In this document: positions 1-64,000 of the stretch, piece by piece
Layout: each line of letters begins with the position of its first letter
Numbering within the stretch: position 1 is the stretch's first letter
The notes under the pieces: generated by a model
Database searches by the model: none
What the model saw: the letters and a program-made list of their open reading frames with translations, nothing else
What the model was told of the DNA's origin: nothing
DNA from: Anaerolineae bacterium
GTDB lineage: Bacteria > Chloroflexota > Anaerolineae > Anaerolineales > Anaerolineaceae
Direction: 5' to 3'
Assembly: GCA_013178295.1 (NCBI GenBank)
Contig: JABLWW010000011.1
Span: forward strand, 248,001 to 312,000
DNA: 64,000 nucleotides
Position numbers and translations under genes: made by a program

Positions 1-124
1 TATGTTTGAGGTTGGCGGGTTGACAGACGCGATTGCCATCGAAGCGTTGCATCAGGCTTCTTATAAGTTTTCAATAAAAACAAAAGTGGTTGCCCGCCAT
101 GAGCTGGTAGGAGAGCAGGGATGA
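1..124 (+). CDS. rplP: 50S ribosomal protein L16, C-terminal end (partial)
   Basis: The window opens inside this gene. Reading from base 2, the last 40 residues run in frame to a TGA at 122-124. They match the C-terminus of L16, with the family's MFEVGG start of the last segment and the later IKTKVV stretch. L16 binds 23S rRNA near the A site. The stop overlaps the start of rpmC as ATGA, which is the usual L16-L29 order in the S10/spc cluster. Only the C-terminus is visible, so the call also leans on gene order. Confidence 0.9.
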   Translation, partial: MFEVGGLTDAIAIEALHQASYKFSIKTKVVARHELVGEQG

Positions 125-333
125 AAGTGTCAGAAATTCGGTTGTTGTCTACAGAAGAAATCAAGGGAAAGCTGTCCGACACCCGGCAGGAATTGATGAA
201 TCTGAGATTTCAGTTTGTCAACGGACAGTTGACGGATACCAGCCGTTTGAAGTTGACGCGTCGTCAGATTGCCCGTTTTGAGACAATTCTGCGCGAACGT
301 GAGCAAATGGCAATGCAGGAAGGTGAGAAATGA
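121..333 (+). CDS. rpmC: 50S ribosomal protein L29
   Basis: This 70-residue protein is a typical length for L29, the two-helix protein at the ribosomal exit tunnel. The N-terminal MKVSEIR start, the LRFQ segment and the conserved NGQL...RLKLTRRQIAR-type helix are visible. Its ATG overlaps the rplP stop, and its own stop overlaps the rpsQ start, so translation is probably coupled on both sides. No anomalies seen. Confidence 0.96.
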   Translation: MKVSEIRLLSTEEIKGKLSDTRQELMNLRFQFVNGQLTDTSRLKLTRRQIARFETILREREQMAMQEGEK

Positions 334-599
334 ACCAGCGTCGTCGAATGATCGGTGTTGTTAAGAGCAACAAGATGACAAAAACGGTTGTTGTGCAGGT
401 GGAGAGAACCTATCGGCATCCCCTATACCACAAGGTTGTCCATCTCCATCAAAAGTTCAAAGCACATGATGAGCTGGGATGTCAGGTTGGCGATGAGGTG
501 ATGATTGTCGAAAGCCGGCCCCTATCCCGCGAAAAGCGTTGGGTTGTGCAGTCTATCGTCAAGCGTCTTGGGCAAACAGACGTCGTACAGGGGGCTTAG
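330..599 (+). CDS. rpsQ: 30S ribosomal protein S17
   Basis: This 89-residue protein is a primary 16S rRNA binding protein with an OB fold. The [19 protein letters not shown] start and the later RPLSREKRW segment are characteristic of S17. The start overlaps the rpmC stop by 4 nt, and the gene is followed immediately by rplN. This is standard spc-operon order. Confidence 0.97.
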
Positions 600-601
600 C
601 C

Positions 602-973
602 ATGATACAGCAAGAGACACGACTGAATGTTGCGGATAATACTGGCGCGCGCGAACTGCTGGTGATCCATGTTGTGGGCGGTACCCGACGCCGTTACGGA
701 CGAGTTGGGGATGTGGTCGTTGCGACTGTGAAATCAGCCGCGCCACAGGGATCAGTGAAGAAAAGCGATATTGTCAAGGCGGTCATCGTGCGATGCTCGA
801 AGGAGTGGCGGCGTGAAGATGGCTCTACCATCCGCTTTGACGATAATGCGGCGGTGATTCTCGATACGGATGGCTCAAACCCGAAGGGCACGCGCATCTT
901 TGGTCCAGTCGCACGCGAGCTTAGGGAACGCGGCTTTATGAAAATTGTTTCGCTTGCTCCCGAAGTAATATAG
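602..973 (+). CDS. rplN: 50S ribosomal protein L14
   Basis: The 123-residue product begins [19 protein letters not shown], the near-invariant L14 N-terminus. The start at 602 is chosen because a longer in-frame extension back to 539 lies inside rpsQ and has no L14 homology. L14 sits at the subunit interface and binds 23S rRNA. It starts 3 nt after the rpsQ stop. Confidence 0.98.
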
Positions 974-996
974 GCAAGGGTTTGCAGGAGCTGATT

Positions 997-1329
997 ATGA
1001 AAGTGAAGATACATAAAAACGATCTTGTAGTGGTTATCAGTGGCCGCGCCGAAGATAAAGGCAAACGCGGTGAGGTCATCAAAGTCTTGCCGGAAGAGAA
1101 GCGCGTTGTGGTGCAGGGTGTTAACCTGCGAACGAAACATCAACGTCAGGTGCAGGCGCAGGGACGCAATGTTAGCCCCGGCAAGGTGCGCTTTGAAGCG
1201 CCGATTGACATCTCGAATGTGATGCTGATTTGCCCGAAGTGTGGCAAGGCGACCCGCGTGGGCATATCTCGGGATGGAGATAAAGCGGCGCGTGTGTGTA
1301 AGAAATGTGAAGCCCCAATTGATGACTAA
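997..1329 (+). CDS. rplX: 50S ribosomal protein L24 with C-terminal zinc-type motif
   Basis: The 110-residue product is the assembly initiator L24. A KOW-type segment lies at about residues 5-35. A C-terminal tail carries two CxxC pairs (C79/C82 and C101/C104) that could bind zinc; many L24 proteins lack these. The start at 997 is chosen for its GCAGGAG ribosome binding site at 984-990 and the MKVKIHKND start. An in-frame start at 982 would be non-standard. Confidence 0.96.
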   Translation: MKVKIHKNDLVVVISGRAEDKGKRGEVIKVLPEEKRVVVQGVNLRTKHQRQVQAQGRNVSPGKVRFEAPIDISNVMLICPKCGKATRVGISRDGDKAARVCKKCEAPIDD

Positions 1330-1347
1330 ATGGGCTGGGAGATAGCT

Positions 1348-1890
1348 ATGAATTTGTTAAAAGAACGTTATAAACAAGAAGTCGTCCCTGCTTTGATGAA
1401 GACGCTGGAATTAAAAAACGTCATGCAGGTGCCGCGATTGCAGAAGGTGGTTGTGAATATTGGTCTGGGAGAGGCGATTGACAACCCCAAAGCGCTGGAC
1501 GCTGCTGCGGCTGATCTGGCGGCAGTTACCGGGCAGAAACCGATTATCACCAAAGCGCGCAAGAGCATTGCGAACTTTAAGTTGCGCGAAGGACGCTCGA
1601 TTGGCGCCAAAGTTACCCTGCGCGGCGACCGTATGTGGGATTTTCTGGATCGCCTGGTAAATATTGTGCTGCCCCGTGTGCGCGACTTTCATGGCGTTTC
1701 GCCAAATGCCTTTGACGGCCGCGGCAACTATACACTTGGGTTACGAGAACAATTGATCTTTCCTGAGATTGATTACGATAAGATTGACAAAATACGCGGT
1801 ATGGAAATTTCTATTGTGACGACAGCAAAAACAGATGAGCATGCTTCAGTATTGCTTCAGATGCTTGGCATGCCTTTCAGGAAGGGATGA
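1348..1890 (+). CDS. rplE: 50S ribosomal protein L5
   Basis: The product is 180 residues, the normal L5 length. It binds 5S rRNA and contacts P-site tRNA. Visible signatures are the N-terminal [13 protein letters not shown], the central [19 protein letters not shown] region and the C-terminal [13 protein letters not shown] segment. The start at 1348 fits the family length; a start at 1330 would add six unsupported residues. It ends just before the S14 gene. Confidence 0.97.
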
Positions 1891-1891
1891 T

Positions 1892-2074
1892 ATGGCAAAG
1901 AAATGCATGATGTACCGTGAAACGCGGCGTAAGTTTGACAATCAGGTGCGCAATCGCTGCAGAATCTGTGGGCGGCCGCGTGGCTATTTGCGTCGCTTTG
2001 GGTTATGCCGGATTTGCTTCCGTGAGAAAGCACTGGAAGGTCAAATTCCCGGTATCAGGAAAGCTTCCTGGTGA
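1892..2074 (+). CDS. rpsZ: 30S ribosomal protein S14, type Z (zinc-binding)
   Basis: This 60-residue protein is the short zinc form of S14, with C23-x2-C26 and C39-x2-C42. Longer zinc-free S14 forms are about 90-100 residues. It helps assemble the 30S head. The ATG lies 1 nt after the rplE stop. The longer reading from 1835 overlaps rplE and is a shadow extension. The C-terminus ends KASW, the family ending. Confidence 0.96.
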
Positions 2075-2092
2075 TACGGCTGGAGGTTAAAG

Positions 2093-2506
2093 ATGAGTGT
2101 AAATGACCCAATTGCTGATATGCTGACACGCATCCGCAACGCGGTGATGAATGGACACACCGTCATTGCAATGCCGGATTCAAAAATAAAGGCTGAGCTT
2201 GCGCGAATTCTCAAGGAAGAAGGCTTCATTGAGGGCTTTGAGCAAGTGGAGGGCGATAAACCTTCGCACCGCACATTGCGAATCTGGTTGAAGTATGTGG
2301 GGGAACGCCGACAAAGGCGGCCGGTAATCACTGGTCTGCAGAGGGTGAGCAAACCCGGGCGGCGTGTGTATACCCGCAAACAGGAAATCCCCTGGGTGCT
2401 TTCGGGGATGGGGATCACGATATTATCGACACCGAAGGGTATCATGACCGGACAACGCGCCCGTCAGTTGGGTGTGGGTGGTGAAATCATCTGTAAGGTC
2501 TGGTAG
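2093..2506 (+). CDS. rpsH: 30S ribosomal protein S8
   Basis: The 137-residue product is S8, which binds the central domain of 16S rRNA and in many bacteria represses the spc operon by binding its own mRNA. The N-terminal NDPIADMLTRIRNA and the C-terminal KGIMTGQRAR...GGEIICKVW are diagnostic. Its ATG follows a GGAGG at 2082-2086. Whether it autoregulates here cannot be seen. Confidence 0.97.
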   Translation: MSVNDPIADMLTRIRNAVMNGHTVIAMPDSKIKAELARILKEEGFIEGFEQVEGDKPSHRTLRIWLKYVGERRQRRPVITGLQRVSKPGRRVYTRKQEIPWVLSGMGITILSTPKGIMTGQRARQLGVGGEIICKVW

Positions 2507-2530
2507 TCGGTGGAGTGAGGAGGTAGAACA

Positions 2531-3076
2531 GTGTCTCGAATTGGTCGTATGCCCATTACTGTTCCGCCTGGTGTGCAGGTGGACATTAGTGGTAATGAGG
2601 TCAGTGTCAAGGGCCCAAAGGGCGAGTTGAAACGTTCGTTTTCGCCGGTTGTTGAAGTTAAGCTTGAAAACTCGCAAATAGTGGTTACCCGCAGCAGCGA
2701 CGCGCCCAGTGCGCGCGCATTGCATGGCACTACACGTGCTCTCGTGCAGAATATGGTTACTGGTGTCAGCACGGGTTTTAAGAAAGTGATGGAAGTTGAT
2801 GGTGTTGGCTACAGGGTTGAGATGGAAGGGCCTGCCCTTGTGCTGTATGTGGGTTATTCTCATCCGGTTAAGATTGAACCCCCGCCGGGAATTAGCTTTG
2901 AGGCGGATGTAAAAACACGGCAATTTTCTGTCAATGGGTTTGATGTCGAACAAGTTGGCCAGGTAGCGGCTGATATTCGTAAAGTGCGCCCGCCAGAGCC
3001 CTATAAAGGCAAGGGTATTCATTATCTGGGTGAAAAGATCCGCCGCAAAGCTGGCAAGTCTGGAAAGACGAAGTAG
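2531..3076 (+). CDS. rplF: 50S ribosomal protein L6
   Basis: The 181-residue product is L6, with two related RNA-binding domains. The start MSRIGRMPI and the end [11 protein letters not shown]...RRKAGK are classical. Translation starts at GTG (2531) after a GGAGG at 2519-2523. It lies between rpsH and rplR in standard spc order. Confidence 0.97.
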
Positions 3077-3084
3077 GTGAGTGT

Positions 3085-3450
3085 ATGGCTAAGAAGAATC
3101 GAAATGAGGCTCGTATCCGACGTCATAAGCATGTACGTATTCGGGTGAAGGGGACTGCCGAGAAACCGCGTTTGAATGTTTTCCGCAGTTTGGCGGAAAC
3201 GTATGCCCAGATTATTGATGATGTCGCCGGGCAAACGCTGGTTGCCGCTTCTACGGTTGATCGTGAGTTGCGGGAAAGTGTCAAAGGTCTAACCAAAACG
3301 GACCAGGCGCGTTTGGTGGGTAAGCTTTTGGGCGAACGGGCTTCGCAGAAGGGCATTACCCGTGTAGTGTTTGATCGCGGCGGTTTTAGGTATATTGGTC
3401 GTGTAAAGGCATTAGCGGAAGCCGCGCGTGAGACTGGGCTACAATTTTAG
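3085..3450 (+). CDS. rplR: 50S ribosomal protein L18
   Basis: The product is 121 residues and binds 5S rRNA. Diagnostic segments are [23 protein letters not shown] and the C-terminal [22 protein letters not shown]-type ending. The ATG at 3085 is 8 nt after the rplF stop. Length and order are normal. Confidence 0.97.
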
Positions 3451-3473
3451 GGCAACAAAGAGGACCAACAGCT

Positions 3474-4004
3474 ATGGAAATGATGGAATATCAACCTTTA
3501 GAATTGCAGTATGACGAGCGAGTGGTCGAGATTGCTCGTGTTGCCAAAGTGGTCAAGGGCGGGCGGCGTTTTCAGTTCCGCGTAACGGTGGTTGTTGGGG
3601 ACAACAAGGGCAAGATTGGTCTTGGGATTGGTAAGGCGAATGCTGTGCCGGATGCCATGCGCAAAGCAACGGAACACGCGCATAAGGATATGCGAGTCAT
3701 TCCCCTTGCTGGCACGACTATTCCCCATGAAGTGCTTGGGCGTATGGGGGGGGCAAAAGTGTTGCTTAAGCCAGCTTCGCCGGGGACCGGTGTTATTGCG
3801 GCTGGCGGTGTGCGTGCAGTACTGGAAGTGGCGGGTGTGCATGATATCCTGACCAAATCGTTGGGCAGTGCCAATATTCTCAATGTGGTTAAAGCTACCT
3901 TTGATGCCCTGGATCAGCTCAAATCGCCAGCTGAAGAGGCGAAGCGGCGAGGAAAACCAGTGCAGGAGATGATGCCTTTCTGGGAACGGAGGAAGCATGG
4001 CTAA
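3474..4004 (+). CDS. rpsE: 30S ribosomal protein S5
   Basis: The 176-residue product is S5, which helps with translational accuracy at the 30S mRNA entry site. The [15 protein letters not shown] region, the [10 protein letters not shown] loop and the downstream [13 protein letters not shown]-type dsRNA-binding core are visible. The ATG at 3474 follows AGAGGA at 3459-3464; an ATG two codons later is equally possible. The stop overlaps rpmD by 8 nt. Confidence 0.97.
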
Positions 4005-4212
4005 AAAGAAGACCGAACAACCCATGAAGAAATTACAGATCACTTTGGTCAAAAGCCCAATTGGGTATTCGGAGCGGCACAAAGCGACTGTGCGGGCTTT
4101 GGGTTTGCACAAGATGAACCAAACTGTTGTACACACGGATACCCCAGTGGTGCGCGGTATGCTGGCAAAGATTGGACATCTGGTGAAAGTGGAAGAACAG
4201 GTGGAGTCGTGA
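3997..4212 (+). CDS. rpmD: 50S ribosomal protein L30
   Basis: The product is 71 residues; L30 is usually about 60. The family core [26 protein letters not shown] starts after an N-terminal lysine-rich extension of about ten residues. The ATG lies inside the end of rpsE behind a GGAGGAA site, so the two genes are translationally coupled. Its stop overlaps the rplO ATG by one base. Confidence 0.96.
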
Positions 4213-4673
4213 TGAAACTGAATGATTTAATGCCCAATGATGGCGCTAAGAAAAGCCGTAAACGTGTGGGACACGGGATCGCTGCCGGTCAGGGCAAGAC
4301 CTGTGGCCGAGGCACGAAAGGACAGAATTCACGCCGCGGTTCTGGCGGAAAACTTTACCGTCAGGGCGGCAATCTGCCTTTTTATCGCCGTTTGCCGTTT
4401 ATACGTGGTGAGGGTTTTACCCCGCCTAATAGAGTAGAGTTCAACGAGGTCAATCTTAACCAGCTGGCAAAATTTGAAGCCAACGCGGTTGTGGATCACG
4501 AGGCGCTGGTTGAAGCTGGTTTGGTGAGCAAACCGCAGAACCCGGTGGTTATCCTTGGGCGAGGCGAAATCTCAGTGCCGCTCAAGGTGCAGGTGGTGCG
4601 TGTGAGCAAGAAAGCGCGCGAGAAGATTGAAGCCGCAGGCGGCAGCGTTGAGATTGTTACCGGGCAGAATTAG
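4212..4673 (+). CDS. rplO: 50S ribosomal protein L15
   Basis: The 153-residue product has the L15 N-terminus [14 protein letters not shown], followed by the very basic Gly/Arg-rich loop and a C-terminal globular domain. L15 is a late 50S assembly protein. The ATG at 4212 shares a base with the rpmD stop; a GTG one codon upstream is an alternative. It lies directly before secY, as in most bacteria. Confidence 0.96.
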   Translation: MKLNDLMPNDGAKKSRKRVGHGIAAGQGKTCGRGTKGQNSRRGSGGKLYRQGGNLPFYRRLPFIRGEGFTPPNRVEFNEVNLNQLAKFEANAVVDHEALVEAGLVSKPQNPVVILGRGEISVPLKVQVVRVSKKAREKIEAAGGSVEIVTGQN

Positions 4674-4707
4674 ACGATAGGATGAGAGTGAAAAAGGAGA
4701 GCCGTAC

Positions 4708-6063
4708 ATGAACCTGAAGCGTTCAGCCTGGCGCTATTTGTGGAAGTCAGTTGATATCCGCAGAAAGCTGCTGATGACACTTGGTTTGCTGGTGATTTAC
4801 CGCCTGGCTGCTAATATCCCCGTGCCTGGAGTGAACCGTGAGATTATGAGCTCGCTTGCGAATGCGGGTGGTCCTGGCGGTACGCTGTTCAACTTGTTGG
4901 ATTTGCTCTCAGGCGGCACGGTCTCCAATTTTTCAGTTCTGGCGATGGGCGTTTATCCATACATCACGGCGCAAATCATTATTCAATTGCTGGTTCCGAT
5001 TATCCCTGCCCTGGAACGCAGACTGAAAGACAACCCGCGTGAAGGGCAAAAGTGGATGGAGCGTTGGACGGTGATCTTGACTGTTCCGATGGCGGCGCTT
5101 TCTGCAATTGGACAGATTAATATCTTCAACTCCATTGCTCGCCAAGGCGGACAGGCGCTGTTGATGAATTTCTCGTTTACTGGAGAATATTTTCTGCCCA
5201 CGATTGCGACGCTGCTCAGCATGGTGGCTGGTACTATGTTTGGTATCTGGATTGGTCAGCTGATTTCCGAGTATGGCATTCCCAATCAGGGGCTTTCGTT
5301 GATTATCTTTGCAGGTATCGTTTCCAGAATGCCGCAGAACTTACTATCATTGCTTGCTGATAAACAAAATGGTTGGTGGCTGTTTTTGATTGTTGTGGTG
5401 ATTCTGGTGTTAACGATTTTTGCAATTGTATTTGTGCAGCAGGGGCAGCGCAATGTCCCCGTTCTTTTCCCGGGCCGGCGTGTGGGCAATCGCATGTCCA
5501 TGCCGGTACGCAGCAATCTGCCGCTGCGGGTGAACATGGCGGGTATGATTCCGCTTATCTTCGCTCAATCTTTTCTGACTTTTCCTGCGATTGTCGCCAG
5601 CTATTTTATTGCCTCACAGACAGAATGGGTGAGCAAGCTGGCTTCGTCTATCTATGAGACCTTTGGCGGGAGCAGCGCCTGGTATTCGATTTTGTATTTC
5701 TTCTTGGTCGTGCTATTCACGTTTTTCTATACAGACGTGCTTTTCCAGCAGCAGAACTATGGTGATAATCTTAAGAAACAGGGCGCCCAGATCCCCGGTG
5801 TGGTGCGCGGCGGTCCTACGCAAAAGTATCTGACCAAAGTGCAGCGCCGCATTACATTGCCTGGTGCTCTTTTCCTTGGGCTTGTGGCAGTGTTGCCTTA
5901 CCTTCTGGGTGTCCTTTTGCCGGTTGGGGCGCGTCAGGCAGGGTTGTTCCTAATTTCGTCTGCTGGTCTGCTGATTGTGGTTGGTGTGGTGCGTGATACG
6001 TTCACGATTATCGAAACCGAACTGAAGCTGCATGGTTACGATGAGAGCCTGATAAAAGGATAA
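4708..6063 (+). CDS. secY: Protein translocase subunit SecY
   Basis: SecY is the channel of the Sec translocon in the inner membrane. The 451-residue sequence has the expected multiple hydrophobic helices (ten in the family). The N-terminal ANIPVPGVN plug-region signature is present, as is the FFYTDVLFQQQNYGDNLKKQGAQIPGVRGG-type cytoplasmic loop region before the last helices. It has an AAAGGAG site before the ATG and is followed closely by adk, giving the common secY-adk-map order. Confidence 0.98.
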   Translation: MNLKRSAWRYLWKSVDIRRKLLMTLGLLVIYRLAANIPVPGVNREIMSSLANAGGPGGTLFNLLDLLSGGTVSNFSVLAMGVYPYITAQIIIQLLVPIIPALERRLKDNPREGQKWMERWTVILTVPMAALSAIGQINIFNSIARQGGQALLMNFSFTGEYFLPTIATLLSMVAGTMFGIWIGQLISEYGIPNQGLSLIIFAGIVSRMPQNLLSLLADKQNGWWLFLIVVVILVLTIFAIVFVQQGQRNVPVLFPGRRVGNRMSMPVRSNLPLRVNMAGMIPLIFAQSFLTFPAIVASYFIASQTEWVSKLASSIYETFGGSSAWYSILYFFLVVLFTFFYTDVLFQQQNYGDNLKKQGAQIPGVVRGGPTQKYLTKVQRRITLPGALFLGLVAVLPYLLGVLLPVGARQAGLFLISSAGLLIVVGVVRDTFTIIETELKLHGYDESLIKG

Positions 6064-6076
6064 AGGATAGGACACA

Positions 6077-6730
6077 ATGCCCACGTATATTGTTCTGCTT
6101 GGTCCTCCGGGTTCTGGCAAGGGCACCCAGGCAAAGATCGTCTCTGAGCAGCTGGGGCTGGTACATATTTCTTCTGGCGATATCTTTCGTTATAACATCA
6201 GTCAGCAGACTGAACTGGGGATGAAGGCGCAGGGGTTTATGAATCGCGGTGAACTGGTGCCGGATGATCTAACCATTGCCATGATACGGGATCGCTTGAG
6301 CCAGCCGGATTGCAATCGTGGGGCAATCCTGGATGGTTTCCCGCGCACGCCTGCTCAGGCTGAGGCATTGGATGCCACATTGGCGGGTCTGGGCGGCAAG
6401 GTGGATAGCGTCCCTTATATTCATGTCTCCCCTGAGATTCTGATGGAGCGTCTGGGAGGGCGTTGGTCCTGCCGTGCTCAGGGACATGTCTATCATGAAA
6501 AATATCATCCACCAAAAACAGCAGGTATTTGTGATATTGACGGCTCTGAGCTTTTCCAGCGCGAGGATGATCAGCCCGCTACTGTTGAGAAGCGAATCAA
6601 GGTGTATCTTGAACAGACGTCCCCGCTTATCGAGTATTACCGCAAACGGGGATTGCTTTATGAAATTGACGGCACGCGGGAAATAGAGGACGTTACGGCA
6701 GAGATGATGAAAGCGGTTGGCAAGGGGTAG
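6077..6730 (+). CDS. adk: Adenylate kinase
   Basis: The enzyme interconverts ATP+AMP and 2 ADP in the cytosol. The 217-residue length is the long-LID form. The P-loop GPPGSGKGTQ lies at residues 8-17 and the AMP-site DGFPRT is central. The LID zinc motif, normally CxxC...CxxC/D, is incomplete: the first pair reads CRAQ, so the second Cys is lost, and the second pair reads CDID. Zinc binding is therefore doubtful. The gene sits between secY and map. Confidence 0.97.
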   Translation: MPTYIVLLGPPGSGKGTQAKIVSEQLGLVHISSGDIFRYNISQQTELGMKAQGFMNRGELVPDDLTIAMIRDRLSQPDCNRGAILDGFPRTPAQAEALDATLAGLGGKVDSVPYIHVSPEILMERLGGRWSCRAQGHVYHEKYHPPKTAGICDIDGSELFQREDDQPATVEKRIKVYLEQTSPLIEYYRKRGLLYEIDGTREIEDVTAEMMKAVGKG

Positions 6731-6737
6731 CTTTGTG

Positions 6738-7553
6738 ATGACGTGGGATCGCAAAATAACGATCAAAACAGAGCGTGAGCTGCAAATCATGCGCATTGCA
6801 GGCAGAATTAATGCCGAGGCGCTGGCAGCTGCCTATGCCATCATTCGACCGGGCATCACAACGGCTGATCTGAATGCGGCGGCGGAGGAAGTTCAACGTA
6901 AGTATGGGGTTTATTCCCCCTTCAAGAATTATCCTGGCCCATACCCCTACCCTGCCAGCACCTGTATTAGCGTTAATGACGAACTGGTGCATGGTATTCC
7001 TGACGGACGCAAGCTAAAAGAAGGCGATATTGTGTCCATGGATTGTGGAACTGTTTATGAGGGGTTCATCGGAGATTCTGCCTTTACCGCTCAGGTCGGC
7101 GAGGCTTCTCCCCAGGCAAAGAAACTTCTTGAGGTAACCGAACAGGCTTTGTATATTGGGATTTCGATGTGCAAGCCTGGCAACCGTGTTGGCGACATCT
7201 CTGCGGCAATCCAGAAATATGTCGAGGGCAATGGGTTTGAGGTTGTGCGTGAATATACTGGCCACGGAGTGGGGCGTGATATGCACGAGGGACCACAGGT
7301 GCCAAATTATGGCACGCCCGGCACAGGGATGCTGTTAAGACCCGGTATGGTAATTGCCCTGGAGCCTATGGTGCTGATCGGTTCCCCAGCCACAAAAGTA
7401 CTGGCGAATCAGTGGACAGTGGCTTCAAAGAATGGCAAGCTGACCGCTCATTTTGAGCATACGGTTGCGATTACTGAGAATGGCCCTGTGATTTTGAGCT
7501 TGCTGGAGGATGGCTCCAGCCCAGCGCAGATTGCTGGACGATTGGTCAAATAA
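6738..7553 (+). CDS. map: Methionine aminopeptidase, type I
   Basis: This cytosolic metalloprotease removes the initiator methionine. Metal ligands of the pita-bread fold are all visible: the two Asp in MDCG...GDSAF-type segments, His in GHGVGRDMHEGP, Glu in ALEPM and Glu in HFEHT. The length is 272 residues from the ATG at 6738; a GTG one codon earlier (6735) is also possible. The ribosome site is formed by AAGGGG within the end of adk. infA is not found after it. Confidence 0.96.
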   Translation: MTWDRKITIKTERELQIMRIAGRINAEALAAAYAIIRPGITTADLNAAAEEVQRKYGVYSPFKNYPGPYPYPASTCISVNDELVHGIPDGRKLKEGDIVSMDCGTVYEGFIGDSAFTAQVGEASPQAKKLLEVTEQALYIGISMCKPGNRVGDISAAIQKYVEGNGFEVVREYTGHGVGRDMHEGPQVPNYGTPGTGMLLRPGMVIALEPMVLIGSPATKVLANQWTVASKNGKLTAHFEHTVAITENGPVILSLLEDGSSPAQIAGRLVK

Positions 7554-7563
7554 GCGATATAAT
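7535..7563 (+). promoter_or_regulatory. Possible internal promoter before rpmJ
   Basis: TGGACG (7535-7540) and a perfect TATAAT (7558-7563) are separated by 17 bp. They straddle the end of map and the 54-bp gap before rpmJ. This would give separate transcription of rpmJ-rpsM-rpsK-rpsD-rpoA-rplQ, the alpha operon. Pattern match only. Confidence 0.45.
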
Positions 7564-7607
7564 TTAAGCTTTGCGTATGGTGTGATTATTCTATAGGAGC
7601 AGTACTA

Positions 7608-7721
7608 ATGAAAGTGACGACATCCATCAAGAAACGTTGTGCCAAGTGCAAAATTGTCAAGCGCAGCGGTGTTTTGTACGTGATTTGCGAGAATCCAAAA
7701 CATAAGCAACGACAGGGATAG
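7608..7721 (+). CDS. rpmJ: 50S ribosomal protein L36, zinc form
   Basis: A 37-residue ORF, begun by an ATG behind TAGGAG (7594-7599), encodes [19 protein letters not shown] and ends NPKHKQRQG. The zinc set C11-x2-C14-x12-C27-x4-H32 is intact, which is the C+ form of L36. L36 is the smallest 50S protein and follows infA in most bacteria; here it follows map directly. rpsM starts 4 nt after its stop. Confidence 0.96.
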
Positions 7722-7725
7722 AATT

Positions 7726-8115
7726 ATGGCGAGAATTGAAGGTGTTGATCTTCCGCGCAACAAGCGGGTAGAAGTTGCCCTAACGTATATTTATGGGATT
7801 GGTCCGACAAGAGCCCGCGAGATTATCGCGGCGACCAATGTCAACCCGGATACGCGGGTGAAGGATTTGAATGACAATGAAGTCTCGGCGATGCGTGAAT
7901 TTATTGCCAAGAATTACAAGGTAGAAGGTGATTTACGCCGCCAGGTTCAGATGAGCATTAAACGGTTAATCGAAATTGGTTGTTATCGCGGTTTGCGCCA
8001 CCGCCGCAACTTGCCTGTGCGTGGACAGAGAACGCGCACCAATGCCCGTACTTGCAAAGGTCCCAAGAAGACAGTTGCTGGTCGCGGACGCCGCCGTGGA
8101 GCAACCAAGAAATAA
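7726..8115 (+). CDS. rpsM: 30S ribosomal protein S13
   Basis: The 129-residue product is S13, in the 30S head contacting the P-site tRNA and the 50S subunit. Visible signatures are the start [22 protein letters not shown]-type helix and the basic C-terminal [23 protein letters not shown]. It is the first of the S13-S11-S4-alpha-L17 block. A 128-bp gap with no visible gene follows before rpsK. Confidence 0.97.
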
Positions 8116-8243
8116 TCGGGGCTGTCTATCTTGTAGCTGGTCAGATGGGATCCTTCTCTCCCGCGGCTGACTGACTGGCAAAAGAGAAACAAGCCCGCTG
8201 AGGCAGAAATTCGGAAGAAATTGTATGGATATTGTGAGGTAAT

Positions 8244-8648
8244 ATGGCTCAAAATGTACGCTCGACGCGTCGTGGCGCCTCAGGGCGCAAGACAAAACGT
8301 CTGATCTCTTCAGCGCAGGTGCATATTTACGCATCATTCAATAACACCATTGTTACGGTCACCGATCAGCAGGGGAACACGGTTTGCTGGGGTAGCGCTG
8401 GGTCGGCGGGTTTCAAAGGCTCGCGCAAGAGCACCCCGTTTGCCGCTCGGCTTGCTGCGGAGCAAGCCTTGAAGGAGGCCCTGGCGCTGGGGGTTCAGGA
8501 AGTTGACTTGATCGTAAAGGGGCCTGGCCCTGGGCGTGAGTCTGCCATCCGGGCAGTGCAAACGATGGGCATCAAAGTTCGCTCGATGTCAGACGTGACG
8601 CCGGTGCCGCATAATGGTTGCCGACCTCCAAAGAAACGCCGCGTGTAA
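8244..8648 (+). CDS. rpsK: 30S ribosomal protein S11
   Basis: The 134-residue product is S11, of the 30S platform. The [18 protein letters not shown] core and the C-terminal [18 protein letters not shown] are near invariant. The start ATG at 8244 follows GTGAGG. The order rpsM-rpsK-rpsD is standard. Confidence 0.98.
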
Positions 8649-8663
8649 TGAGGAGTAAAAACT

Positions 8664-9302
8664 ATGGCAAGATATTTAGGTCCGGTGTGTAAACTGTGCC
8701 GGAGAGAAGGCGAAAAATTGTTTTTGAAGGGCGAGCGTTGCTTCACGCCAAAATGTGCTTTTGAACATCGCGGGTATGCCCCTGGGCAGCACGGACGTAC
8801 AAAGCAGGGGCGCAGCGAGCGCGAATCAGACTATGCGCGCCAGCTACGTGCCAAACAAAAAGCTCGCCGCATTTACGGTATTCTGGAGCGTCAGTTCCGC
8901 CGTTATTTTAGCGTGGCTTTACGCAAACGCGGTTTGACAGGTCTGAATCTGTTGCAGACACTGGAAATGCGCATGGACAATGTCATCTACCGTATGGGGC
9001 TGGCTGATAACCGCGCTGAAGCGCGCCAGCTGGTAACACACGGTCATTTTGTGGTCAATGGGCGGCGCACGGATGTGCCTTCCATGTTGCTTAAACCGGG
9101 GGATGTTCTCTCGGTGCGCGAAGGCTCCCGCAAGCACACCTATTTTAAGGAACTGCCCGAGATAGCAGCTGAAAAGCAATGCGCTGCCTGGTTGGAACGG
9201 GATTTGAAGCAGTTATCCGGCCGGGTATTGCGGATTCCAGAACGTGGCGAGATTGATGGCAACCTTAATGAACAGCTCATCGTTGAGTACTACTCCCGCT
9301 AA
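8664..9302 (+). CDS. rpsD: 30S ribosomal protein S4 (cysteine-containing form)
   Basis: The 212-residue product is S4, a primary 16S rRNA binder. Its N-terminus has two Cys pairs (CKLC near residues 10-13 and Cys residues in GERCFTPKC), which is the zinc-binding C+ variant. The S4-type RNA-binding domain lies in the second half ([20 protein letters not shown]). S4 can repress the alpha operon in enterobacteria; nothing here shows this directly. Confidence 0.97.
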
Positions 9303-9351
9303 TGCCAGAAAGACCGGTATGCAAGCGTGGCGTACTGGAGAGAGGTGAAAC

Positions 9352-10317
9352 GTGACTGCTTTAATAAATATGGTAACTCCTAAGGTAGAACGCAAGTCAG
9401 AAGCCCGCAACTATGGTAAGTTTGTTATCAGCCCTCTGGAACGGGGGTATGGGGTCACACTGGGTAATGCGTTGCGGCGGGTGCTTCTTTCCTCATTGGA
9501 AGGCGCTGCGGTAACATCCGTGCGTATTCGCGATGTTTTGCATGAGTTCAGCGTGATACCGGGCGTGCGGGAAGATGTTATTCAGCTGATGCTGCAAATC
9601 AAGCAATTGCGCTTGGTTTTGCATGATGTGGAGACCTCGCGTCTGCATTTGGAAGTGCGCGGTGAGGGAGAGGTCACCGCAGCAGATATTCAGGCGCCTG
9701 CGGAGGTTGAGATCGTCAACCCAGAGCTTTATCTTTTTACGGTTGATGACCCCAAAGCGAAGATTGAAATTGATATGACAGTTGAGCGCGGGCGTGGTTA
9801 TTCACCTTCTACAGAGCGGGGTGGGCATTTGCCAATCGGCGAAATCCCCATTGATGCTATCTTTAGCCCGGTGCGCAGGGTGAATTGGGCGGTTGGTAAT
9901 GCGCGCGTTGGTCAGAGCACAAACTATGACAGACTGGAGCTTGAAATCTGGACAGATGGCACTATAACACCGGAAAATTCTATCACTACCGCCTGCCGTG
10001 TTCTCATTGATCATCTGCGCCTGATTTCGGGAATTACCCAGGATACACTGGTGATTAGTGCTGTAGAGGTTGAAACGCCTGCCAGCCGTCTGACCAGCGA
10101 GGCGGCAGAAACGCCCATTGAGAATCTCGATCTCTCTGTGCGCGTCTTTAACTCATTGAAGCGGACGGGGATCACGACTGTAGGTGATGTGCTCGAGTTG
10201 TTGGAAAAGGGTAATGAAGCGGTGATGTCCATACGTAATTTTGGCGAAAAGAGCCTGGATGAGCTGCGCCAAAAAATGAGCGAAAAGGGCTTCCTAGTAG
10301 AATCAAAAACGGAGTAA
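9352..10317 (+). CDS. rpoA: DNA-directed RNA polymerase subunit alpha
   Basis: The 321-residue product has an N-terminal assembly domain (about 1-230; FVISPLERGYGVTLGNALRRVLLSSLEGAAV region). A flexible linker near 235-250 leads to the C-terminal DNA- and activator-binding domain (about 255-315; SIRNFGEKSLDEL). Translation starts at GTG 9352 after a GAGAGGTG site. The gene stops right before rplQ, as in most bacteria. Confidence 0.98.
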   Translation: MTALINMVTPKVERKSEARNYGKFVISPLERGYGVTLGNALRRVLLSSLEGAAVTSVRIRDVLHEFSVIPGVREDVIQLMLQIKQLRLVLHDVETSRLHLEVRGEGEVTAADIQAPAEVEIVNPELYLFTVDDPKAKIEIDMTVERGRGYSPSTERGGHLPIGEIPIDAIFSPVRRVNWAVGNARVGQSTNYDRLELEIWTDGTITPENSITTACRVLIDHLRLISGITQDTLVISAVEVETPASRLTSEAAETPIENLDLSVRVFNSLKRTGITTVGDVLELLEKGNEAVMSIRNFGEKSLDELRQKMSEKGFLVESKTE

Positions 10318-10323
10318 GTGAAA

Positions 10324-10704
10324 ATGCGACATCGGGTTGCAGGATATAAGTTAAATCGAACATCGGGACAAAGGACAGCGTTGCGGCGGACGTTAATCCG
10401 TCAGTTGCTGGACCATGAGCGCATAAAAACCACCAAAGCCAAAGCCAAAGCCATCCGCGGCGAGGTGGAGAGCTTGATTACGCTGGCGCGCAACAGCGGC
10501 AAAGCCAGCGATATTGAAAAGGTGAATGCACGCCGTATGGCGGCCGCCAGGCTGGGTGGTGATCCGGAAATTGTGAAGAAGTTGTTTGATGATATCGGAC
10601 CGCGTTATGAGAGCCGTAAAGGAGGTTACACCCGTATATTCAATTTGGGTACGCGGCTTGGAGATGCGGCTGAAATGGTTTTATTGGAGTTGGTTGAAGA
10701 GTAG
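10324..10704 (+). CDS. rplQ: 50S ribosomal protein L17
   Basis: The 126-residue product begins MRHRVAGYKLNRTSGQR, the standard L17 N-terminus. A GTG two codons upstream (10318), abutting the rpoA stop, is an alternative start but gives a non-family extension. L17 lies near the peptide exit tunnel. No anomalies. Confidence 0.97.
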   Translation: MRHRVAGYKLNRTSGQRTALRRTLIRQLLDHERIKTTKAKAKAIRGEVESLITLARNSGKASDIEKVNARRMAAARLGGDPEIVKKLFDDIGPRYESRKGGYTRIFNLGTRLGDAAEMVLLELVEE

Positions 10705-10728
10705 TCCATCCGTCTTTTGCGGATTGGA

Positions 10729-11484
10729 ATGGCACGTTACCAAGTTATTATTGCTTACGACGGCACAGACTTTTGCGGGTTCCAACGTCAGGGAAAGTCT
10801 CGTACTGTACAGGCGGAGTTTGAAAAGGCACTTCGCTGTATCGGCTGGCAAGGGAAGACGATTTATGCTGCCGGACGCACCGACGCCGGTGTGCATGCCA
10901 CGGGGCAGGTGATCGCTTTTGACCTGGATTGGCAGCACGGCGTTGATGCGCTGGGCAAAGCCATCAATGCCAATCTTCCTCCTGATGCTGCAGTGGTGTC
11001 GGTTCGTGTTGCGGCGGATGATTTTCATCCCCGCTTTGCGGCTTGCGGGCGTACGTATTTGTACACGATCTATTGTCAGCCGCAGCGAAACCCACTGTTG
11101 GAACGCTATGCCTGGCGTGTCGATCCACCTGTGGCATTGGAACTGCTTGAAGAGGCTTCTGCGCTCCTGGTGGGCAAGCACGATTTTTCTGCCTTTGGAA
11201 GCCCTCCCCGTAAAGGGGGCAGCACGGTGCGTGAAGTTTTTCATGCCGCGTGGGGCAGTGTGTCTCAACAGGAAAACAGCTTGCAGTTTGTTGTTTGTGC
11301 CAACGCCTTTCTCTACCACATGGTGCGCCGAATGGTTTTTTTGCAGGTACTGGTTGGGCAGAGGCGTCTTGAAATGGAAGCGCTGGCAGCGGGCATTTCT
11401 GAGGGCAGGCAGCTGTTGCCAGGGATTGCCCCGCCGCAAGGTCTTGTGTTGTCAAAAGTGATTTATGACGAAAGAGTTGTGTAA
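10729..11484 (+). CDS. truA: tRNA pseudouridine synthase A
   Basis: The enzyme makes pseudouridine at tRNA positions 38-40. The 251-residue sequence has the catalytic Asp in GRTDAGVHA, the N-terminal IIAYDGTDFCGFQRQ and the RYAWRV and HDFSAFG family blocks. The ATG at 10729 is chosen; a TTG at 10717 gives four extra residues. It lies 24 nt after rplQ, a frequent position in Gram-positive bacteria and Chloroflexota. Confidence 0.96.
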   Translation: MARYQVIIAYDGTDFCGFQRQGKSRTVQAEFEKALRCIGWQGKTIYAAGRTDAGVHATGQVIAFDLDWQHGVDALGKAINANLPPDAAVVSVRVAADDFHPRFAACGRTYLYTIYCQPQRNPLLERYAWRVDPPVALELLEEASALLVGKHDFSAFGSPPRKGGSTVREVFHAAWGSVSQQENSLQFVVCANAFLYHMVRRMVFLQVLVGQRRLEMEALAAGISEGRQLLPGIAPPQGLVLSKVIYDERVV

Positions 11485-11534
11485 TTTACAGCGATGGCTG
11501 AAGATGGTGAAGCTTTAAGCTGGAATTGGAGTGG

Positions 11535-11966
11535 ATGACTGTGGAAAAAACGTATGTAATCAAAGGAAAACCAGAATCGAAATGGGTGCTGATGGATGCC
11601 AGCGACCAGGGGCTGGGGCGTCTTTCAACCCAAATAGCCTGCTACCTGTTGGGTAAACATAAACCTACCTATACGCCGGGTGTGGATATGGGCGATTTTG
11701 TGGTGGTAGTGAACGCAAGCAAGCTGCGTTTTACTCAGAAACGTCTCCTGGAAAAGATTTATTATTCTCACTCGGGTTATCCAGGCGGTTTGAAAAGCAT
11801 CAAGCTGCGTGATCAGCTTGAGAAGCACCCTGAACGGGTCATACGCCATGCTGTATGGGGAATGTTGCCACATAACAAGCTGGGGCGTCGCCTGCTCAAA
11901 CGTCTGAGAATCTTTGCAGGTAGTGAGCATGATCATCAGGCGCAGAACCCACAGCCTGTTGCATAA
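11535..11966 (+). CDS. rplM: 50S ribosomal protein L13
   Basis: The product is about 143 residues. The [19 protein letters not shown] block, the GDFVVVVNA block and the later [13 protein letters not shown] are L13 signatures. The exact start is open: ATG 11535 is only 3 nt behind a GGAG, while GTG 11541 is better spaced and gives a more usual length. L13-S9 is a conserved pair. Confidence 0.95.
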
Positions 11967-11980
11967 AGGAGTAGGAAAGT

Positions 11981-12376
11981 ATGTCAGTTCAATATTATGA
12001 AGGTGTTGGTCGCCGAAAGGAAAGCACAGCCCGCGTACGCATTATGAATGGGTCGGGCAATTTTGTCGTCAACGAAAAGGCGTTGCCGGAGTATTTTACC
12101 CGTCTCGGAGATATCGAATCAATCGTTGCTCCGTTTTCGGCAATAGGCATTGACCGTGCCACCTATGACGTTTCTGTCAAGGTCAATGGTGGCGGTGTTA
12201 CCGGCCAGACGGAAGCGGTGCGGCTTGGGCTTGCGCGCGCATTGGCAAAGCGCAACCCAGATGACATTTCTGCTTTGCGAAGGGCTGGCTTGCTTACCCG
12301 CGACCCGCGTGTCAAGGAACGCAAGAAACCCGGTCTCAAGCGGGCACGCAAAGCTCCCACCTACACAAAACGTTAA
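11981..12376 (+). CDS. rpsI: 30S ribosomal protein S9
   Basis: The 131-residue product is S9, whose C-terminal tail reaches the P-site tRNA anticodon. The YEGVGRRKESTARVRI start and the RDPRVKERKKPGLKRARKAPTYTKR-type basic end are diagnostic (the final Lys-Arg is invariant). It has an AAGGAG site and is the last ribosomal gene before a strong terminator. Confidence 0.97.
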   Translation: MSVQYYEGVGRRKESTARVRIMNGSGNFVVNEKALPEYFTRLGDIESIVAPFSAIGIDRATYDVSVKVNGGGVTGQTEAVRLGLARALAKRNPDDISALRRAGLLTRDPRVKERKKPGLKRARKAPTYTKR

Positions 12377-12407
12377 ACTTTCCTCTGCTTTTAACGCGTA
12401 TGATAGG

Positions 12408-12449
12408 AGTACAGATACCTGGTTCCTCAGGCATCTGTACTTTGTTTTT
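12408..12449 (+). terminator. Intrinsic terminator of the ribosomal operon
   Basis: A stem pairs 12408-12416 with 12433-12441 perfectly. After one A-C mismatch it continues as CCTG/CAGG (12418-12421 / 12428-12431) around a 6-nt loop. TTGTTTTTG follows directly. It sits 31 bp after the rpsI stop, so it closes the long ribosomal transcription unit. Confidence 0.85.
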
Positions 12450-12470
12450 GTATGTAGAGAAGATTGAATT

Positions 12471-13940
12471 ATGAAAGAAAAAACCCACGCTGATATCACT
12501 ATTCTTGGTTTAGGCCCTGGCGACCCGAATCAGCTGACCCTTGAAGCCTCTCGCTGGCTTGAACAGATTGACGAAATATTTTTGCGCACCTCTCAGCACC
12601 CAGTGGTTGCTGCCCTGCCGCCCGCTTTGAAAATCCATTCCTTTGATGCGGTGTATGAGCAGAGCGATCGTTTTGAAGAGGTTTACGAGCGCATAACCCA
12701 AGCTGTCATCAAGCATGGCAAACGCCCGCAGGGAGTTACCTATGCCGTTCCCGGTCATCCATTTGTGGCCGAGGCAACCTGCTCCGAAATCATCCGGTGT
12801 GCTCGTCAGGAAGGGTTATCGGTGCGCGTGATTGATGGTTTGAGTTTTTTGGAACCGGTGTGTCGGGCGTTGGAAATAGACCCTTTTCCACAGCTTTGTC
12901 TAGTGGATGCTCTGGAGTTAGGAGCGTCTCATCATCCTTCTTTTCCACCTTCATCTCCGGCGCTGGTTGCGCAAATCTATTCGCGTCGTGTTGCAGCAGA
13001 GGTTAAATTAACGCTCAATGCGGTTTATCCGGATGAGCACCCTGTGCGCTTGGTGCATGCCGCTGGCACACTCGAGCAGCTGGTCGAGGATATGCCATTG
13101 TATGAAATTGACCGCAGTGATCGTGTGGGTTTGCTTTCTGTTCTGTATATCCCTCCGCTGGGAAGGGACACCTCGTTTGAGGCATTTCAGGAGCTTGTTG
13201 CGCATTTGCGGGCTGAGGATGGATGTCCCTGGGATCGCAAACAGACGCATCTTTCTTTACGCCAGCACTTGCTGGAAGAGACGTATGAGACCCTGGCAGC
13301 GTTGGATGCGGAAGATTACCAGGCAATGGCGGAGGAGTTTGGCGATTTGTTGCTGCAAATTGTGTTACATGCTCAGATTGCTAGTGAAGAAGGCACGTTC
13401 ACCATGGCGGATATTTTGCGCGGCATTCACCAGAAGATTGTGCGACGACATCCGCATGTTTTTGGTGATATACGCGTCAGCGGTGTTTCTGGCGTTCTGG
13501 CAAACTGGGAGAAGTTGAAGGCGAAGGAGCGCGAGGAAAATGGGGAAAAGGGCAAAGGGCTGTTGGATGGTGTGCCGCGTGCTTTGCCAGCTCTTTCTCA
13601 GGCGCAGGAGTATCAGGAGCGTGCTGCACGCGTGGGTTTTGACTGGAAGGATATCCATGGACCATTGGATAAGATTCGCGAGGAGATGGAAGAATTGCAG
13701 ACAGCAGCCAGCGAGGCGGAACGCTTTAGCGAGATTGGCGACTTGCTGTTTGCGTTGACCAACGTCATTCGTTGGTATGGTGTAGATGCCGAAAGTGCCC
13801 TGCGCGCGGCAAATCAGCGCTTCTACAAGCGTTTTTCGTACATCGAAAAGCGTGCGGAGGAAGAGGGTTGTACGCTTTCTAATATGACATTGGAGGAGAT
13901 GGACCGCTGGTGGGATGAAGCCAAGACGAGAGGGCTATAG
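12471..13940 (+). CDS. Tetrapyrrole methylase-like / MazG nucleotide pyrophosphohydrolase fusion (YabN type)
   Basis: The 489-residue product joins two domains. Residues about 8-225 resemble SAM-dependent tetrapyrrole methylases (GLGPGDPNQLTLEA near residue 13, then a VPGHPFVAEATC segment). Residues about 245-485 are MazG-type NTP pyrophosphohydrolase, in two copies: EDGCPWDRKQTH with LLEETYE and EEFGDLLLQ, then REEMEEL and EIGDLLFAL. The family cleaves non-canonical NTPs to NMP and PPi. The role of the methylase half is not established. The same fusion is known as YabN in Bacillus. Confidence 0.92.
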   Translation: MKEKTHADITILGLGPGDPNQLTLEASRWLEQIDEIFLRTSQHPVVAALPPALKIHSFDAVYEQSDRFEEVYERITQAVIKHGKRPQGVTYAVPGHPFVAEATCSEIIRCARQEGLSVRVIDGLSFLEPVCRALEIDPFPQLCLVDALELGASHHPSFPPSSPALVAQIYSRRVAAEVKLTLNAVYPDEHPVRLVHAAGTLEQLVEDMPLYEIDRSDRVGLLSVLYIPPLGRDTSFEAFQELVAHLRAEDGCPWDRKQTHLSLRQHLLEETYETLAALDAEDYQAMAEEFGDLLLQIVLHAQIASEEGTFTMADILRGIHQKIVRRHPHVFGDIRVSGVSGVLANWEKLKAKEREENGEKGKGLLDGVPRALPALSQAQEYQERAARVGFDWKDIHGPLDKIREEMEELQTAASEAERFSEIGDLLFALTNVIRWYGVDAESALRAANQRFYKRFSYIEKRAEEEGCTLSNMTLEEMDRWWDEAKTRGL

Positions 13941-14562
13941 CGGCTTCCTGCAGACGGGAAAAGGCTGGCTTAAACGGTTAACAATTGCCTGCTGGCTGTC
14001 GCTGTTTGTAATCTTAGCTTCTGCGCTGGGGTTGATATGGATGAGTATTCCTCAAGCGCGGCAGAAAGTGGTGCTGAGATTTTCTCCGCCTGTGTCTGTC
14101 GCTCTTGCAGATGGGGGAGAATTTCATATCTCTTTACCAGCCATAGCGCGCGTTGGGCAGCCCGCCGAGATATGGTTGACCTTGCAGAATGTCGGACTGG
14201 AAGGTGGGCAGGCAGGTGAGGCGGGGTTGCTGATAGAGGCGCGCCTGGATATGCCTGGGGGGAGAGTTTTTCCACAGGGAACAGTGCGCCAGACGCTGGC
14301 AGATGGACAACGACCAAGATTTGTGTGGCAATTTATTCCATACTCCAAAGGCAAATTGCCAGGTACCGTGTGGATATTTATCAATGCTGTTTTGGAAAGC
14401 GGACAGGTGGATCGTTACCCTGTACTGGCTTACCCTTTAGAAGTGCAGGTACAGGGCGATTTTGGTATCCCTGTGCAAACAATACGCCTGCTTTGCATTT
14501 TGGGTTTGCTTTGTGGTGGGCTGACGCTATTGTATCAAAAGCTCCACAATCGTTGTGTGTGA
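13915..14562 (+). CDS. Membrane-anchored protein of unknown function
   Basis: The product is up to 215 residues and I do not recognise the family. An N-terminal transmembrane helix lies at about residues 22-44. An extracytoplasmic domain of about 130 residues, rich in beta-type sequence, follows, and there is a C-terminal helix near 186-206. The central segment (IWLTLQNVGLEGG) resembles a beta-sandwich. The start overlaps the MazG fusion by 26 nt; a later start is possible. It is immediately upstream of nuoA but separated by 147 bp, so a link with complex I is not shown. Confidence 0.65.
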   Translation: MKPRREGYSGFLQTGKGWLKRLTIACWLSLFVILASALGLIWMSIPQARQKVVLRFSPPVSVALADGGEFHISLPAIARVGQPAEIWLTLQNVGLEGGQAGEAGLLIEARLDMPGGRVFPQGTVRQTLADGQRPRFVWQFIPYSKGKLPGTVWIFINAVLESGQVDRYPVLAYPLEVQVQGDFGIPVQTIRLLCILGLLCGGLTLLYQKLHNRCV

Positions 14563-14709
14563 CTTGCGTCTCCTAATTCTTAGTGAGGAATGAGCGCGAA
14601 AAATAGAATAGAAGTAACATCAAAATCTGTATGATACATGGTAAAATGTTTGCGTTACGCGGGTCAGTGTACATTTACTTCTGTAAAAAATTTTGTCTAA
14701 GGAGCGTTT

Positions 14710-15066
14710 ATGCTGAGTGACTGGCTCTATGTCGGTATCTTTCTGGTTATTGCTACATTTTTGCCATTTGTTGCCATCACCTTAGCGGGTATTCTGGGAC
14801 CTAAAAAACCGAATCGTTTGAAAAGCACAATCTATGAGTGTGGTATTGAGACTGTGGGGGAGACGTGGGTGCAGTTCCGTGCACAGTATTATATCTTTGC
14901 ACTGGTCTTTGTTGTGTTCGACGTGGAGACAGTGCTGTTATACCCCTGGGCGGTTGCGTATAACCAGCTAGGGTTGTTTGCTGTGGCAGAGGCTGTCCTG
15001 TTTGTGTTGATTCTGTTTGCTGCTCTGGTTTATGCCTGGCGCAAGGGTGCTCTCAGGTGGTTTTAG
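14710..15066 (+). CDS. nuoA: NADH-quinone oxidoreductase subunit A
   Basis: The 118-residue product has three transmembrane helices. The NuoA loop KPNRLKSTIYECGIE contains the conserved Cys near residue 45, and a FVVFDVETVLLYPWAV-type block follows. NuoA contacts the quinone-site region of complex I. The ATG follows AAGGAG. It is the first gene of a cluster that lacks nuoB, C and D, which normally follow. Confidence 0.96.
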   Translation: MLSDWLYVGIFLVIATFLPFVAITLAGILGPKKPNRLKSTIYECGIETVGETWVQFRAQYYIFALVFVVFDVETVLLYPWAVAYNQLGLFAVAEAVLFVLILFAALVYAWRKGALRWF

Positions 15067-15087
15067 CCATAGGACAGGAGGCTGCTG

Positions 15088-16326
15088 ATGGGATTTATCC
15101 AGTTTTTGATTGACCCGGTAACCTTTATTGCCCGCTGGTTGCAAATGCTGCTGGCAGGGTGGGGCGTTCCGGCGGGGTGGACGCAGTTTATCCTTTTTGT
15201 GTTGGGCGCCGGAGCGCTTGGCACTGGGGCTTTGATGTTCACTATTGCGCTGATCTGGTTTGAGAGAAAGTTGATTGGTCGTTTTCAGGATCGTTTTGGT
15301 CCAAATCGGGTAGGACCATGGGGGATTTTCCAGCCATTTGCCGACATGGGAAAAATTTTCACCAAAGAATATATCACACCTGATGGAGCTGACCCGGTTC
15401 CGTTTTATCTGGCGCCAATTTTGGTGGTAATGTCGGTGGTTTCGTTGTGGGCTGTGATCCCCTTTACGCTGACGGTGGTAGGTGTTGAGTTGAATGTGGG
15501 AGTCCTGTATATTATTGGCATCGGAGGCATCGGCGAACTGGCGATTATCTTTGCCGGATGGGGCTCCAACAACAAATATGCCATGCTTGCGGCTTTTCGC
15601 GCTTTGGCGCAGCTGATTTCATACGAAGTTCCTATGGTGATTGCGCTGCTTGTACCGGTCATGTTTGCGGGCAAAATGGGCTTGAACGACATTGCTCGGG
15701 CACAGGATATCTGGTACATTGTGCTTTGCCCGCTGGCGGCATTGATATTTTTTATCACCTCTACGGCTGAAAACGGGCGTACCCCTTTCGATTTGCTGGA
15801 GGCGGATTCGGAGTTGGTTGCCGGTTTTAATATTGAGTATTCGGGGTTACGCTTTGGCTTCTATTATGTAGCCGATTTTCTCCATGCTTTTACGATTGGA
15901 TTATTGTTTGCCATCCTATTTTTGGGCGGCTGGAGAGGTCCTTTCGTTGAGCAGGTGCCTGTTCTGGGTGTCTTTTACCTGTTTGCGAAAGCCGGTATAG
16001 TTTATTTTATTGGCAACTGGATGAGAGCTTCTCTACCCCGCTTCCGTATTGATCAGATGATGGATATTAACTGGAAGATTTTGACTCCCACAGCACTGGT
16101 GCTTGTGATGTTGACTGCGGTGGTGGATAAGTTGATTGCGTCTGAATTGTTGTATTTGCAGGCGGCAGTGCTGTTTGTTCTTAACGTTGTCTTGTTAGTT
16201 GTAATTGGAAAAGTGATTGATTGGTATTGGGCACACCGCCCGCGCCCGAAGGTGGTTGCCACTCCCCGCCCGGTTGCCCGCTATGAGCGGAGTTCTGCTC
16301 AATCCCATCCTGGAGCTGGTCAATGA
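15088..16326 (+). CDS. nuoH: NADH-quinone oxidoreductase subunit H
   Basis: NuoH forms the quinone tunnel at the foot of the membrane arm. The diagnostic loop FERKLIGRFQDRFGPNRVGP lies near residues 55-75, and ENGRTPFDLLEADSELVAGFNIEYS near 230-255. At 412 residues it is longer than the roughly 325-residue E. coli form, with extra C-terminal helices and a basic tail. Its stop overlaps the nuoJ ATG by 4 nt, so the two are coupled. Confidence 0.96.
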   Translation: MGFIQFLIDPVTFIARWLQMLLAGWGVPAGWTQFILFVLGAGALGTGALMFTIALIWFERKLIGRFQDRFGPNRVGPWGIFQPFADMGKIFTKEYITPDGADPVPFYLAPILVVMSVVSLWAVIPFTLTVVGVELNVGVLYIIGIGGIGELAIIFAGWGSNNKYAMLAAFRALAQLISYEVPMVIALLVPVMFAGKMGLNDIARAQDIWYIVLCPLAALIFFITSTAENGRTPFDLLEADSELVAGFNIEYSGLRFGFYYVADFLHAFTIGLLFAILFLGGWRGPFVEQVPVLGVFYLFAKAGIVYFIGNWMRASLPRFRIDQMMDINWKILTPTALVLVMLTAVVDKLIASELLYLQAAVLFVLNVVLLVVIGKVIDWYWAHRPRPKVVATPRPVARYERSSAQSHPGAGQ

Positions 16327-16838
16327 CAATCATGCAGATAATCTTTCTTATCACAGCGTCTGTGACGTTGTTTGCCGCCTTGATGGTGGTCAGCACGCGC
16401 AAGATGATGCACGCAGCAATGTGGTTGATCCTGGTGCTTTTTGGTGTAACGATCACGTTTGCCTTGCTGGAGACTCGCTTTTTTGCCATTGTCCAACTGG
16501 TTATTTATATTGGCGCGATTGCCATTCTCATCATCTTTGCTGTGATGCTCACGCGTCGCAGTATGAATGCGGATGTACCTCAAGTTAATCGTAACTGGTG
16601 GCTGGTGATGGTTTCGTCTCTGGCGTTGTTTGTGGGTCTTGTTACGGTGATGAGCGTCTGGGAAGGATTTTTTGTGACAGCACGCACTGCTCCACCCGGC
16701 GGGGAAAATCTGGTGCAGTTGGGAACTGCGCTGGTTGACCCAAATGGCTTTGTCTTGCCGTTTGAGGTCGCCTCGCTGGTTTTGCTGGCAGCGATGGTGG
16801 GCGCAATTTATGTGGCGGCGGAGCGAAAGGAGAAGTAA
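16323..16838 (+). CDS. nuoJ: NADH-quinone oxidoreductase subunit J
   Basis: The 171-residue membrane protein has five predicted helices. The MMHAAMWLILVLFGVTITFALLE region and the VQLVIYIGAIAILIIFAVML helix, with its pi-bulge-prone Tyr-Ile-Gly-Ala motif, identify NuoJ. In a complete cluster nuoI lies between nuoH and nuoJ; here nuoH is followed directly by nuoJ. Confidence 0.95.
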   Translation: MTIMQIIFLITASVTLFAALMVVSTRKMMHAAMWLILVLFGVTITFALLETRFFAIVQLVIYIGAIAILIIFAVMLTRRSMNADVPQVNRNWWLVMVSSLALFVGLVTVMSVWEGFFVTARTAPPGGENLVQLGTALVDPNGFVLPFEVASLVLLAAMVGAIYVAAERKEK

Positions 16839-16841
16839 TAC

Positions 16842-17150
16842 ATGATACCGTTATCTTGGTTTCTTACCTTCTCGGCGGCCTTATTTTGTATTGGTCTGTT
16901 TGGTGTTCTGGCGCGCAAGAATGCGGTCGCAATTTTGATGGGTCTTGAATTGATGCTAAATGCAGTCAACATCAACTTGCTCGCTTTCTGGTGTTATCTG
17001 TATGGTAAGGACTTGAGCGCCCTGGTTTTTGTTGCCATTGTCTTTGTGGCTGCCGCAGCAGAAACGGCTGTGGGGCTGGCGTTGATTATTTCAGCTTACC
17101 GCGCGCGCAATACAGCCGTAGCGGACGAATTGAATTTGCTTAAAGGATGA
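16842..17150 (+). CDS. nuoK: NADH-quinone oxidoreductase subunit K
   Basis: The 102-residue product has three helices. The NuoK signature GLELMLNAVNINLLAF with its conserved membrane Glu lies near residue 36, and a second Glu lies in the AAETAVGLAL helix near 72. Both belong to the proton-transfer chain of the membrane arm. It starts 3 nt after nuoJ. Confidence 0.96.
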   Translation: MIPLSWFLTFSAALFCIGLFGVLARKNAVAILMGLELMLNAVNINLLAFWCYLYGKDLSALVFVAIVFVAAAAETAVGLALIISAYRARNTAVADELNLLKG

Positions 17151-17172
17151 TCTTGACAGTCTGTGAGGTGCT

Positions 17173-19350
17173 ATGACGACTGAACTTTTGACCTGGCTTG
17201 TTCCCCTGCCGCCGTTGCTGACTTTTTTTCTGATTCCGCTGTTCACGCACCGCAAAAATGGTCTCAGCCACTGGCTGGCGATATTGGGGGCAGGGGTTTC
17301 CTGGCTTCTCAGCATGGTCATTTTCTTCCGGGCTGCATCCATCAGCCATTTATCTGAACATCCCCTGACGCTGGCAGTCAACTGGATACCAACCGGGGAG
17401 AACTGGCTGCAGATTGGTGTTCATGTTGACCCACAAACAGCGGTAACTTTGTTTTTTGTCGCCTGGACGATCTTGATGATTTTTATCTACAGCGTTGGGT
17501 ATCACAATTACGGGCAGCCAAAGGGGGATCATGATCAAAAGGGTCTCCCGCCGCACGGGGCTACCGTAACCGAGCATGGGCATGCACACAAAGTGCCCTC
17601 TGTTGAACCTATGTATGCCCGTTTCTTTGCGTTTTTTGGATTGTTTGCGTTTGGCATGTACCTGTTGGTGGTTACGGATAATCTCTTGACCCTCTTTATC
17701 GGCTGGGAGATTATGGGTCTGTGCTCTTATCTGTTGATTGGTTTCTGGTATGCCAGACCTTCGGCGCGTGATGCGGCTGTCAAGGCTTTTCTCACCACGC
17801 GTGTGGGTGATATGTTCTTGATGCTTGGTCTGGTGGCGCTTTACTCGATTACCGGAACATTGAATTATCAGGCAATTTTGCACAATGAAGAGGTGCTTGC
17901 AAGGCTGGCGTCAGCAGTTTCACCGGTTTTGGGACTTTCGTGGGCGGGACTGATTGGCATCTTGATTTTTATCGGCGCGGTGGGAAAATCTGCACAATTT
18001 CCGTTGCATGTGTGGTTGCCGGATGCGATGGAAGGCCCGACACCAGTTTCTGCAATGATCCACGCAGCGACGATGGTATCAGCTGGTGTCTATCTTGTTG
18101 CGCGTTTCTTCCCCCTGATTTCTGCTGGCTGGACACCTGGAGAACCCCTGACGGCGGCGATGCTGGTGGTGGCAGCTATAGGCACTTTTACGGCGTTGTT
18201 TGCTGCAACCATAGCGCCAGCGCAGGACGATATCAAACGCGTGCTTGCTTACTCTACCATTTCGCAGCTGGGTTTTATGATGGCGGCGCTGGGAATTGGC
18301 GCTTATGTTGCGGCGGTGTTTCACCTGGTGACACATGCCTTTTTCAAGGCGCTGCTCTTTTTGGGTTCGGGGTCAGTCATTCACGGTATGGAACACGGCG
18401 TGTTGCACACTGGGGAGCATATTGACCCGCAGGATATGCAGAATATGGGCGGGCTGCGCGCCAGGATGCCTTTGACCTTCTGGACGTTTTTGATTGGCGG
18501 GCTGGCACTTTCAGGGTTTCCGGTGCTGACGGCAGGGTTCTGGTCAAAGGACGAAATACTTTCCGGGGCGTTTAACGGGGGATTTGTGCTGGTCTTTGTT
18601 GTTTTGGCGTTGGCGGCTTTGCTGACGGCCTTCTATACTGGGCGGCAGATCACCCTGACCTTTTTGGGCAAGCCGCGCACCTCAGCGGCTGAACATGCCT
18701 GTGAGTCTCGCTGGAGTATGACCATCCCTCTGTGTATTTTGGCGTTTTTCTCGGTTGTGCTGGGGTGGGCTGGAATTCCTGAGAAGTTTCCGCTGCTGGG
18801 CGGTGTGATTCCCAACTGGTTTGGGGCGTTTGTCGGCTCTATGGCGGCGGAAGGGGCACATGGTGCGGAAGCCCACCACAGCAGCATCCCTCTGTTGACT
18901 TCGCTGGTAGTGGCGTTGGGTGGGTTGCTGTTAGGCTGGCTGGTATATCGCAATACTGAGGCGGGGGCGCCTGACCCACTCAAAAAGCTGGGCATGGTGT
19001 ATGTTTTGTTGCGGCGTAAGTACTATTTTGACGAGTTATATCATTTCATTTTCATTCGACCGGCAATGTGGATCGCAGAGGTACTGGTATATGCCTGGGG
19101 AGATTTGAAAATCATTGATGGGATTTTGCATTTTATTGGAAACGCGGGAACATGGCTGGGGAATTTTCTGCGCGGTGCGGTGGATCAGCCTATCATCAGC
19201 AATGGCGGTGATGCGCTTGCCAGCGGGGCGCGAGAGGCTGGGGGGCGGTTGCGTGTGATCCAGACCGGGCGCGTTCAGCAATATATGTTGATATCCATTG
19301 TGGTAACCGTTCTGGTTGGAATTTTGCTGCTTTTGCTGGCGTCTGCATAG
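17173..19350 (+). CDS. nuoL: NADH-quinone oxidoreductase subunit L with extended lateral helix
   Basis: The 725-residue product is the distal antiporter-like proton channel plus the long lateral helix; E. coli NuoL is 613 residues. The core motifs GWEIMGLCSYLLIGFWY and LPDAMEGPTPVSAMIHAATMV are clear. Two parts are enlarged. A His-rich loop lies at about residues 115-145. The lateral-helix region has about 49 residues between the IDG (near 648) and the conserved QTGRVQ (697), against roughly 20-25 in ordinary NuoL as I remember it. This fits a complex with an additional NuoM. Confidence 0.95.
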   Translation: MTTELLTWLVPLPPLLTFFLIPLFTHRKNGLSHWLAILGAGVSWLLSMVIFFRAASISHLSEHPLTLAVNWIPTGENWLQIGVHVDPQTAVTLFFVAWTILMIFIYSVGYHNYGQPKGDHDQKGLPPHGATVTEHGHAHKVPSVEPMYARFFAFFGLFAFGMYLLVVTDNLLTLFIGWEIMGLCSYLLIGFWYARPSARDAAVKAFLTTRVGDMFLMLGLVALYSITGTLNYQAILHNEEVLARLASAVSPVLGLSWAGLIGILIFIGAVGKSAQFPLHVWLPDAMEGPTPVSAMIHAATMVSAGVYLVARFFPLISAGWTPGEPLTAAMLVVAAIGTFTALFAATIAPAQDDIKRVLAYSTISQLGFMMAALGIGAYVAAVFHLVTHAFFKALLFLGSGSVIHGMEHGVLHTGEHIDPQDMQNMGGLRARMPLTFWTFLIGGLALSGFPVLTAGFWSKDEILSGAFNGGFVLVFVVLALAALLTAFYTGRQITLTFLGKPRTSAAEHACESRWSMTIPLCILAFFSVVLGWAGIPEKFPLLGGVIPNWFGAFVGSMAAEGAHGAEAHHSSIPLLTSLVVALGGLLLGWLVYRNTEAGAPDPLKKLGMVYVLLRRKYYFDELYHFIFIRPAMWIAEVLVYAWGDLKIIDGILHFIGNAGTWLGNFLRGAVDQPIISNGGDALASGAREAGGRLRVIQTGRVQQYMLISIVVTVLVGILLLLLASA

Positions 19351-19370
19351 GCAAAGGGAGAGAAGAGAAT

Positions 19371-20882
19371 ATGGACTGGATTTTTAATCACCTTGTAACG
19401 CTCATTCTTTTTATTCCCACCCTGGCTGCGCTTCTCATGCTATTTCTCCCAGCGGCAAAGATCACTTTGTTGCGCTGGTGGGCTTTTATTGCCAGCCTGA
19501 TACCATTTCTCCTTTCGCTGGTGGTATGGGCACGCTTTGATGCTGACGGGAAAGGCTTTCAATTTGTCGAGCACACCATCTGGTATCGCAGCCTGAACGC
19601 TTCATATCATCTTGGGGTGGACGGTATTTCACTGACGCTGGTTGTCCTGACTACTTTCCTGACGCCGCTGGCAATTCTGGCGTCTTACAGTATCCAGGAG
19701 CGGGTTAAAGCCTATATGATCCTCTTCTTGCTTCTGGAGACGGGAATGCTGGGAGTTTTTCTCTCTCTGGATTTGCTGCTCTTTTTTGTCTTCTGGGAAA
19801 TTGGTTTGGTGCCCATGTATTTTTTGATCAATCAGTGGGGCGGCAGCAACCGCAATTATGCTTCGCTCAAGTTCATTCTCTATACGATGGGCGGCTCTCT
19901 AGGTTTGTTGCTCTCCATACAGCTCATGGGGGTGGTTGCGGGCACCTACGACTTGCCGCTATTGTTTGAACGTTGGGCAAATCTGAAGGAAGCCACGCTA
20001 CTGGGTATGCCCACAGAGACGGTCAAGTCCATCATCTTCTGGGCATTTGTGGTTGCCTTTGCGATCAAAGTGCCAGTGTGGCCGTTCCACACCTGGCTAC
20101 CGGATGCCCACACGGAGGCGCCAACCGCCGGTTCGATGATTCTGGCAGGTGTGTTGCTTAAACTGGGAGGGTATGGATTTCTGCGTCTGGTGTTGCCGCT
20201 TTTTCCGCAGCAGGCGCATCAGTTTGCGGGGTATCTGGCGTTGCTCGCTACGCTGGCGGTGATTTTGGGAGCACTGGGTGCCTGGGCGCAGAAGGATTTC
20301 AAGCGTCTGGTAGCGTATTCTTCAATTAACCACATGGGGTTTGTGGTGTTGGGCATTGCAGCGGCTGCCTGGGCTGCTGGTACTGAGAATGCTGTTATTG
20401 CAGTCAATGGGGCAGTTTTGCAAATGGTTACCCATGGGCTTTCATCGGCGGGGATGTTTTTTCTGGTGGGCGTGATTTACGAGCGCACACATACCCGAAA
20501 CCTTGAAGAGTATGGTGGTTTATTTACCCTTGTGCCGGTGTATGGAGGCATCTTGCTCTTTGTCGCGATGGGGTCGTTGGGATTGCCAGGACTGGCTGGT
20601 TTTGTCTCTGAGTTTCTGGTGATACGGGGTGTTTGGCCTGTTTTCACGCTTGCGACTGCACTAAGTATGATTGGGCTCTTTTTTACCGGTGCTTATATTC
20701 TCAAAGCGCTGCGCCAGGTTTTACATGGCCCGCTTAATGAACGCTGGGTAGGGCATCTTACCGAAATCAATTTGCGCGAGATTGTGGTCATTGCACCTAT
20801 GATGGCTTTGATGCTGTTGATTGGCGTTTACCCAGCATGGATACTGGATGTGATCAACCGCGCCGTTATGATGTGGTTCTAA
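19371..20882 (+). CDS. nuoM: NADH-quinone oxidoreductase subunit M, first copy
   Basis: The 503-residue antiporter-like subunit has about 14 helices. The pumping motifs are visible: Glu in FFVFWEIGLVPMYFLI near residue 143, and Lys in the FAIKVPVWPFHTWLPDAHTEAPTAGSMILAG-type block near 235. YSSINHMGFVVLG identifies NuoM. It is followed 11 nt later by a second, divergent NuoM. Confidence 0.95.
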   Translation: MDWIFNHLVTLILFIPTLAALLMLFLPAAKITLLRWWAFIASLIPFLLSLVVWARFDADGKGFQFVEHTIWYRSLNASYHLGVDGISLTLVVLTTFLTPLAILASYSIQERVKAYMILFLLLETGMLGVFLSLDLLLFFVFWEIGLVPMYFLINQWGGSNRNYASLKFILYTMGGSLGLLLSIQLMGVVAGTYDLPLLFERWANLKEATLLGMPTETVKSIIFWAFVVAFAIKVPVWPFHTWLPDAHTEAPTAGSMILAGVLLKLGGYGFLRLVLPLFPQQAHQFAGYLALLATLAVILGALGAWAQKDFKRLVAYSSINHMGFVVLGIAAAAWAAGTENAVIAVNGAVLQMVTHGLSSAGMFFLVGVIYERTHTRNLEEYGGLFTLVPVYGGILLFVAMGSLGLPGLAGFVSEFLVIRGVWPVFTLATALSMIGLFFTGAYILKALRQVLHGPLNERWVGHLTEINLREIVVIAPMMALMLLIGVYPAWILDVINRAVMMWF

Positions 20883-20893
20883 CGAGGTGATGA

Positions 20894-22363
20894 ATGCAAT
20901 TTCCCATTCTTAGCGTCATTATATTCATCCCACTGGTTGCTGCCCTGTTGATTCTTCTTCTGCCAGCTCAGCAGCGCAATTGGATTCGCGGCTTGGCTCT
21001 CGGTGCAGTGACACTGGACTTTTTGTTAACGCTGGTGGTTTACTTCAGCTATGATGCTGCTGCTGGCGGCTACCAAATGTTGGAGCGGTTTGCGTGGCTG
21101 CCTGCATTGGGTATTTCCTATTACGTTGGCGTGGATGGCATTAGCGCCCCGCTGGTATTGATGGCGGGCGTGGTTGCCTTTTGTGGTGTTTTGGTTTCGT
21201 GGAATGTTGATGACCGCCCACGCGAGTTTTTCTCCTTCCTTCTGTTTTTAGCCGTTAGTGTGCTTGGGGTGTTTGCCTCGCTGGATTTGTTTCAACTGTT
21301 CTTTTTCTTTGAGCTGGCAATTTTCCCCAAGTATTTGATGATTGTCGTCTGGGGGTCGCCGAAGACGCGTGAATATGGGGGTATGAAATTGACCTTGTAT
21401 CTGTTTATTGGTTCGATGTTTGCCTTGCTGGGGGCGCTGGCAATCTACTTTGGGTCGGGGTTGCGGACGTTTGACATGCTGGCGCTGGAAAAAGCGGGTT
21501 TTGCGGCAGAATTTCAGCGTTTTTGGTTTTTGTTTGTTTTTCTTGGGTTTGGTGTGCTGGGAGGTATTTTCCCCTTCTATAGCTGGGCGCCGGATGGTCA
21601 TGTGGCTGCGCCGACGGCTATCTCCATGATGCTGGCAGGGGTCGAGATGAAGGTGGGTACGTTTGCCGCCCTGCGTGTGGGTATCATGCTTTTGCCCGAA
21701 GGGGCTCGTCATTGGGCATGGTTGATTTTGGCGCTGGCGACTGTCAACGTGGTTTATGGCGCGCTGATTGCGATGATTCAAAGCGACTTTAAATACGTGA
21801 TTGGTTTCTCTTCCGTTTCACACATGGGGCTGGTCTTGATTGGCTTCGCGTCGCTCAATGCAAAGGGGTTGCTGGGTGCGGGTCTGCAAATGTTCTCCCA
21901 TGGTGTGATGACGGCGCTTTTCTTTGCTGTGGTCGGGATGGTGTATGATCGCACCCATACGCGGGATATTGCCAGGCTGGGTGGTCTGTATCGCAAGATG
22001 CCCTGGGCGGCGGTGGGTTTTATTATTGGTGGTTTGGTTTCGATGGGGATGCCGGGTTTTTCGGGGTTTGTGGCTGAGTTCCCGATCTTTATGGGCGCCT
22101 GGCAGGCAATGCCTGTGGTGGCGATCATCGCTATTCTTGGCATTTTGATAACCGCTGCCTACATTCTGCTGGTTGTACGCCGGGTATTTTTTGGTGATCT
22201 GCCGGCGGATTATGAGATGGTGGCTGATATTAGCCTGCTGGACAAAATTGCTATTGGAGTGCTTGCCGCGATGATGATTGCTTTGGGTTGTTTTCCTGTA
22301 TTGATGGAGCCGTTAGTCGCTTCGGGCGTCGGGCGTATCATGGCGCTGCTGGGAGGTATGTAA
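20894..22363 (+). CDS. nuoM: NADH-quinone oxidoreductase subunit M, second copy
   Basis: The 489-residue product is a second NuoM-like antiporter subunit and is clearly diverged from the first. Its blocks read FFFFELAIFPKYLMIVVWG, FPFYSWAPDGHVAAPTAISMMLAGVEMK and FSSVSHMGLVLIG. The HTWLPD of copy one is replaced by YSWAPDGH, but a membrane Glu and Lys set remains. Tandem NuoM genes mark the so-called 2M complex I, proposed to carry an extra proton channel. Confidence 0.92.
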   Translation: MQFPILSVIIFIPLVAALLILLLPAQQRNWIRGLALGAVTLDFLLTLVVYFSYDAAAGGYQMLERFAWLPALGISYYVGVDGISAPLVLMAGVVAFCGVLVSWNVDDRPREFFSFLLFLAVSVLGVFASLDLFQLFFFFELAIFPKYLMIVVWGSPKTREYGGMKLTLYLFIGSMFALLGALAIYFGSGLRTFDMLALEKAGFAAEFQRFWFLFVFLGFGVLGGIFPFYSWAPDGHVAAPTAISMMLAGVEMKVGTFAALRVGIMLLPEGARHWAWLILALATVNVVYGALIAMIQSDFKYVIGFSSVSHMGLVLIGFASLNAKGLLGAGLQMFSHGVMTALFFAVVGMVYDRTHTRDIARLGGLYRKMPWAAVGFIIGGLVSMGMPGFSGFVAEFPIFMGAWQAMPVVAIIAILGILITAAYILLVVRRVFFGDLPADYEMVADISLLDKIAIGVLAAMMIALGCFPVLMEPLVASGVGRIMALLGGM

Positions 22364-22366
22364 CCC

Positions 22367-23824
22367 ATGATGATTGATGTTGGCAGGATGATGTTGGAAA
22401 TACTGCCCGAAATAGGGCTGCTTATATTGATAGGGGTTGTACTTGTTCTGGATTTGTTCTGGCGGAAATCAAGAAAGAAGCTTGGATGGGTATCCTTTGC
22501 TGGATTGCTGCTGATCTTTGTGCTGACCCTCGTGTTTGTGCAACCAGCCCGTTTGCCTCAGCTCACATGGGGCGGGATGATCAGCCTGGATATGACTGGC
22601 TATATCTTCCGAATGATTTTTATCGCAGGCGCTGCTCTTACTGTCCTTTATGCAATTGCAAATGATAGTCTAGCGGGGCGCGGTGAATTTTATTTGCTGT
22701 TGCTTACCAGCACGTTGGGTATGTGTTTCATGGCTTCTGCGGCGGATTTGATTATGCTGTTTCTGGCGATCGAAACAACAACCGTACCGCTTTTTGTGCT
22801 GGCTGGTTTTCTGACGCGTGATCAGAAGTCGGTCGAATCGGGTATCAAGTACCTGCTCTTTGCCGCTATGACATCGGCGGTGATGTTATATGGGTTTACC
22901 TGGCTGTATGGTTTTAGCGGCACAACTCAGCTTTACCAGATCGCGGAGCGTCTAAAGTATGGCTTTGTGCCGCAGGCTGCTGTTGTTGCCGCGATGATGC
23001 TGGTTTTGGTCGGGTTTGGCTTCAAAATATCTGCAGTGCCTTTCCATTTTTGGGCACCGGATGTTTATGACGGTGCTCCCTACCCCGTGGCAGGTTTTCT
23101 CTCCACAGCCTCAAAAGCGGCTGGGTTTGCGGTGTTGGCGCGTGCGTTGTTTGTCATCTTCCCATTGCAAACCGAAACCTGGACGCTGATTGTTGCCTTG
23201 CTGTCAACGGCTTCCATGTTTGTCGGTAACCTTCTGGCGTTGGCGCAGAAAAATATCAAGCGGCTGCTGGCGTACTCATCCATTGCGCAGGCGGGTTATA
23301 TCCTGATTGGTGTGGCGGCAGATTCACCTCTGGGAACCAGTGGAGTGATTTACTATCTGTCTGCTTATTTACTCACAAACCTGGCAGCCTTCGGTATTGT
23401 TGCGCTGGTCGGTCGCGCGGTCGGATCGGATGAGATTTCTGCCTATGCCGGGTTGAGCCGCCGTTCTCCAGCGCTTGCGCTGGCGATGCTGGTGGTGATG
23501 CTTTCGCTGGGGGGAATCCCACCCTTTGCTGGTTTTATTGGTAAGTTGCTGGTTTTTGCCGCCGCTATTGAGCGTGGTTTGATCTGGTTGGCAATTCTGG
23601 GGGTGATCAACACGATTGTGGCGCTGTTCTACTACCTGACGGTGCTGAAGGTGATTTATCTTTACCGTTCGGAAGAGGAAGATAAACCGCTTGCCGTCTC
23701 ATCAGCGGCTGGCACGGCGCTGGTCATTTGTATTGTGGGTATTATTGCTCTTGGGGTGGTCATCGCCCCGTTGTATGGCTGGTCAACGGATGCGGCAGCC
23801 ACGTTGCTTTTTCTGCCTCGTTGA
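22367..23824 (+). CDS. nuoN: NADH-quinone oxidoreductase subunit N
   Basis: The 485-residue antiporter-like subunit lies next to NuoK in the complex. LAIETTTVPLFVLAGF near residue 135 carries the channel Glu, and the block FKISAVPFHFWAPDVYDGAPYPVAGFL near 220 carries the Lys. AYSSIAQAGYILIG is also typical. Start ATG is at 22367 or 22370. It is the last nuo gene and no terminator follows; the Fo genes start 32 bp later. Confidence 0.95.
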   Translation: MMIDVGRMMLEILPEIGLLILIGVVLVLDLFWRKSRKKLGWVSFAGLLLIFVLTLVFVQPARLPQLTWGGMISLDMTGYIFRMIFIAGAALTVLYAIANDSLAGRGEFYLLLLTSTLGMCFMASAADLIMLFLAIETTTVPLFVLAGFLTRDQKSVESGIKYLLFAAMTSAVMLYGFTWLYGFSGTTQLYQIAERLKYGFVPQAAVVAAMMLVLVGFGFKISAVPFHFWAPDVYDGAPYPVAGFLSTASKAAGFAVLARALFVIFPLQTETWTLIVALLSTASMFVGNLLALAQKNIKRLLAYSSIAQAGYILIGVAADSPLGTSGVIYYLSAYLLTNLAAFGIVALVGRAVGSDEISAYAGLSRRSPALALAMLVVMLSLGGIPPFAGFIGKLLVFAAAIERGLIWLAILGVINTIVALFYYLTVLKVIYLYRSEEEDKPLAVSSAAGTALVICIVGIIALGVVIAPLYGWSTDAAATLLFLPR

Positions 23825-23850
23825 CTTGTAGAATCAATATTTGGTATAAT
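23821..23850 (+). promoter_or_regulatory. Promoter of the Fo gene cluster (possibly leaderless)
   Basis: TTGACT (23821-23826) and a perfect TATAAT (23845-23850) are spaced by 18 bp, and the -10 is preceded by TGG, an extended -10. The -10 ends 6 nt before the atpI ATG, so the expected start point falls on or next to the ATG. No Shine-Dalgarno sequence lies between. Confidence 0.7.
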
Positions 23851-23856
23851 TCTCTT

Positions 23857-24168
23857 ATGAATCTGCCCCATGGTAATCACCAGGAGCGCAAAACCCGTCT
23901 TTTCAATCTGGCGGTGATTGGTATCGTAGGGCAGGTGGGTTTTTTTACATTACTGATTATTCTGGTGGCGCTGTTTGCAGGGTTGGGGCTGGACAACCAA
24001 ATGCAGACCCGCCCGTTGTTTACGCTGGTTTTTTTAGTGGCAAGTGTTCCGATATCCCTTATAGTCATGTTTGTGGTTGTCCGCTTTGGCCTGAGGCGGA
24101 TCAACCCTGGTAAGATGAAGTCAGAACCCAAACAACAAGAGGAGAATGACTTTGGAAACTACTCGTAA
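23857..24168 (+). CDS. atpI: AtpI-like small membrane protein, first gene of Fo cluster
   Basis: The 103-residue product has two transmembrane helices (about residues 19-42 and 55-80) and a hydrophilic C-terminal tail. Position before atpB and size match the AtpI/gene-1 group, which helps assemble the c-ring or transports Mg2+ in other bacteria. Sequence similarity is weak, so the name rests largely on context. The end overlaps atpB by 23 nt. No ribosome binding site precedes it. Confidence 0.65.
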   Translation: MNLPHGNHQERKTRLFNLAVIGIVGQVGFFTLLIILVALFAGLGLDNQMQTRPLFTLVFLVASVPISLIVMFVVVRFGLRRINPGKMKSEPKQQEENDFGNYS

Positions 24169-25126
24169 ATGGCGCTATGGTGTAAACCGCTGGATTGTTT
24201 TGCTCACCATCATCTTGGGGATTATAGGTGTAAATATCGCTGCCCCTGTCCGTCCCCATATCCAGGTTGCTCCTGAAGTGCTTTCGCCCGAACCTCTTTT
24301 TACGCTGCCAGTGATTGGGGATTTCTATCTGACCAACACCATGATAGCCATGTTCATCGGTGATGTCATTATTATCCTCATCGCTCTGGCGGTGCGCGCA
24401 GCAGCCAGACGGGGCAGTCTGGTGCCTGCGGGTATTTCCAATGCCATTGAGGGGTTGATGGAGGTGGTTTATAACCTGACTGAAACCTCTGCTGGCAGGT
24501 GGGCTAAGACGATTTTCCCCTGGTTTATGACCATCTTATTGCTGGTGCTGGTAGCCAATCTATTGAAGATTTTGCCAGGTGTTGAGAGCATTGGGGTTTT
24601 GCATCACCTTCATCATGGTCATGAGATTGAGGAGGTTTTGCCTGGTGTATATACGGTTTTGCCCGAAGAAGCAGAAGGCGAGGGATATGTGGTTACGCCC
24701 TTTGTGCGTGGCTTGTCAACCGATTTGAACTTTACGGTGGCGCTGGCGTTGATCTCGGTGTTTATGACGCAGGTCATTGGTGTTCGTGCTCAGGGTGCGG
24801 CATATTTTCTCAAGTTTGCCAATGTGCGCACACTGTTTTCCAAACCGTTCTTTGGCGCCATGGACTTTATTGTGGGGTTGCTTGAACTGATCTCTGAGTT
24901 TGCGAAGATTCTTTCGTTCTCCTTTCGTCTTTTTGGCGTTATGTTTTCCGGTGTGGTGCTGGTAGCACTGGTGGCAACCATGTTACCGGTGTTCATGCCG
25001 TCCTTTGTGTATATGTTTGAAGTATTCATGGCGTTGATCCAGGCGTTTGTGTTTGGTATGTTGACGATGGTGTTTATGTCGCAGGCAACACAGGGGCATG
25101 GCGCTGAGGAGCATACAGAACATTAG
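24146..25126 (+). CDS. atpB: ATP synthase Fo subunit a
   Basis: Subunit a forms the two proton half-channels. The 326-residue product has the essential Arg in the helix SEFAKILSFSFRLFGVMFSG near residue 260. The preceding loop (near residues 150-160) is unusually His-rich. The ATG at 24146 follows GAGGAG inside the atpI gene. Confidence 0.95.
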   Translation: MTLETTRKWRYGVNRWIVLLTIILGIIGVNIAAPVRPHIQVAPEVLSPEPLFTLPVIGDFYLTNTMIAMFIGDVIIILIALAVRAAARRGSLVPAGISNAIEGLMEVVYNLTETSAGRWAKTIFPWFMTILLLVLVANLLKILPGVESIGVLHHLHHGHEIEEVLPGVYTVLPEEAEGEGYVVTPFVRGLSTDLNFTVALALISVFMTQVIGVRAQGAAYFLKFANVRTLFSKPFFGAMDFIVGLLELISEFAKILSFSFRLFGVMFSGVVLVALVATMLPVFMPSFVYMFEVFMALIQAFVFGMLTMVFMSQATQGHGAEEHTEH

Positions 25127-25175
25127 ATGGCTTTGAGCAGTATCAGGAATAAATGACCAAGGAGGTTAATAACGA

Positions 25176-25412
25176 ATGACAGGTGACATTATCATGGCGG
25201 CGAAGTTCATTGGGGCAGGTTTGTCAATGATTGGAGCCTTGGGCGCAGGTGTGGGTATTGGTATGAGCGTTCAGGGCGCTTTGCAGGGTATGGCGCGCAA
25301 CCCTGATGCGTATGGAAATCTGTTGACCAATATGATTTTGGGTATTGCGTTCTCAGAAGCGATCGCCATTTATTGTCTGGTGGTTGCGTTCTTAATGCTC
25401 TTTGTGCTTTAG
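25176..25412 (+). CDS. atpE: ATP synthase Fo subunit c
   Basis: The 78-residue hairpin protein forms the rotor ring. The first helix is Gly-rich (GALGAGVGIGM), the polar loop reads ARNPDA, and the ion-binding Glu lies in GIAFSEAIAIYC near residue 62. The residue after this Glu is Ala, not the Ser/Thr of sodium-type c subunits, so protons are the likely ion. An AAGGAGG site precedes the ATG. Confidence 0.95.
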   Translation: MTGDIIMAAKFIGAGLSMIGALGAGVGIGMSVQGALQGMARNPDAYGNLLTNMILGIAFSEAIAIYCLVVAFLMLFVL

Positions 25413-25435
25413 ACTTTCAGTTAAGGAGAACGACC

Positions 25436-26179
25436 TTGGAGAAATTAGGTATTAACCTTGGGTATCTGATTGTCCAGATATTGAACTTTGTGGTCATTTT
25501 TGTTGTCCTGCGCGCCTGGGTGTATAAGCCGCTGATGGCGATGCTGGAAAAACGCCGGGCGACGATTGCTCAGGGGTTGGAGGATGCGCGCATCGCGGAG
25601 GAGGCACGGGCAAATGCCGAAAAAGAGAAAGAGCGTATCCTCTCTGAAGCACAGACAAAGGCTGCTGAGATTGTACGTGAGGCAGCCGAGCGCGCCGAAG
25701 CGGTTGGAAAGGAACGACTGGCAGCTGTCGAAGCAGAAATAGCAAAGACGCGTGAAACGGCTTTGGCAGAGGTGGAGCAGGAGCGCAACCGTCTATTGGG
25801 CGAGCTGCGTAGCCAGGTGGTGGCGTTGTCAATTGCAGCTGCGCAGAAACTGGTGGGCGAAACGCTCAAGCAGGATGAGCGCCGCCAGCATGACCTGTTG
25901 CAAGAGTTTTTCTCCGGCGTAAGAGCGGGCAGAGTTGTGGTGCTTGAAGGGACGGATCTTTCCGGTGAGGCGGCTGAAGTCACCAGCGCATTGCCGCTCA
26001 CGCCTGAAGAGCAGGAAGTGATCAAAAAGGAAGTGCTTTCTTCCTTGGGTTCGGCTGCCACAATTAGCTTTCGCGTTGACCCCTCTATTCTGGGTGGTCT
26101 GGTTGTGCGGGTAGGAGACCGGATACTGGATGGCTCGGTGGTTGGGCAGTTGCAGGAATTACGTCAAAGCTTGCAATAA
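25436..26179 (+). CDS. atpF: ATP synthase b-delta fusion subunit
   Basis: The 247-residue product starts at TTG 25436 behind AAGGAG (25423-25428). Residues about 6-28 form the membrane helix and 35-150 a long charged coiled coil, both as in subunit b. The last roughly 85 residues end ILGGLVVRVGDRILDGSV, the C-terminal signature of subunit delta (OSCP). The delta N-terminal helical domain is missing. So the peripheral stalk is a b joined to a shortened delta. A separate atpH is not present here, and no F1 gene follows. Confidence 0.9.
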   Translation: MEKLGINLGYLIVQILNFVVIFVVLRAWVYKPLMAMLEKRRATIAQGLEDARIAEEARANAEKEKERILSEAQTKAAEIVREAAERAEAVGKERLAAVEAEIAKTRETALAEVEQERNRLLGELRSQVVALSIAAAQKLVGETLKQDERRQHDLLQEFFSGVRAGRVVVLEGTDLSGEAAEVTSALPLTPEEQEVIKKEVLSSLGSAATISFRVDPSILGGLVVRVGDRILDGSVVGQLQELRQSLQ

Positions 26180-26207
26180 TTGTTGGTTTTTCACAGATGG
26201 CTTCTGG

Positions 26208-26236
26208 GGCAGGCGCTTCTGCGCCTGCCTGTGTTT
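26208..26236 (+). terminator. Intrinsic terminator after the Fo cluster
   Basis: A 9-bp GC-rich stem (26208-26216 with 26221-26229) with a TTCT loop is followed by TGTGTTTGTT. It lies 28 bp past the b-delta stop and supports the view that the ATP synthase unit really ends here without F1 genes. Confidence 0.65.
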
Positions 26237-26259
26237 GTTGGAGCGCCTGAGGTGATTGT

Positions 26260-27834
26260 GTGACCGGTTTCTATCGTCAGAACTTATCCCAATTATTTTC
26301 TGCCACTCCAGTTCGGGTTATCTCTCCGGAACAGTTACCGGATATCCCGGTGATGGGCATTGCTCTGGATTCGCGTCTGGTTCAGCCGGGTTTTGTCTTC
26401 TTTGCTCTGGTAGGGGAACATGCTGATGGGCACCGTTATATTAGCGAGGCGGTCAAGCGCGGCGCAGTGGCGGCAGTGGGCACACAGGCGCTGACCGATC
26501 TCCCCATACCCTATGTTCAAGTTGAGGATGCCCGTTTTGCCCTGGCGCATTTTGCAGCGGCATTTTATCGTTTTCCCGCGCGCCGCATGACGGTGATTGG
26601 GGTTACCGGTACGGATGGCAAGACAACCACAGCTAATCTGATTTACAAGATTTTGCTGGCGGCTGGCTTGCGTGCCGGGATTATTTCAACAGTGAATGCG
26701 GTCATTGGGGATGAGGTGCTGGATACTGGCTTTCATGTAACTACACCGGAAGCGCCAGAAGTTCAGCGCTATCTGGCACGTATGTTGGCAGCGGGACTGA
26801 CACATGTTGTCTTGGAAGCCACCTCGCATGGTCTGGTGCAGCATCGTGTTTCTGCCTGCGAATTTGATATTGCGGTGGTTACCAACGTAACACATGAGCA
26901 TCTTGACTATCATGGTACGTATGAGCGATATCTTGAAGCCAAGGCGCGGTTGTTTACAGGGCTGTCCGATACCGAAGCGAAACCGTTTGGTAATCCCCGC
27001 ATGGCAGTTTTGAATAAGGATGATCAGTCGTATGCATATCTCAACCGGGTGACAACTGGGCTATCCTGGAGTTACAGCCTGACAAAGGGAGCAGATCTGT
27101 GGGCGGAGGATATTCATTATGATGCCTCTGGTCTGCATTTTATGGCAACCAGTGAGCGTATACGGTTTCCGGTGAGCAGCAGTCTGGTGGGGAAACATAA
27201 TGTCTCCAATATCCTGGCTGCTTTAGGAGCCACGTGGGCTGGATTGGGAATCCCGGTGGAAGTGGCGCAACAGGGCATCCTTTCCTTGCAAGCCATTCCT
27301 GGTCGTATGGAGTGGATTGATATGGGGCAGTCGTTTATCGCTATCGTTGATTTTGCCCATACGCCGAATGCCCTGCAACGTGCGCTTGAGGCGGCGCGCA
27401 GTTTGACCGATAAACGGGTTATTGCGGTGTTTGGTTCTGCCGGTTTGCGCGATCGCGAGAAGCGCCGGATGATGCCGCAGATATCTGCCAAATTAGCGGA
27501 CATCTCTGTGTTGACGGCTGAGGATCCGAGAACAGAGAGTCTGGATGATATCTTGGAAGAAATGGCACAGGCTGCCAGACAGGCGGGCGCGGTGGAGGGG
27601 AAAAATCTGTGGCGTGTTGCCGATCGCGGCGAGGCTATCCGGCTGGCGGTGCGTATGGCGCAGCCTGGTGATGTGGTGATTGCCTGTGGAAAAGGGCATG
27701 AGCAGTCCATGTGCTTTGGCACGCGCGAATACGCGTGGGATGATCGGGTGGCAATGCGCGCCTGCCTGGCAGAATTGCTGGGAGTGCCTGGCCCGGATAT
27801 TCCGCATTTACCCACAGCAAAGCCGCACAGATAA
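26260..27834 (+). CDS. murE: UDP-N-acetylmuramoyl-dipeptide ligase MurE (amino acid at position 3 uncertain)
   Basis: The ATP-dependent ligase adds the third amino acid to UDP-MurNAc-Ala-Glu. The 524-residue product has the P-loop TGTDGKTT at residues 116-123, the central VLEATSHGL block and the C-terminal Mur ligase domain with FGSAGLRDREKR. The substrate motif at 421-424 is EDPR. E. coli-type DAP-adding MurE has DNPR and the lysine type DDPR, so DAP is unlikely and a lysine or ornithine substrate is possible. It starts at GTG after GAGGTG. Confidence 0.88.
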   Translation: MTGFYRQNLSQLFSATPVRVISPEQLPDIPVMGIALDSRLVQPGFVFFALVGEHADGHRYISEAVKRGAVAAVGTQALTDLPIPYVQVEDARFALAHFAAAFYRFPARRMTVIGVTGTDGKTTTANLIYKILLAAGLRAGIISTVNAVIGDEVLDTGFHVTTPEAPEVQRYLARMLAAGLTHVVLEATSHGLVQHRVSACEFDIAVVTNVTHEHLDYHGTYERYLEAKARLFTGLSDTEAKPFGNPRMAVLNKDDQSYAYLNRVTTGLSWSYSLTKGADLWAEDIHYDASGLHFMATSERIRFPVSSSLVGKHNVSNILAALGATWAGLGIPVEVAQQGILSLQAIPGRMEWIDMGQSFIAIVDFAHTPNALQRALEAARSLTDKRVIAVFGSAGLRDREKRRMMPQISAKLADISVLTAEDPRTESLDDILEEMAQAARQAGAVEGKNLWRVADRGEAIRLAVRMAQPGDVVIACGKGHEQSMCFGTREYAWDDRVAMRACLAELLGVPGPDIPHLPTAKPHR

Positions 27835-27863
27835 CGTTCACAGTGATTTCCCTCACCATTTCA

Positions 27864-27900
27864 TAAAAGCAAACCTCCCGAGGATGAATTCCCGGGAGGT
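27864..27900 (-). terminator. Intrinsic terminator of pnp
   Basis: An 8-bp stem pairs 27873-27880 with 27893-27900. Read on the minus strand it is followed by TTTGCTTTT. It lies 22 bp beyond the pnp stop and also separates convergent murE. Confidence 0.7.
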
Positions 27901-27922
27901 GAACAAGGCTTTTAAGATGCCG

Positions 27923-30163
27923 TCATCTGCGTTTCTGATCGCGGTTGGAGCGTGGGGGAGGGCCACTGCGCCGGTCATGACCACCGCCGGGTCTGCCCCC
28001 GCCGGGGCGCTGTCCGCCCCCTCCAGATGACCGTCCGCCTTTGCGGTCGTTTTCTATCGCTTGTTCAAGAGACCAATCTTCAAGCACAGCAGCCCGTGAG
28101 AGCCGTATTTTGCCGTTTTCATCAATGCCCGTGACCATCACGGTAATCTCATCTCCTACCTGTACGATATCTTCAACCGAGCGCACGCGCTCAGTATCGA
28201 GCTGAGAGATGTGTACCATGCCATCCGTGCCGGGCAGAATCTCGACAAAGGCGCCAAAGTCGGCTACACGTACAACCTTGCCGGTGTAGATGCGCCCAAT
28301 CTCTGCTGTTTCTGTCAGCGCCATGATGCGTTCGCGAGCCTCTTCTTCTGCGGTGCCGCTGGTGGCTGCAATGTACACTGTGCCGTCATCTTCAATGTCG
28401 ATCTGGGTATTGGTTTGCTCTTGAATAGAGCGGATGGTCTTGCCGCCGGGTCCAATGACCGCTCCGATTTTGTCAACTGGTATCTTGATTGTGGTAATGC
28501 GCGGGGCATGTGGTTTGAGCTCTGGGTTGGGGACGGCAATGACCTCGAGCATTTTGCCCAGGATGAACTTGCGCCCTTCTCGGGCTTGTTCCAGCGCCTC
28601 TGACATAATTTGAGGTGTGATTCCCTTGATCTTGATATCCATCTGCAGCGCAGTGATGCCACTCTCACTTCCTGCCACCTTGAAATCCATATCGCCATAG
28701 TGATCTTCGGGCCCCTGAATGTCGGTCAAGATGCAGTATTTATCCCCTTCTTTGATCAGCCCCATTGCCACCCCTGCCACTGGAGCCTTGATTGGAACGC
28801 CGGTGTCCATCAGTGCCAGGGTTGACCCGCATACCGATGCCATGGAGGAAGAGCCGTTGGAGGAAAGTACCTCCGAGACCAGGCGCAGGGTGTAGGGAAA
28901 CTCTTTTTCAGGAGGGATGACCGGTTCCAGAGCGCGCTCTGCCAGTGCTCCGTGACCGATTTCCCGTCTTGAAACGCCGCGGTTGGCTTTGACCTCACCT
29001 GTGCAGTAGGGGGGGAAGTTGTAGTGGTGGATGTACCGTTTGGTATCTATTGGTGTGAGCGAGTCGATTTCCTGAGCTTCTTTTGGCGTGCCAAGCGTAG
29101 CCAGGGTGAGCACTTGTGTTTCTCCACGTGTGAAAAGCCCTGAGCCGTGTGCGCGCGGGCTGACGTTGACCTCACACCAGATAGGGCGGATTTCTCTCAG
29201 TCCTCGCCCGTCTGGGCGCAGATGACGTTCAACAATGCGTTTACGGATAATGCGTTTGAACACTTCTTCAAAAGCTCTTGCTGCCATTTCTGTTTTTTGA
29301 GCGTCTTCTTCACCCATCTCATTGACGACTTTTTCTTTGAGCATATCCAGTGCGTTGTTTAATTCGGATTTTGTGTGCGGTGTATCAAGGGCGGTTTCAA
29401 TTTCAGCAGCAAAGCGCTGATAGACCTGCTCGACAACGCTTTCGTCGAGAGGAAAGAGAGGAACTTCGCGCTTGGGTTTACCCACTTCCGTGCGCATTCT
29501 CTCTTGAAGGTCAATAATCGGCTGAATGGCTTGATGGGCGAAGGCGATTGCATTGATAATGACATCTTCAGACACCTCATTGGCGCCGCATTCAACCATC
29601 AGGATAGCCTCACGTGTGCCTGCCACACGTAAATCGAGATCAGAGCTTTCGATTTCCTGGAATGTGGGATTGACGATGTATTCGCCGTTGATTCTGCCAA
29701 TGCGCACAGCACCAATCGGCCCAGCCCAGGGAATATCCGAGATCGTCAATGCGGCTGAAGCGGCATTGATGACCAGGATGTCCAGAGGGTTCTCATTATC
29801 GGCCGAGAGCGAAAACGCGATGACCTGGACCTCATTGCGCATGTCCTTTGAAAACAACGGGCGGATGGGGCGGTCTGTCAGGCGGGCAATCAATATAGAA
29901 TCCGAACTTGGTCTGCCCTCGCGGCGGAAAAATGAGCCTGGTATGCGCCCACCTGCGTACATGCGTTCTTCGTAGTCAACGGTCAAGGGGAAGAAATCCT
30001 GGCCTTCTTTGGGTTCCTGGCTCATGGTTGCCGCGGCAAAAACGATAGTATCACCAATGCGCGCAGTGACGGCACCACCTGCCTGTCCGGCGAGTTTGCC
30101 GGTTTCGAACGTCAGTGTTCGATTTCCTACCAGTGTTGTATATTGTTTGTGATTATTTTGCAT
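27923..30163 (-). CDS. pnp: Polyribonucleotide nucleotidyltransferase (PNPase)
   Basis: The phosphorolytic 3'-5' exoribonuclease of mRNA decay has 746 residues. Two RNase PH domains flank an alpha-helical linker. KH (about 555-615, with IGPGGKTI) and S1 (about 625-695) domains follow. A Gly/Arg/Pro-rich basic tail of about 45 residues ends the protein. The ATG at 30163 has AAAGGAC 7-8 nt upstream; a GTG at 30184 is less well placed. It lies downstream of rpsO in the conserved rpsO-pnp order, with a terminator between. Confidence 0.97.
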
Positions 30164-30183
30164 TTTCAATGTCCTTTTTCCCA

Positions 30184-30246
30184 CTAAGCCTGCATTGTCA
30201 GGGACTGAAAGCGGCCGAGGACAGCGCCGGGCTGTACCTCATCCAT
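30184..30246 (-). CDS. Possible 20-residue leader peptide of pnp
   Basis: A small reading frame, MDEVQPGAVLGRFQSLTMQA, lies 20 nt upstream of pnp. Its start region (AGGA, 7 nt, ATG, within AGGAATTGAAAATG) nearly repeats the pnp start region (AGGACATTGAAAATG). It has no known relative, and might be chance. It could instead be a real upstream ORF that affects pnp translation. Confidence 0.35.
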   Translation of the reverse strand: MDEVQPGAVLGRFQSLTMQA

Positions 30247-30310
30247 TTTCAATTCCTAACTTGCAGGCAGTAGAAATATAAATAAAATTTCAACAGAGTT
30301 GATTTGATTA

Positions 30311-30337
30311 AAACGGCGGGACTTATCACATCCCGCC
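30311..30337 (-). terminator. Intrinsic terminator of rpsO
   Basis: GGCGGGA (30315-30321) pairs with TCCCGCC (30331-30337). On the minus strand the stem is followed by GTTTTAATC. It lies 20 bp past the rpsO stop, so pnp probably also has its own promoter. Confidence 0.6.
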
Positions 30338-30356
30338 CGGTTACTGATGTATGTCC

Positions 30357-30629
30357 TTACTTCTGTCTCAGATTCAACTGCTCGGTGATTGCCTTGTAGC
30401 GGCCGAAGTCTTTGCGTCGCACGTAGGCAAGCAGCCTTCGACGATGCCCCACCAGTTTCAGCAAGCCGCGTCGTGAAGATTCATCGTGCTTGTGTGCACG
30501 CAAGTGGTCAGTCAGCTGCGTGATCCGCTTGGTAAGGATAGCGATTTGCACTTCCGGGGAACCAGTGTCTCCCTGATGCATCTGAAATTTGTTGATGATT
30601 TCAGACTTTTCCTCTTTTTTTAAAGACAT
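30357..30629 (-). CDS. rpsO: 30S ribosomal protein S15
   Basis: The 90-residue product is S15, of the 16S rRNA central domain. The family core [19 protein letters not shown] followed by [16 protein letters not shown] is intact. An AAGGAG site lies before the ATG at 30629. In E. coli S15 represses its own translation; no such element could be verified here. Confidence 0.97.
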
Positions 30630-30709
30630 GACGTTTGCTCCTTGTCAAGATATTTGCAGGTCTCCATACAAATAGCTTTTGCCGTTTGCAGGACCAGTCA
30701 CTGGGGGCA

Positions 30710-30718
30710 ATTATACCA
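30710..30718 (-). promoter_or_regulatory. Possible extended -10 promoter of rpsO
   Basis: On the minus strand TGG precedes a perfect TATAAT (30715-30710), about 80 bp upstream of the rpsO ATG. No good -35 hexamer is seen, which is tolerated with an extended -10. Confidence 0.45.
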
Positions 30719-30883
30719 CGATTTTTCGCTACCGACGGGTGTCGTGTTGGGGTTGCCGCGGCTTTGACAAGACAGATGGTTATCTGCCATAGGACACAAA
30801 TTTGCCCCATCAACCAGTCGGGTTACTGCTTGGTGTGGCAGCACAGGATGCTGTATGATGGCTTGTGAAACCTTGTGAAATTT

Positions 30884-31693
30884 TTACCGGATTTGCTTGA
30901 TGAGGAGGCGTAAGTTGTCCTGCGTCTCAGAAGGTAGTTTGGGAAGCGTTTGTCTGATAAGACGGGCGGTAGAGGTTTTTAAGTTGGTTTCTGTCAGAAT
31001 GATATGCTGAAGAAAGTGAGCAGTTTCAACAGGTGAGCGCTGTGCCAGATTCAGCAGAACGTTTTGTAGCTCAGCCTGCAGGCTGGTGTGGGCAGTTTTG
31101 ATATGCGGGGCGGTTATCTGAAAAACAGCAGGCAGATTTTCGTATTCCCGCTCCTGAATCAGGGGGATCAGTCCCTTTAACCCTATTTTTTTATAGAAAT
31201 CCGCTTCGCGCATCAGCCACGTCTCACATGCATTAACCCAGGTCTGTGGTGTTTCTCTACGCAGGCGCAGGCTTGCCCTTTGAAGAATTGTGTCCAGTAT
31301 GAGGTCATCCTGCTCGGGCTGGCACCACGCTTCGATGCGCACAAGGATTTCATCTGGTGGTGTTGGCGCGATTCTACCCAACAGGCCTGCAGCAATGGTG
31401 CGGGTTTCAAAATGTTCATCTGTCCACAGGTGATCTACGAGTGAAAGCCCAGCCTGTCTTCTTTTTTCACAAAGGTAGCCGATATCGTTTTCGATTTGAT
31501 TGACCACCAGAGCGGGCAGATGGAAGAGAGGCGTTTTTTTGACAGGAGGTATGGTTTGCCCCGGGCGGTAGACACGGTTTGCGTATCGTTCAAAGAGTGC
31601 AAGCAGTTTGCGGTGAAATTCGGCGGGTTGCTCAAAAAGCAGCGCCAGTTCGGCGATTTCCTTTCTCAGCAGAGATAATGGTATGGCTGGCAT
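30884..31693 (-). CDS. HEAT-repeat protein, possibly AlkD-like DNA alkylation repair
   Basis: The 269-residue, mostly alpha-helical product carries repeats of paired helices. The segment SLVDHLWTDEHFETRTIAAGLL resembles the AlkD-type DNA glycosylase family, where LW...E.R..A..LL is common. Catalytic residues of AlkD (Trp and Asp lining the pocket) could not be assigned with certainty. It lies 9 bp after the LOG-family gene and may share its transcript. A generic HEAT scaffold is the alternative. Confidence 0.55.
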   Translation of the reverse strand: MPAIPLSLLRKEIAELALLFEQPAEFHRKLLALFERYANRVYRPGQTIPPVKKTPLFHLPALVVNQIENDIGYLCEKRRQAGLSLVDHLWTDEHFETRTIAAGLLGRIAPTPPDEILVRIEAWCQPEQDDLILDTILQRASLRLRRETPQTWVNACETWLMREADFYKKIGLKGLIPLIQEREYENLPAVFQITAPHIKTAHTSLQAELQNVLLNLAQRSPVETAHFLQHIILTETNLKTSTARLIRQTLPKLPSETQDNLRLLIKQIR

Positions 31694-31702
31694 CTGGTCT
31701 TG

Positions 31703-32251
31703 CTAAGCGAAGGGGGGCTGCACCTGGCGCAGATGATTAATGGCTTCCTGAATGCCAGGCGCAAAGGACAGCATCTGGCGGTCTCTCTGTGCGATATACG
31801 CATCAAGCTCAGAGAACATGCAGGCGAATACAGTTTGCCATTCTTTACCAATGAGGATAAGTGGACGGGTCGGGATGGCGTGGATGAGCATGCGGTTCCA
31901 CATCAGAGCAATTTCAGCCAGGGTGCCGGGCCCACCTGGCAGAGCCATGGCTGCATCGCAACAGTCTATCAGCTTTAGCAAACGTGTGTCGAGCGTTGGC
32001 ATTTTCCATTCCTCTTTGACCCACGGGTTGGCTTTTCCGGGACGCCAGCGTTCGATCTCTGTGCAGGTTACTCCAATGACATGCCCCCCTTTTTCTGCTG
32101 CACCACGCGAGACGGCTTCCATGCTTCCAACATAGCCGCCTGTAAGAACGTCATGCCCGTGTGTGGCTAACTGTTGTCCCAGTAAGCGAGCATTTTCATA
32201 AGCCTGACTGCCAGGCTTGGGGTTTGCGCCACCAAAAACGGATACTCTCAT
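31703..32251 (-). CDS. LOG-family protein (Rossmann-like, TIGR00730 type)
   Basis: The 182-residue product has the family's nucleotide-binding pieces: an N-terminal VSVFGGANPKPGS, GGYVGSMEAVSRGA, and the PGGPGTLAE loop near residue 105. LOG proteins release cytokinin-like bases from nucleotides (phosphoribohydrolase), but many bacterial members are untested and were once called lysine decarboxylases. The gene sits in a minus-strand cluster between a small MazG and the HEAT-repeat protein. Confidence 0.8.
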   Translation of the reverse strand: MRVSVFGGANPKPGSQAYENARLLGQQLATHGHDVLTGGYVGSMEAVSRGAAEKGGHVIGVTCTEIERWRPGKANPWVKEEWKMPTLDTRLLKLIDCCDAAMALPGGPGTLAEIALMWNRMLIHAIPTRPLILIGKEWQTVFACMFSELDAYIAQRDRQMLSFAPGIQEAINHLRQVQPPFA

Positions 32252-32260
32252 GACGATAAC

Positions 32261-32560
32261 CTACTTCCATGTACGCTGGTAATTGTTGGATAATTTGTTG
32301 AGAACGGCTTTTTCCAGATCAATCTCTGCCAGGCGCGCCAGTTGCAATAGATATAACATGACATCTGCCAGTTCGTCCGCTAGGTCTTCACGGCTGGATG
32401 TTGTTTCGGTCCATTGGAAGTGTTCCAGCACTTCAGCAGCTTCCAAGCAGAGAGAAATGGCGATATTGCGCATTGACTGGGGGCGTGGACTGTTGACCGC
32501 ATACCAGCCTTTGGCATGGACGAAACGCTGCATTTCTTCTGATAGCTCCTGAATTTGCAT
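32261..32560 (-). CDS. Small MazG-like nucleotide pyrophosphohydrolase
   Basis: The 99-residue product fits the small MazG/dCTPase group that cleaves NTPs to NMP. The metal-binding helices are visible as EAAEVLEHFQW and DELADVMLYLLQL. It is separate from the MazG fusion at 12471. It is followed 9 nt later by the LOG-family gene, and both act on nucleotides, suggesting a clean-up operon (inference). Confidence 0.88.
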   Translation of the reverse strand: MQIQELSEEMQRFVHAKGWYAVNSPRPQSMRNIAISLCLEAAEVLEHFQWTETTSSREDLADELADVMLYLLQLARLAEIDLEKAVLNKLSNNYQRTWK

Positions 32561-32616
32561 AGGTTATGCTCTTTTTGGCTGTGCTTGCGGTTTGCGTCCT
32601 TGTTGGTTTTACGGAA

Positions 32617-32645
32617 CCCCCCTCACAGAAGAGGTGTGAGGGGGG
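32617..32645 (-). terminator. Hairpin after the EF-G-like gene
   Basis: A perfect 11-bp stem (32617-32627 with 32635-32645) has a 7-nt loop and lies 26 bp past the EF-G-like stop. The flanking T tract is weak on the minus strand (TTCCGTAAAA), so this may be a partial terminator or an mRNA-end stabiliser. Confidence 0.5.
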
Positions 32646-32671
32646 CGACATCTGTTACAAGAAAACCTGGA

Positions 32672-34744
32672 TCAGTCTTCTTTCTGGGAGGAAAGCTCTT
32701 TCTGACGCGCGGCGATGATTTCGCTGGTAATGTGTGCGGGCACGATTTCAAAATGCGACAGTTCCATTGTGAAAATACCGCGACCACCGGTGATAGAGCG
32801 CAGCTGAGTCGTATAGCGTAGCATTTCTGCCAATGGGACCTGGGCAGAGATGGTCGAGCGCCCACGCTCGGTTTCCATACCCTGAACGCGGGCGCGGCGT
32901 GTGTTGAGATCACCCAGCACATCACCCATGTTTGCCTCTGGCACGATGATCTTGACATTCATGATAGGCTCACGCAAAACGGGATTGGCGTCTTTGAATG
33001 CCAGTTTGAAGGCTTCACGCCCGGCAATTTCAAAAGCGATGGGTTTTGAATCTACGGGATGTTCTTTGCCATCAAATACTGAAACCCGAATGCCCCCAGC
33101 GGGATAACCGGCAATGATACCTTCTTTCATTACATTACGGATGCCTTTTTCAATGGCGGGTATATAGCTGGAGGAAATAGCGCCGCCGAAAATGTCGTTG
33201 ACGATTTCGAAATCACCCTCTTCCAGCGGCTCAATGCGCAGGTGTACCTCGCCAAATTGACCGGCGCCGCCAGTTTGCTTTTTGTGGCGATACATGGCTT
33301 GCGCTTTTTTGGTGATTGCCTCCTGGTAGGGCACCTTGGGCTCTGCCGTTAGCAGGTTCACCTGGAATTTTGTTTCTGCGCGCCGGATGACCACATCAAT
33401 GTGTTGGTCTCCCATTCCCTGCAGGATAGTCTGGCTGGTAGCAGCAACCATGTGCCAGCTGAGTGTGGGGTCTTCCTCACACAGGCGGGTGAGCGTTGGA
33501 CTGATTTTTGTGGAATCAGCCTGGGTTTTGGGCATGATTGCCACCTGATAGAGCGCGTGAGGATATTCAGGCACTGGCAGGGTGAGCGGGTGGGCGCGGT
33601 CACAAAGCGTATTGCATGTAGAGGTCTCGCTGAGTTTCGGAACAGTACCAATATCGCCAGCGTGGATTACTTTGATGGGGGTGTTTTCTTTGCCGCGAGG
33701 GATGTATAAGCTGCCCAAACGCTCCTCTACACCTTTACTTTGGTTCCATATCCGGCTGTCGCTGGTTAATACACCAGAGTACACGCGGAAATAAGTCTGT
33801 TTGCCGACAAATGGATCGGCTGTGGTCTTCCAGACATACACTGCCAGTGGTCCCGCATCGGAAACTGGGAGGGTTTCGTCGCCATCTTTCCCGGCGGCTA
33901 CCTGGGGCGGCATCTCTGTTGGATTGGGTGCAAGCGAAACGATGGCATCCAGCAGGGGGAGGATGCCGATCTCAGCGCTGGCGGAGGCAACGAACACGGG
34001 AATGAAGCTGCCTGAAAGGACAACCTGATGCAATCCGCGTTTGATCTCATCAGGTGAGAGTTCGCCACTCTCAAGATATTTTTCTAATAGGGCGTCTTCA
34101 CCTTCAGCAGCTGCCTCAACCAGGGCGGTGCGCGCCGCTTCGGCGGCTGCTTTGTATTCTGCCGGAATTTCTTCAGCCGTTTTTCCATTGCCCTTAAAAG
34201 CTTTCATTGTTAACAGGTCAATGACACCCTGGAATTCCTGTTTTTCTCCCCAGGGCAATTGCACGGGGATAAGACGCGTTTCAGAGAACTCCTGCACCGA
34301 GGCAAGTGCCTTTTGGAAATTAGCGTTCTCGCGATCCATCTTATTGATCAGCACCATGCGTGGCAGTTTGAACGTGTTACACTGCTGCCAGGCGATTTCG
34401 GTGCCGACCTCGACCCCCGAAACGGAATCGACCAAAACCAGGGCACAATCTGAAACTCTCAGTGCCGAGATGACCTCGCCAATGAAGTCGGTGTAGCCAG
34501 GCGTGTCCAGAAAATTGATTTTGCAGTTGTTGTGTTCAACCGGAATGACGCTGGTGTATAGGGATAGCCCGCGCCGCACTTCTTCTTCGTCGAAATCGGA
34601 GATAGTGGAGCCGTCTTCAACCTTGCCCAAGCGCGTTGTTACACCGGTAGTGTGGAGAAAAGCTTCTGTCAGGATCGTTTTCCCTGCGCTGCTGTGAGAA
34701 ACCAGTGCCACATTGCGGATAGACTCGCTAGAATATTCTTTCAT
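32672..34744 (-). CDS. Elongation factor G-like GTPase (EF-G paralogue)
   Basis: The 690-residue product has all five EF-G-type domains. The G domain differs from canonical EF-G: the P-loop is SHSSAGKT near residue 17 rather than AHIDAGKTT, followed by DTPGYTDF and NKMD. Domain IV (IPAIEKGIRNVM) is present. The family is often annotated EF-G2 or EF-G-like and its role is uncertain; some paralogues act in ribosome recycling or have little GTPase activity. The canonical fusA is elsewhere. Confidence 0.88.
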   Translation of the reverse strand: MKEYSSESIRNVALVSHSSAGKTILTEAFLHTTGVTTRLGKVEDGSTISDFDEEEVRRGLSLYTSVIPVEHNNCKINFLDTPGYTDFIGEVISALRVSDCALVLVDSVSGVEVGTEIAWQQCNTFKLPRMVLINKMDRENANFQKALASVQEFSETRLIPVQLPWGEKQEFQGVIDLLTMKAFKGNGKTAEEIPAEYKAAAEAARTALVEAAAEGEDALLEKYLESGELSPDEIKRGLHQVVLSGSFIPVFVASASAEIGILPLLDAIVSLAPNPTEMPPQVAAGKDGDETLPVSDAGPLAVYVWKTTADPFVGKQTYFRVYSGVLTSDSRIWNQSKGVEERLGSLYIPRGKENTPIKVIHAGDIGTVPKLSETSTCNTLCDRAHPLTLPVPEYPHALYQVAIMPKTQADSTKISPTLTRLCEEDPTLSWHMVAATSQTILQGMGDQHIDVVIRRAETKFQVNLLTAEPKVPYQEAITKKAQAMYRHKKQTGGAGQFGEVHLRIEPLEEGDFEIVNDIFGGAISSSYIPAIEKGIRNVMKEGIIAGYPAGGIRVSVFDGKEHPVDSKPIAFEIAGREAFKLAFKDANPVLREPIMNVKIIVPEANMGDVLGDLNTRRARVQGMETERGRSTISAQVPLAEMLRYTTQLRSITGGRGIFTMELSHFEIVPAHITSEIIAARQKELSSQKED

Positions 34745-34828
34745 TTTGGAACAAACCCTCTCTACAATATTTAATCCAGTTTGGAATAATAGTATAAAAG
34801 CAAAGTTCCCTGATGGGATAACCCACCT

Positions 34829-34837
34829 ATTATAACA
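34829..34837 (-). promoter_or_regulatory. Possible extended -10 promoter of the EF-G-like gene
   Basis: On the minus strand TGT precedes a perfect TATAAT (34834-34829), about 85 bp before the EF-G-like ATG and just past the stop of the GNAT gene. Confidence 0.45.
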
Positions 34838-34843
34838 AAAAAT

Positions 34844-35368
34844 TTATGCTTTCAGAGATTTTTGCATCCGCCATGCTGGTTCATTTACCCTTTGCCAGTT
34901 ACCGTACTGATCCGGATATGACCATTGTCCTGGTTCTTCGGCAACGACCTGATAGCCATGTCGTTCGTACAGTCGTCTGGCGTCAGGGTTGTCCTTGGCT
35001 ACGTTGAGAGTAGCGGAGGTATACCCTCTTTGCAAAAGGTCGTTTTCAATGAACTTTAGCAGGTAAGAGCCTAATCCCTTGCGGCGAAAGGCAGGACGAA
35101 TGCGGAAGGCGAAAATATATGCCCGATCTGTGCCATTCGCCAGTTCCTTTCGATCGCTGTTCAATTGGACAAATGCCTGTCCGATGATCCCCTTGCCGGG
35201 GAGATCGATTACCCATAGCAGGGAGAGACCGCGCTGGCTGCGCTGGTATGTATCGGCATAGACGCGGCGAAAGTGGGCATATTCGCCTTCCCATTCCAGT
35301 GCTTCCAAGTCGTTCTGTGTCGCATGGCGTATCGTAATCAGAGTATCCCACTGTGCTGGGTTTTCCAT
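34844..35368 (-). CDS. GNAT family N-acetyltransferase
   Basis: The 174-residue product has the acetyl-CoA motif RPAFRRKGLGSYLL near residue 105 and the C-terminal DNPDARRLYERHGYQ motif, as in RimI-like enzymes. The substrate cannot be told. The start at 35368 is chosen because the frame upstream overlaps the CCA-type gene and has no GNAT homology. It starts 17 bp after that gene on the same strand, so they probably share an mRNA. Confidence 0.85.
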   Translation of the reverse strand: MENPAQWDTLITIRHATQNDLEALEWEGEYAHFRRVYADTYQRSQRGLSLLWVIDLPGKGIIGQAFVQLNSDRKELANGTDRAYIFAFRIRPAFRRKGLGSYLLKFIENDLLQRGYTSATLNVAKDNPDARRLYERHGYQVVAEEPGQWSYPDQYGNWQRVNEPAWRMQKSLKA

Positions 35369-35385
35369 ATCAGAAAACGAACAGA

Positions 35386-38037
35386 TTATTCTTTTTCCGC
35401 AAGTAGCTGGTTTAGATAATTTTTTTCTTCCTCTTTCGATTGGACGATTCGGTCTAACCACGCATCGCGCAGCGCATCCAGGATGCGTTGATATGAGGGA
35501 CCCGGTTTGAGGTCCATTGTGCGCAAATATTTTCCATCCGTGAAGGGATGAATATGCTGCCATTCTGTGAGGTAACGGCGGATGGCTTCTTTTTCCTGTG
35601 GCTGGTCTGATAATAGCAGGGAGACAACATATAACCCTAACGGAGGCACGGTTTCCAGCCTGTGGACAATCTGACTGGGTGGGCAATCTTTTAGCTGACC
35701 AATTTCCTGCATCAGACAGATAACTGCTTCAAGGGCTGAGGTCATTTTTTGACTGAAGTTCAGCCGATGCCCAACTTGAGCAGCTTTTTCCTGCGGCAAG
35801 CGGTGAAGCCAGACAAGGTAGCCTGCTGCCAGTCGGGTGGGCAACCTTCCAATCTCTTGCGGCAAGTTCCACCAAGGTTCTGGCTTCTCACTAAGCGCTT
35901 GCATCAGCGGTTGAGAGTCTTCTTTTTGCCATTTCAGTTCTGGATGTATGGCGCTTAACAGGTCAAGGTCTTGCAGACGAGATAACATATCGCTGGCGTT
36001 TTTTTCCAGGAGGATGAGATCCAGTTCATGGCGCAGCCTTTGTGCGGATACTGCGGTTAGCAGATGGCGGGCTTCATACAGAAGCTGAAGCGTACGGTCT
36101 TCTATTCTGAAGCCAAAGCGTTGCTCGAAACGCACTGCCCGCAACATGCGGGTGGGGTCGTCCACAAACGAGAGGGAGTGCAAAACCCTGATGCTACCTT
36201 CTTTGAGATCTCCATAACCTCCCCAAAAATCATACAGTTCTCCGTAGTGGCGTCCATCTAAACGCAGTGCCATGGTGTTGATTGTAAAGTCGCGCCGATG
36301 GAGGTCGAGCTTGATGCTGCTGCGTTCGACGGTGGGTAAAGCGGTTGGATGGTCGTAAAATTCACGGCGGGCGCTGATCAGGTCAAGACAATCGGGCAGC
36401 TCATCTGCATTTAGCAAGCCTGTTGAAGAAAGCTGATGAATGATCTTGTGGCGGATATCGGCAATACACCATTTTGCGGTACCAAAACGTTTGTGGCTGA
36501 CGATTCTGCCTCCGAATTGGGCGGCAAGCGCATCGGCAAGTTCAATGGCATTTCCCTCCACGACAATGTCAAAATCAACGCTTGGACGCTCGAGCAGCAG
36601 ATCGCGCACAAAACCGCCCACAATATACACAGCGCGTTGTTGACTGTGGGCAATTTGGGCAACTGTTTGCAATAATGCCAGACGTGCTGGCGGCAAGGCA
36701 GCGCTCAGCCGCCCGGCGAGATTGAGTTTGCTGGGTGGTAGGATTTTGCTGCCGAACATGCTCTTAAACAGGTCTGTGCGGGTGACGATTCCGATGACCT
36801 TTCTGGTTTCAGGATCAACAACTGGCACCTGCCCCCACCCGCTGCTGGTCATAACACGCTGTAAATGTTCTACAGTGTGGTCGGGAAACACGGTAACCTC
36901 TCCAGCTTCCATCAGGCTGGCGGCAGTGAGGTTCATTTTGTGTGCCAGGGTACGGTCAACGGCGCGCCGAGTGAGAAGCCCGACTACTTTTCCGTCTCTG
37001 ACAATGGGGTAACCCTCGTAACCGTATTTTTGCATGTAACGGGCAGCTTCTTCGGCGGTGGTTTGCGGTGTGAGCACAAGCGGACGCCGTGACATAATTT
37101 GTCCAACGGTGATGGAGGGTTCAATAATATGCGGCAAGCGTTGCAGTATTTCTGTGCAGATGGTGTCAATGGTCTGTGCGGCGTGTGGCTGAGTTTTGCT
37201 GATCAGGGCGGAAGCGGCGCGGTCATGTCCACCGCCGCCAAAGCTGGCGGCTATTTTAGCGGCATTCACCTGTTCGCTGGTCGAGCGAACAACAATACGG
37301 ATACCTTCATGTGTGCGCACAACCATGATTAAACCATCCGGGTCGAGCAGATCGCGCAGTTTGTGTGCAACACTCGAAATCTCATCTCGCATCTCGGCGG
37401 CTTCTGCACAGGCAATGATGATATTTTGTCCCTGAATGGAATGGGCTTGCAGTGAGACCAACAGACGATCGTATAATGCTTGTTGTTCTGGAGAAAGGGG
37501 CGGGTTCAAGAATTTTGCGGCAATACGCAGACTGGCGCCGTTGTTGAGCAAAAAAGCAGCGGCTTGCAGATCGCGAGGGGTCGTGTTGTCATAGGTGAGA
37601 GACCCCGTATCTTCGTAAATTCCGAGCAGCATGAGAGTGGCATGGATGGCACTCAGTTCAATGGGTTGCTGTTGTATCTTTTCAATCAGCAATGTGGTGC
37701 AAGCCCCAACAGGTTCAATGGCGATGTCCCAATCGGGAGGCAGGTCGTTTCGTAAGGGGTGATGGTCAATGACACTGACTCTGGTTGTTTTGGTGATGCC
37801 TTTGATGGTAGGCAGGGATTGTGTATCTAGCAGCAGAAGTGACTCGATGGGGAGGCTGGGAAGATCATGCAGGTCAAGAAAGGGCAACTCTGTTCTGTAA
37901 AGGCTGAGGAAGGAGTTGACATTGCGGTTGAAGCGGCGCTGCAGAAAAGGCAGCGCATGTTTGTTCAGTAGATAAGCCCCCAATAAAGCGCCCAGCGAAT
38001 CGAAATCTCCCTGTTCATGGCTGAAAAGGATGTCCAT
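35386..38037 (-). CDS. DHH-CBS-tRNA nucleotidyltransferase/poly(A) polymerase fusion
   Basis: The 883-residue product has three parts. A DHH phosphoesterase domain (about 1-300) has DHH at 91-93 and a GGGGH motif at 267-271. Two CBS domains lie at about 305-360 and 370-425. A class II nucleotidyltransferase head has GGFVRD at 474-479 and the catalytic DFD at 488-490, followed by the helical RNA-binding part. Such fusions add C or A to tRNA 3' ends in some lineages; CBS domains suggest control by adenylates. No Shine-Dalgarno sequence precedes the ATG. Confidence 0.9.
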   Translation of the reverse strand: MDILFSHEQGDFDSLGALLGAYLLNKHALPFLQRRFNRNVNSFLSLYRTELPFLDLHDLPSLPIESLLLLDTQSLPTIKGITKTTRVSVIDHHPLRNDLPPDWDIAIEPVGACTTLLIEKIQQQPIELSAIHATLMLLGIYEDTGSLTYDNTTPRDLQAAAFLLNNGASLRIAAKFLNPPLSPEQQALYDRLLVSLQAHSIQGQNIIIACAEAAEMRDEISSVAHKLRDLLDPDGLIMVVRTHEGIRIVVRSTSEQVNAAKIAASFGGGGHDRAASALISKTQPHAAQTIDTICTEILQRLPHIIEPSITVGQIMSRRPLVLTPQTTAEEAARYMQKYGYEGYPIVRDGKVVGLLTRRAVDRTLAHKMNLTAASLMEAGEVTVFPDHTVEHLQRVMTSSGWGQVPVVDPETRKVIGIVTRTDLFKSMFGSKILPPSKLNLAGRLSAALPPARLALLQTVAQIAHSQQRAVYIVGGFVRDLLLERPSVDFDIVVEGNAIELADALAAQFGGRIVSHKRFGTAKWCIADIRHKIIHQLSSTGLLNADELPDCLDLISARREFYDHPTALPTVERSSIKLDLHRRDFTINTMALRLDGRHYGELYDFWGGYGDLKEGSIRVLHSLSFVDDPTRMLRAVRFEQRFGFRIEDRTLQLLYEARHLLTAVSAQRLRHELDLILLEKNASDMLSRLQDLDLLSAIHPELKWQKEDSQPLMQALSEKPEPWWNLPQEIGRLPTRLAAGYLVWLHRLPQEKAAQVGHRLNFSQKMTSALEAVICLMQEIGQLKDCPPSQIVHRLETVPPLGLYVVSLLLSDQPQEKEAIRRYLTEWQHIHPFTDGKYLRTMDLKPGPSYQRILDALRDAWLDRIVQSKEEEKNYLNQLLAEKE

Positions 38038-38043
38038 AGTGGT

Positions 38044-38049
38044 ATTTTA
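38044..38049 (-). promoter_or_regulatory. Possible -10 box directly before the CCA-type gene
   Basis: TAAAAT on the minus strand ends 6 nt before the ATG, in a 49-bp gap without a Shine-Dalgarno sequence. It resembles the arrangement before atpI, though no -35 is visible. Confidence 0.3.
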
Positions 38050-38086
38050 CTTGGTTTTGGGGTGTACTTTGTATTGGAAAGCAGCG

Positions 38087-38431
38087 TTATTCTGAATGTT
38101 TGTCAATTCCTTTTTCGAGTTCGGCGTTAATTTGTCGGAGGATGGTATACAGGTCATTGCGGATTTTGTTTTCCAGTTCGCCGTTTTGCAGACGCTGTTT
38201 GATATCTTCAATCTCGGCTTGAACCTGTTTTCCGGTCTCGCTTTGTCTGAATTCTTCTGCAGCGCTGTTTAATGTGGCAACCAGATCAGCCAACCCGGAT
38301 TCGATATCTTCCTGCAGTTTTTGCCGTTCGGGGCTTTGCCAGGCAGAGCGTAAGAGCGCACCTATGTTTTTCCCCAGGTTGTGAAGTTCTTCTCCTAGAT
38401 TGCCGTCTTGAAAAGGATGATCTTCGCTCAT
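38087..38431 (-). CDS. Small coiled-coil protein of unknown function
   Basis: The 114-residue hydrophilic, Glu/Gln/Lys-rich product is predicted to be almost all helix, with heptad-like stretches. No membrane segment, cysteine or enzyme motif is seen. The ATG at 38431 follows AAGGAG; an ATG five codons earlier (38446) overlaps that site. It lies 18 bp after the GGDEF-EAL gene and upstream of the CCA-type gene on the same strand. Confidence 0.7.
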   Translation of the reverse strand: MSEDHPFQDGNLGEELHNLGKNIGALLRSAWQSPERQKLQEDIESGLADLVATLNSAAEEFRQSETGKQVQAEIEDIKQRLQNGELENKIRNDLYTILRQINAELEKGIDKHSE

Positions 38432-38449
38432 ATACGCTCCTTGCATGGC

Positions 38450-40718
38450 TTAATGTTGGGTGACGTCTTTCCACACACTGGGTATCATTTCCAACCCGCG
38501 TTTCAACTGTTCTTCGGGCATAGGTTTGGCAAACAAGTAGCCCTGTGCAGAATCGCACCCCAGCAGACGCAGGGTCTTTGCCTGCTGGATCGTTTCCACT
38601 CCTTCTGCCATGACTTGAAGGTTTAACCCATGTCCCAGATCGATAATGGCTTTGACCAGCGCCTTTGCCTCTGCCGGGTCTTGTGCAGAGTGGTTGAGAT
38701 CGTCAATAAACGATTTGTCAATTTTTATAACGTCAAGCGGCAGTTTGCGCAGATACGTCAAGGAAGAGTATACCGTGCCAAAATCATCTATGTCGATTCT
38801 AATCCCAATGTTACGCAGGCGCTTAAGACGGTTGACTGCTTCTTCGATATCGTGCATGAAAATACTCTCGGTAACCTCAACAGCAAGCCGATTGCCTGGA
38901 ATCTGGTATTGTTCTGTCAGCTGAAGGATGCGATCTATCAAGTCACTGCGCTCGAATTGTATTGATGAAATATTTGCGGAGACGCGAAAAGGCTGACGGT
39001 ATGCCCTTTGCCAGGTGTTGGTGTGGCGGCAAATTTGCTCAAAGATCCAGTTCCCAAGCGGATGAATTAAACCGCTTTCTTCAGCCAGATAGATAAACTC
39101 GTAAGGATAGAGCATTCCAAGCTCTGGGTCTTTCCAGCGTATCAGTGCTTCCAGACCGATGACACTGCCATCTGCAAGACTGATTTGGGGCTGGTAGTGC
39201 AATTCAAAATTTTGACTATCAATACTTTGCCGCAGGCGGTTAACAATGTGCAATCGTTCCAGTGTTGCAGCCTGCATGGAAGGTTCGTAGCGAACGATCT
39301 TATTTTTCAGGCTGAATCGAGCAGTATCAAGGGCACGACTGGCGTTTTTGATTAGCATATCGGCATCAATACCGTCTTCGGGAAAAATGGCATAGCCAAT
39401 ATTGGCATCCAGATAGAACTCTGTGGTAATGATTTGGAAGGACTTGACGATGGCTGATACCAGCCTGTCGGTAATGTCTTGAATTTCTTCAAGGGTTTGC
39501 AGGATGCGGATGATGACGAAGTCGTCTCCACCCCACCGTCCCAGGAAGTCAGACTCGCTGACGACTTGTTTGAGACGCCCGGCTACTTCAATGAGTATCT
39601 GATCGCCAATGGCATGGCCAAGCGTTTCATTGATATCCCTGAAGCGATCCAGGTCAAAGATGAACAAACCAACCATCTCACTTTTCTGATAGGTGTTGAC
39701 AATGGCTCTTTCCAGCTGCTGCTCAATATGGTTGCGGTTGGGCAACCCAGTGAGTGGATCGTACATTGCTTGCCGCGCCAGCTCCTGTGCGGCGCGGGCG
39801 CGTTCAATTGCCATGGCAATCTGCGTGGATACAAATGCCAGAATCTCCTTATCTTCTTCGCAGTAAGCAAAATCTTTGGAAAAGTTTTGTACGGCCAGTA
39901 CGCCAATGATGTTTCCCTCAACTGTCCTTAGTGGAATACCAATGTATTCCATAGGGATTTCTTCGACCTGCGTCAACTCTCCACGCATAACCAGATTCTG
40001 ATACTGTTGCTGGGTGATCAGCAGGGGTTTCTGTACTGCCAGAGTGTAGTTTGCGAGACCAAGATAGGGGTTTGTGAGGGGTGTATTGTAATTGCCCGCT
40101 AGCTGGCACATCTGTATCCACTGAGAAGGGAAAGTGGATGGTGTTTGTGCTGGGATCGAGAATAGCAATGTAGCAATTGTGTGTGGGTAGTAATTCTGTC
40201 AGGGTTTGGTGAATTTGATGGTATACCGTATCCAGCTCTTCGACAGAACTGGCGGTTTTAGAAATGTTGTAAATTGCCTGCTGCACCATTTCAGCGCGTT
40301 TACGTTCAGTGATGTCCAGAAGAGTAACGAGAAGCGCTGGCTGATTCTGGTACTCAATATTGCCAAAGTGGATACCCAGGTGGAGAGAAGCCCCGCCGCA
40401 GGCTGCTTTTTCGACCTCAAAAAATGGTGACGGCTTATCCTTTTCGTTGCATAACGTAATAGCACGTTTGATCAGAGGGTGATAAAAAGGGGTGAATAGC
40501 CTAATGAATGCTTCAATATCTGGTATCTGTTCAGCAGAACAGCCAAGCGTTTTAGAGGCAACCTTGTTGATGTAGAGCAGCTTGCTTTCAGCAAATATCA
40601 CGACACCTATTGGCAGCGCTTCTATCAAGTTGCAGAATTGAACATCCACCTGAGACTCTTTGCGTTTTTTTTGTGCATCAGGTAACTTTTGGAGTGAGGC
40701 GGTTGTTTCCGTTTTCAT
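38450..40718 (-). pseudogene. PAS-GAF-GGDEF-EAL c-di-GMP protein, frameshifted
   Basis: Two overlapping minus-strand frames together make one protein. The first (40718 down to 39918) encodes a PAS domain (about 30-145) and the first half of a GAF domain. The second, open from about 40168 to 38450, encodes the rest of GAF, then GGDEF and EAL. The GGDEF site reads GGDDF, so cyclase activity is doubtful. The EAL site (EALIRW, DDFGTVYSSL) looks complete. Removing one base from the run of four G at 40067-40070 (C on the coding strand) would restore frame as KPYLGLANY. It may be a true pseudogene, a slippage site or a sequencing error. Confidence 0.8.
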
Positions 40719-40797
40719 TGTGATAACATTTGCCCCCGTGTGCGTTGATCATGTGTTGATGCGAGCGTGATATCTGATTGATGTGAGGAGTTTTTAA

Positions 40798-40826
40798 ATT
40801 ATATCTCAAATGCCCCGATTTTCGAA
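40798..40826 (-). promoter_or_regulatory. Possible promoter of the PAS-GAF-GGDEF-EAL gene
   Basis: On the minus strand TTCGAA (40826-40821) and a perfect TATAAT (40803-40798) are spaced by 17 bp, about 80 bp upstream of the ATG. The -35 is a poor match. Confidence 0.35.
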
Positions 40827-40888
40827 AGAAGAAACGCACGTTAAGCCCGTTTTTTGCTGATGAGGTGGGAAGAGAGCTTATTCCCAAG

Positions 40889-41287
40889 CCCCAGGCTGGT
40901 CTGTAAGCCGCATTCTGTCCGGCGGGAGGGTATCCCCGCAGGGACGGCCCCCGCGTGGGTGATCATCTCTCTGGGCTGATTGTCTCCAATCAGCTCGTGC
41001 AGCCTACCCGGCGCTCAAGGGAGACGGGCAGCCTCCCATCCGTCAAAGACGAACTTTGCGCCTGCTTGGCCTTGCTCCTGACGGGGGTTGCCTGGCCGCG
41101 GCATTGCTGCCAGCGCCGGTGGTCTCTTACACCACCTTTTCACCCTTGCTCCTAATGGAGCGGTATGTTTCTGTGGCCCTGTTCCGGCAGGTTACCCCGC
41201 CCCGGGTGTTACCCGGCGTCATGCCCTGGGGAGTGCGGACTTTCCTCGATTCGATCGCCGAACCGCGATCACCCGACCAGCCTGGGG
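40889..41287 (-). ncRNA. rnpB: RNase P RNA (type A-like)
   Basis: This is the catalytic RNA that trims tRNA 5' leaders. On the minus strand the conserved GAGGAAAGTCCG lies near the 5' end (from about 41249) and GACAGAA...GGCTTACAG near the 3' end (from about 40920). The ends pair in a perfect 13-bp P1 helix (41275-41287 with 40889-40901). Length is about 399 nt, normal for bacterial type A. Several short ORFs cross this region on the plus strand and are not genes. Confidence 0.95.
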
Positions 41288-41294
41288 TATCTTC

Positions 41295-41323
41295 ATCATA
41301 CCTGTTTTGACGGCGGGCGTCAA
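41295..41323 (-). promoter_or_regulatory. rnpB promoter
   Basis: On the minus strand TTGACG (41323-41318), a 17-bp spacer and TATGAT (41300-41295) place the start at about 41288, right at the RNA 5' end deduced from helix P1. That agreement between promoter and RNA end is strong support. Confidence 0.85.
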
Positions 41324-41327
41324 TAAT

Positions 41328-41356
41328 TTGACAAAAATCTATCTGTCGGGTAGAAT
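41328..41356 (+). promoter_or_regulatory. rpsT promoter
   Basis: A perfect TTGACA (41328-41333), 17-bp spacer and TAGAAT (41351-41356) lie 42 bp before the rpsT start. The -35 is only 4 bp from the -35 of the divergent rnpB promoter. Confidence 0.85.
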
Positions 41357-41397
41357 GGGGTTTTGTAATTTGTGTTCGCAATCTGGAGGAAGGTACT

Positions 41398-41664
41398 TTG
41401 GCAAATATAAAGTCAGCAATTAAGCGCAATAAGCAAAACGAGAAAAGGCGCATCCGCAACCGTGTGTTTCGCGGGCGCGCTCGCACGTACGTTGCTAAAA
41501 CGCGCGCGGCAATTGAGACGGGAGACCAACAGCAGGCGCTGGAGGTTTTCAAGCTCGCAGTCAGCGCTCTTGATAAGGCGGCGGAGAAGGGTGTTCTTCA
41601 TCGCAATAATGCTGCGCGCCGCAAGAGCCGCCTGGCAAAACGCCTGGCATCCCTGGCGAAATAA
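41398..41664 (+). CDS. rpsT: 30S ribosomal protein S20
   Basis: The 88-residue basic helical protein binds the bottom of the 30S body. The start ANIKSAIKRNKQNEKRR and the C-terminal LHRNNAARRKSRLAKRL are typical. Translation starts at TTG 41398 behind a strong GGAGGAAGG; S20 genes in other bacteria also often use rare starts, which is linked to autocontrol in E. coli. Confidence 0.96.
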   Translation: MANIKSAIKRNKQNEKRRIRNRVFRGRARTYVAKTRAAIETGDQQQALEVFKLAVSALDKAAEKGVLHRNNAARRKSRLAKRLASLAK

Positions 41665-41707
41665 CACAGTGATGATCTTCCGGTTGACGCCGGAAAATGA
41701 TGCCGGC

Positions 41708-41734
41708 AGCGGGAGTGATTCGCTCCCGCTTTTG
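41708..41734 (+). terminator. Intrinsic terminator of rpsT
   Basis: AGCGGGAG (41708-41715) pairs with CTCCCGCT (41723-41730) and is followed by TTTTGTGTGTTT. A smaller hairpin (41678-41683 with 41690-41695) lies just before it. Confidence 0.8.
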
Positions 41735-41812
41735 TGTGTTTAGCAAGCAGGGTTTTAGAACAGAGGGCATACATCAATCATCTTCTGCCGAATTGTAAAA
41801 AGGGAATGGCAA

Positions 41813-43573
41813 ATGTTTGAAGAGGAACAGAACCAGGCAGCAGAACGTATTCAGTTGTATTGTCGTGAGCATGACTTATTCCCGCCACCTCTAGAGTGGA
41901 AGTGGATACCTTTTAGCGGGCACTGGGGGGTTTCAACGTCGTTTTTTCAAACAGCTGCCGAAGAGGCGCGTCAGAAAGGAATCAAGTTTAATGTCAATGA
42001 GCGTGCTCAGGAGATCGCTCAATCGGTAGCAGCCTATCTTGGAACACCGCAAGGGTTTGAGCGTGTCGAGGCAGTGCGTGGTTATTTGAATCTGTATTTT
42101 TCTTCCGCTGAGTACAGTCGGCGGGTTGTGGATGAGGTTTTAGCCCGCGGGGAACGTTATGGCAGTGGGTCTCCAAATGGTCAGCGCGTGATGGTTGAGT
42201 TTTCGCAACCTAATACCCATAAAGCCTTTCATGTGGGGCATTTGCGCAATGTTATTCTGGGGGATGCCGTCTGCCGTATATTGGAATTTGCCGGTTGGAA
42301 TGTTGTGCGCGCCAACTATATTGGGGATATTGGCTTGCATGTCATCAAGTGGTTGTGGAATTATCAGAATTATCATCTTGGCGAGATACCCGGCGAGGAT
42401 AAAACGCGCTGGATGGGGGATTTATATGCTGAAGCTGATCGGCGCTATGAGGAGTCCAAAGAGGTTGAGGCGCAGGTGCGCGCTCTCTTTGCCCGCTGGG
42501 ATCGCCGTGACCCTGAGATCGTAGCGTTGTGGGAGAAAACGCGCCGCTGGTCATTGGAAGGGTTTGACCAAATCTACGAAACGCTGGGGGTGAAATTTGA
42601 ACGCGTTTACTTTGAGAGTGAAGTCGAAGAATCCGGCAAGGAGATGGTCAAGGAGTTGATTGCCCGCGGCATCGCGCGTGATGAGCGCCCTGAAGGGGCA
42701 GTGATTGTTCCATTGGATGAGCTGCTGGGCACAGATCAGAAATATCGTGTGCTGGTTATCCTGCGCTCTGATGGCACCTCGCTGTATTCCACCAAAGATA
42801 TCTCATTAGCGGTCAAGAAACATACCGAATATGACCTGGATCGGTCTATTTATGTCATTGATGTGCGGCAGTCGCTGTATATGCAGCAGATTTTCAAAAC
42901 GATGGAATTGATGGGGTATGACTGGGCTGGGCGCTGCTATCATCTGGCGTATGAGATTGTTAACCTACCGGGAAATGTGACCATGTCTTCAAGGGATGGA
43001 ACGGTGGTTTTGCTGGATGATCTGATCAGCGAGGCGACGGCGCGCGCTTTGGAAATTGTGAAGAGCAAAAATCCGGAATTGGCGTCTTCGGAGCAGCAGA
43101 TGGTGGCAAAAGCTGTTGCGTTGGGCGCTATCAAGTATTCGATGCTCTCACGGGATAGCACAAAGATAGTAACCTTTGACTGGAAGACAGCCTTGGATTT
43201 TAATGGTCAGGCTGCTCCGTATATTCAATACGCCTATGTACGCGCCAACAGCATTTTGCGCAAAGCTGGCGGTTACCCATCTGAGTTTCATGCGGCGCTG
43301 CCGGAACCTGGAGCCTCGGAACTGGAACTGGTTGACTTGATTTCCCGCTTCCCAAAGGAGGTTCAGCGGGCGGCGAGCGAACTGCGCCCGCTGCATCTGG
43401 CAAACATGGCGTATGATCTTGCAAAAGCGTTTAGCGACTTTTATAACCAGTGCCCTGTGCTTCAGGCAGAGGAACCCACCCGTAGCTATCGTATCAGACT
43501 GGTTGCCGCTGCTCGCCAGACGATTGGCAACGTTCTTGCGCTGTTGGGAATCACTGCGCCGGATGTGATGTGA
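41813..43573 (+). CDS. argS: Arginyl-tRNA synthetase
   Basis: The class I enzyme charges tRNA-Arg. The 586-residue product has an N-terminal Add-1-like domain and the HIGH-type motif HVGHLRN near residue 140. The second signature is present as MSSRDGT near 395, in place of KMSKS, which is common in ArgRS. The C-terminal anticodon-binding helical domain ends with the conserved IGNVLALLGI segment. The ATG follows an AAAAAGGGA site. Confidence 0.97.
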   Translation: MFEEEQNQAAERIQLYCREHDLFPPPLEWKWIPFSGHWGVSTSFFQTAAEEARQKGIKFNVNERAQEIAQSVAAYLGTPQGFERVEAVRGYLNLYFSSAEYSRRVVDEVLARGERYGSGSPNGQRVMVEFSQPNTHKAFHVGHLRNVILGDAVCRILEFAGWNVVRANYIGDIGLHVIKWLWNYQNYHLGEIPGEDKTRWMGDLYAEADRRYEESKEVEAQVRALFARWDRRDPEIVALWEKTRRWSLEGFDQIYETLGVKFERVYFESEVEESGKEMVKELIARGIARDERPEGAVIVPLDELLGTDQKYRVLVILRSDGTSLYSTKDISLAVKKHTEYDLDRSIYVIDVRQSLYMQQIFKTMELMGYDWAGRCYHLAYEIVNLPGNVTMSSRDGTVVLLDDLISEATARALEIVKSKNPELASSEQQMVAKAVALGAIKYSMLSRDSTKIVTFDWKTALDFNGQAAPYIQYAYVRANSILRKAGGYPSEFHAALPEPGASELELVDLISRFPKEVQRAASELRPLHLANMAYDLAKAFSDFYNQCPVLQAEEPTRSYRIRLVAAARQTIGNVLALLGITAPDVM

Positions 43574-43837
43574 TGTTGTTTTGCCAGACCCCTTAAGTGG
43601 GAGAGGAGTTATCCAATGTGCTACGGGCGAATAATCTTTCTGGAAAAAGCCAGGAGAGATTTTGTCTTTACCAGATGGTACTGCGGCTATATTTGAAACA
43701 TAATAAAGGCATTTGTTGAGCAGTTTCAGCCTGTGGGATTGCAGTCTGATAAGGGGCTCTGCAATTAACACGGACAGGCCGAAAAATCAAAGGTGGTTTT
43801 GATTGGAAGGGTAAGGCAAATGTATAAGGAGAAAAAG
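43574..43837 (+). other. Intergenic stretch without a recognised gene
   Basis: 264 bp between argS and the cPGS-like GTPase gene. No convincing ORF, tRNA or terminator hairpin with T tract was seen. An AT-rich patch around 43690-43710 could contain a promoter, but no good -35/-10 pair stands out. Confidence 0.5.
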
Positions 43838-45157
43838 ATGACAACAAAAGTAATTATCATGGGCGCGGCGGGGCGCGATTTCCATAATTTCAATGTGTAT
43901 TTTCGCAACAACAGCGACTATGAGGTGGTGGCTTTTACGGCTACGCAGATACCCAATATCGAAGGGCGCAAATATCCTGCCGAGCTGGCTGGGGTGCAGT
44001 ATCCCAAGGGCATCCCGATATACCCGGAGAGCGATCTGGAGCGCCTGATTAAAGAGCACGAAGTGGGGCAGGTTATCTTTGCCTACTCAGATGTGCCGCA
44101 TGAGTATGTGATGCACCAGGCATCTAAGGTGATGGCGGCGGGAGCGGATTTTCGCTTGATGGGGATGAAGAATACCCAGATCAAGTCCACCAGGCCGGTG
44201 GTGTCGGTGTGTGCGGTGCGTACTGGCTCTGGCAAGAGTCAGACAACGCGCCGGGTTTCACTCATTCTACGCAGTATGGGCTATCGGGTAGCCGCTATCC
44301 GGCATCCCATGCCTTATGGCGACCTGGTCAAGCAGTCTGTGCAGCGTTTCGCTGATTACAGTGACCTTGATAAGCATGAGTGTACCATTGAGGAACGCGA
44401 GGAATACGAGCCGCATCTGGATAACGGTGTACTGGTGTTTGCTGGTGTGGATTATGAAGCCATCTTGCGTCAGGCGGAGAAAGAAGTGGATGTGGTGTTA
44501 TGGGATGGCGGTAACAACGATTTTTCTTTCTACACGCCAGACCTGGCGATTGTGGTGGCAGACCCACATCGTCCCGGTCATGAGATGCGTTATCACCCTG
44601 GCGAGACGAACGTCCGCTCTGCGGATGTGTTTGTGATCAACAAGGTGGACACCGCAGCGCCCGAAAATGTGATTGCGGTACGCGAAAGTTTGCACGCTGT
44701 CAACCCTAAGGCGGTGGTGATTGAGGCAGCGTCGCCCTTGTTTGTGGATGACCCTGGCGCGATTCGCGGCAAGCGCGTCCTGGTTATTGAGGATGGCCCG
44801 ACTCTAACGCATGGCGAGATGGCGTATGGTGCTGGCTGGGTGGCGGCACGGCGCTTTGGCGCTGCCGAGATCGTTGATCCACGCCCATTTGCAGTTGGTT
44901 CGATTGCGGAGACATACAAGAAATATCCCACAACAGGTGCAGTGTTGCCAGCAATGGGATATGGTGACGAAATGACTCGCGATCTGGAAAAGACAATCAA
45001 CAAATCGGATGTTGATCTGGTGATTTCCGCCACGCCGATTGATCTCAATCGGATTATTAAAATCAAAAAGCCCATGCAGCGGGTGCGTTATGAACTGCAA
45101 GAGATTGGACGCCCCACGCTGGAGGATATCCTCTGGGAAAAGTTTAAAAAAGAGTAG
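43838..45157 (+). CDS. Cyclic 2,3-diphosphoglycerate synthetase-like GTPase
   Basis: The 439-residue product has an N-terminal Rossmann-like part (MTTKVIIMGAAGRDFHNFN) and a P-loop, VRTGSGKSQTTRRV, at about 127-140. WDGGNNDFSFY, a VINKVD segment resembling a GTPase NKxD motif, and a C-terminal IDLNRII segment follow. This matches the cPGS family, which in methanogens makes the thermoprotectant cyclic 2,3-diphosphoglycerate. Bacterial members are common but their role is not established. Start chosen at 43838 behind AAGGAG; the frame continues upstream to a TTG at 43793. Confidence 0.82.
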   Translation: MTTKVIIMGAAGRDFHNFNVYFRNNSDYEVVAFTATQIPNIEGRKYPAELAGVQYPKGIPIYPESDLERLIKEHEVGQVIFAYSDVPHEYVMHQASKVMAAGADFRLMGMKNTQIKSTRPVVSVCAVRTGSGKSQTTRRVSLILRSMGYRVAAIRHPMPYGDLVKQSVQRFADYSDLDKHECTIEEREEYEPHLDNGVLVFAGVDYEAILRQAEKEVDVVLWDGGNNDFSFYTPDLAIVVADPHRPGHEMRYHPGETNVRSADVFVINKVDTAAPENVIAVRESLHAVNPKAVVIEAASPLFVDDPGAIRGKRVLVIEDGPTLTHGEMAYGAGWVAARRFGAAEIVDPRPFAVGSIAETYKKYPTTGAVLPAMGYGDEMTRDLEKTINKSDVDLVISATPIDLNRIIKIKKPMQRVRYELQEIGRPTLEDILWEKFKKE

Positions 45158-45185
45158 ACTTTTCACTTTGGTTACAAACGTTATC

Positions 45186-45217
45186 AAAAGACCCGGAGAC
45201 TGCCGGGTCTTTTGCGT
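45186..45217 (+). terminator. Intrinsic terminator after the cPGS-like gene
   Basis: An 11-bp stem (45186-45196 with 45203-45213), AAAAGACCCGG/CCGGGTCTTTT, has a 6-nt loop and a built-in T run. It separates the upstream gene from obg. Confidence 0.85.
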
Positions 45218-45225
45218 GTTCAGGG

Positions 45226-45231
45226 TATAAT
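45226..45231 (+). promoter_or_regulatory. -10 box directly before obg (possibly leaderless)
   Basis: A perfect TATAAT ends 7 nt before the obg ATG, just behind a terminator. No Shine-Dalgarno sequence is present, and no clear -35 is visible because the terminator stem fills that space. Confidence 0.5.
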
Positions 45232-45238
45232 CTGAAAG

Positions 45239-46498
45239 ATGTTTATAGATGAAGTTGAAATCTATGTGCGTTCAGGGCGCGGCGGCGATGGGATGATGCA
45301 TTTCCACCGCGAGAAGTATGTGCCGCGCGGTGGTCCGGATGGTGGTGATGGCGGGCGGGGAGGGAATGTTGTTCTGCAGGTGCAACCCACGATGAACACG
45401 CTGGCGTCTTTTCAGCAGAAATCGCGCTACGTTGCTGCTGATGGGCGCAAGGGAGGCCCAAATAACATGACCGGTCGGTCGGCTGATGACCTGGTCATTA
45501 ATGTGCCGCCGGGTACGCTGGTCTATGACCTGGATACCGGTGAACTGCTGGGTGATTTGGTAGTGCCGGGCGAGCGTCTTTTGGTATGCCGTGGGGGGCG
45601 CGGGGGGCGCGGCAACCAGCATTTTGCCACTGCACGCAATCAAGCACCGCGCACTGCTGAGCGTGGCGAACCTGGTCAGGAGCGCCGTCTACGGCTGGAA
45701 TTAAAATTGATTGCCGATGTGGGTATCGTGGGCGTACCCAATGCTGGTAAATCCAGCTTGTTGGCGGCTGTGACCAATGCCAGACCAAAGATTGCGGATT
45801 ATCCGTTTACAACGTTGGAACCCAATCTGGGGGTTGCCGTTTTGGATATTGATACCAGTCTGGTGCTGGCAGATATCCCAGGGTTGATAGAGGGCGCACA
45901 TCAAGGGATCGGTTTGGGAGATGCCTTTCTGCGCCACATCCAGCGCACGCGGGTGCTTATCCACTTGCTGGATGGGTTGTCGCAAGACCCGCTGGCAGAT
46001 TTTACACAGATCAACAGCGAGCTGGCGCTTTTTGACCCTGCTCTGGCAAAAAAGCCGCAGATTGTGGCGTTAAATAAAATTGATCTGCCAGAAGTGCAAC
46101 AGAGATGGGAAGATGTTCGCACACAACTTGCGCAGCGGGGTTACGCGGCAATGGCAATTTCGGCGCTGGCGCGCACCAACGTCAGGGAGCTTTTGTGGAA
46201 GACGGTAGAATTGCTTAAGACAGCGCCTGAGCCTGAAATCGTTGAAACCCTGCCTGTGTATCGTCCTATGGAGGACCAACGTGCCTTTACTATCGAACGG
46301 GAGGCGGATGGCTGGCGGGTAAGAGGGGCGGCAATTGAACGCTCGGCAGAGATGACTTATTGGGAGTATGAAGGCTCCGTGCGCCGCTTTCAGCGTTTGA
46401 TGGAAGCTCTAGGTGTGGATGATGCCCTGCGAGAGGCGGGGATTGAGGAGGGCGAGACGGTGTATATTGGCGAGTATGAGCTGGAGTGGCGAGATTAG
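45239..46498 (+). CDS. obg: GTPase Obg (CgtA)
   Basis: The essential ribosome-associated GTPase acts in late 50S assembly and stress control. The 419-residue product has the Gly-rich Obg fold (1-158; many GGxGG runs), the G domain with GVPNAGKSS (about 165-173), DIPGLIEGA and NKID, and a C-terminal OCT domain (about 345-419). It is followed by nadD 9 nt later. There is no ribosome binding site before the ATG. Confidence 0.97.
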   Translation: MFIDEVEIYVRSGRGGDGMMHFHREKYVPRGGPDGGDGGRGGNVVLQVQPTMNTLASFQQKSRYVAADGRKGGPNNMTGRSADDLVINVPPGTLVYDLDTGELLGDLVVPGERLLVCRGGRGGRGNQHFATARNQAPRTAERGEPGQERRLRLELKLIADVGIVGVPNAGKSSLLAAVTNARPKIADYPFTTLEPNLGVAVLDIDTSLVLADIPGLIEGAHQGIGLGDAFLRHIQRTRVLIHLLDGLSQDPLADFTQINSELALFDPALAKKPQIVALNKIDLPEVQQRWEDVRTQLAQRGYAAMAISALARTNVRELLWKTVELLKTAPEPEIVETLPVYRPMEDQRAFTIEREADGWRVRGAAIERSAEMTYWEYEGSVRRFQRLMEALGVDDALREAGIEEGETVYIGEYELEWRD

Positions 46499-46507
46499 CG
46501 GGGAGAG

Positions 46508-47119
46508 ATGCGCATAGGCGTTTTTGGTGGCACTTTCGACCCTCCGCATATTGGGCATCTTATCCTGGCGATGGAAGCGCAGGATCAACTCAGGCTGGAT
46601 AAGGTGTTGTGGGTGATCACACCCATTTCTCCGTTCAAGCATCATATTCATATTAGTCCTCTGGAGCAGCGGTTGGAGTTACTTGAGGTAGCGCTTGCTG
46701 GCGAAGCGGGTTTTGAAATCTCACGGGTTGATGTTGACCGCCCGCCGCCGTATTATGCTGTGGATACCATGCGTCTTTTGCGCAATTGTTTCGCCAATGC
46801 GGAATGGTTTTATTTGATGGGAGAAGATTCACTGGGCGATTTGCCAGGCTGGCATCAGCCACATCTGTTGCTGGCGCTCTGTGATGGTTTAGGTGTGATG
46901 CGCAGACCGGGCTTTGCCGCGAACCTGCAAGAGTTGGAAAAAGCCCTGCCAGGGGTTTGTGATAAGGTGCAGTTTTTTGATGCTCCCCTGATTGAAATAT
47001 CGGCGCATGATATTCGCCATAGAATTTCTCGGGGAAAACCTTTTCGCTTTTTTGTTCCTTCGGCTGTCTATGATAGAATCATCGAAAACAAATATTATCA
47101 GGAGGACGATCATGGATGA
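46508..47119 (+). CDS. nadD: Nicotinate-nucleotide adenylyltransferase
   Basis: The enzyme makes deamido-NAD from NaMN and ATP. The 203-residue product has the nucleotidyltransferase motif GGTFDPPHIGHL at 6-17 and the C-terminal ISAHDIRHRISRGKPFRFFVP-type block (the ISSTxIR motif in variant form). A GGGAGAG site lies before the ATG. obg-nadD adjacency is common. Confidence 0.95.
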   Translation: MRIGVFGGTFDPPHIGHLILAMEAQDQLRLDKVLWVITPISPFKHHIHISPLEQRLELLEVALAGEAGFEISRVDVDRPPPYYAVDTMRLLRNCFANAEWFYLMGEDSLGDLPGWHQPHLLLALCDGLGVMRRPGFAANLQELEKALPGVCDKVQFFDAPLIEISAHDIRHRISRGKPFRFFVPSAVYDRIIENKYYQEDDHG

Positions 47120-47321
47120 ACTGGTGAAACTGGTATCGCAAAAGACGGGTTTGCCTGAGGATAAGGCAAAGTTAGCGGTGGAGACGGTGTTGAATTTTTT
47201 GAAACAGAAACTGCCTGCTCCTTTGGCGGCACAGCTGGATGGTCTTCTCGATGGCAATATTGGCATGGATGACATTGCCGGGCTTGCCAGCGGGCTGAGC
47301 GGGCTTTTTGGCAAGAAGTGA
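47112..47321 (+). CDS. Small helical protein (DUF2267-like)
   Basis: The 69-residue product starts MDELVKLVSQKTGLPEDKAK, with two helices, and ends in a Gly/Leu-rich segment. It resembles DUF2267-type small proteins, but the similarity is short. The ATG at 47112 follows AGGAGG (47099-47104) and overlaps the end of nadD by 8 nt. The frame further upstream lies inside nadD and is not used. Function unknown. Confidence 0.7.
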   Translation: MDELVKLVSQKTGLPEDKAKLAVETVLNFLKQKLPAPLAAQLDGLLDGNIGMDDIAGLASGLSGLFGKK

Positions 47322-47324
47322 TCG

Positions 47325-47359
47325 AAAAAATACTGCGCCCCAGCACTCTGGGGCGCAGT
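47325..47359 (-). terminator. Intrinsic terminator, strong on the minus strand
   Basis: A perfect 12-bp stem (47332-47343 with 47348-47359) with a 4-nt loop is followed on the minus strand by ATTTTTTCG. It ends the sigma/anti-sigma/bactofilin operon and lies between convergent units, so it may also stop plus-strand transcripts. Confidence 0.85.
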
Positions 47360-47407
47360 CTGATAGGGATTCTGTAACACCTGGTTACAGGAGGCAATCA
47401 AAGGGGG

Positions 47408-48622
47408 TTACCCTGCCGCATCAGGTGTCTCATCTGTCTTTGCCGGACGTTGTTTGCGCTTCTCAGCTTTAGGCGCTTCGGTTGTGGTGTCTGCCGGTTC
47501 GTCTGTTTCAATGTGCTGCATGAAGGAAGGCTGCGGGTCAATTGGCGGTGAATGAGGCATTGCGGGGGGAACAACTGATGTTTGTGTGTGAGATGTTGTG
47601 CTGATGTACGTGCGTGTACCGAATTTACTGAGCACGACCCCGCCCAGACCAATAGCAAGGAAAATAAACCCAGCCATCCAACCTACGCAGGCAATGTAGT
47701 TAATCAATCCGGTAACCACCGAAAGCAGCAGCGTGCCCAGGGCGGCACTGACTGCAGGCGCCCAGGAAACCTTGAACGACGTGGATAGGCGATTGCCGAT
47801 TTCCATCCCAATTGCAACCCAGCCGAACAGCAGAGCGATTGCCAGAACCATAAAGGCGAGTAAGCCAATGGGCGAGAGAATGATGGTGATGACCAGGAGG
47901 ATAATCAGGGCAGGCGCTATCAGCATGGTGAGCAGCCCCATGCCGCCGGACAGGATGGGGGCGTTGGTGATCGTTTTCGCTACCATCTCCGTTGGTTTGG
48001 GGAGGAAAAGCGCAACCAAGGCAGCCAGACCTGCCAGAGCAAACCACGCTAACAGATCGCCAAAGAACTTCCCTACAGTGCCCAAGACTCCCCACAGCTT
48101 GGCGGCGGAGCTTTCTACTCCGGGCAGGGCTTCGGGCACGCGCGGGGTGGATGGCTGGGCGGGTTTTTCGGGCGTGCCGAAATTGAAATCGCTGAAGTTG
48201 TCGAGTTTAAACCCCTGCTCAGGCCCAATGACCGTGTTGCCTTTGACGGTGGCTTTGTCTGACTTTTCCAGTGTGCCGATGACATTGATGTCTTTTTCAA
48301 TGACCGCGCTATCAAGTAGTTTGACTGTTGCCCCGATGGCTACTACTTCGCCCTTAACGACTCCGGAGATTTCCATGATGCCGCCAACGATGAGGATGTT
48401 ACCTTCCACCCTGGCGTCTTTTTCAATCTTGCCCTGTCCGCCAAAGATGGCAAGGTCGCCATTAAGGGTTTGACCGCTTTTGAGTGTGTAGCTGCCGCCA
48501 AAGACAACTTCTCCGCCGTCGTCACCATCACCACCGGCGCTGGCAGCTGCCGGGCTGGAGAAGGCGAGGAGAAACGCCAGCAACAGGGTAAATATTGCCA
48601 GAAAACGTAATTTGTGTTTCAT
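47408..48622 (-). CDS. Secreted/membrane bactofilin-like polymer-forming protein
   Basis: The 404-residue product has a signal peptide (about 1-32) followed by a repeat-rich beta-helix-like segment (about 45-140), with short repeats such as LNGDLAIFGG, EGNILIVGG and KGEVVAIG. This is the bactofilin/polymer-forming type. About four to five membrane helices follow (about 190-350), then a charged Pro/Lys-rich tail. A polymer domain predicted outside the membrane is unlike cytosolic bactofilins. The ATG overlaps the anti-sigma stop by 4 nt, so it is translated with it. Confidence 0.75.
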   Translation of the reverse strand: MKHKLRFLAIFTLLLAFLLAFSSPAAASAGGDGDDGGEVVFGGSYTLKSGQTLNGDLAIFGGQGKIEKDARVEGNILIVGGIMEISGVVKGEVVAIGATVKLLDSAVIEKDINVIGTLEKSDKATVKGNTVIGPEQGFKLDNFSDFNFGTPEKPAQPSTPRVPEALPGVESSAAKLWGVLGTVGKFFGDLLAWFALAGLAALVALFLPKPTEMVAKTITNAPILSGGMGLLTMLIAPALIILLVITIILSPIGLLAFMVLAIALLFGWVAIGMEIGNRLSTSFKVSWAPAVSAALGTLLLSVVTGLINYIACVGWMAGFIFLAIGLGGVVLSKFGTRTYISTTSHTQTSVVPPAMPHSPPIDPQPSFMQHIETDEPADTTTEAPKAEKRKQRPAKTDETPDAAG

Positions 48623-49152
48623 TGTATATATACTCCTTGTGTAGATATACGCCACAGGGATACCAGCCAGACCACCGCTGCCAGGGCAACACCGCTGGTC
48701 AGGAGGATCCACAGGGCGATAGGGATCGCTGGAGGCAACATGCGTACGAGCGTCAGCAAAAATAGCAAAAACTGGTTAAATGACATCAGGGTAGATAGGA
48801 CTGTTTTTACGCTGGAGAAAAGCAAAGCTTCTACAGAACTACTGACGAGAAGGGTGGCGGCGGTGATGGCAAAGCTGATGAGAATCGCGGCAGCCAGGAG
48901 AAGAAACAGACGGCGTACCTGCTGACGTTGCTGGCGTTCAAGACGCTCGGCAAAGCTGGCGCGCCAGCGCTGATTGAACCCCGCTGGGGGAGCAATGATC
49001 GCAGCTGTCCGCATCTGATTCTCCATGCTGTGCAGACGATTCTGGAGATTTTTGCATCGCTCACAGCTTTGCAGGTGTTCATAGAGGGCTTTATGCTGTT
49101 CCAGGGTTAGCCCGTTGGTGAAAATCCAGTTTTCAAAAGGCTGGTGACTCAT
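48619..49152 (-). CDS. Membrane anti-sigma factor with zinc (ZAS) motif
   Basis: The 177-residue product has the cytosolic zinc anti-sigma motif H26-x3-C30-x2-C33. Membrane helices follow at about residues 80-105 and at two further sites between 115 and 170. It starts at 49152, inside the end of the ECF sigma gene, and is followed by the bactofilin-like gene. It likely binds the adjacent sigma factor and releases it on an envelope signal (inference from gene pair). Confidence 0.82.
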   Translation of the reverse strand: MSHQPFENWIFTNGLTLEQHKALYEHLQSCERCKNLQNRLHSMENQMRTAAIIAPPAGFNQRWRASFAERLERQQRQQVRRLFLLLAAAILISFAITAATLLVSSSVEALLFSSVKTVLSTLMSFNQFLLFLLTLVRMLPPAIPIALWILLTSGVALAAVVWLVSLWRISTQGVYIQ

Positions 49153-49726
49153 ACTGTTTGCCTCCAACAGATAATGGCTGTTCTTGTGCGCCCCGCCAGT
49201 TTTCAGCAAGCTGTCTGCGGGCACGGAAGAGACGACTCTTGACGGCACTTATAGAGAGGGTGAGCGCCTGCGCGATTTCTTCATCGGACATGTCATACCA
49301 ATAACGCATGATGATGGCTGCCCTGTCTTGTGCCCCAAGTGTCTGTAGCAGCTGCCGCAGCTGATGCTCCATTTCATGCTGTGCGGCTGTTTTCTCGGTG
49401 TTGCTGCTGTGATCCGGGATGATTTCTTCAGGCAGGGCGTCGAGGTCGAAAAGCGGCAGACGTCTGCGGCGCTGCTGGTCAATACAGTAGTGTGCCGCAA
49501 TGGAAAGTAGCCAGGTTGTAAAAGAGCGAGAAGGGTCATACCGTTTGAGATTCTGGTAAGCACGCCAGAAAGTTTCCTGAGCTGCATCTTCAGCCTCTTC
49601 AATGCTGCCTAACATGCGATAGCACAGGTTATAGACCCGCGTCTGATAGATTTCTACCAGCTGGGCGTAGGCTTCTTCGCTTCCTTGCAGGGCAAGCTGC
49701 AGCCATTGCGCTTCGGTGTTGCTCAC
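49133..49726 (-). CDS. ECF-type RNA polymerase sigma factor
   Basis: The 197-residue product has region 2 (YNLCYRMLGSIEEAEDAAQETFWRAY-type) and region 4 (MSDEEIAQALTLSISAVKSRLFRARRQL), but no regions 1 or 3, as in ECF sigma factors. It starts at GTG 49726 behind AAGGAG and overlaps the anti-sigma gene by 20 nt. No clear own-type ECF promoter (such as AAC/GTC pairs) was recognised upstream. Confidence 0.93.
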   Translation of the reverse strand: MSNTEAQWLQLALQGSEEAYAQLVEIYQTRVYNLCYRMLGSIEEAEDAAQETFWRAYQNLKRYDPSRSFTTWLLSIAAHYCIDQQRRRRLPLFDLDALPEEIIPDHSSNTEKTAAQHEMEHQLRQLLQTLGAQDRAAIIMRYWYDMSDEEIAQALTLSISAVKSRLFRARRQLAENWRGAQEQPLSVGGKQYESPAF

Positions 49727-49906
49727 TGTGTCTCCTTGATTGTGTTTCTATCCATATATACGCAAAGTATGTTGTGCAGTTGCGTCAAGTATAACGCCAA
49801 ATGTTTGACAGGACCGAAGGCGAGAAAATAAGGCTATGTTGAGAAAAAATCTCATATAATTAACACAGTACAGTTTGTTCGTTAGGGCCTTTTTCCAAGG
49901 TATACG

Positions 49907-51885
49907 ATGGCTTTGCAAAGGGCGTTATATATTTCACCGCTGGTTCTTACTCTATTTTTCTCAGTTGGGCTGGCGGGTTTCGCCTGGAGGTGGCGGAGAA
50001 CTGTTGCCGGGGCGTTGCAGTTCTTTCTGTTGATGGCGGCGGTTTTTGTTTGGGATGCCGCATACATCTGTGAGCTTTTTTCCCCTGATCTTCCAACTGC
50101 TTTGTTCATGGTGAATGTGCAGTATTTGGGTATTGCCTCTATCCCGGTGTTGTGGTTGTTGTATGTCTTGCGGTACACGGGGTATGAGCGCTGGGCATTC
50201 CCGCGATGGCAGATTGTGTGGTTTTTTATTCCGACACTGACTATACTTTTCAGTTTGACCAATCCATACCATGAATGGATGCGCTGCGTGACGGGGTTCG
50301 GCGCGGATGGCTTGTTCTCGCAGGTTCTTAAGATATATGGACCGTGGTTTTGGGTTCATACGGTCTATTCGTATGTGGTACTTCTGGTTGCTACGACGCT
50401 GATGCTCCGCTCGGCGTTTTTTGCCAGGGGGCTGGTGTTTGGGCAGAAAATCCTTTTGCTGGCTGCAGTGTTGCTACCATGGGCAGGAAACGCTCTGTAT
50501 ATCTTTGGGGTGAGCATGTTGGACTTAACGCCGCCAGCCTTTGCTGCGATGGGTTTGCTTATGCTTGTGGCGGTCAGTCGTTTTCAACTTTTCAACATCG
50601 TGCCTGTGGCGCGCGAAACACTGGTTGACAGTATGACGGATGCTGTTGTCGTGCTCAACATGGAAAATAAGGTGGTAGATGCGAACCCCGCTTCCGAGAA
50701 AATAACATGTTTACCTGTTTCAAAGGTGATTGGGATGGGGGCGGCAGATGTGTTTACGGGTTACTTTGGGATGATCACGTTTTATGACCCTGAGGTGCAG
50801 GTTCATAATGAAATTGTGGTGACGGAGGATGCTGAACCGTTATATTATGATTTGCAAATTATCCCTTTGAAGAGCAGTCACGGGCGTTTGCTTGGGCGCA
50901 TGGTAGTGTTACGGGATATTACGCGGCACAGGCGGGCGGAGGAGGCTTTGCAAAAGCTGAATGAGCAGCTTGAGGAAAAGGTCAATGAGCGCACAGATAC
51001 GCTTTTGAGGGAGCTGGCAGAGCGAAAGAAGGTAGAAGAAGCGCGGCGCGCTATGCCTTATTTGATGCCGAAATGCGTAAAAAGGCAGTTGTCCGCCTGG
51101 AATTAGAAAATGATCTACGAAATGCGTTGGAGCGTGGTGAGTTTGTCTTAAACTATCAGCCGATTATTGAAATTGATACCAACCGGTTGGCTGGGTTTGA
51201 GGCTTTAATCCGCTGGCAGCATCCCCAACGTGGTGTGATTCTTCCCATGGTTTTTGTTCCAATCGCTGAGGAAACCAACTTGATTGTTACGATTGGCAAG
51301 TGGGTATTGCAACAAGCCTGTTTGCAGATGTGTGACTGGCTGGTCAAATATCCGCAGATGAAGGATGTTGTGATGCATGTGAACGTATCTGCCCGGCAAT
51401 TTAACCAGCCGAATCTGTACCAGATGGTTGAGCATGTATTGTCAAAGACTGGATTGCCACCCAGCAATCTGGCGTTGGAAGTTACGGAAAGTGTCTTGAT
51501 CGAAAATTATGACCCGGCTGTTGCCCTATTGCATACGCTGCGCCGGGTGGGTGTGCAGTTGGAGATTGACGATTTTGGTACTGGGTATTCCTCATTGACA
51601 CATTTGCGCTGCCTTCCTGTCAATGTGTTGAAAATTGATCGGAGTTTTGTGAGCAGGATGTGTGTATCCGGGGATTCGAGCGCTGAAATTGTTCGGGCGA
51701 TTATTGCGCTGGCGAAAGAAATGGGGAAGAAGGTAATTGCAGAAGGGGTGGAAACGCCCGAAGAATTGCATAAACTGAAGGAACTGGGCTGCGGGTATGC
51801 CCAGGGTTTTTTGATTTCCGCGGCGGTGGGCAGCTTGGAAGCAGAGAAGCTGATAAAATCCTGGCAAGGTGCCATGAATACTTAG
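49907..51885 (+). pseudogene. 7TM-PAS-EAL protein with deleted GGDEF domain and frameshift
   Basis: The first frame (49907-51106, 399 aa) encodes about seven membrane helices (the 7TM histidine-kinase-type sensor, about 1-225), a PAS domain (about 232-345) and a coiled coil. It stops at 51106. A second frame (from at least 51043, first ATG 51073, to 51885) starts with ARYALFDAEMRKKAVVRLELE, the sequence that normally ends a GGDEF domain, followed by a complete EAL domain (EALIRW, NVSARQF, EVTES, DDFGTGYSSL, EGVET). So about 160 residues of GGDEF appear lost and the frames are out of step. The EAL part may be untranslated. Confidence 0.8.
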
Positions 51886-52517
51886 AAAGTAATTTCTTCT
51901 TTGCCAGCCAGCTTGTCCTGGATACGTTTGACGACCAGGTCAAGATGTTCTGGCTGGTGAACAAAGTCCAGGTCATCTGTGCGCAGTGTCAGGACGGGGC
52001 AGAGATCAAAGCTGTTCATCCATTCGTTGTAATAGGAGTCGAGCAATCCAAGATATTCGGCTGTGATGCCCTTTTCAATATCCCTTCCACGAGCGTGAAT
52101 GCGTTCCATCAGTGTAGCAATTGGCGCTTTGAGGTAGATGAGCAGAGAAGGAGCAGGCAGACTGCGTATCACCAGTTCAAAAACGCGCAGATACGATTGA
52201 TAATCCAGAACGGACAGATGTCCCATCTTATGCAGCGCGCGGGCAAAGATGTACGCATCTTCGTAAATGCTTCGATCAATGATTGCTGAACGGGGATCTT
52301 CCCAAAGCTCCAGATGTTGACGGGCGCGGTGACCGAGAAAGAAGATTTGCAGATGGAATGACCATTGACGCATATCGGCGTAGAAATTGGGCAGATAAGG
52401 GTTGTCAGCTACCGATTCAAAGGCAGTACGCCAGCCAAGCTGCTCACCGATCCGTTCTGTCAGAGAGGTTTTGCCGGAGCCAATGTTTCCGGCGACCAGG
52501 ATAAGGCGTTTGGGCAT
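51882..52517 (-). CDS. Deoxynucleoside kinase
   Basis: The 211-residue salvage enzyme phosphorylates deoxynucleosides (dAdo/dGuo kinase type). The P-loop GNIGSGKTS is at 10-18, the DNPYLPNFY substrate-binding block near 40, and the catalytic-base DRSIYEDAYIF near 80. Start ATG 52517 has GAGGTG 5 nt upstream; a GTG at 52523 is less likely. It converges with the EAL relic, overlapping its stop by 4 nt. Confidence 0.92.
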   Translation of the reverse strand: MPKRLILVAGNIGSGKTSLTERIGEQLGWRTAFESVADNPYLPNFYADMRQWSFHLQIFFLGHRARQHLELWEDPRSAIIDRSIYEDAYIFARALHKMGHLSVLDYQSYLRVFELVIRSLPAPSLLIYLKAPIATLMERIHARGRDIEKGITAEYLGLLDSYYNEWMNSFDLCPVLTLRTDDLDFVHQPEHLDLVVKRIQDKLAGKEEITF

Positions 52518-52588
52518 AATCACCTCGTTTGGTGTAATGTGTGGTACATGATTATTTTATCTGAGCGCAAAAAGAATTCGTTATCATT

Positions 52589-53032
52589 TTACTTTGTCAG
52601 GTGAAGGATGTATACGTTTGTCTCCCGCTGTTGGAAGCCCATTCGCTGATAAAGCCGGTTGGCGGCTTGACGTCTTGGATGTGAGGTAAGGTTGACGGAT
52701 TTGGCGCCTTTTTCTTTTGCCAGCGTGATGGCCGATTGGGTTAATGCTTTTCCAATTCCCTGACCGCGGGCGGCTTCGTCTACGACCACGTCCTCGATCC
52801 AGCTGTGTATTCCAGTCGGTGTGCGAAAAATTGCCAGAGCTAGCGTCCCGATGATTTTCCCCTGACAATCCCGAGCGACAAGCAAAGTGGTACATCCTGA
52901 ATGGAGAATTGCTGTCAATTCAGCTTTGTTCGGGGGGGCGGTGTTGGGACTCAATTGGGGCATTAGCAGCCGAAATGCTTCTACAAGATCATCGGTAATT
53001 TCTGTAACAGTCTCGACAGATGAAGCGTTCAT
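52589..53032 (-). CDS. GNAT family N-acetyltransferase
   Basis: The 147-residue product has the acetyl-CoA pyrophosphate-binding motif ARGQGIGKAL near residue 85 and the C-terminal RRQAANRLYQRMGF motif. Substrate unknown. The ATG at 53032 is preferred; a TTG at 53065 would add 11 residues. No good ribosome binding site is seen for either. It is divergent from the RNase H-like unit. Confidence 0.85.
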   Translation of the reverse strand: MNASSVETVTEITDDLVEAFRLLMPQLSPNTAPPNKAELTAILHSGCTTLLVARDCQGKIIGTLALAIFRTPTGIHSWIEDVVVDEAARGQGIGKALTQSAITLAKEKGAKSVNLTSHPRRQAANRLYQRMGFQQRETNVYILHLTK

Positions 53033-53086
53033 GGGATTATCTCTGGGGTTGGGTTTTAGGAGCAATGGCGGTCTTAATAAAGTTAA

Positions 53087-53122
53087 TCAACTCTTTACAA
53101 ACTATTAAGTAAAAAGAGTTGA
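53087..53122. repeat. 10-bp inverted repeat between divergent genes
   Basis: TCAACTCTTT (53087-53096) and AAAGAGTTGA (53113-53122) are perfect inverted arms with a 16-bp spacer. The right arm overlaps the -35 box of the promoter at 53119. It could be a regulator binding site or form a hairpin in RNA. Confidence 0.6.
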
Positions 53123-53147
53123 CCAGGGACGGTTTCTTTGCCATAAT
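53119..53147 (+). promoter_or_regulatory. Strong promoter upstream of the candidate RNA/RNase H-like gene
   Basis: TTGACC (53119-53124), a 17-bp spacer and CATAAT (53142-53147) preceded by TGC (extended -10) predict a start at about 53154, roughly 170 nt before the RNase H-like ATG. Confidence 0.65.
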
Positions 53148-53153
53148 AAAATT

Positions 53154-53297
53154 GTAGGCAGAAGGAGACAAAAACTTTGTCTGAGGTTCGAATATAGATA
53201 CAACAACACAGCGTTTCCGTTATCGGAACAATACGGAGCAAGCCTTCATTCCTTTCTTCCCGAACCGGCGGTGGTGTATTCTACCGCCGGTTTCTTT
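53154..53297 (+). ncRNA. Candidate small RNA or attenuated mRNA leader
   Basis: A strong promoter upstream and an intrinsic terminator at the end delimit about 144 nt with no real ORF. Inner hairpins are visible: AGACAAA/TTTGTCT (53166-53172 with 53176-53182) and a TTCCG/CGGAA hairpin near 53213-53227, which competes with a TCCGT/ACGGA pairing. A tiny frame, TTG + 5 codons, lies behind AAGGAG (53162-53167). It matches no RNA family I recognise. Confidence 0.45.
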
Positions 53298-53298
53298 A
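53263..53298 (+). terminator. Intrinsic terminator or attenuator before the RNase H-like gene
   Basis: A perfect 10-bp stem, AACCGGCGGT (53263-53272) with ACCGCCGGTT (53283-53292), is followed by TCTTTATT. It lies only 27 bp before the downstream ATG, so it must act on a transcript that starts upstream. Confidence 0.75.
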
Positions 53299-53324
53299 TT
53301 GCTCTTCATAAAGGAGTCATTGTC

Positions 53325-53888
53325 ATGCTACGATTGTACTTTGATGGCCTCTATAAAGCAATAAATGATACCCATATTTCAAAAGCTCATGCTGGCTTTA
53401 TCTGTTATGGTTGGCTGGTTGCGCGTGATGGTGTGGTGATTGCGCGCGGACATGGCGGGTATGCAGAAAAAAGAAATGCGACTTCAAGTGTGGCGGAATA
53501 CATGGCATTGATTGAGGGGCTGGAAGCGCTGCTGGATATGGGGGTTTGGGATGAGCCTGTAGAGGTTTTTGGCGACGCCAGGGCGCTGATTGAACAGATG
53601 GCAGGGAACTCGATTGTTTCTTCCCCTTCTATCAAGAAACTGTCGCAGAAAGCCAAAAGGCTGTCGCGGCGTTTTGCGGATTTGCGGTGGCAGTGGATGC
53701 CCCGCCGTTATAACCGTCAGGCGGATGCGCTGACCAGGCGTGCCATGAACCAGATTTGTAATGACCGCGGCAGGTATGAGGATACGGTTGAGAAATTAGC
53801 TTGCGGCACCAAACGCAAGGTGCGTGCTGGCAAACCCATTTTACTGGTTGACATGCGTGTATTCCAGTCGGCAGGGCTTTTTTGCTGA
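53325..53888 (+). CDS. Ribonuclease HI-like protein
   Basis: The 187-residue product has the RNase HI four-acid set: Asp in LYFDGLY (near residue 6), Glu in SSVAEYMALIEGL (near 55), Asp in VFGDARAL (near 84) and Asp in RQADALTRRAM (near 135). About 45 residues with no known domain extend the C-terminus. The start at 53325 follows AAGGAG; the frame upstream to 53271 crosses the terminator. Similar proteins cut RNA in RNA-DNA hybrids. Confidence 0.85.
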   Translation: MLRLYFDGLYKAINDTHISKAHAGFICYGWLVARDGVVIARGHGGYAEKRNATSSVAEYMALIEGLEALLDMGVWDEPVEVFGDARALIEQMAGNSIVSSPSIKKLSQKAKRLSRRFADLRWQWMPRRYNRQADALTRRAMNQICNDRGRYEDTVEKLACGTKRKVRAGKPILLVDMRVFQSAGLFC

Positions 53889-54064
53889 GCGCGGCGGCAG
53901 TTTCACCTGCGGCAGGCACATTTTCGCTCAAACATCTTGCCGTTTGGTGAGATGCTGATAGAATTGACCATTGCGCTGGCGGGCGGCTGTTGGGGTGCGT
54001 ATCTTAAAGCGTTCGGCGGTGTTTTGTAGCCAAAGGGTAGTACCGTTTTGAGGAGGAGCCTGTT

Positions 54065-54919
54065 ATGTCCCAAGTTGCTGTTGTTACGGATACCGATTCC
54101 AGTCTGCCGTCTGTACTGGCGGCGAAGTATGCTATTCGCCAGGTGCCCATAACCATCCATTTTGGTAATGAGACTTTTTTTGCTTGTCAGGATATTGATG
54201 ATAAGACGCTTTTTGAACGTATTGACCGATATGGAAAGTTGCCGACTACCGCTGCCCCAGCGCCTAGCGCGTTTGTTCAGGCTTTTCAGGAAGCCTTTGA
54301 TGCAGGTGCATCCTCGATTGTGTGTATTTGCGTCAGCAGCAAGATCAGCGCCACGTATCATGCTGCCCTGGCAGCCTGTGAACAACTGCCCGGTAAGTTG
54401 ATCACGGTGATTGATTCGCTATCGTTATCCATGGGGCAGGGGCAAATGGTGTTGGCTGCTGCGGAGGCGGCGATGTCTGATGCCAGCCATGATGCGGTTG
54501 TTGCCAGTGCGCAGGCGCTGATCGGGCGTACGCATGTTTATGGCACGCTGACGACATTGAAATATCTGGCAATGAGCGGACGTGTGGGAAAGCTGGCAGC
54601 TGGGATGGCAAATATGCTCAATATCCGCCCGATCTTGAGATCAAATGATGGTAAATTGGAAATGCTGGAGAAAGTGCGTACCCGCAAGGCTGCTATGGAG
54701 CGTTTGGTTGCATTGGTAGAGGATGCTGTGCGAGGGAAATCGCTTGAACGCGTTTCCGTTGTCCATGTCAATAATTTAACAGATGCCAATGAATTGATTG
54801 CACGTTTGCGTGCCTGCCTGCCGCTTCCTGAGGAGGTCATTGTTGCCGAATTTACTCCTGGTCTTTCTGTCCATGCAGGCAGCGGGCTGGTGGGGGTCAC
54901 TTTTGTGACTGGGGATTAA
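54065..54919 (+). CDS. DegV family fatty-acid-binding protein
   Basis: The 284-residue product has the DegV start VAVVTDTDSSLP, the TAAPAPSAFVQAFQEAF block and the central SKISATYHAA. DegV proteins bind fatty acids, and in Firmicutes the FakB members present them to a FakA kinase; no kinase gene is adjacent here. The ATG follows GGAGGAG. The 176 bp upstream hold no recognised gene. Confidence 0.93.
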   Translation: MSQVAVVTDTDSSLPSVLAAKYAIRQVPITIHFGNETFFACQDIDDKTLFERIDRYGKLPTTAAPAPSAFVQAFQEAFDAGASSIVCICVSSKISATYHAALAACEQLPGKLITVIDSLSLSMGQGQMVLAAAEAAMSDASHDAVVASAQALIGRTHVYGTLTTLKYLAMSGRVGKLAAGMANMLNIRPILRSNDGKLEMLEKVRTRKAAMERLVALVEDAVRGKSLERVSVVHVNNLTDANELIARLRACLPLPEEVIVAEFTPGLSVHAGSGLVGVTFVTGD

Positions 54920-54965
54920 ATCGCTCTGTTCAAACGCAGGTAATCCTGTTATCATTATGTCTATT

Positions 54966-54992
54966 GACCTCGGCGCACGTGCCGGGGTCGTT
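54966..54992 (+). terminator. Hairpin between degV and typA
   Basis: A 9-bp stem with one G-T pair (54966-54974 with 54981-54989) is followed by GTTGTG, a weak T run. It may end degV or lie in the typA leader. Confidence 0.4.
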
Positions 54993-55021
54993 GTGTGCAA
55001 TTTAAACAAGAGTGAGTGGTT

Positions 55022-56881
55022 ATGCTTAAGGACAGAACGGAAATTAGAAATGTTGCTATTATTGCCCATGTTGATCATGGAAAGACAACGCTGGTCGATG
55101 GAATGTTAAAGCAGGCGCGGGTGTTTCGTGAAAATCAGCAGGTGCAGGAACGTGTGATGGACTCGAATGACCTGGAACGTGAGCGCGGCATCACCATACT
55201 GGCAAAAAACACAGCTATTCTCATCCCTCACCCGCAAAGCGGTGAGATGGTCAAGATCAACATTGTAGATACCCCTGGTCATGCCGATTTTGGCGGTGAG
55301 GTGGAGCGAATCATGAACATGGTGGATGGGGTTCTTCTTCTGGTGGATGCTGCCGAGGGACCCATGCCGCAGACTCGCTTTGTATTGAAAAAGGCGTTAG
55401 AGCGGGGGATTGGTGCCATTGTGGTGATTAACAAGATAGACCGTAAGGACGCGGAACCTGACCGCGCCCTGAATGAAACCTTTGATCTTTTTATCGAATT
55501 GGGAGCTGATGACCGCCAGGCAGATTTTCCGGTGGTTTATGCCAACGCGGTTACTGGTCAGGCAGGCTTCTCACCTGCGCTGGGGCCCAATTTGCAGCCG
55601 CTCTTTGAAGCTATTTTGAATTACATTCCCTGTCCCAAGGTGGATGTGGATGCCCCGTTGCAGATGCTGGTTACCAATTTGGGATATGATGACTATCGCG
55701 GCACCTATGCGATTGGGCGTATTCATGCGGGAACTGTGAAAGCCGGGCAGGCAGTGGTGCGCATCACGCGCGACGGCGAGATTTTGTCCGAACGGGCGCG
55801 TTATCTGTATGTTCATCAGGGGCTGGAGCGGGTGGAGGTCGAAAGTGCCCAGGCTGGCGAGATTGTTGCTATCGCTGGTTTGGAAGGTGTGGCAATTGGC
55901 GAGACGCTGGCAGATGCGCAAAACCCGCAGGCTTTGCCGCCTATTCAGGTTGAGGAGCCCACGGTGCGCATGACGTTTGGCGTAAACACCTCGCCATTTG
56001 CAGGAAAAGAGGGCAAATGGTCAACCTCGCGCAAACTGCGTGAGCGTTTGTTTAGCGAACTGCGCAATAACGTGGCGCTGCGGGTCAGCGAGACGGAGAA
56101 CCCAGATACTTTCATTGTTGCCGGACGCGGTGAACTGCATCTGGCAATCTTGATTGAAACCATGCGCCGTGAAGGGTATGAGTTCCAGGTTTCGCGTGCT
56201 GAGGCTATCTTTCATCAGGGAGAAAACGGTGAGCTTTTGGAGCCTTATGAGGAGGTCTCCATTGAAACCAGCCCCGAAACGGTTGGCAGTGTGGTGGAAA
56301 TGCTTGGCGCTCGGCGCGGCAGGCTGCTCAATATGAGCAACCATCCAGATGGCAGTGTTCATCTTGCCTATCTGGTACCTACGCGGGGACTGCTAGGTTT
56401 TCGCTATCAGTTTTTGACACAGACGCGCGGCATGGGGGTGATGAACACCCTTTTTCACGGTTATGCTCCGCTGGCTGGGCCAATTGCAGCACGGGCAACC
56501 GGTTCGATTGTGGCTTGGGAAGATGGCGAAACTTCGACATACGGCTTGAAAAACGCTGAAGAACGCGGAACCCTGTTTGTTGGCCCAGGGGTGCCGGTTT
56601 ACGAGGGGATGGTGGTTGGCGAAACACCCCGCTCTGAGGATCTTGTGGTCAATGTTTGCAAAAAGAAACATCTGACGAATATGCGCTCATCCAACCGGGA
56701 TATCGAGGTGCGTTTGACACCTGCCAGGGAGCTTAGCCTTGATGAAGCCATTGAATATCTGTCAGAGGATGAACTTTTGGAAGTAACGCCGTTGAACTAT
56801 CGCATCCGAAAGCGTATCCTTGACACGGAGGAACGAGGTAAACAATCTAAGAAAGCCAGGGAATTGCTTGAAAACAGTTAA
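55022..56881 (+). CDS. typA: Ribosome-associated GTPase TypA/BipA
   Basis: The 619-residue translational GTPase has the G domain (P-loop [22 protein letters not shown]), EF-G-like domains and the BipA-specific C-terminus ([25 protein letters not shown]). It helps 50S assembly and growth under stress. The ATG at 55022 is preferred over a GTG two codons upstream. With the EF-G paralogue at 32672 this is the second EF-G-type factor in the window. Confidence 0.97.
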
Positions 56882-56932
56882 AAGACATGCACGGACAAGC
56901 GCGGCGGAGTGACAACTTAAGGCAGGTATTCC

Positions 56933-57514
56933 CTAAAGAACCGCTGGAAATGCTTTTCCTTCGTCGAAGACACGCTGCAACAGGGCATCGCTGTACATAG
57001 GCGGCTCATTGATTTGCTTTTCGCTGACCAGTATGCTGCTGACAATTTCCAGGTTTACCTCAGGTGCCCAGATTTCAAAGACCGGCATGACAATTCCCGG
57101 GTTTTCGCCGCTTCCGCCAACGGAGATGACCACCCCTTTTTTCTTTTTTATCACTGCACTTTGGTATGTTACGGTCGCCAAAGAGGGAAACATGGCCGCT
57201 GCACAGCAGTAACAGCGGTCAATCATCAATTTCATCTGACTGGAGACGGTGTTGTAGTACACCGGCGTTCCAAGCACCATACCATCTACGGTTTCCAGTA
57301 GTTCGTAGATGAAATCCATCCCGTCGCTGAGTACGCAGCCTGTACCATCCTGTACTTTGCAAGCCTGACAGGGCTGGATGAACAGATCATTCAGATAGAC
57401 CTTCTCGACAGCCGCGCCGCCTTTTTCACACCCTTCTAGAAAGCGTTGTACCAGGGTATCAACGTTCATCTCTTTGCGCGGGCTGCCGACAAGCCCCACC
57501 ACTTTTGGCTTCAT
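56933..57514 (-). CDS. Flavodoxin-fold (iron-sulfur flavoprotein-like) reductase
   Basis: The 193-residue product has the NADPH-dependent FMN reductase fold, with the FMN-phosphate loop GSPRKEMNVDTL near residue 10 and the GTPVYYNTVSSQMKLMIDR block. A compact C49-x2-C52-x7-C60 resembles the Fe-S motif of archaeal iron-sulfur flavoproteins. It lies 25 bp downstream of a radical SAM gene. There is no Shine-Dalgarno sequence before its ATG; a TATAAT sits 6 nt upstream. Confidence 0.82.
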   Translation of the reverse strand: MKPKVVGLVGSPRKEMNVDTLVQRFLEGCEKGGAAVEKVYLNDLFIQPCQACKVQDGTGCVLSDGMDFIYELLETVDGMVLGTPVYYNTVSSQMKLMIDRCYCCAAAMFPSLATVTYQSAVIKKKKGVVISVGGSGENPGIVMPVFEIWAPEVNLEIVSSILVSEKQINEPPMYSDALLQRVFDEGKAFPAVL

Positions 57515-57520
57515 GGTGTA

Positions 57521-57526
57521 ATTATA
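57521..57526 (-). promoter_or_regulatory. -10 box directly before the flavodoxin-fold gene
   Basis: On the minus strand a perfect TATAAT ends 6 nt before the ATG. A TTGCTG 18 bp upstream is a weak -35. Geometry matches the atpI promoter. Confidence 0.45.
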
Positions 57527-57538
57527 ACCGTTTCGGAC

Positions 57539-58471
57539 TCATGGCAGCAAAAAGACTTTCATCCCTGTCCATATTGCCTGAAGGTTGCCGCGGCAAGCCA
57601 GGGAGATTTCTGTATGGGGAGAGAAACCGCATTTTGCGCAGTCAATATCAGCTCGGCTTTTCAGATAACACCCCTGGGTGATGCTTTGATCGGGGTTAGC
57701 GCAGTCTATCAGGTGGTCATGACATTTCCAGGTATTAAACTTGAGCGCTTTCAGCGAGGCAACAGAGTTCATGATATGTACGCCGGAGCGTTTCAACTCG
57801 ATAACCTGCTGTAACAGCGCTGAGCGTTGTGCAAAGTCGAGAAACAGGTCATCCTGGCGATTGTATGGATAGTAGAACTGAAGGGTCATGCCGCGAAAGA
57901 AACCGTTAAGATATTGGAGCAAATCGGGCACTTCCTGGTAGTTCAAGCGGTTGACGGTGATGTGGGCGTACAGTTTTGGGTGTTGTGAGAGGCTGACATT
58001 TTCCATCACGCGCTCAAAAACCCCCTCGCCACGCAGATGGTTGTGTGTTGCGGCAAAGCCGTCAATGCTGACCCAGAGAATATCGCTAGGCACGTCCAGT
58101 GGGAGCGTGCCGTTGGTGGTGATTCCCACGCTGAAAAACAGCCTTTTTGCGTAGGCAACCACATGTTGAATGGTGTACTGTGTCTGGTGGTCTTTCCAGA
58201 GCAAGGGCTCACCACCCTCAATTACCAGCAAGCGGTTACCGCGTTGATGCAGTTGATCGAGGATACTGCAAACCTGAGAATAGGTTAGCTCACTGGACTG
58301 CATGGTGTGGAATGGGCAGGGCTGGCAGCGCAGGTTGCAGCGATAGGTGATCTTAAGGCTTGCCAGGAGGGGGCGATGACGGGTGAGTATGTGGTTGCGG
58401 AAGATATGAATGCCCTGCCACACAAGCTTTGGGTGATGGTTTAGAGCAGCCAGAAAGGGGGAGTGTTTCAA
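57539..58471 (-). CDS. Radical SAM protein with C-terminal cysteine cluster
   Basis: The 310-residue product has the SAM-binding C45-x3-C49-x2-C52, the GGEP motif near 86 and a TIM-barrel core. The last 60 residues carry several Cys (around residues 255-290, including CAKC) that could bind an auxiliary Fe-S cluster, as in SPASM-type enzymes. The substrate is unknown. It starts at TTG 58471 behind AGGA. The neighbour downstream is the flavodoxin-fold protein, a possible electron donor (inference). Confidence 0.82.
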   Translation of the reverse strand: MKHSPFLAALNHHPKLVWQGIHIFRNHILTRHRPLLASLKITYRCNLRCQPCPFHTMQSSELTYSQVCSILDQLHQRGNRLLVIEGGEPLLWKDHQTQYTIQHVVAYAKRLFFSVGITTNGTLPLDVPSDILWVSIDGFAATHNHLRGEGVFERVMENVSLSQHPKLYAHITVNRLNYQEVPDLLQYLNGFFRGMTLQFYYPYNRQDDLFLDFAQRSALLQQVIELKRSGVHIMNSVASLKALKFNTWKCHDHLIDCANPDQSITQGCYLKSRADIDCAKCGFSPHTEISLACRGNLQAIWTGMKVFLLP

Positions 58472-58494
58472 AAATATGCTTTCCTGGTTTCGTG

Positions 58495-59403
58495 CTAATC
58501 CTGACGCATGGCGACCACGCAGTTGCGCCCGCTGGCTTTTGCCTGATACAGCAGCCTATCGGCTGTTCCGATCATGGCATCGGGAGATAAACCGCGTTTG
58601 GCGGTGAGGGTTGTTGTTCCCAGACTGATGGTTATATGTGGGGCAGTTGGCGAACTGCTGTGCGGGATGTTGAGCGCCTCCACGTTTTCTTTCAGCCGGT
58701 ATGCGATGACTGTTGCGCCAGACAAGTCAGTTTCGGGCAGAATGCATGCAAACTCTTCCCCACCGTAACGGGCGACCAGGTCTGCCGGACGCAAGAGTGT
58801 TCCTTCGAGCGCTTTTGCCACCTGGCGCAGGCAATCATCACCAGCAAGATGTCCGTAGGTGTCATTGTAGAGTTTGAAATGATCAATGTCAATCATAATC
58901 AGCGAAAGCGGCGACTGGTTGCGCAAGCTGCGCCGCCATTCCTGTCTCAGAAAGCGGTCAAACTGGCGTCGGTTGGCAATGCCCGTGAGTCCATCCAGAT
59001 GCGCCATGCGTTCCAGAAGATCGCGGTAGCGTTTTAGTTCCATATGATTGCGTACACGGGCGCGGACAATTGCGGGGCGAATGGGTTTGGTGATGTAGTC
59101 GATTGCGCCTGCCTCCAGCCCTTTTGCCTCGTTGACTTCCTCGTTCAGGGCGGTGACAAAGATCACAGGGATGTTTTGTGTCAGGGGTTCTTGTTTCAGC
59201 CGGTAACAAACTTCGTACCCATCCATCTCGGGCATCATGATATCCAGCAAAATCAGGTCTGGCAGCTGCTCGGATGCAATGTGCAACCCTTCCGCTCCGC
59301 TGGTAGCAAAAAGGATTTCATACTCCAGACCCAGCACTTCTGCCAGGACTTCAATGTTGGCGGGTGTATCATCAATAATCAGAATGGTTTTTTGCCCGTC
59401 CAT
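58495..59403 (-). CDS. Response regulator with diguanylate cyclase (PleD-like)
   Basis: The 302-residue product has a receiver domain (about 5-120; phospho-Asp in LLDIMMPEMDG near 53, Lys in YITKPI) and a GGDEF domain (about 135-300) with an intact GGEEF active site near 215. It should make c-di-GMP when phosphorylated. The start at 59403 fits the receiver domain; it lies 7 bp after the stop of the hybrid histidine kinase, so the pair is an operon. Confidence 0.93.
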   Translation of the reverse strand: MDGQKTILIIDDTPANIEVLAEVLGLEYEILFATSGAEGLHIASEQLPDLILLDIMMPEMDGYEVCYRLKQEPLTQNIPVIFVTALNEEVNEAKGLEAGAIDYITKPIRPAIVRARVRNHMELKRYRDLLERMAHLDGLTGIANRRQFDRFLRQEWRRSLRNQSPLSLIMIDIDHFKLYNDTYGHLAGDDCLRQVAKALEGTLLRPADLVARYGGEEFACILPETDLSGATVIAYRLKENVEALNIPHSSSPTAPHITISLGTTTLTAKRGLSPDAMIGTADRLLYQAKASGRNCVVAMRQD

Positions 59404-59410
59404 GAAAAAC

Positions 59411-62110
59411 CTATTCAAGGAAGATACCCATCTGGCGGGTCATCGAAGCCAGCAGACGGCGGGCTTCGTCGTATTTGAGTGAGATAATGTTTTGGTGAAT
59501 CTGTGCCAGCTGGGCATCAAACCCTGCGCCGTTAAGTTGTTGCTGGAGAAGTTCAAACTGCTTTTTAGCATTCAGGTTGTGGTTTTTTAACAGCCGGTCA
59601 AGCGTTTTGAGTATATCCTCATCTACCAAAGCAACTGTTTTCTGTGGAGCGGGCATTATTGTGTCATGTTCGATCGCCAACTGTTTTGATAAAGAGCCGA
59701 TGGCTTTAAAAACCTCATTCAGGCGCTCTTCCAGTTTTTCCAGCAGGCTGGCAGTTTGTAATGTGTTACCTTCATCAATGGCTTTTGCCAGAGAGTCGGA
59801 AAGGGTAAAAACCTCTCTGGCGGCGAGATTTCCCGCAACGCCCTTGAGCGTATGTGCTGCGTTCCATGCCGTTTTGTGGTCGTTATGTTCCAGCGCGGCG
59901 CGCATCTTCTGGATCACTTGGGAGAACTCTGTCTCAAACCCTGTCAGCAGTCGTATCAACAGGTGATGGTCGCCGCCCACTCTGCCAAGCGCCTCGCGCA
60001 GATCAATACCCGGCAGGGTTTCGGGCAGGGCAAAGGTTGCCGTTTGGGCGGCAGTTGTGGTAATTGTTGTCCTGGCATCGACGCGCATCCAGCTGGCTAT
60101 GGTTGCAATCAATTGCTCAGGGGTAAACGGTTTGGAGATATGGTCATTCATCCCCATGCGGCGGGTCTTTCGTTTTTCGGAAGGCAGGGCATGGGCTGTT
60201 ACGGCGATGATGGGCGTCATGGGGAGGGTGTTTTGTTTTTCGTATTCGCGTATTAAACGGGCAGCCTCATACCCGTCCATTTTGGGCATTTGTAAGTCCA
60301 TGAGAATAACGTCAAACATTTCGCCAGGACGGGTGAAAATTTGATAGGCTTCTTCACCGTTATCTGCGGTAACAACCTGGATGCCTGCGCGCTCGAGAAT
60401 CTCGCGTACAACTTGCTGATTGATAGGGTTATCTTCCGCCAGCAAAACTTTTCCTTTCAGCGCCTTGCTCAATGCAGAGATGCTTTGCTGGCTGTCTTCT
60501 CTCTCTGCATGGGAAAAAACCTGAAATAAGGTTTTCAACAGGGTTGTGCTGTTTACGGGTTTGGCTAGGAATGCCGCCACGCCTGCTTTTTTACCCTTTT
60601 TGAGAGCTTCTTCATACATTTGGGCGCCGATTATCATCAGCAGGGGGGTGTTGCGGATGGATGGGTCGTTTTTGATTTGCTGGGCGGTTTTTAGCCCATC
60701 TGTTGCGGGCATATTCCAGTCTAAAATTGCTGCGTCATAAGGTTCGTTGCGGTGTACTGCCTCGCGCAACTTAGAGACAGCCTGTTCCCCTGAATTGGCC
60801 GATTGCGTTGCAAACCCCATCGTGTGGAGCATCTCTTCCAATATCTGGCAGGACTTACAGTTATCCTCCACAACGAGGATGCGCATTCCCTCCAGTTGGG
60901 AAGAGCGCAATTGGGGGGTTGGGGTTTCCTGTGGCGGCAGACTGAATGTAATGGTGAAGTGAAAGATGCTGCCTTGCCCTGGGGTGCTCTGGACGCCAAT
61001 TTCCCCTTCCATCAATTCCACCAAACGTTTGGAGATTGCCAAGCCGAGACCTGTGCCGCCATAACGCCTTGTCATGCTTCCGTCAGCCTGCGTAAAAGGG
61101 GAAAACAACTTTGCCTGTTGCTCCTGTGTGATGCCAATGCCCGTGTCTTCTACCGCAAAACGCAGTTTTGCGCGGTTGTTAGCGCTGTTTTCCAGTTTTA
61201 CAGAAACGATGATCTCACCTTTCTCGGTGAATTTGATTGCGTTGCTAACAAGGTTTGTCAGCACCTGTCCCAGACGCAGCGGGTCACCGATCAGCCTCTC
61301 AGGCACGTCTGGGCCAATCCTGAAAAACATCTCCAACCCTTTTGCCTCGGCTTTGATTGCCATCATGCTGCTGACGCTATCCAACACCTGATTAAGGCTG
61401 AAATGAACGTTCTCTATGTCAACTTTGCCCGCTTCAATCTTTGAGAAGTCAAGAATATCGTCAATGATGTTGAGAAGCACCTGGGCAGAAGTTTGCAATT
61501 TTTGCAAATAGTCGCGCTGTGTTGGAGTCAGTTCTGTTCGAAGCGCCAGATGACTCAGCCCAATGATGGCGTTCATCGGCGTACGTATCTCGTGGCTCAT
61601 ATTTGCTAGAAATTCGCTTTTTGTGCGTGAGGCTGCCTCCGCCTGGTTGAGCGCCCTGCGCAGTTGAGCTTCCATCTGTCTGCGTTCGGTAACATCGCGT
61701 ATGCTGCCGCGTCCTCCCAAAAAGACCCCTTGCTCATCATAAACTGGCTGACAGATATGCTCCACCCAGCGAAGTGTTCCGTCTGCCTGGATGATGCGGT
61801 ACTCTATTTTTTTTGTTCCTGGAGATTTACATGCTTGTTCTTTGTACTGCTCAAATACTTCACGATCATCAGGGTGTACGATTCGTTGAAGCAGTGATGG
61901 GTCTGTGTAAAAGTCGTCTGCTTCAAATCCCGTGATTCTTTTGCTCGAGGGGGAGGTGTAGATGAAGTTGCCCTCTGGATTTATCCAGAATTCCCAGTCA
62001 TAGGTGCTGTCGGCGACGATTTTATACTTGATCTCAGCATCGCTTTGCTGCGCTGTCTTCGCTCGGCGAGCCTTGCTGCCTGGACGAGGCGGTGGTTTTT
62101 CAGGTGTCAT
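59411..62110 (-). CDS. Hybrid sensor histidine kinase (PAS-HisKA-HATPase-REC-REC-HPt)
   Basis: The 899-residue product has one PAS domain (about 25-150), HisKA with [12 protein letters not shown] near 185, and HATPase_c ([21 protein letters not shown]). Two receiver domains follow (ILDWNMP near 495; [11 protein letters not shown] near 640), then an HPt domain with [11 protein letters not shown] near 785. No membrane helix is seen, so it is probably cytosolic. It starts at 62110; the frame further up lies in the aldo/keto reductase. It very likely phosphorylates the PleD-like protein next to it. Confidence 0.92.
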
Positions 62111-62156
62111 TTGGCTATGATCATCTATAACTTTTCGGGACGTGCCTTCATCCGAG

Positions 62157-63128
62157 CTATTGCGACCACTTGGTGGGCTTGCGATCCCAGCGGAATTTTT
62201 TGAGCTCCGCATACAGAGCCGCAGGTAGAGGCGGTTGATCACTGACGGCGAGATTGCTTTCCACATGGCGCAGTTTGCGCATTCCCGGTATGACCGTGGT
62301 GATCATTGGGTTATCAAGAATGAAACGCAGTGCCATTTGAGCCATGCTGCTGCCTGGCGGTACAAGCGGTTTGAGACGCTCGGCGCGTTCAACGCTGGCG
62401 GTCAGATTTTCGGGGACAAAGTAGGTATTGCGCCAATCACCTTCGGGCCATTTACTATCCAGTGTCAATGTACCAGTCAGTGTTCCTTCGTCAAAGGGCA
62501 CGCGGGCAATGTATGCCACATCCATTTCCTGACAGGCTGGCAAAAGCTCATCTTCGGGGTTCTGGTCGAAAATGTTATAGATATACTGAACAGCTTCGAT
62601 TAAACCGCTGCGCACAGCCTTGATGCCGTTCCATGGTTCCCAGCGGTTGATGCTGATTCCCCACGCGCTTACCAGACCTTGCGAGCGAAGCGATTCCATG
62701 CACTTGATCAGGCGGTCATCTTCGATCCATGAATCTTCCCATGTATGGAACTGCATCAGATCAAAGGTTTGCACATCAGCATTTTTTAGGCTGCGGTGAA
62801 CGTAGTCTTCAATATGGTCTGGGGGGAAGCAGTCATCCAGGGTGAATTCGCGCCGACTTGGCCACGTAAAGTTTTTGGGTGGAATTTTGGTGGCAATATA
62901 CAGCCTTTTGCCGGGGTTGGCTTTTAGCAGTTTTCCAAGAAGCTCCTCACTGTGTCCCGATCCATAGCCCCAGGCGGTATCAAAAAAATTACAACCCAAG
63001 TCAACAGCACGCTGGAGGGAAGCCAATGACTCTTCATCATCCGAACCTGACCATCCTGCCATTCCCCACATACCATATCCCACTTCACTTACTTCCCAGC
63101 CCATCTTGCCAAAACGCCGATATTTCAT
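62157..63128 (-). CDS. Aldo/keto reductase
   Basis: The 323-residue NADPH-dependent oxidoreductase has the family tetrad: Asp in FFDTAWGYG, Tyr in the same segment, Lys in IATKIPP and His in MQFHTWED. The C-terminal [18 protein letters not shown] is the NADP-binding end. Substrate unknown. The ATG follows AGGAGG, and it is divergent from the PreA-type gene. Confidence 0.93.
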
Positions 63129-63166
63129 GTTTCGCCTCCTGAACAGTGTGTTTTGATGTTTTTATA

Positions 63167-63227
63167 ATCATAACACTTCACCAATGAGTTGGGGAGTAGC
63201 AAATTTTGAGGTGTGGAGTGTTATAAT
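63167..63227. promoter_or_regulatory. Divergent promoters inside an inverted repeat
   Basis: ATAACACT (63170-63177) and AGTGTTAT (63217-63224) are inverted arms. Each overlaps an extended -10: TGT-TATGAT on the minus strand (63172-63167) for the aldo/keto reductase and TGT-TATAAT on the plus strand (63222-63227) for the PreA-type gene. The sequences inside the arms (TCACC and GGTG) are also partly complementary. -35 boxes are poor. Confidence 0.55.
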
Positions 63228-63267
63228 GCTACTAAAGGGGCAAAATTGAGTCATCTTTGGAGGAGCT

Positions 63268-64000
63268 ATGTCTCTGGAAGTGCAGATTGCTGGTATCAAT
63301 TTTCCCAACCCATTTATTCTTGCTTCGGGTCCCCCTACGGCAAATGGCAGCATGATTAAAGCCGGGTTTGATGCTGGCTGGGGAGGTGCCGTGCTGAAAA
63401 CGGTGGCACACGCACCTACGCCGATGCCCAGCCCAAGGGTGCATGTGCTGGGCGCTGGAAGGCAGCCGCGTGGCATGGTCAACCTGGAGCTTTTTACGGA
63501 TATTTCCATCGAGCGTTGGAAACGGGAACTGGATATGGTTCGCAAGGCGCACCCCGAGCGGCCAATTATTGTCAGCGTCATAGGCGGTGGTGCGCCAGAG
63601 GAGTGGTGGAAATCTATGCGCGAGCTTGAGCCATGCGGCATAAGCGCTTATGAGCTGAATGTGTCCTGTCCGAATATATCTGGAAAAAAGGGCGCCCAGC
63701 TCGGGCAAGACCCCGAGTCGGTTGCCAGGGTTACGGCGTGGGCGAAGCAGGGCACTTCGCTGCCAATTTTTGTCAAACTAACCCCCAATGTTGGCGATAT
63801 CGTTGCCATTGCGCGCGCTGCGCAGGAGGGGGGAGCAGATGCTGTGGTGGCTACTAATACCCTTTCGGGGTTGGCGGGAATTGATCTGGAGACTTTTAGC
63901 CCCTTGCCAGCCGTACGCGGGTATGGAATGTTGGGGGGATACAGTGGTCCTGCGATTAAGCCGGTTGCCCTGCGTTGTAATGCGAACATTGCTCGTGTGC
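63268..64000 (+). CDS. PreA-type dihydropyrimidine/dihydroorotate dehydrogenase (partial)
   Basis: The gene runs off the window after 244 residues. The FMN-binding TIM-barrel start reads MSLEVQIAGINFPNPF. The ASGPPTANG and GWGGAVLKT blocks, ELNVSCPN near residue 131 and KLTPNVGDI match the PreA/PyrD-like family that reduces pyrimidines or oxidises dihydroorotate. The Ser-Cys-Pro-Asn segment holds the family's active-site Cys region. GGAGGAG precedes the ATG. PreA versus PyrD-B cannot be settled without the C-terminus and neighbours. Confidence 0.85.
   Translation, partial: MSLEVQIAGINFPNPFILASGPPTANGSMIKAGFDAGWGGAVLKTVAHAPTPMPSPRVHVLGAGRQPRGMVNLELFTDISIERWKRELDMVRKAHPERPIIVSVIGGGAPEEWWKSMRELEPCGISAYELNVSCPNISGKKGAQLGQDPESVARVTAWAKQGTSLPIFVKLTPNVGDIVAIARAAQEGGADAVVATNTLSGLAGIDLETFSPLPAVRGYGMLGGYSGPAIKPVALRCNANIARV

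Follow-up and report, generated by a model that had tools for sequence, protein, structure and literature searches.

A probable 2M complex I in an Anaerolineae bacterium whose second NuoM lacks the TM7 ion-pair lysine

A membrane arm of complex I that is encoded with two NuoM proteins and apart from the peripheral-arm genes raises two questions: what feeds it with electrons, and does the second NuoM add a pumped proton? In the window (the whole 64,000-nucleotide stretch of DNA that was analyzed), the ORF reading gave eight intact ORFs at positions 14710-23824, all on the plus strand and ordered nuoA-H-J-K-L-M1-M2-N; the ORF list contains no nuoB, C, D, E, F, G, or I inside this cluster. The families were assigned with Pfam and NCBIfam, and they confirm the gene order that an earlier note had read from the sequence. 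The first four genes are nuoA (14710..15066; 118 aa; PF00507, 1.6e-36), nuoH (15088..16326; 412 aa; PF00146, 2.1e-106), nuoJ (16323..16838; 171 aa; PF00499, 2.2e-32), and nuoK (16842..17150; 102 aa; PF00420, 6.6e-24). They are followed by nuoL (17173..19350; 725 aa with an extended lateral helix; TIGR01974, 589.2 bits), nuoM1 (19371..20882; 503 aa; TIGR01972, 535.1 bits), nuoM2 (20894..22363; 489 aa; TIGR01972, 448.5 bits), and nuoN (22367..23824; 485 aa; TIGR01770, 396.3 bits). All eight proteins matched their own Pfam family above the curated cut-off, as did NuoL, both NuoM, and NuoN with NCBIfam; for NuoA, NuoJ, and NuoK, the top NCBIfam match was the right subunit, with scores below the narrow equivalog cut-offs. 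Directly 3′ of nuoN begins a run of F0 genes outside complex I (23848..26179, plus strand), comprising an atpI-like gene (23848-24168), atpB (24146-25126), an atpE-like gene named from its sequence only (25176-25412), and a b/delta fusion (25373-26179).

The two NuoM proteins are clearly different, each scoring more than 1000 bits against itself while NuoM2 scores 268 bits against NuoM1. The earlier note had allowed that a phylogeny might place the second NuoM among the Mrp antiporters. NuoM2 does give cross-matches to Mrp models, as NuoM1 also does, but these lie below the cut-offs, whereas its TIGR01972 score lies above. In the tree, NuoM2 grouped with the NuoM2 of Nitrospira (support 100/100) within NuoM, and the single Mrp row and the hydrogenase antiporters fell outside NuoM. 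We therefore rejected an Mrp-type origin as vanishingly improbable. NuoM2 is an old and separate lineage of NuoM with members in both Chloroflexota and Nitrospira. A separate Mrp-like cluster is present on another contig of the genome (C9).

A second NuoM together with a lengthened NuoL are the marks given for 2M complexes (PMC6606698, in the part consulted). The second adjacent NuoM belongs to the NuoM family both by TIGR01972, which both copies match, and by the tree. The NuoL of the window carries the lateral-helix insert at residues 660-686 (19150..19230, plus strand). In an alignment of 58 NuoL, an insert of 26-27 residues, the exact edges of which depend on the alignment, was present in 29/29 NuoL of 2M clusters and in none of the 28 other NuoL that could be scored. 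The lengthened helix would clamp four antiporter-like modules rather than three, probably in the order L-M1-M2-N because this is the order of the genes.

The missing peripheral genes, for which the earlier note had proposed a genome-wide search, were located. A nuoB, a fused nuoCD, and a nuoI lie together on contig C12 of the same genome (G000:C12:213041-216101), so that the genome encodes every hydrophilic subunit expected of a 2M complex (B, C, D, and I); their products retain the CC motif of NuoB, the HPSTHG motif of NuoD, and the two 4Fe-4S motifs of NuoI. No nuoEFG adjoins these genes; nuoE, F, and G were found with a canonical operon on contig C16. The fused NuoCD of this type was found in the window's own genome, in 13 of 15 relatives with the 2M cluster, and in 0/5 relatives in which no 2M cluster was seen; the two 2M relatives in which it was not found are G002 (87% complete) and G015 (97% complete). 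Contigs could have been misbinned in the window's genome, whose listed contamination is 4.95%, yet relatives also carry these two loci together. The membrane arm is thus likely to be completed in trans by NuoB, NuoCD, and NuoI, the loci of which co-occur. The nuoCD stretches of 13 relatives contained no match to the genome's own NuoE, F, or G. Because the complex would lack these three subunits, its electron donor is probably reduced ferredoxin or another soluble protein and not NADH, with menaquinone as the putative acceptor. The genome encodes four PF01512 (NuoF-type) genes, one of them inside the canonical operon, so that a 2M complex might share NuoEFG. Another candidate for electron entry, specific to 2M complexes, was a small Cys-rich protein encoded beside nuoI (L027:10126-10452). 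It adjoins nuoI in 10 of 13 relatives' loci; however, it is not specific to 2M, since it occurs in three genomes in which no 2M cluster was seen (G004, G012, and G013) and was not found in four 2M genomes (G002, G017, G018, and G019), and the candidate was rejected. Taken as a whole, the explanation that the cluster encodes a 2M complex I membrane arm, completed in trans and containing a NuoM2 without the ion-pair lysine, is one we consider quite likely.

Contig C16 carries another nuo operon, complete with all 14 genes, nuoA-N, and with one NuoM; the earlier note had named such an operon as evidence that would make the split cluster a relic. That conclusion does not follow. All eight genes of the split cluster are intact, 15 of the 17 relatives examined have the cluster in complete or partial form, and it shows 75% identity to that of G003 with a dN of 0.18 and saturated dS; it is, by these substitution values, under purifying selection. 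Moreover, a match to the canonical-type NuoD was present in each of the 16 genomes with a 2M cluster (partial in G002), so both systems are retained. Because the split cluster is conserved in relatives and constrained, we rejected the relic reading as highly improbable. In one relative (G014), nuoM1 was not seen beside nuoM2.

The aligned proteins show that NuoM2 lacks the TM7 lysine of the E144/K234 ion pair (E. coli numbering), keeping the TM5 glutamate and, mostly, the K265-H322-E407 wire. NuoM1 has the TM7 lysine (K233); in NuoM2, the aligned residue is L222 (codon 21557..21559, plus strand). The K234 site was Lys in 49/49 other NuoM and 0/25 of the NuoM2 clade in our alignment. In a wider count it was Lys in the other 74 NuoM and Leu or Ile in 48/48 NuoM2 and at three single-NuoM loci, although most NuoM2 loci were picked as best matches to the NuoM2 of the window and a divergent, Lys-bearing NuoM2 could be missed. 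At those three loci, the Lys-less protein is the only NuoM between nuoL and nuoN. The clade retains E144 in 24/25, K173 in 25/25, K265 in 23/25, H322 in 25/25, and E407 in 25/25. For locus L174, the residues aligned with K265, H322, and E407 are Ala, His, and Glu, respectively. At the site of E. coli Q250, mostly acidic elsewhere, 24/25 have Ala. A search of NuoM2, NuoN, and NuoL for compensation detected no conserved gain of charge in NuoM2 and no conserved new Lys in the membrane core of the NuoN or NuoL of 2M complexes. The NuoN of 2M complexes has a fixed His (H227 in the window's protein) where others have His or Gln. In their NuoL, new charges with partial conservation occur at a few positions, of which two lie within the lateral-helix insert. 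We did not find the lysine loss in the open literature that we searched; Chadwick 2018, outside that search, may mention it.

A higher proton/electron stoichiometry of 2M complex I has been proposed, with the additional proton invoked for energy conservation under alkaline conditions or slow growth and for reverse electron transport in Nitrospira (PMC7117926 and PMC6606698, in the parts consulted). The 2M reading of the earlier note, with its second NuoM and lengthened NuoL, stands; the extra proton that it implied is weakened, since subunit counting cannot establish such a proton when NuoM2 lacks the ion-pair lysine. NuoM2 could be an ordinary fourth pump that adds one H+ per two electrons to the canonical output, its lysine being dispensable or cryptically replaced. 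The published proposal, the mostly retained central wire, and a lateral-helix insert that fits a fourth module all favor this. We regard it as somewhat unlikely: the lysine is present in 74/74 other NuoM and 0/48 NuoM2, the search for compensation showed neither a conserved charge gained in NuoM2 nor a conserved Lys in the membrane core of NuoN or NuoL, and the E/K pair is treated as the switch of each module (PMC9271201 and PMC11496545, in the parts consulted). It is less probable still that NuoM2 acts silently, as a spacer or relay, lengthening the arm while moving no proton across the membrane, so that the stoichiometry stays at four. The loss of the lysine and the change to Ala at the Q250 site would suit such a role, but a mere spacer would need none of E144, K173, H322, and E407, kept in at least 24/25, or of K265, kept in 23/25, across Chloroflexota and Nitrospira, and it is hard to reconcile with a Lys-less NuoM serving as the only one at three loci. 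Our own suggestion, made tentatively, is that NuoM2 still handles protons along its own wire, gateless and driven by the neighboring modules, and that it may or may not contribute one whole additional proton for every two electrons. We give about even chances to the broader reading that the NuoM2 lineage works without a Glu/Lys pair, in which case either the extra proton of 2M complexes is absent or pumping needs no ion pair; the existence of complexes whose sole NuoM is Lys-less belongs to this joint reading and shares its even odds. The inference of an extra proton in 2M complexes rests on subunit counts, and since the added subunit has consistently lost the gating lysine, the claim can be tested directly. 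Lys-less NuoM2 proteins also offer natural variants for testing the ion-pair model of complex I.

Compared with canonical 14-subunit complex I, as encoded on C16 and in E. coli, the split cluster has the same membrane-arm families. It differs in having two NuoM instead of one, a long instead of a short lateral helix, no NuoE/F/G either in the cluster or beside nuoB-CD-I, and a NuoM2 without K234. In Green complex I, MrpD-like subunits replace NuoL (PMC9040806), whereas the 725-aa protein of the window is a NuoL. The split 2M layout has already been described in Chloroflexi: the Anaerolinea-type complex has nuoL-M-M-N, with nuoBCDI away from the operon and nuoC and nuoD fused, and the passages of PMC7117926 on it, which cite Chadwick et al. 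2018, show no difference in layout from our cluster and are silent on a loss of the NuoM2 lysine. Chloroflexus likewise has two NuoM, but in one operon that includes peripheral-arm genes (C. aggregans, nuoABCDHJKLMMN, in the relevant part of PMC8004040; C. aurantiacus, Caur_1976-1987, in that of PMC3150298). Four loci of the same phylum (L167, L168, L169, and L173) have a Chloroflexus-like order, nuoD-I-H-J-K-L-M1-M2-N in the stretches examined, and share the insert and the Lys-less NuoM2 with the window cluster. In Nitrospira (N. moscoviensis, L136, and seven more, L137-L143), NuoL is lengthened as in the window, although NuoC and NuoD are separate there (PMC12342949, in the part consulted) and fused in the window's genome. 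Nitrospira NuoM1 does not group with that of Chloroflexota in the tree, whereas the NuoM2 proteins form one clade and are Lys-less in both, with Ile at the site in Nitrospira and Leu in the window.

On the + strand, positions 14710-23824 of the window carry eight intact genes, every one of which matches the family of its subunit: nuoA, nuoH, nuoJ, nuoK, nuoL, nuoM1, nuoM2 and nuoN, as the order nuoA-H-J-K-L-M-M-N claimed in the earlier note had it (NuoM1 and NuoM2 being the first and second NuoM). The cluster very probably encodes a 2M complex I, with a second NuoM and a lengthened NuoL lateral helix (HL). Ribosomal-protein genes (named by sequence) and a MazG/tetrapyrrole-methylase gene lie 5′ of it, and the ATP synthase F0 genes, including a fused b/delta subunit, directly 3′ of nuoN (23848-26179). 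The ATP synthase is split too, with two adjacent PF00006 (alpha/beta-type) genes on another contig than F0 (G000:C19:127146-130370, where G000 is the source genome); in relatives with a long enough stretch, atpI, mostly with atpB as well, follows nuoN. The source genome (3.95 Mb, 21 contigs; the window is G000:C3:248001-312000) has a listed completeness of 97.8% and a listed contamination of 4.95%, and the layout given in PMC7117926 suggests that it is an Anaerolineae-like member of the Chloroflexota.

The earlier note had reasoned that a second complete nuo operon elsewhere would mark this cluster as a relic. Such an operon exists: a PF00346 search placed the NuoD-type genes of the source genome on three contigs, of which C16 (L026) holds a full nuoA-N operon with one NuoM. 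The relic reading did not stand, since the split cluster was kept in 15 of the 17 relatives whose nuo/antiporter regions were examined (out of 20, with G005, G012 and G013 outside) and NuoM2 of the source and of relative G003, 75% identical, differ by a dN of 0.18 with saturated dS (differences at codon positions 1/2/3 of 0.23/0.11/0.59). The cluster runs from A to N in one stretch in nine relatives (G003, G006, G007, G009, G011, G015, G018, G019, and G020) and is partial, at contig ends or over two contigs, in six (G001, G002, G008, G014, G016, and G017). The weakest case is G014, with nuoM2, nuoN, atpI, and atpB only and, in the 2.2 kb 5′ of nuoM2, another membrane-protein gene in place of nuoM1. 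The latter is glycosyltransferase-like (L044:6484-7899); other foreign ORFs, lying 5′ of the nuoM genes or between them, occur in G015 (166 aa, lipoprotein-like, L035:6501-6998) and G016 (four-helix-bundle-like, L036:3175-3663), all three being named by sequence. NuoM2 itself was found in 14/17 relatives examined, not in G002, G004, or G010 and partially in G001; G004 and G010 had hydrogenase-type genes only, in the stretches examined. A canonical-type NuoD match was present in 16/16 2M genomes, the source included (partial in G002). Judged from these comparisons, the split cluster is a maintained second complex.

The hydrophilic genes, whose whereabouts the earlier note had proposed to check, were located not only in the complete set on C16 but also on C12, where nuoB, a fused nuoCD (580 aa), and nuoI lie together (L027:7041-10101). 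They have the NuoB CC motif, two NuoI CxxCxxCxxxCP motifs, and NuoD HPSTHG and RLDY, motifs significant for these subunits. On our reading, the homologues on C18 are hydrogenase-like, and an Mrp-like cluster lies on C9. Fused NuoCD of the C12 type was found in the source genome and 13 of the 20 relatives searched (open frames of 564-614 aa), all 13 among the 15 with a 2M cluster. It was not found in the other two, G002 (87% complete) and G015 (97%), when rechecked with the whole NuoCD protein, nor in the remaining five relatives (G004, G005, G010, G012, and G013); G013 has a 622-aa open frame, its NuoD only 44% identical, on the same contig as its PF01512 gene. The stretches of the 13 hold nuoCD in 13/13, nuoI in 12/13, and nuoB in 11/13, the three gaps being contig ends. 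Because own NuoE, F, and G matched nothing in the nuoCD stretches examined of these relatives, the input module of the 2M complex appears to be B-CD-I, with NuoEFG not nearby. Since the source genome has four NuoF-type genes, one within the canonical operon, the 2M complex might conceivably share NuoF-type genes found elsewhere in the genome.

Directly 3′ of nuoI on C12, a small conserved protein with two CxxC-type motifs is encoded (L027:10126-10452), for which no match was found in Pfam or NCBIfam. Among the 13 loci of relatives it adjoins nuoI in 10, and a contig end cuts one of the remaining three; it is present too in genomes where no 2M cluster was seen. In G019 and G018 (L183 and L184), an Mrp/ApbC-like ATPase (Fe-S carrier type, by sequence) lies 3′ of nuoI.

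A lengthened NuoL helix had been expected to accompany the second NuoM, and an alignment of 58 NuoL agreed. A C-terminal lateral-helix insert of 26 or 27 residues (660-686 in the window NuoL) was present in 29/29 NuoL from 2M clusters (14 from the source's own order, the source included, seven from other genomes of the phylum, and eight from Nitrospira), whereas its columns were empty (0 residues) in all 29 others, E. coli and C16 NuoL included, or 0/28 scorable because L155 is cut short. Counted from the FD motif to the C-terminus, the 2M proteins measure 102-113 residues (the G017 row overruns its likely stop) and the non-2M proteins 70-85 residues in 26/28; in L163 and L166, a different insert elsewhere brings the figure to 107. 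This other insert, in the lateral-helix region, belongs to two small-genome, single-NuoM members of the phylum. An insert of 26 aa at a similar place is described for related complexes in part of PMC9040806.

In the tree check suggested by the earlier note (IQ-TREE, 81 rows, midpoint root; the program flags long branches among outgroups), NuoM2 did not fall among Mrp antiporters. One 25-row clade with 100/100 support united NuoM2 from three sources (the source genome's order and class, other 2M operons of the phylum, and Nitrospira), with three single NuoM also inside; NuoM1 rows, other single NuoM, and E. coli NuoM lay elsewhere in the tree, and Mrp, hydrogenase, and NuoN rows lay outside. 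As its clade is separate from NuoM1, NuoM2 is not a recent copy of it. The NuoM1 of Nitrospira did not group with that of Chloroflexota; NuoM2 is thus common to both 2M complexes by shared origin or transfer, the whole complex not necessarily.

The NuoM2 clade lacks a lysine in TM7. In a NuoM-only alignment (E. coli numbering, verified against the K-12 sequence), all 25 NuoM2-clade rows had Leu (18) or Ile (7) at the K234 site, against Lys in 49/49 other NuoM; the clade has E144 (TM5 Glu) in 24 and Asp in one, K173 in 25/25, K265 in 23/25, and H322 and E407 in 25/25. Two further residues are lost, one mostly acidic (at Q250) and one mostly basic (at R313), and no conserved charge was gained across the 25-row versus 49-row comparison. 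In NuoL and NuoN, all rows scored have retained the TM7 Lys, and no compensating Lys was found in the NuoN and NuoL of 2M complexes. Lysines of E. coli NuoM have reportedly been studied by mutation (Euro in 2008, Torres-Bacete in 2007, both referenced in PMC5938582). Among 125 distinct NuoM-type proteins (20 of 145, whose middle 120 residues recurred in another, were removed; the L143 NuoM2 is partial), the site was 74 Lys, 43 Leu, and 8 Ile, a count that is not a census because 201 genomes drawn from the phylum supplied the 30 loci that best matched the window NuoM2 and 31 further Chloroflexota stretches, several repeating earlier loci, were hand-picked from that draw's list. The 51 Lys-less proteins comprise 48 NuoM2, for 47 of which nuoM1 (or part, at a contig end) lies 5′ in the same cluster (none was seen in G014), and three loci where the Lys-less NuoM is the only one between nuoL and nuoN (L126/L172, G149:C15; L152, G223:C205; L154, G173:C3). 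Inside the NuoM2 clade these three group together, and the HL insert is absent from their NuoL. Twelve single NuoM closer to the window NuoM2 than to NuoM1 or canonical NuoM have the Lys, so resemblance to NuoM2 by itself does not entail losing it. In the open literature searched, with the founding Chadwick et al. 2018 outside its scope, K234-site Lys loss in NuoM2 was not found.

The pair E144/K234 (Thermus E123/K204) is described as an interface ion pair; when it opens, a proton faces a lower barrier on its way from the central Lys, K265, through His to the distal Glu, E407 (parts of PMC9271201 and PMC11496545). NuoM2 has the proton wire but not the pair; it would be driven by neighbouring modules and may or may not complete its own pumping stroke. 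The missing NuoEFG suggest that the electron donor is probably ferredoxin or a similar carrier; for the Nitrospira complex, ferredoxin reduction by reverse transport is hypothesized in part of PMC6606698. The Lys-less NuoM2 makes the claim of an added-proton stoichiometry directly testable.

Related 2M complexes or their genes are covered in parts of PMC8004040, PMC3150298, PMC6606698, PMC12342949, and PMC9040806. Cultured Chloroflexi have nuoLMMN with the extra NuoM, a separate nuoBCDI, and a fused nuoCD, according to a portion of PMC7117926, which cites Chadwick et al. 2018. The window cluster has the same layout, which is already known, and is therefore a further instance of a known complex type.
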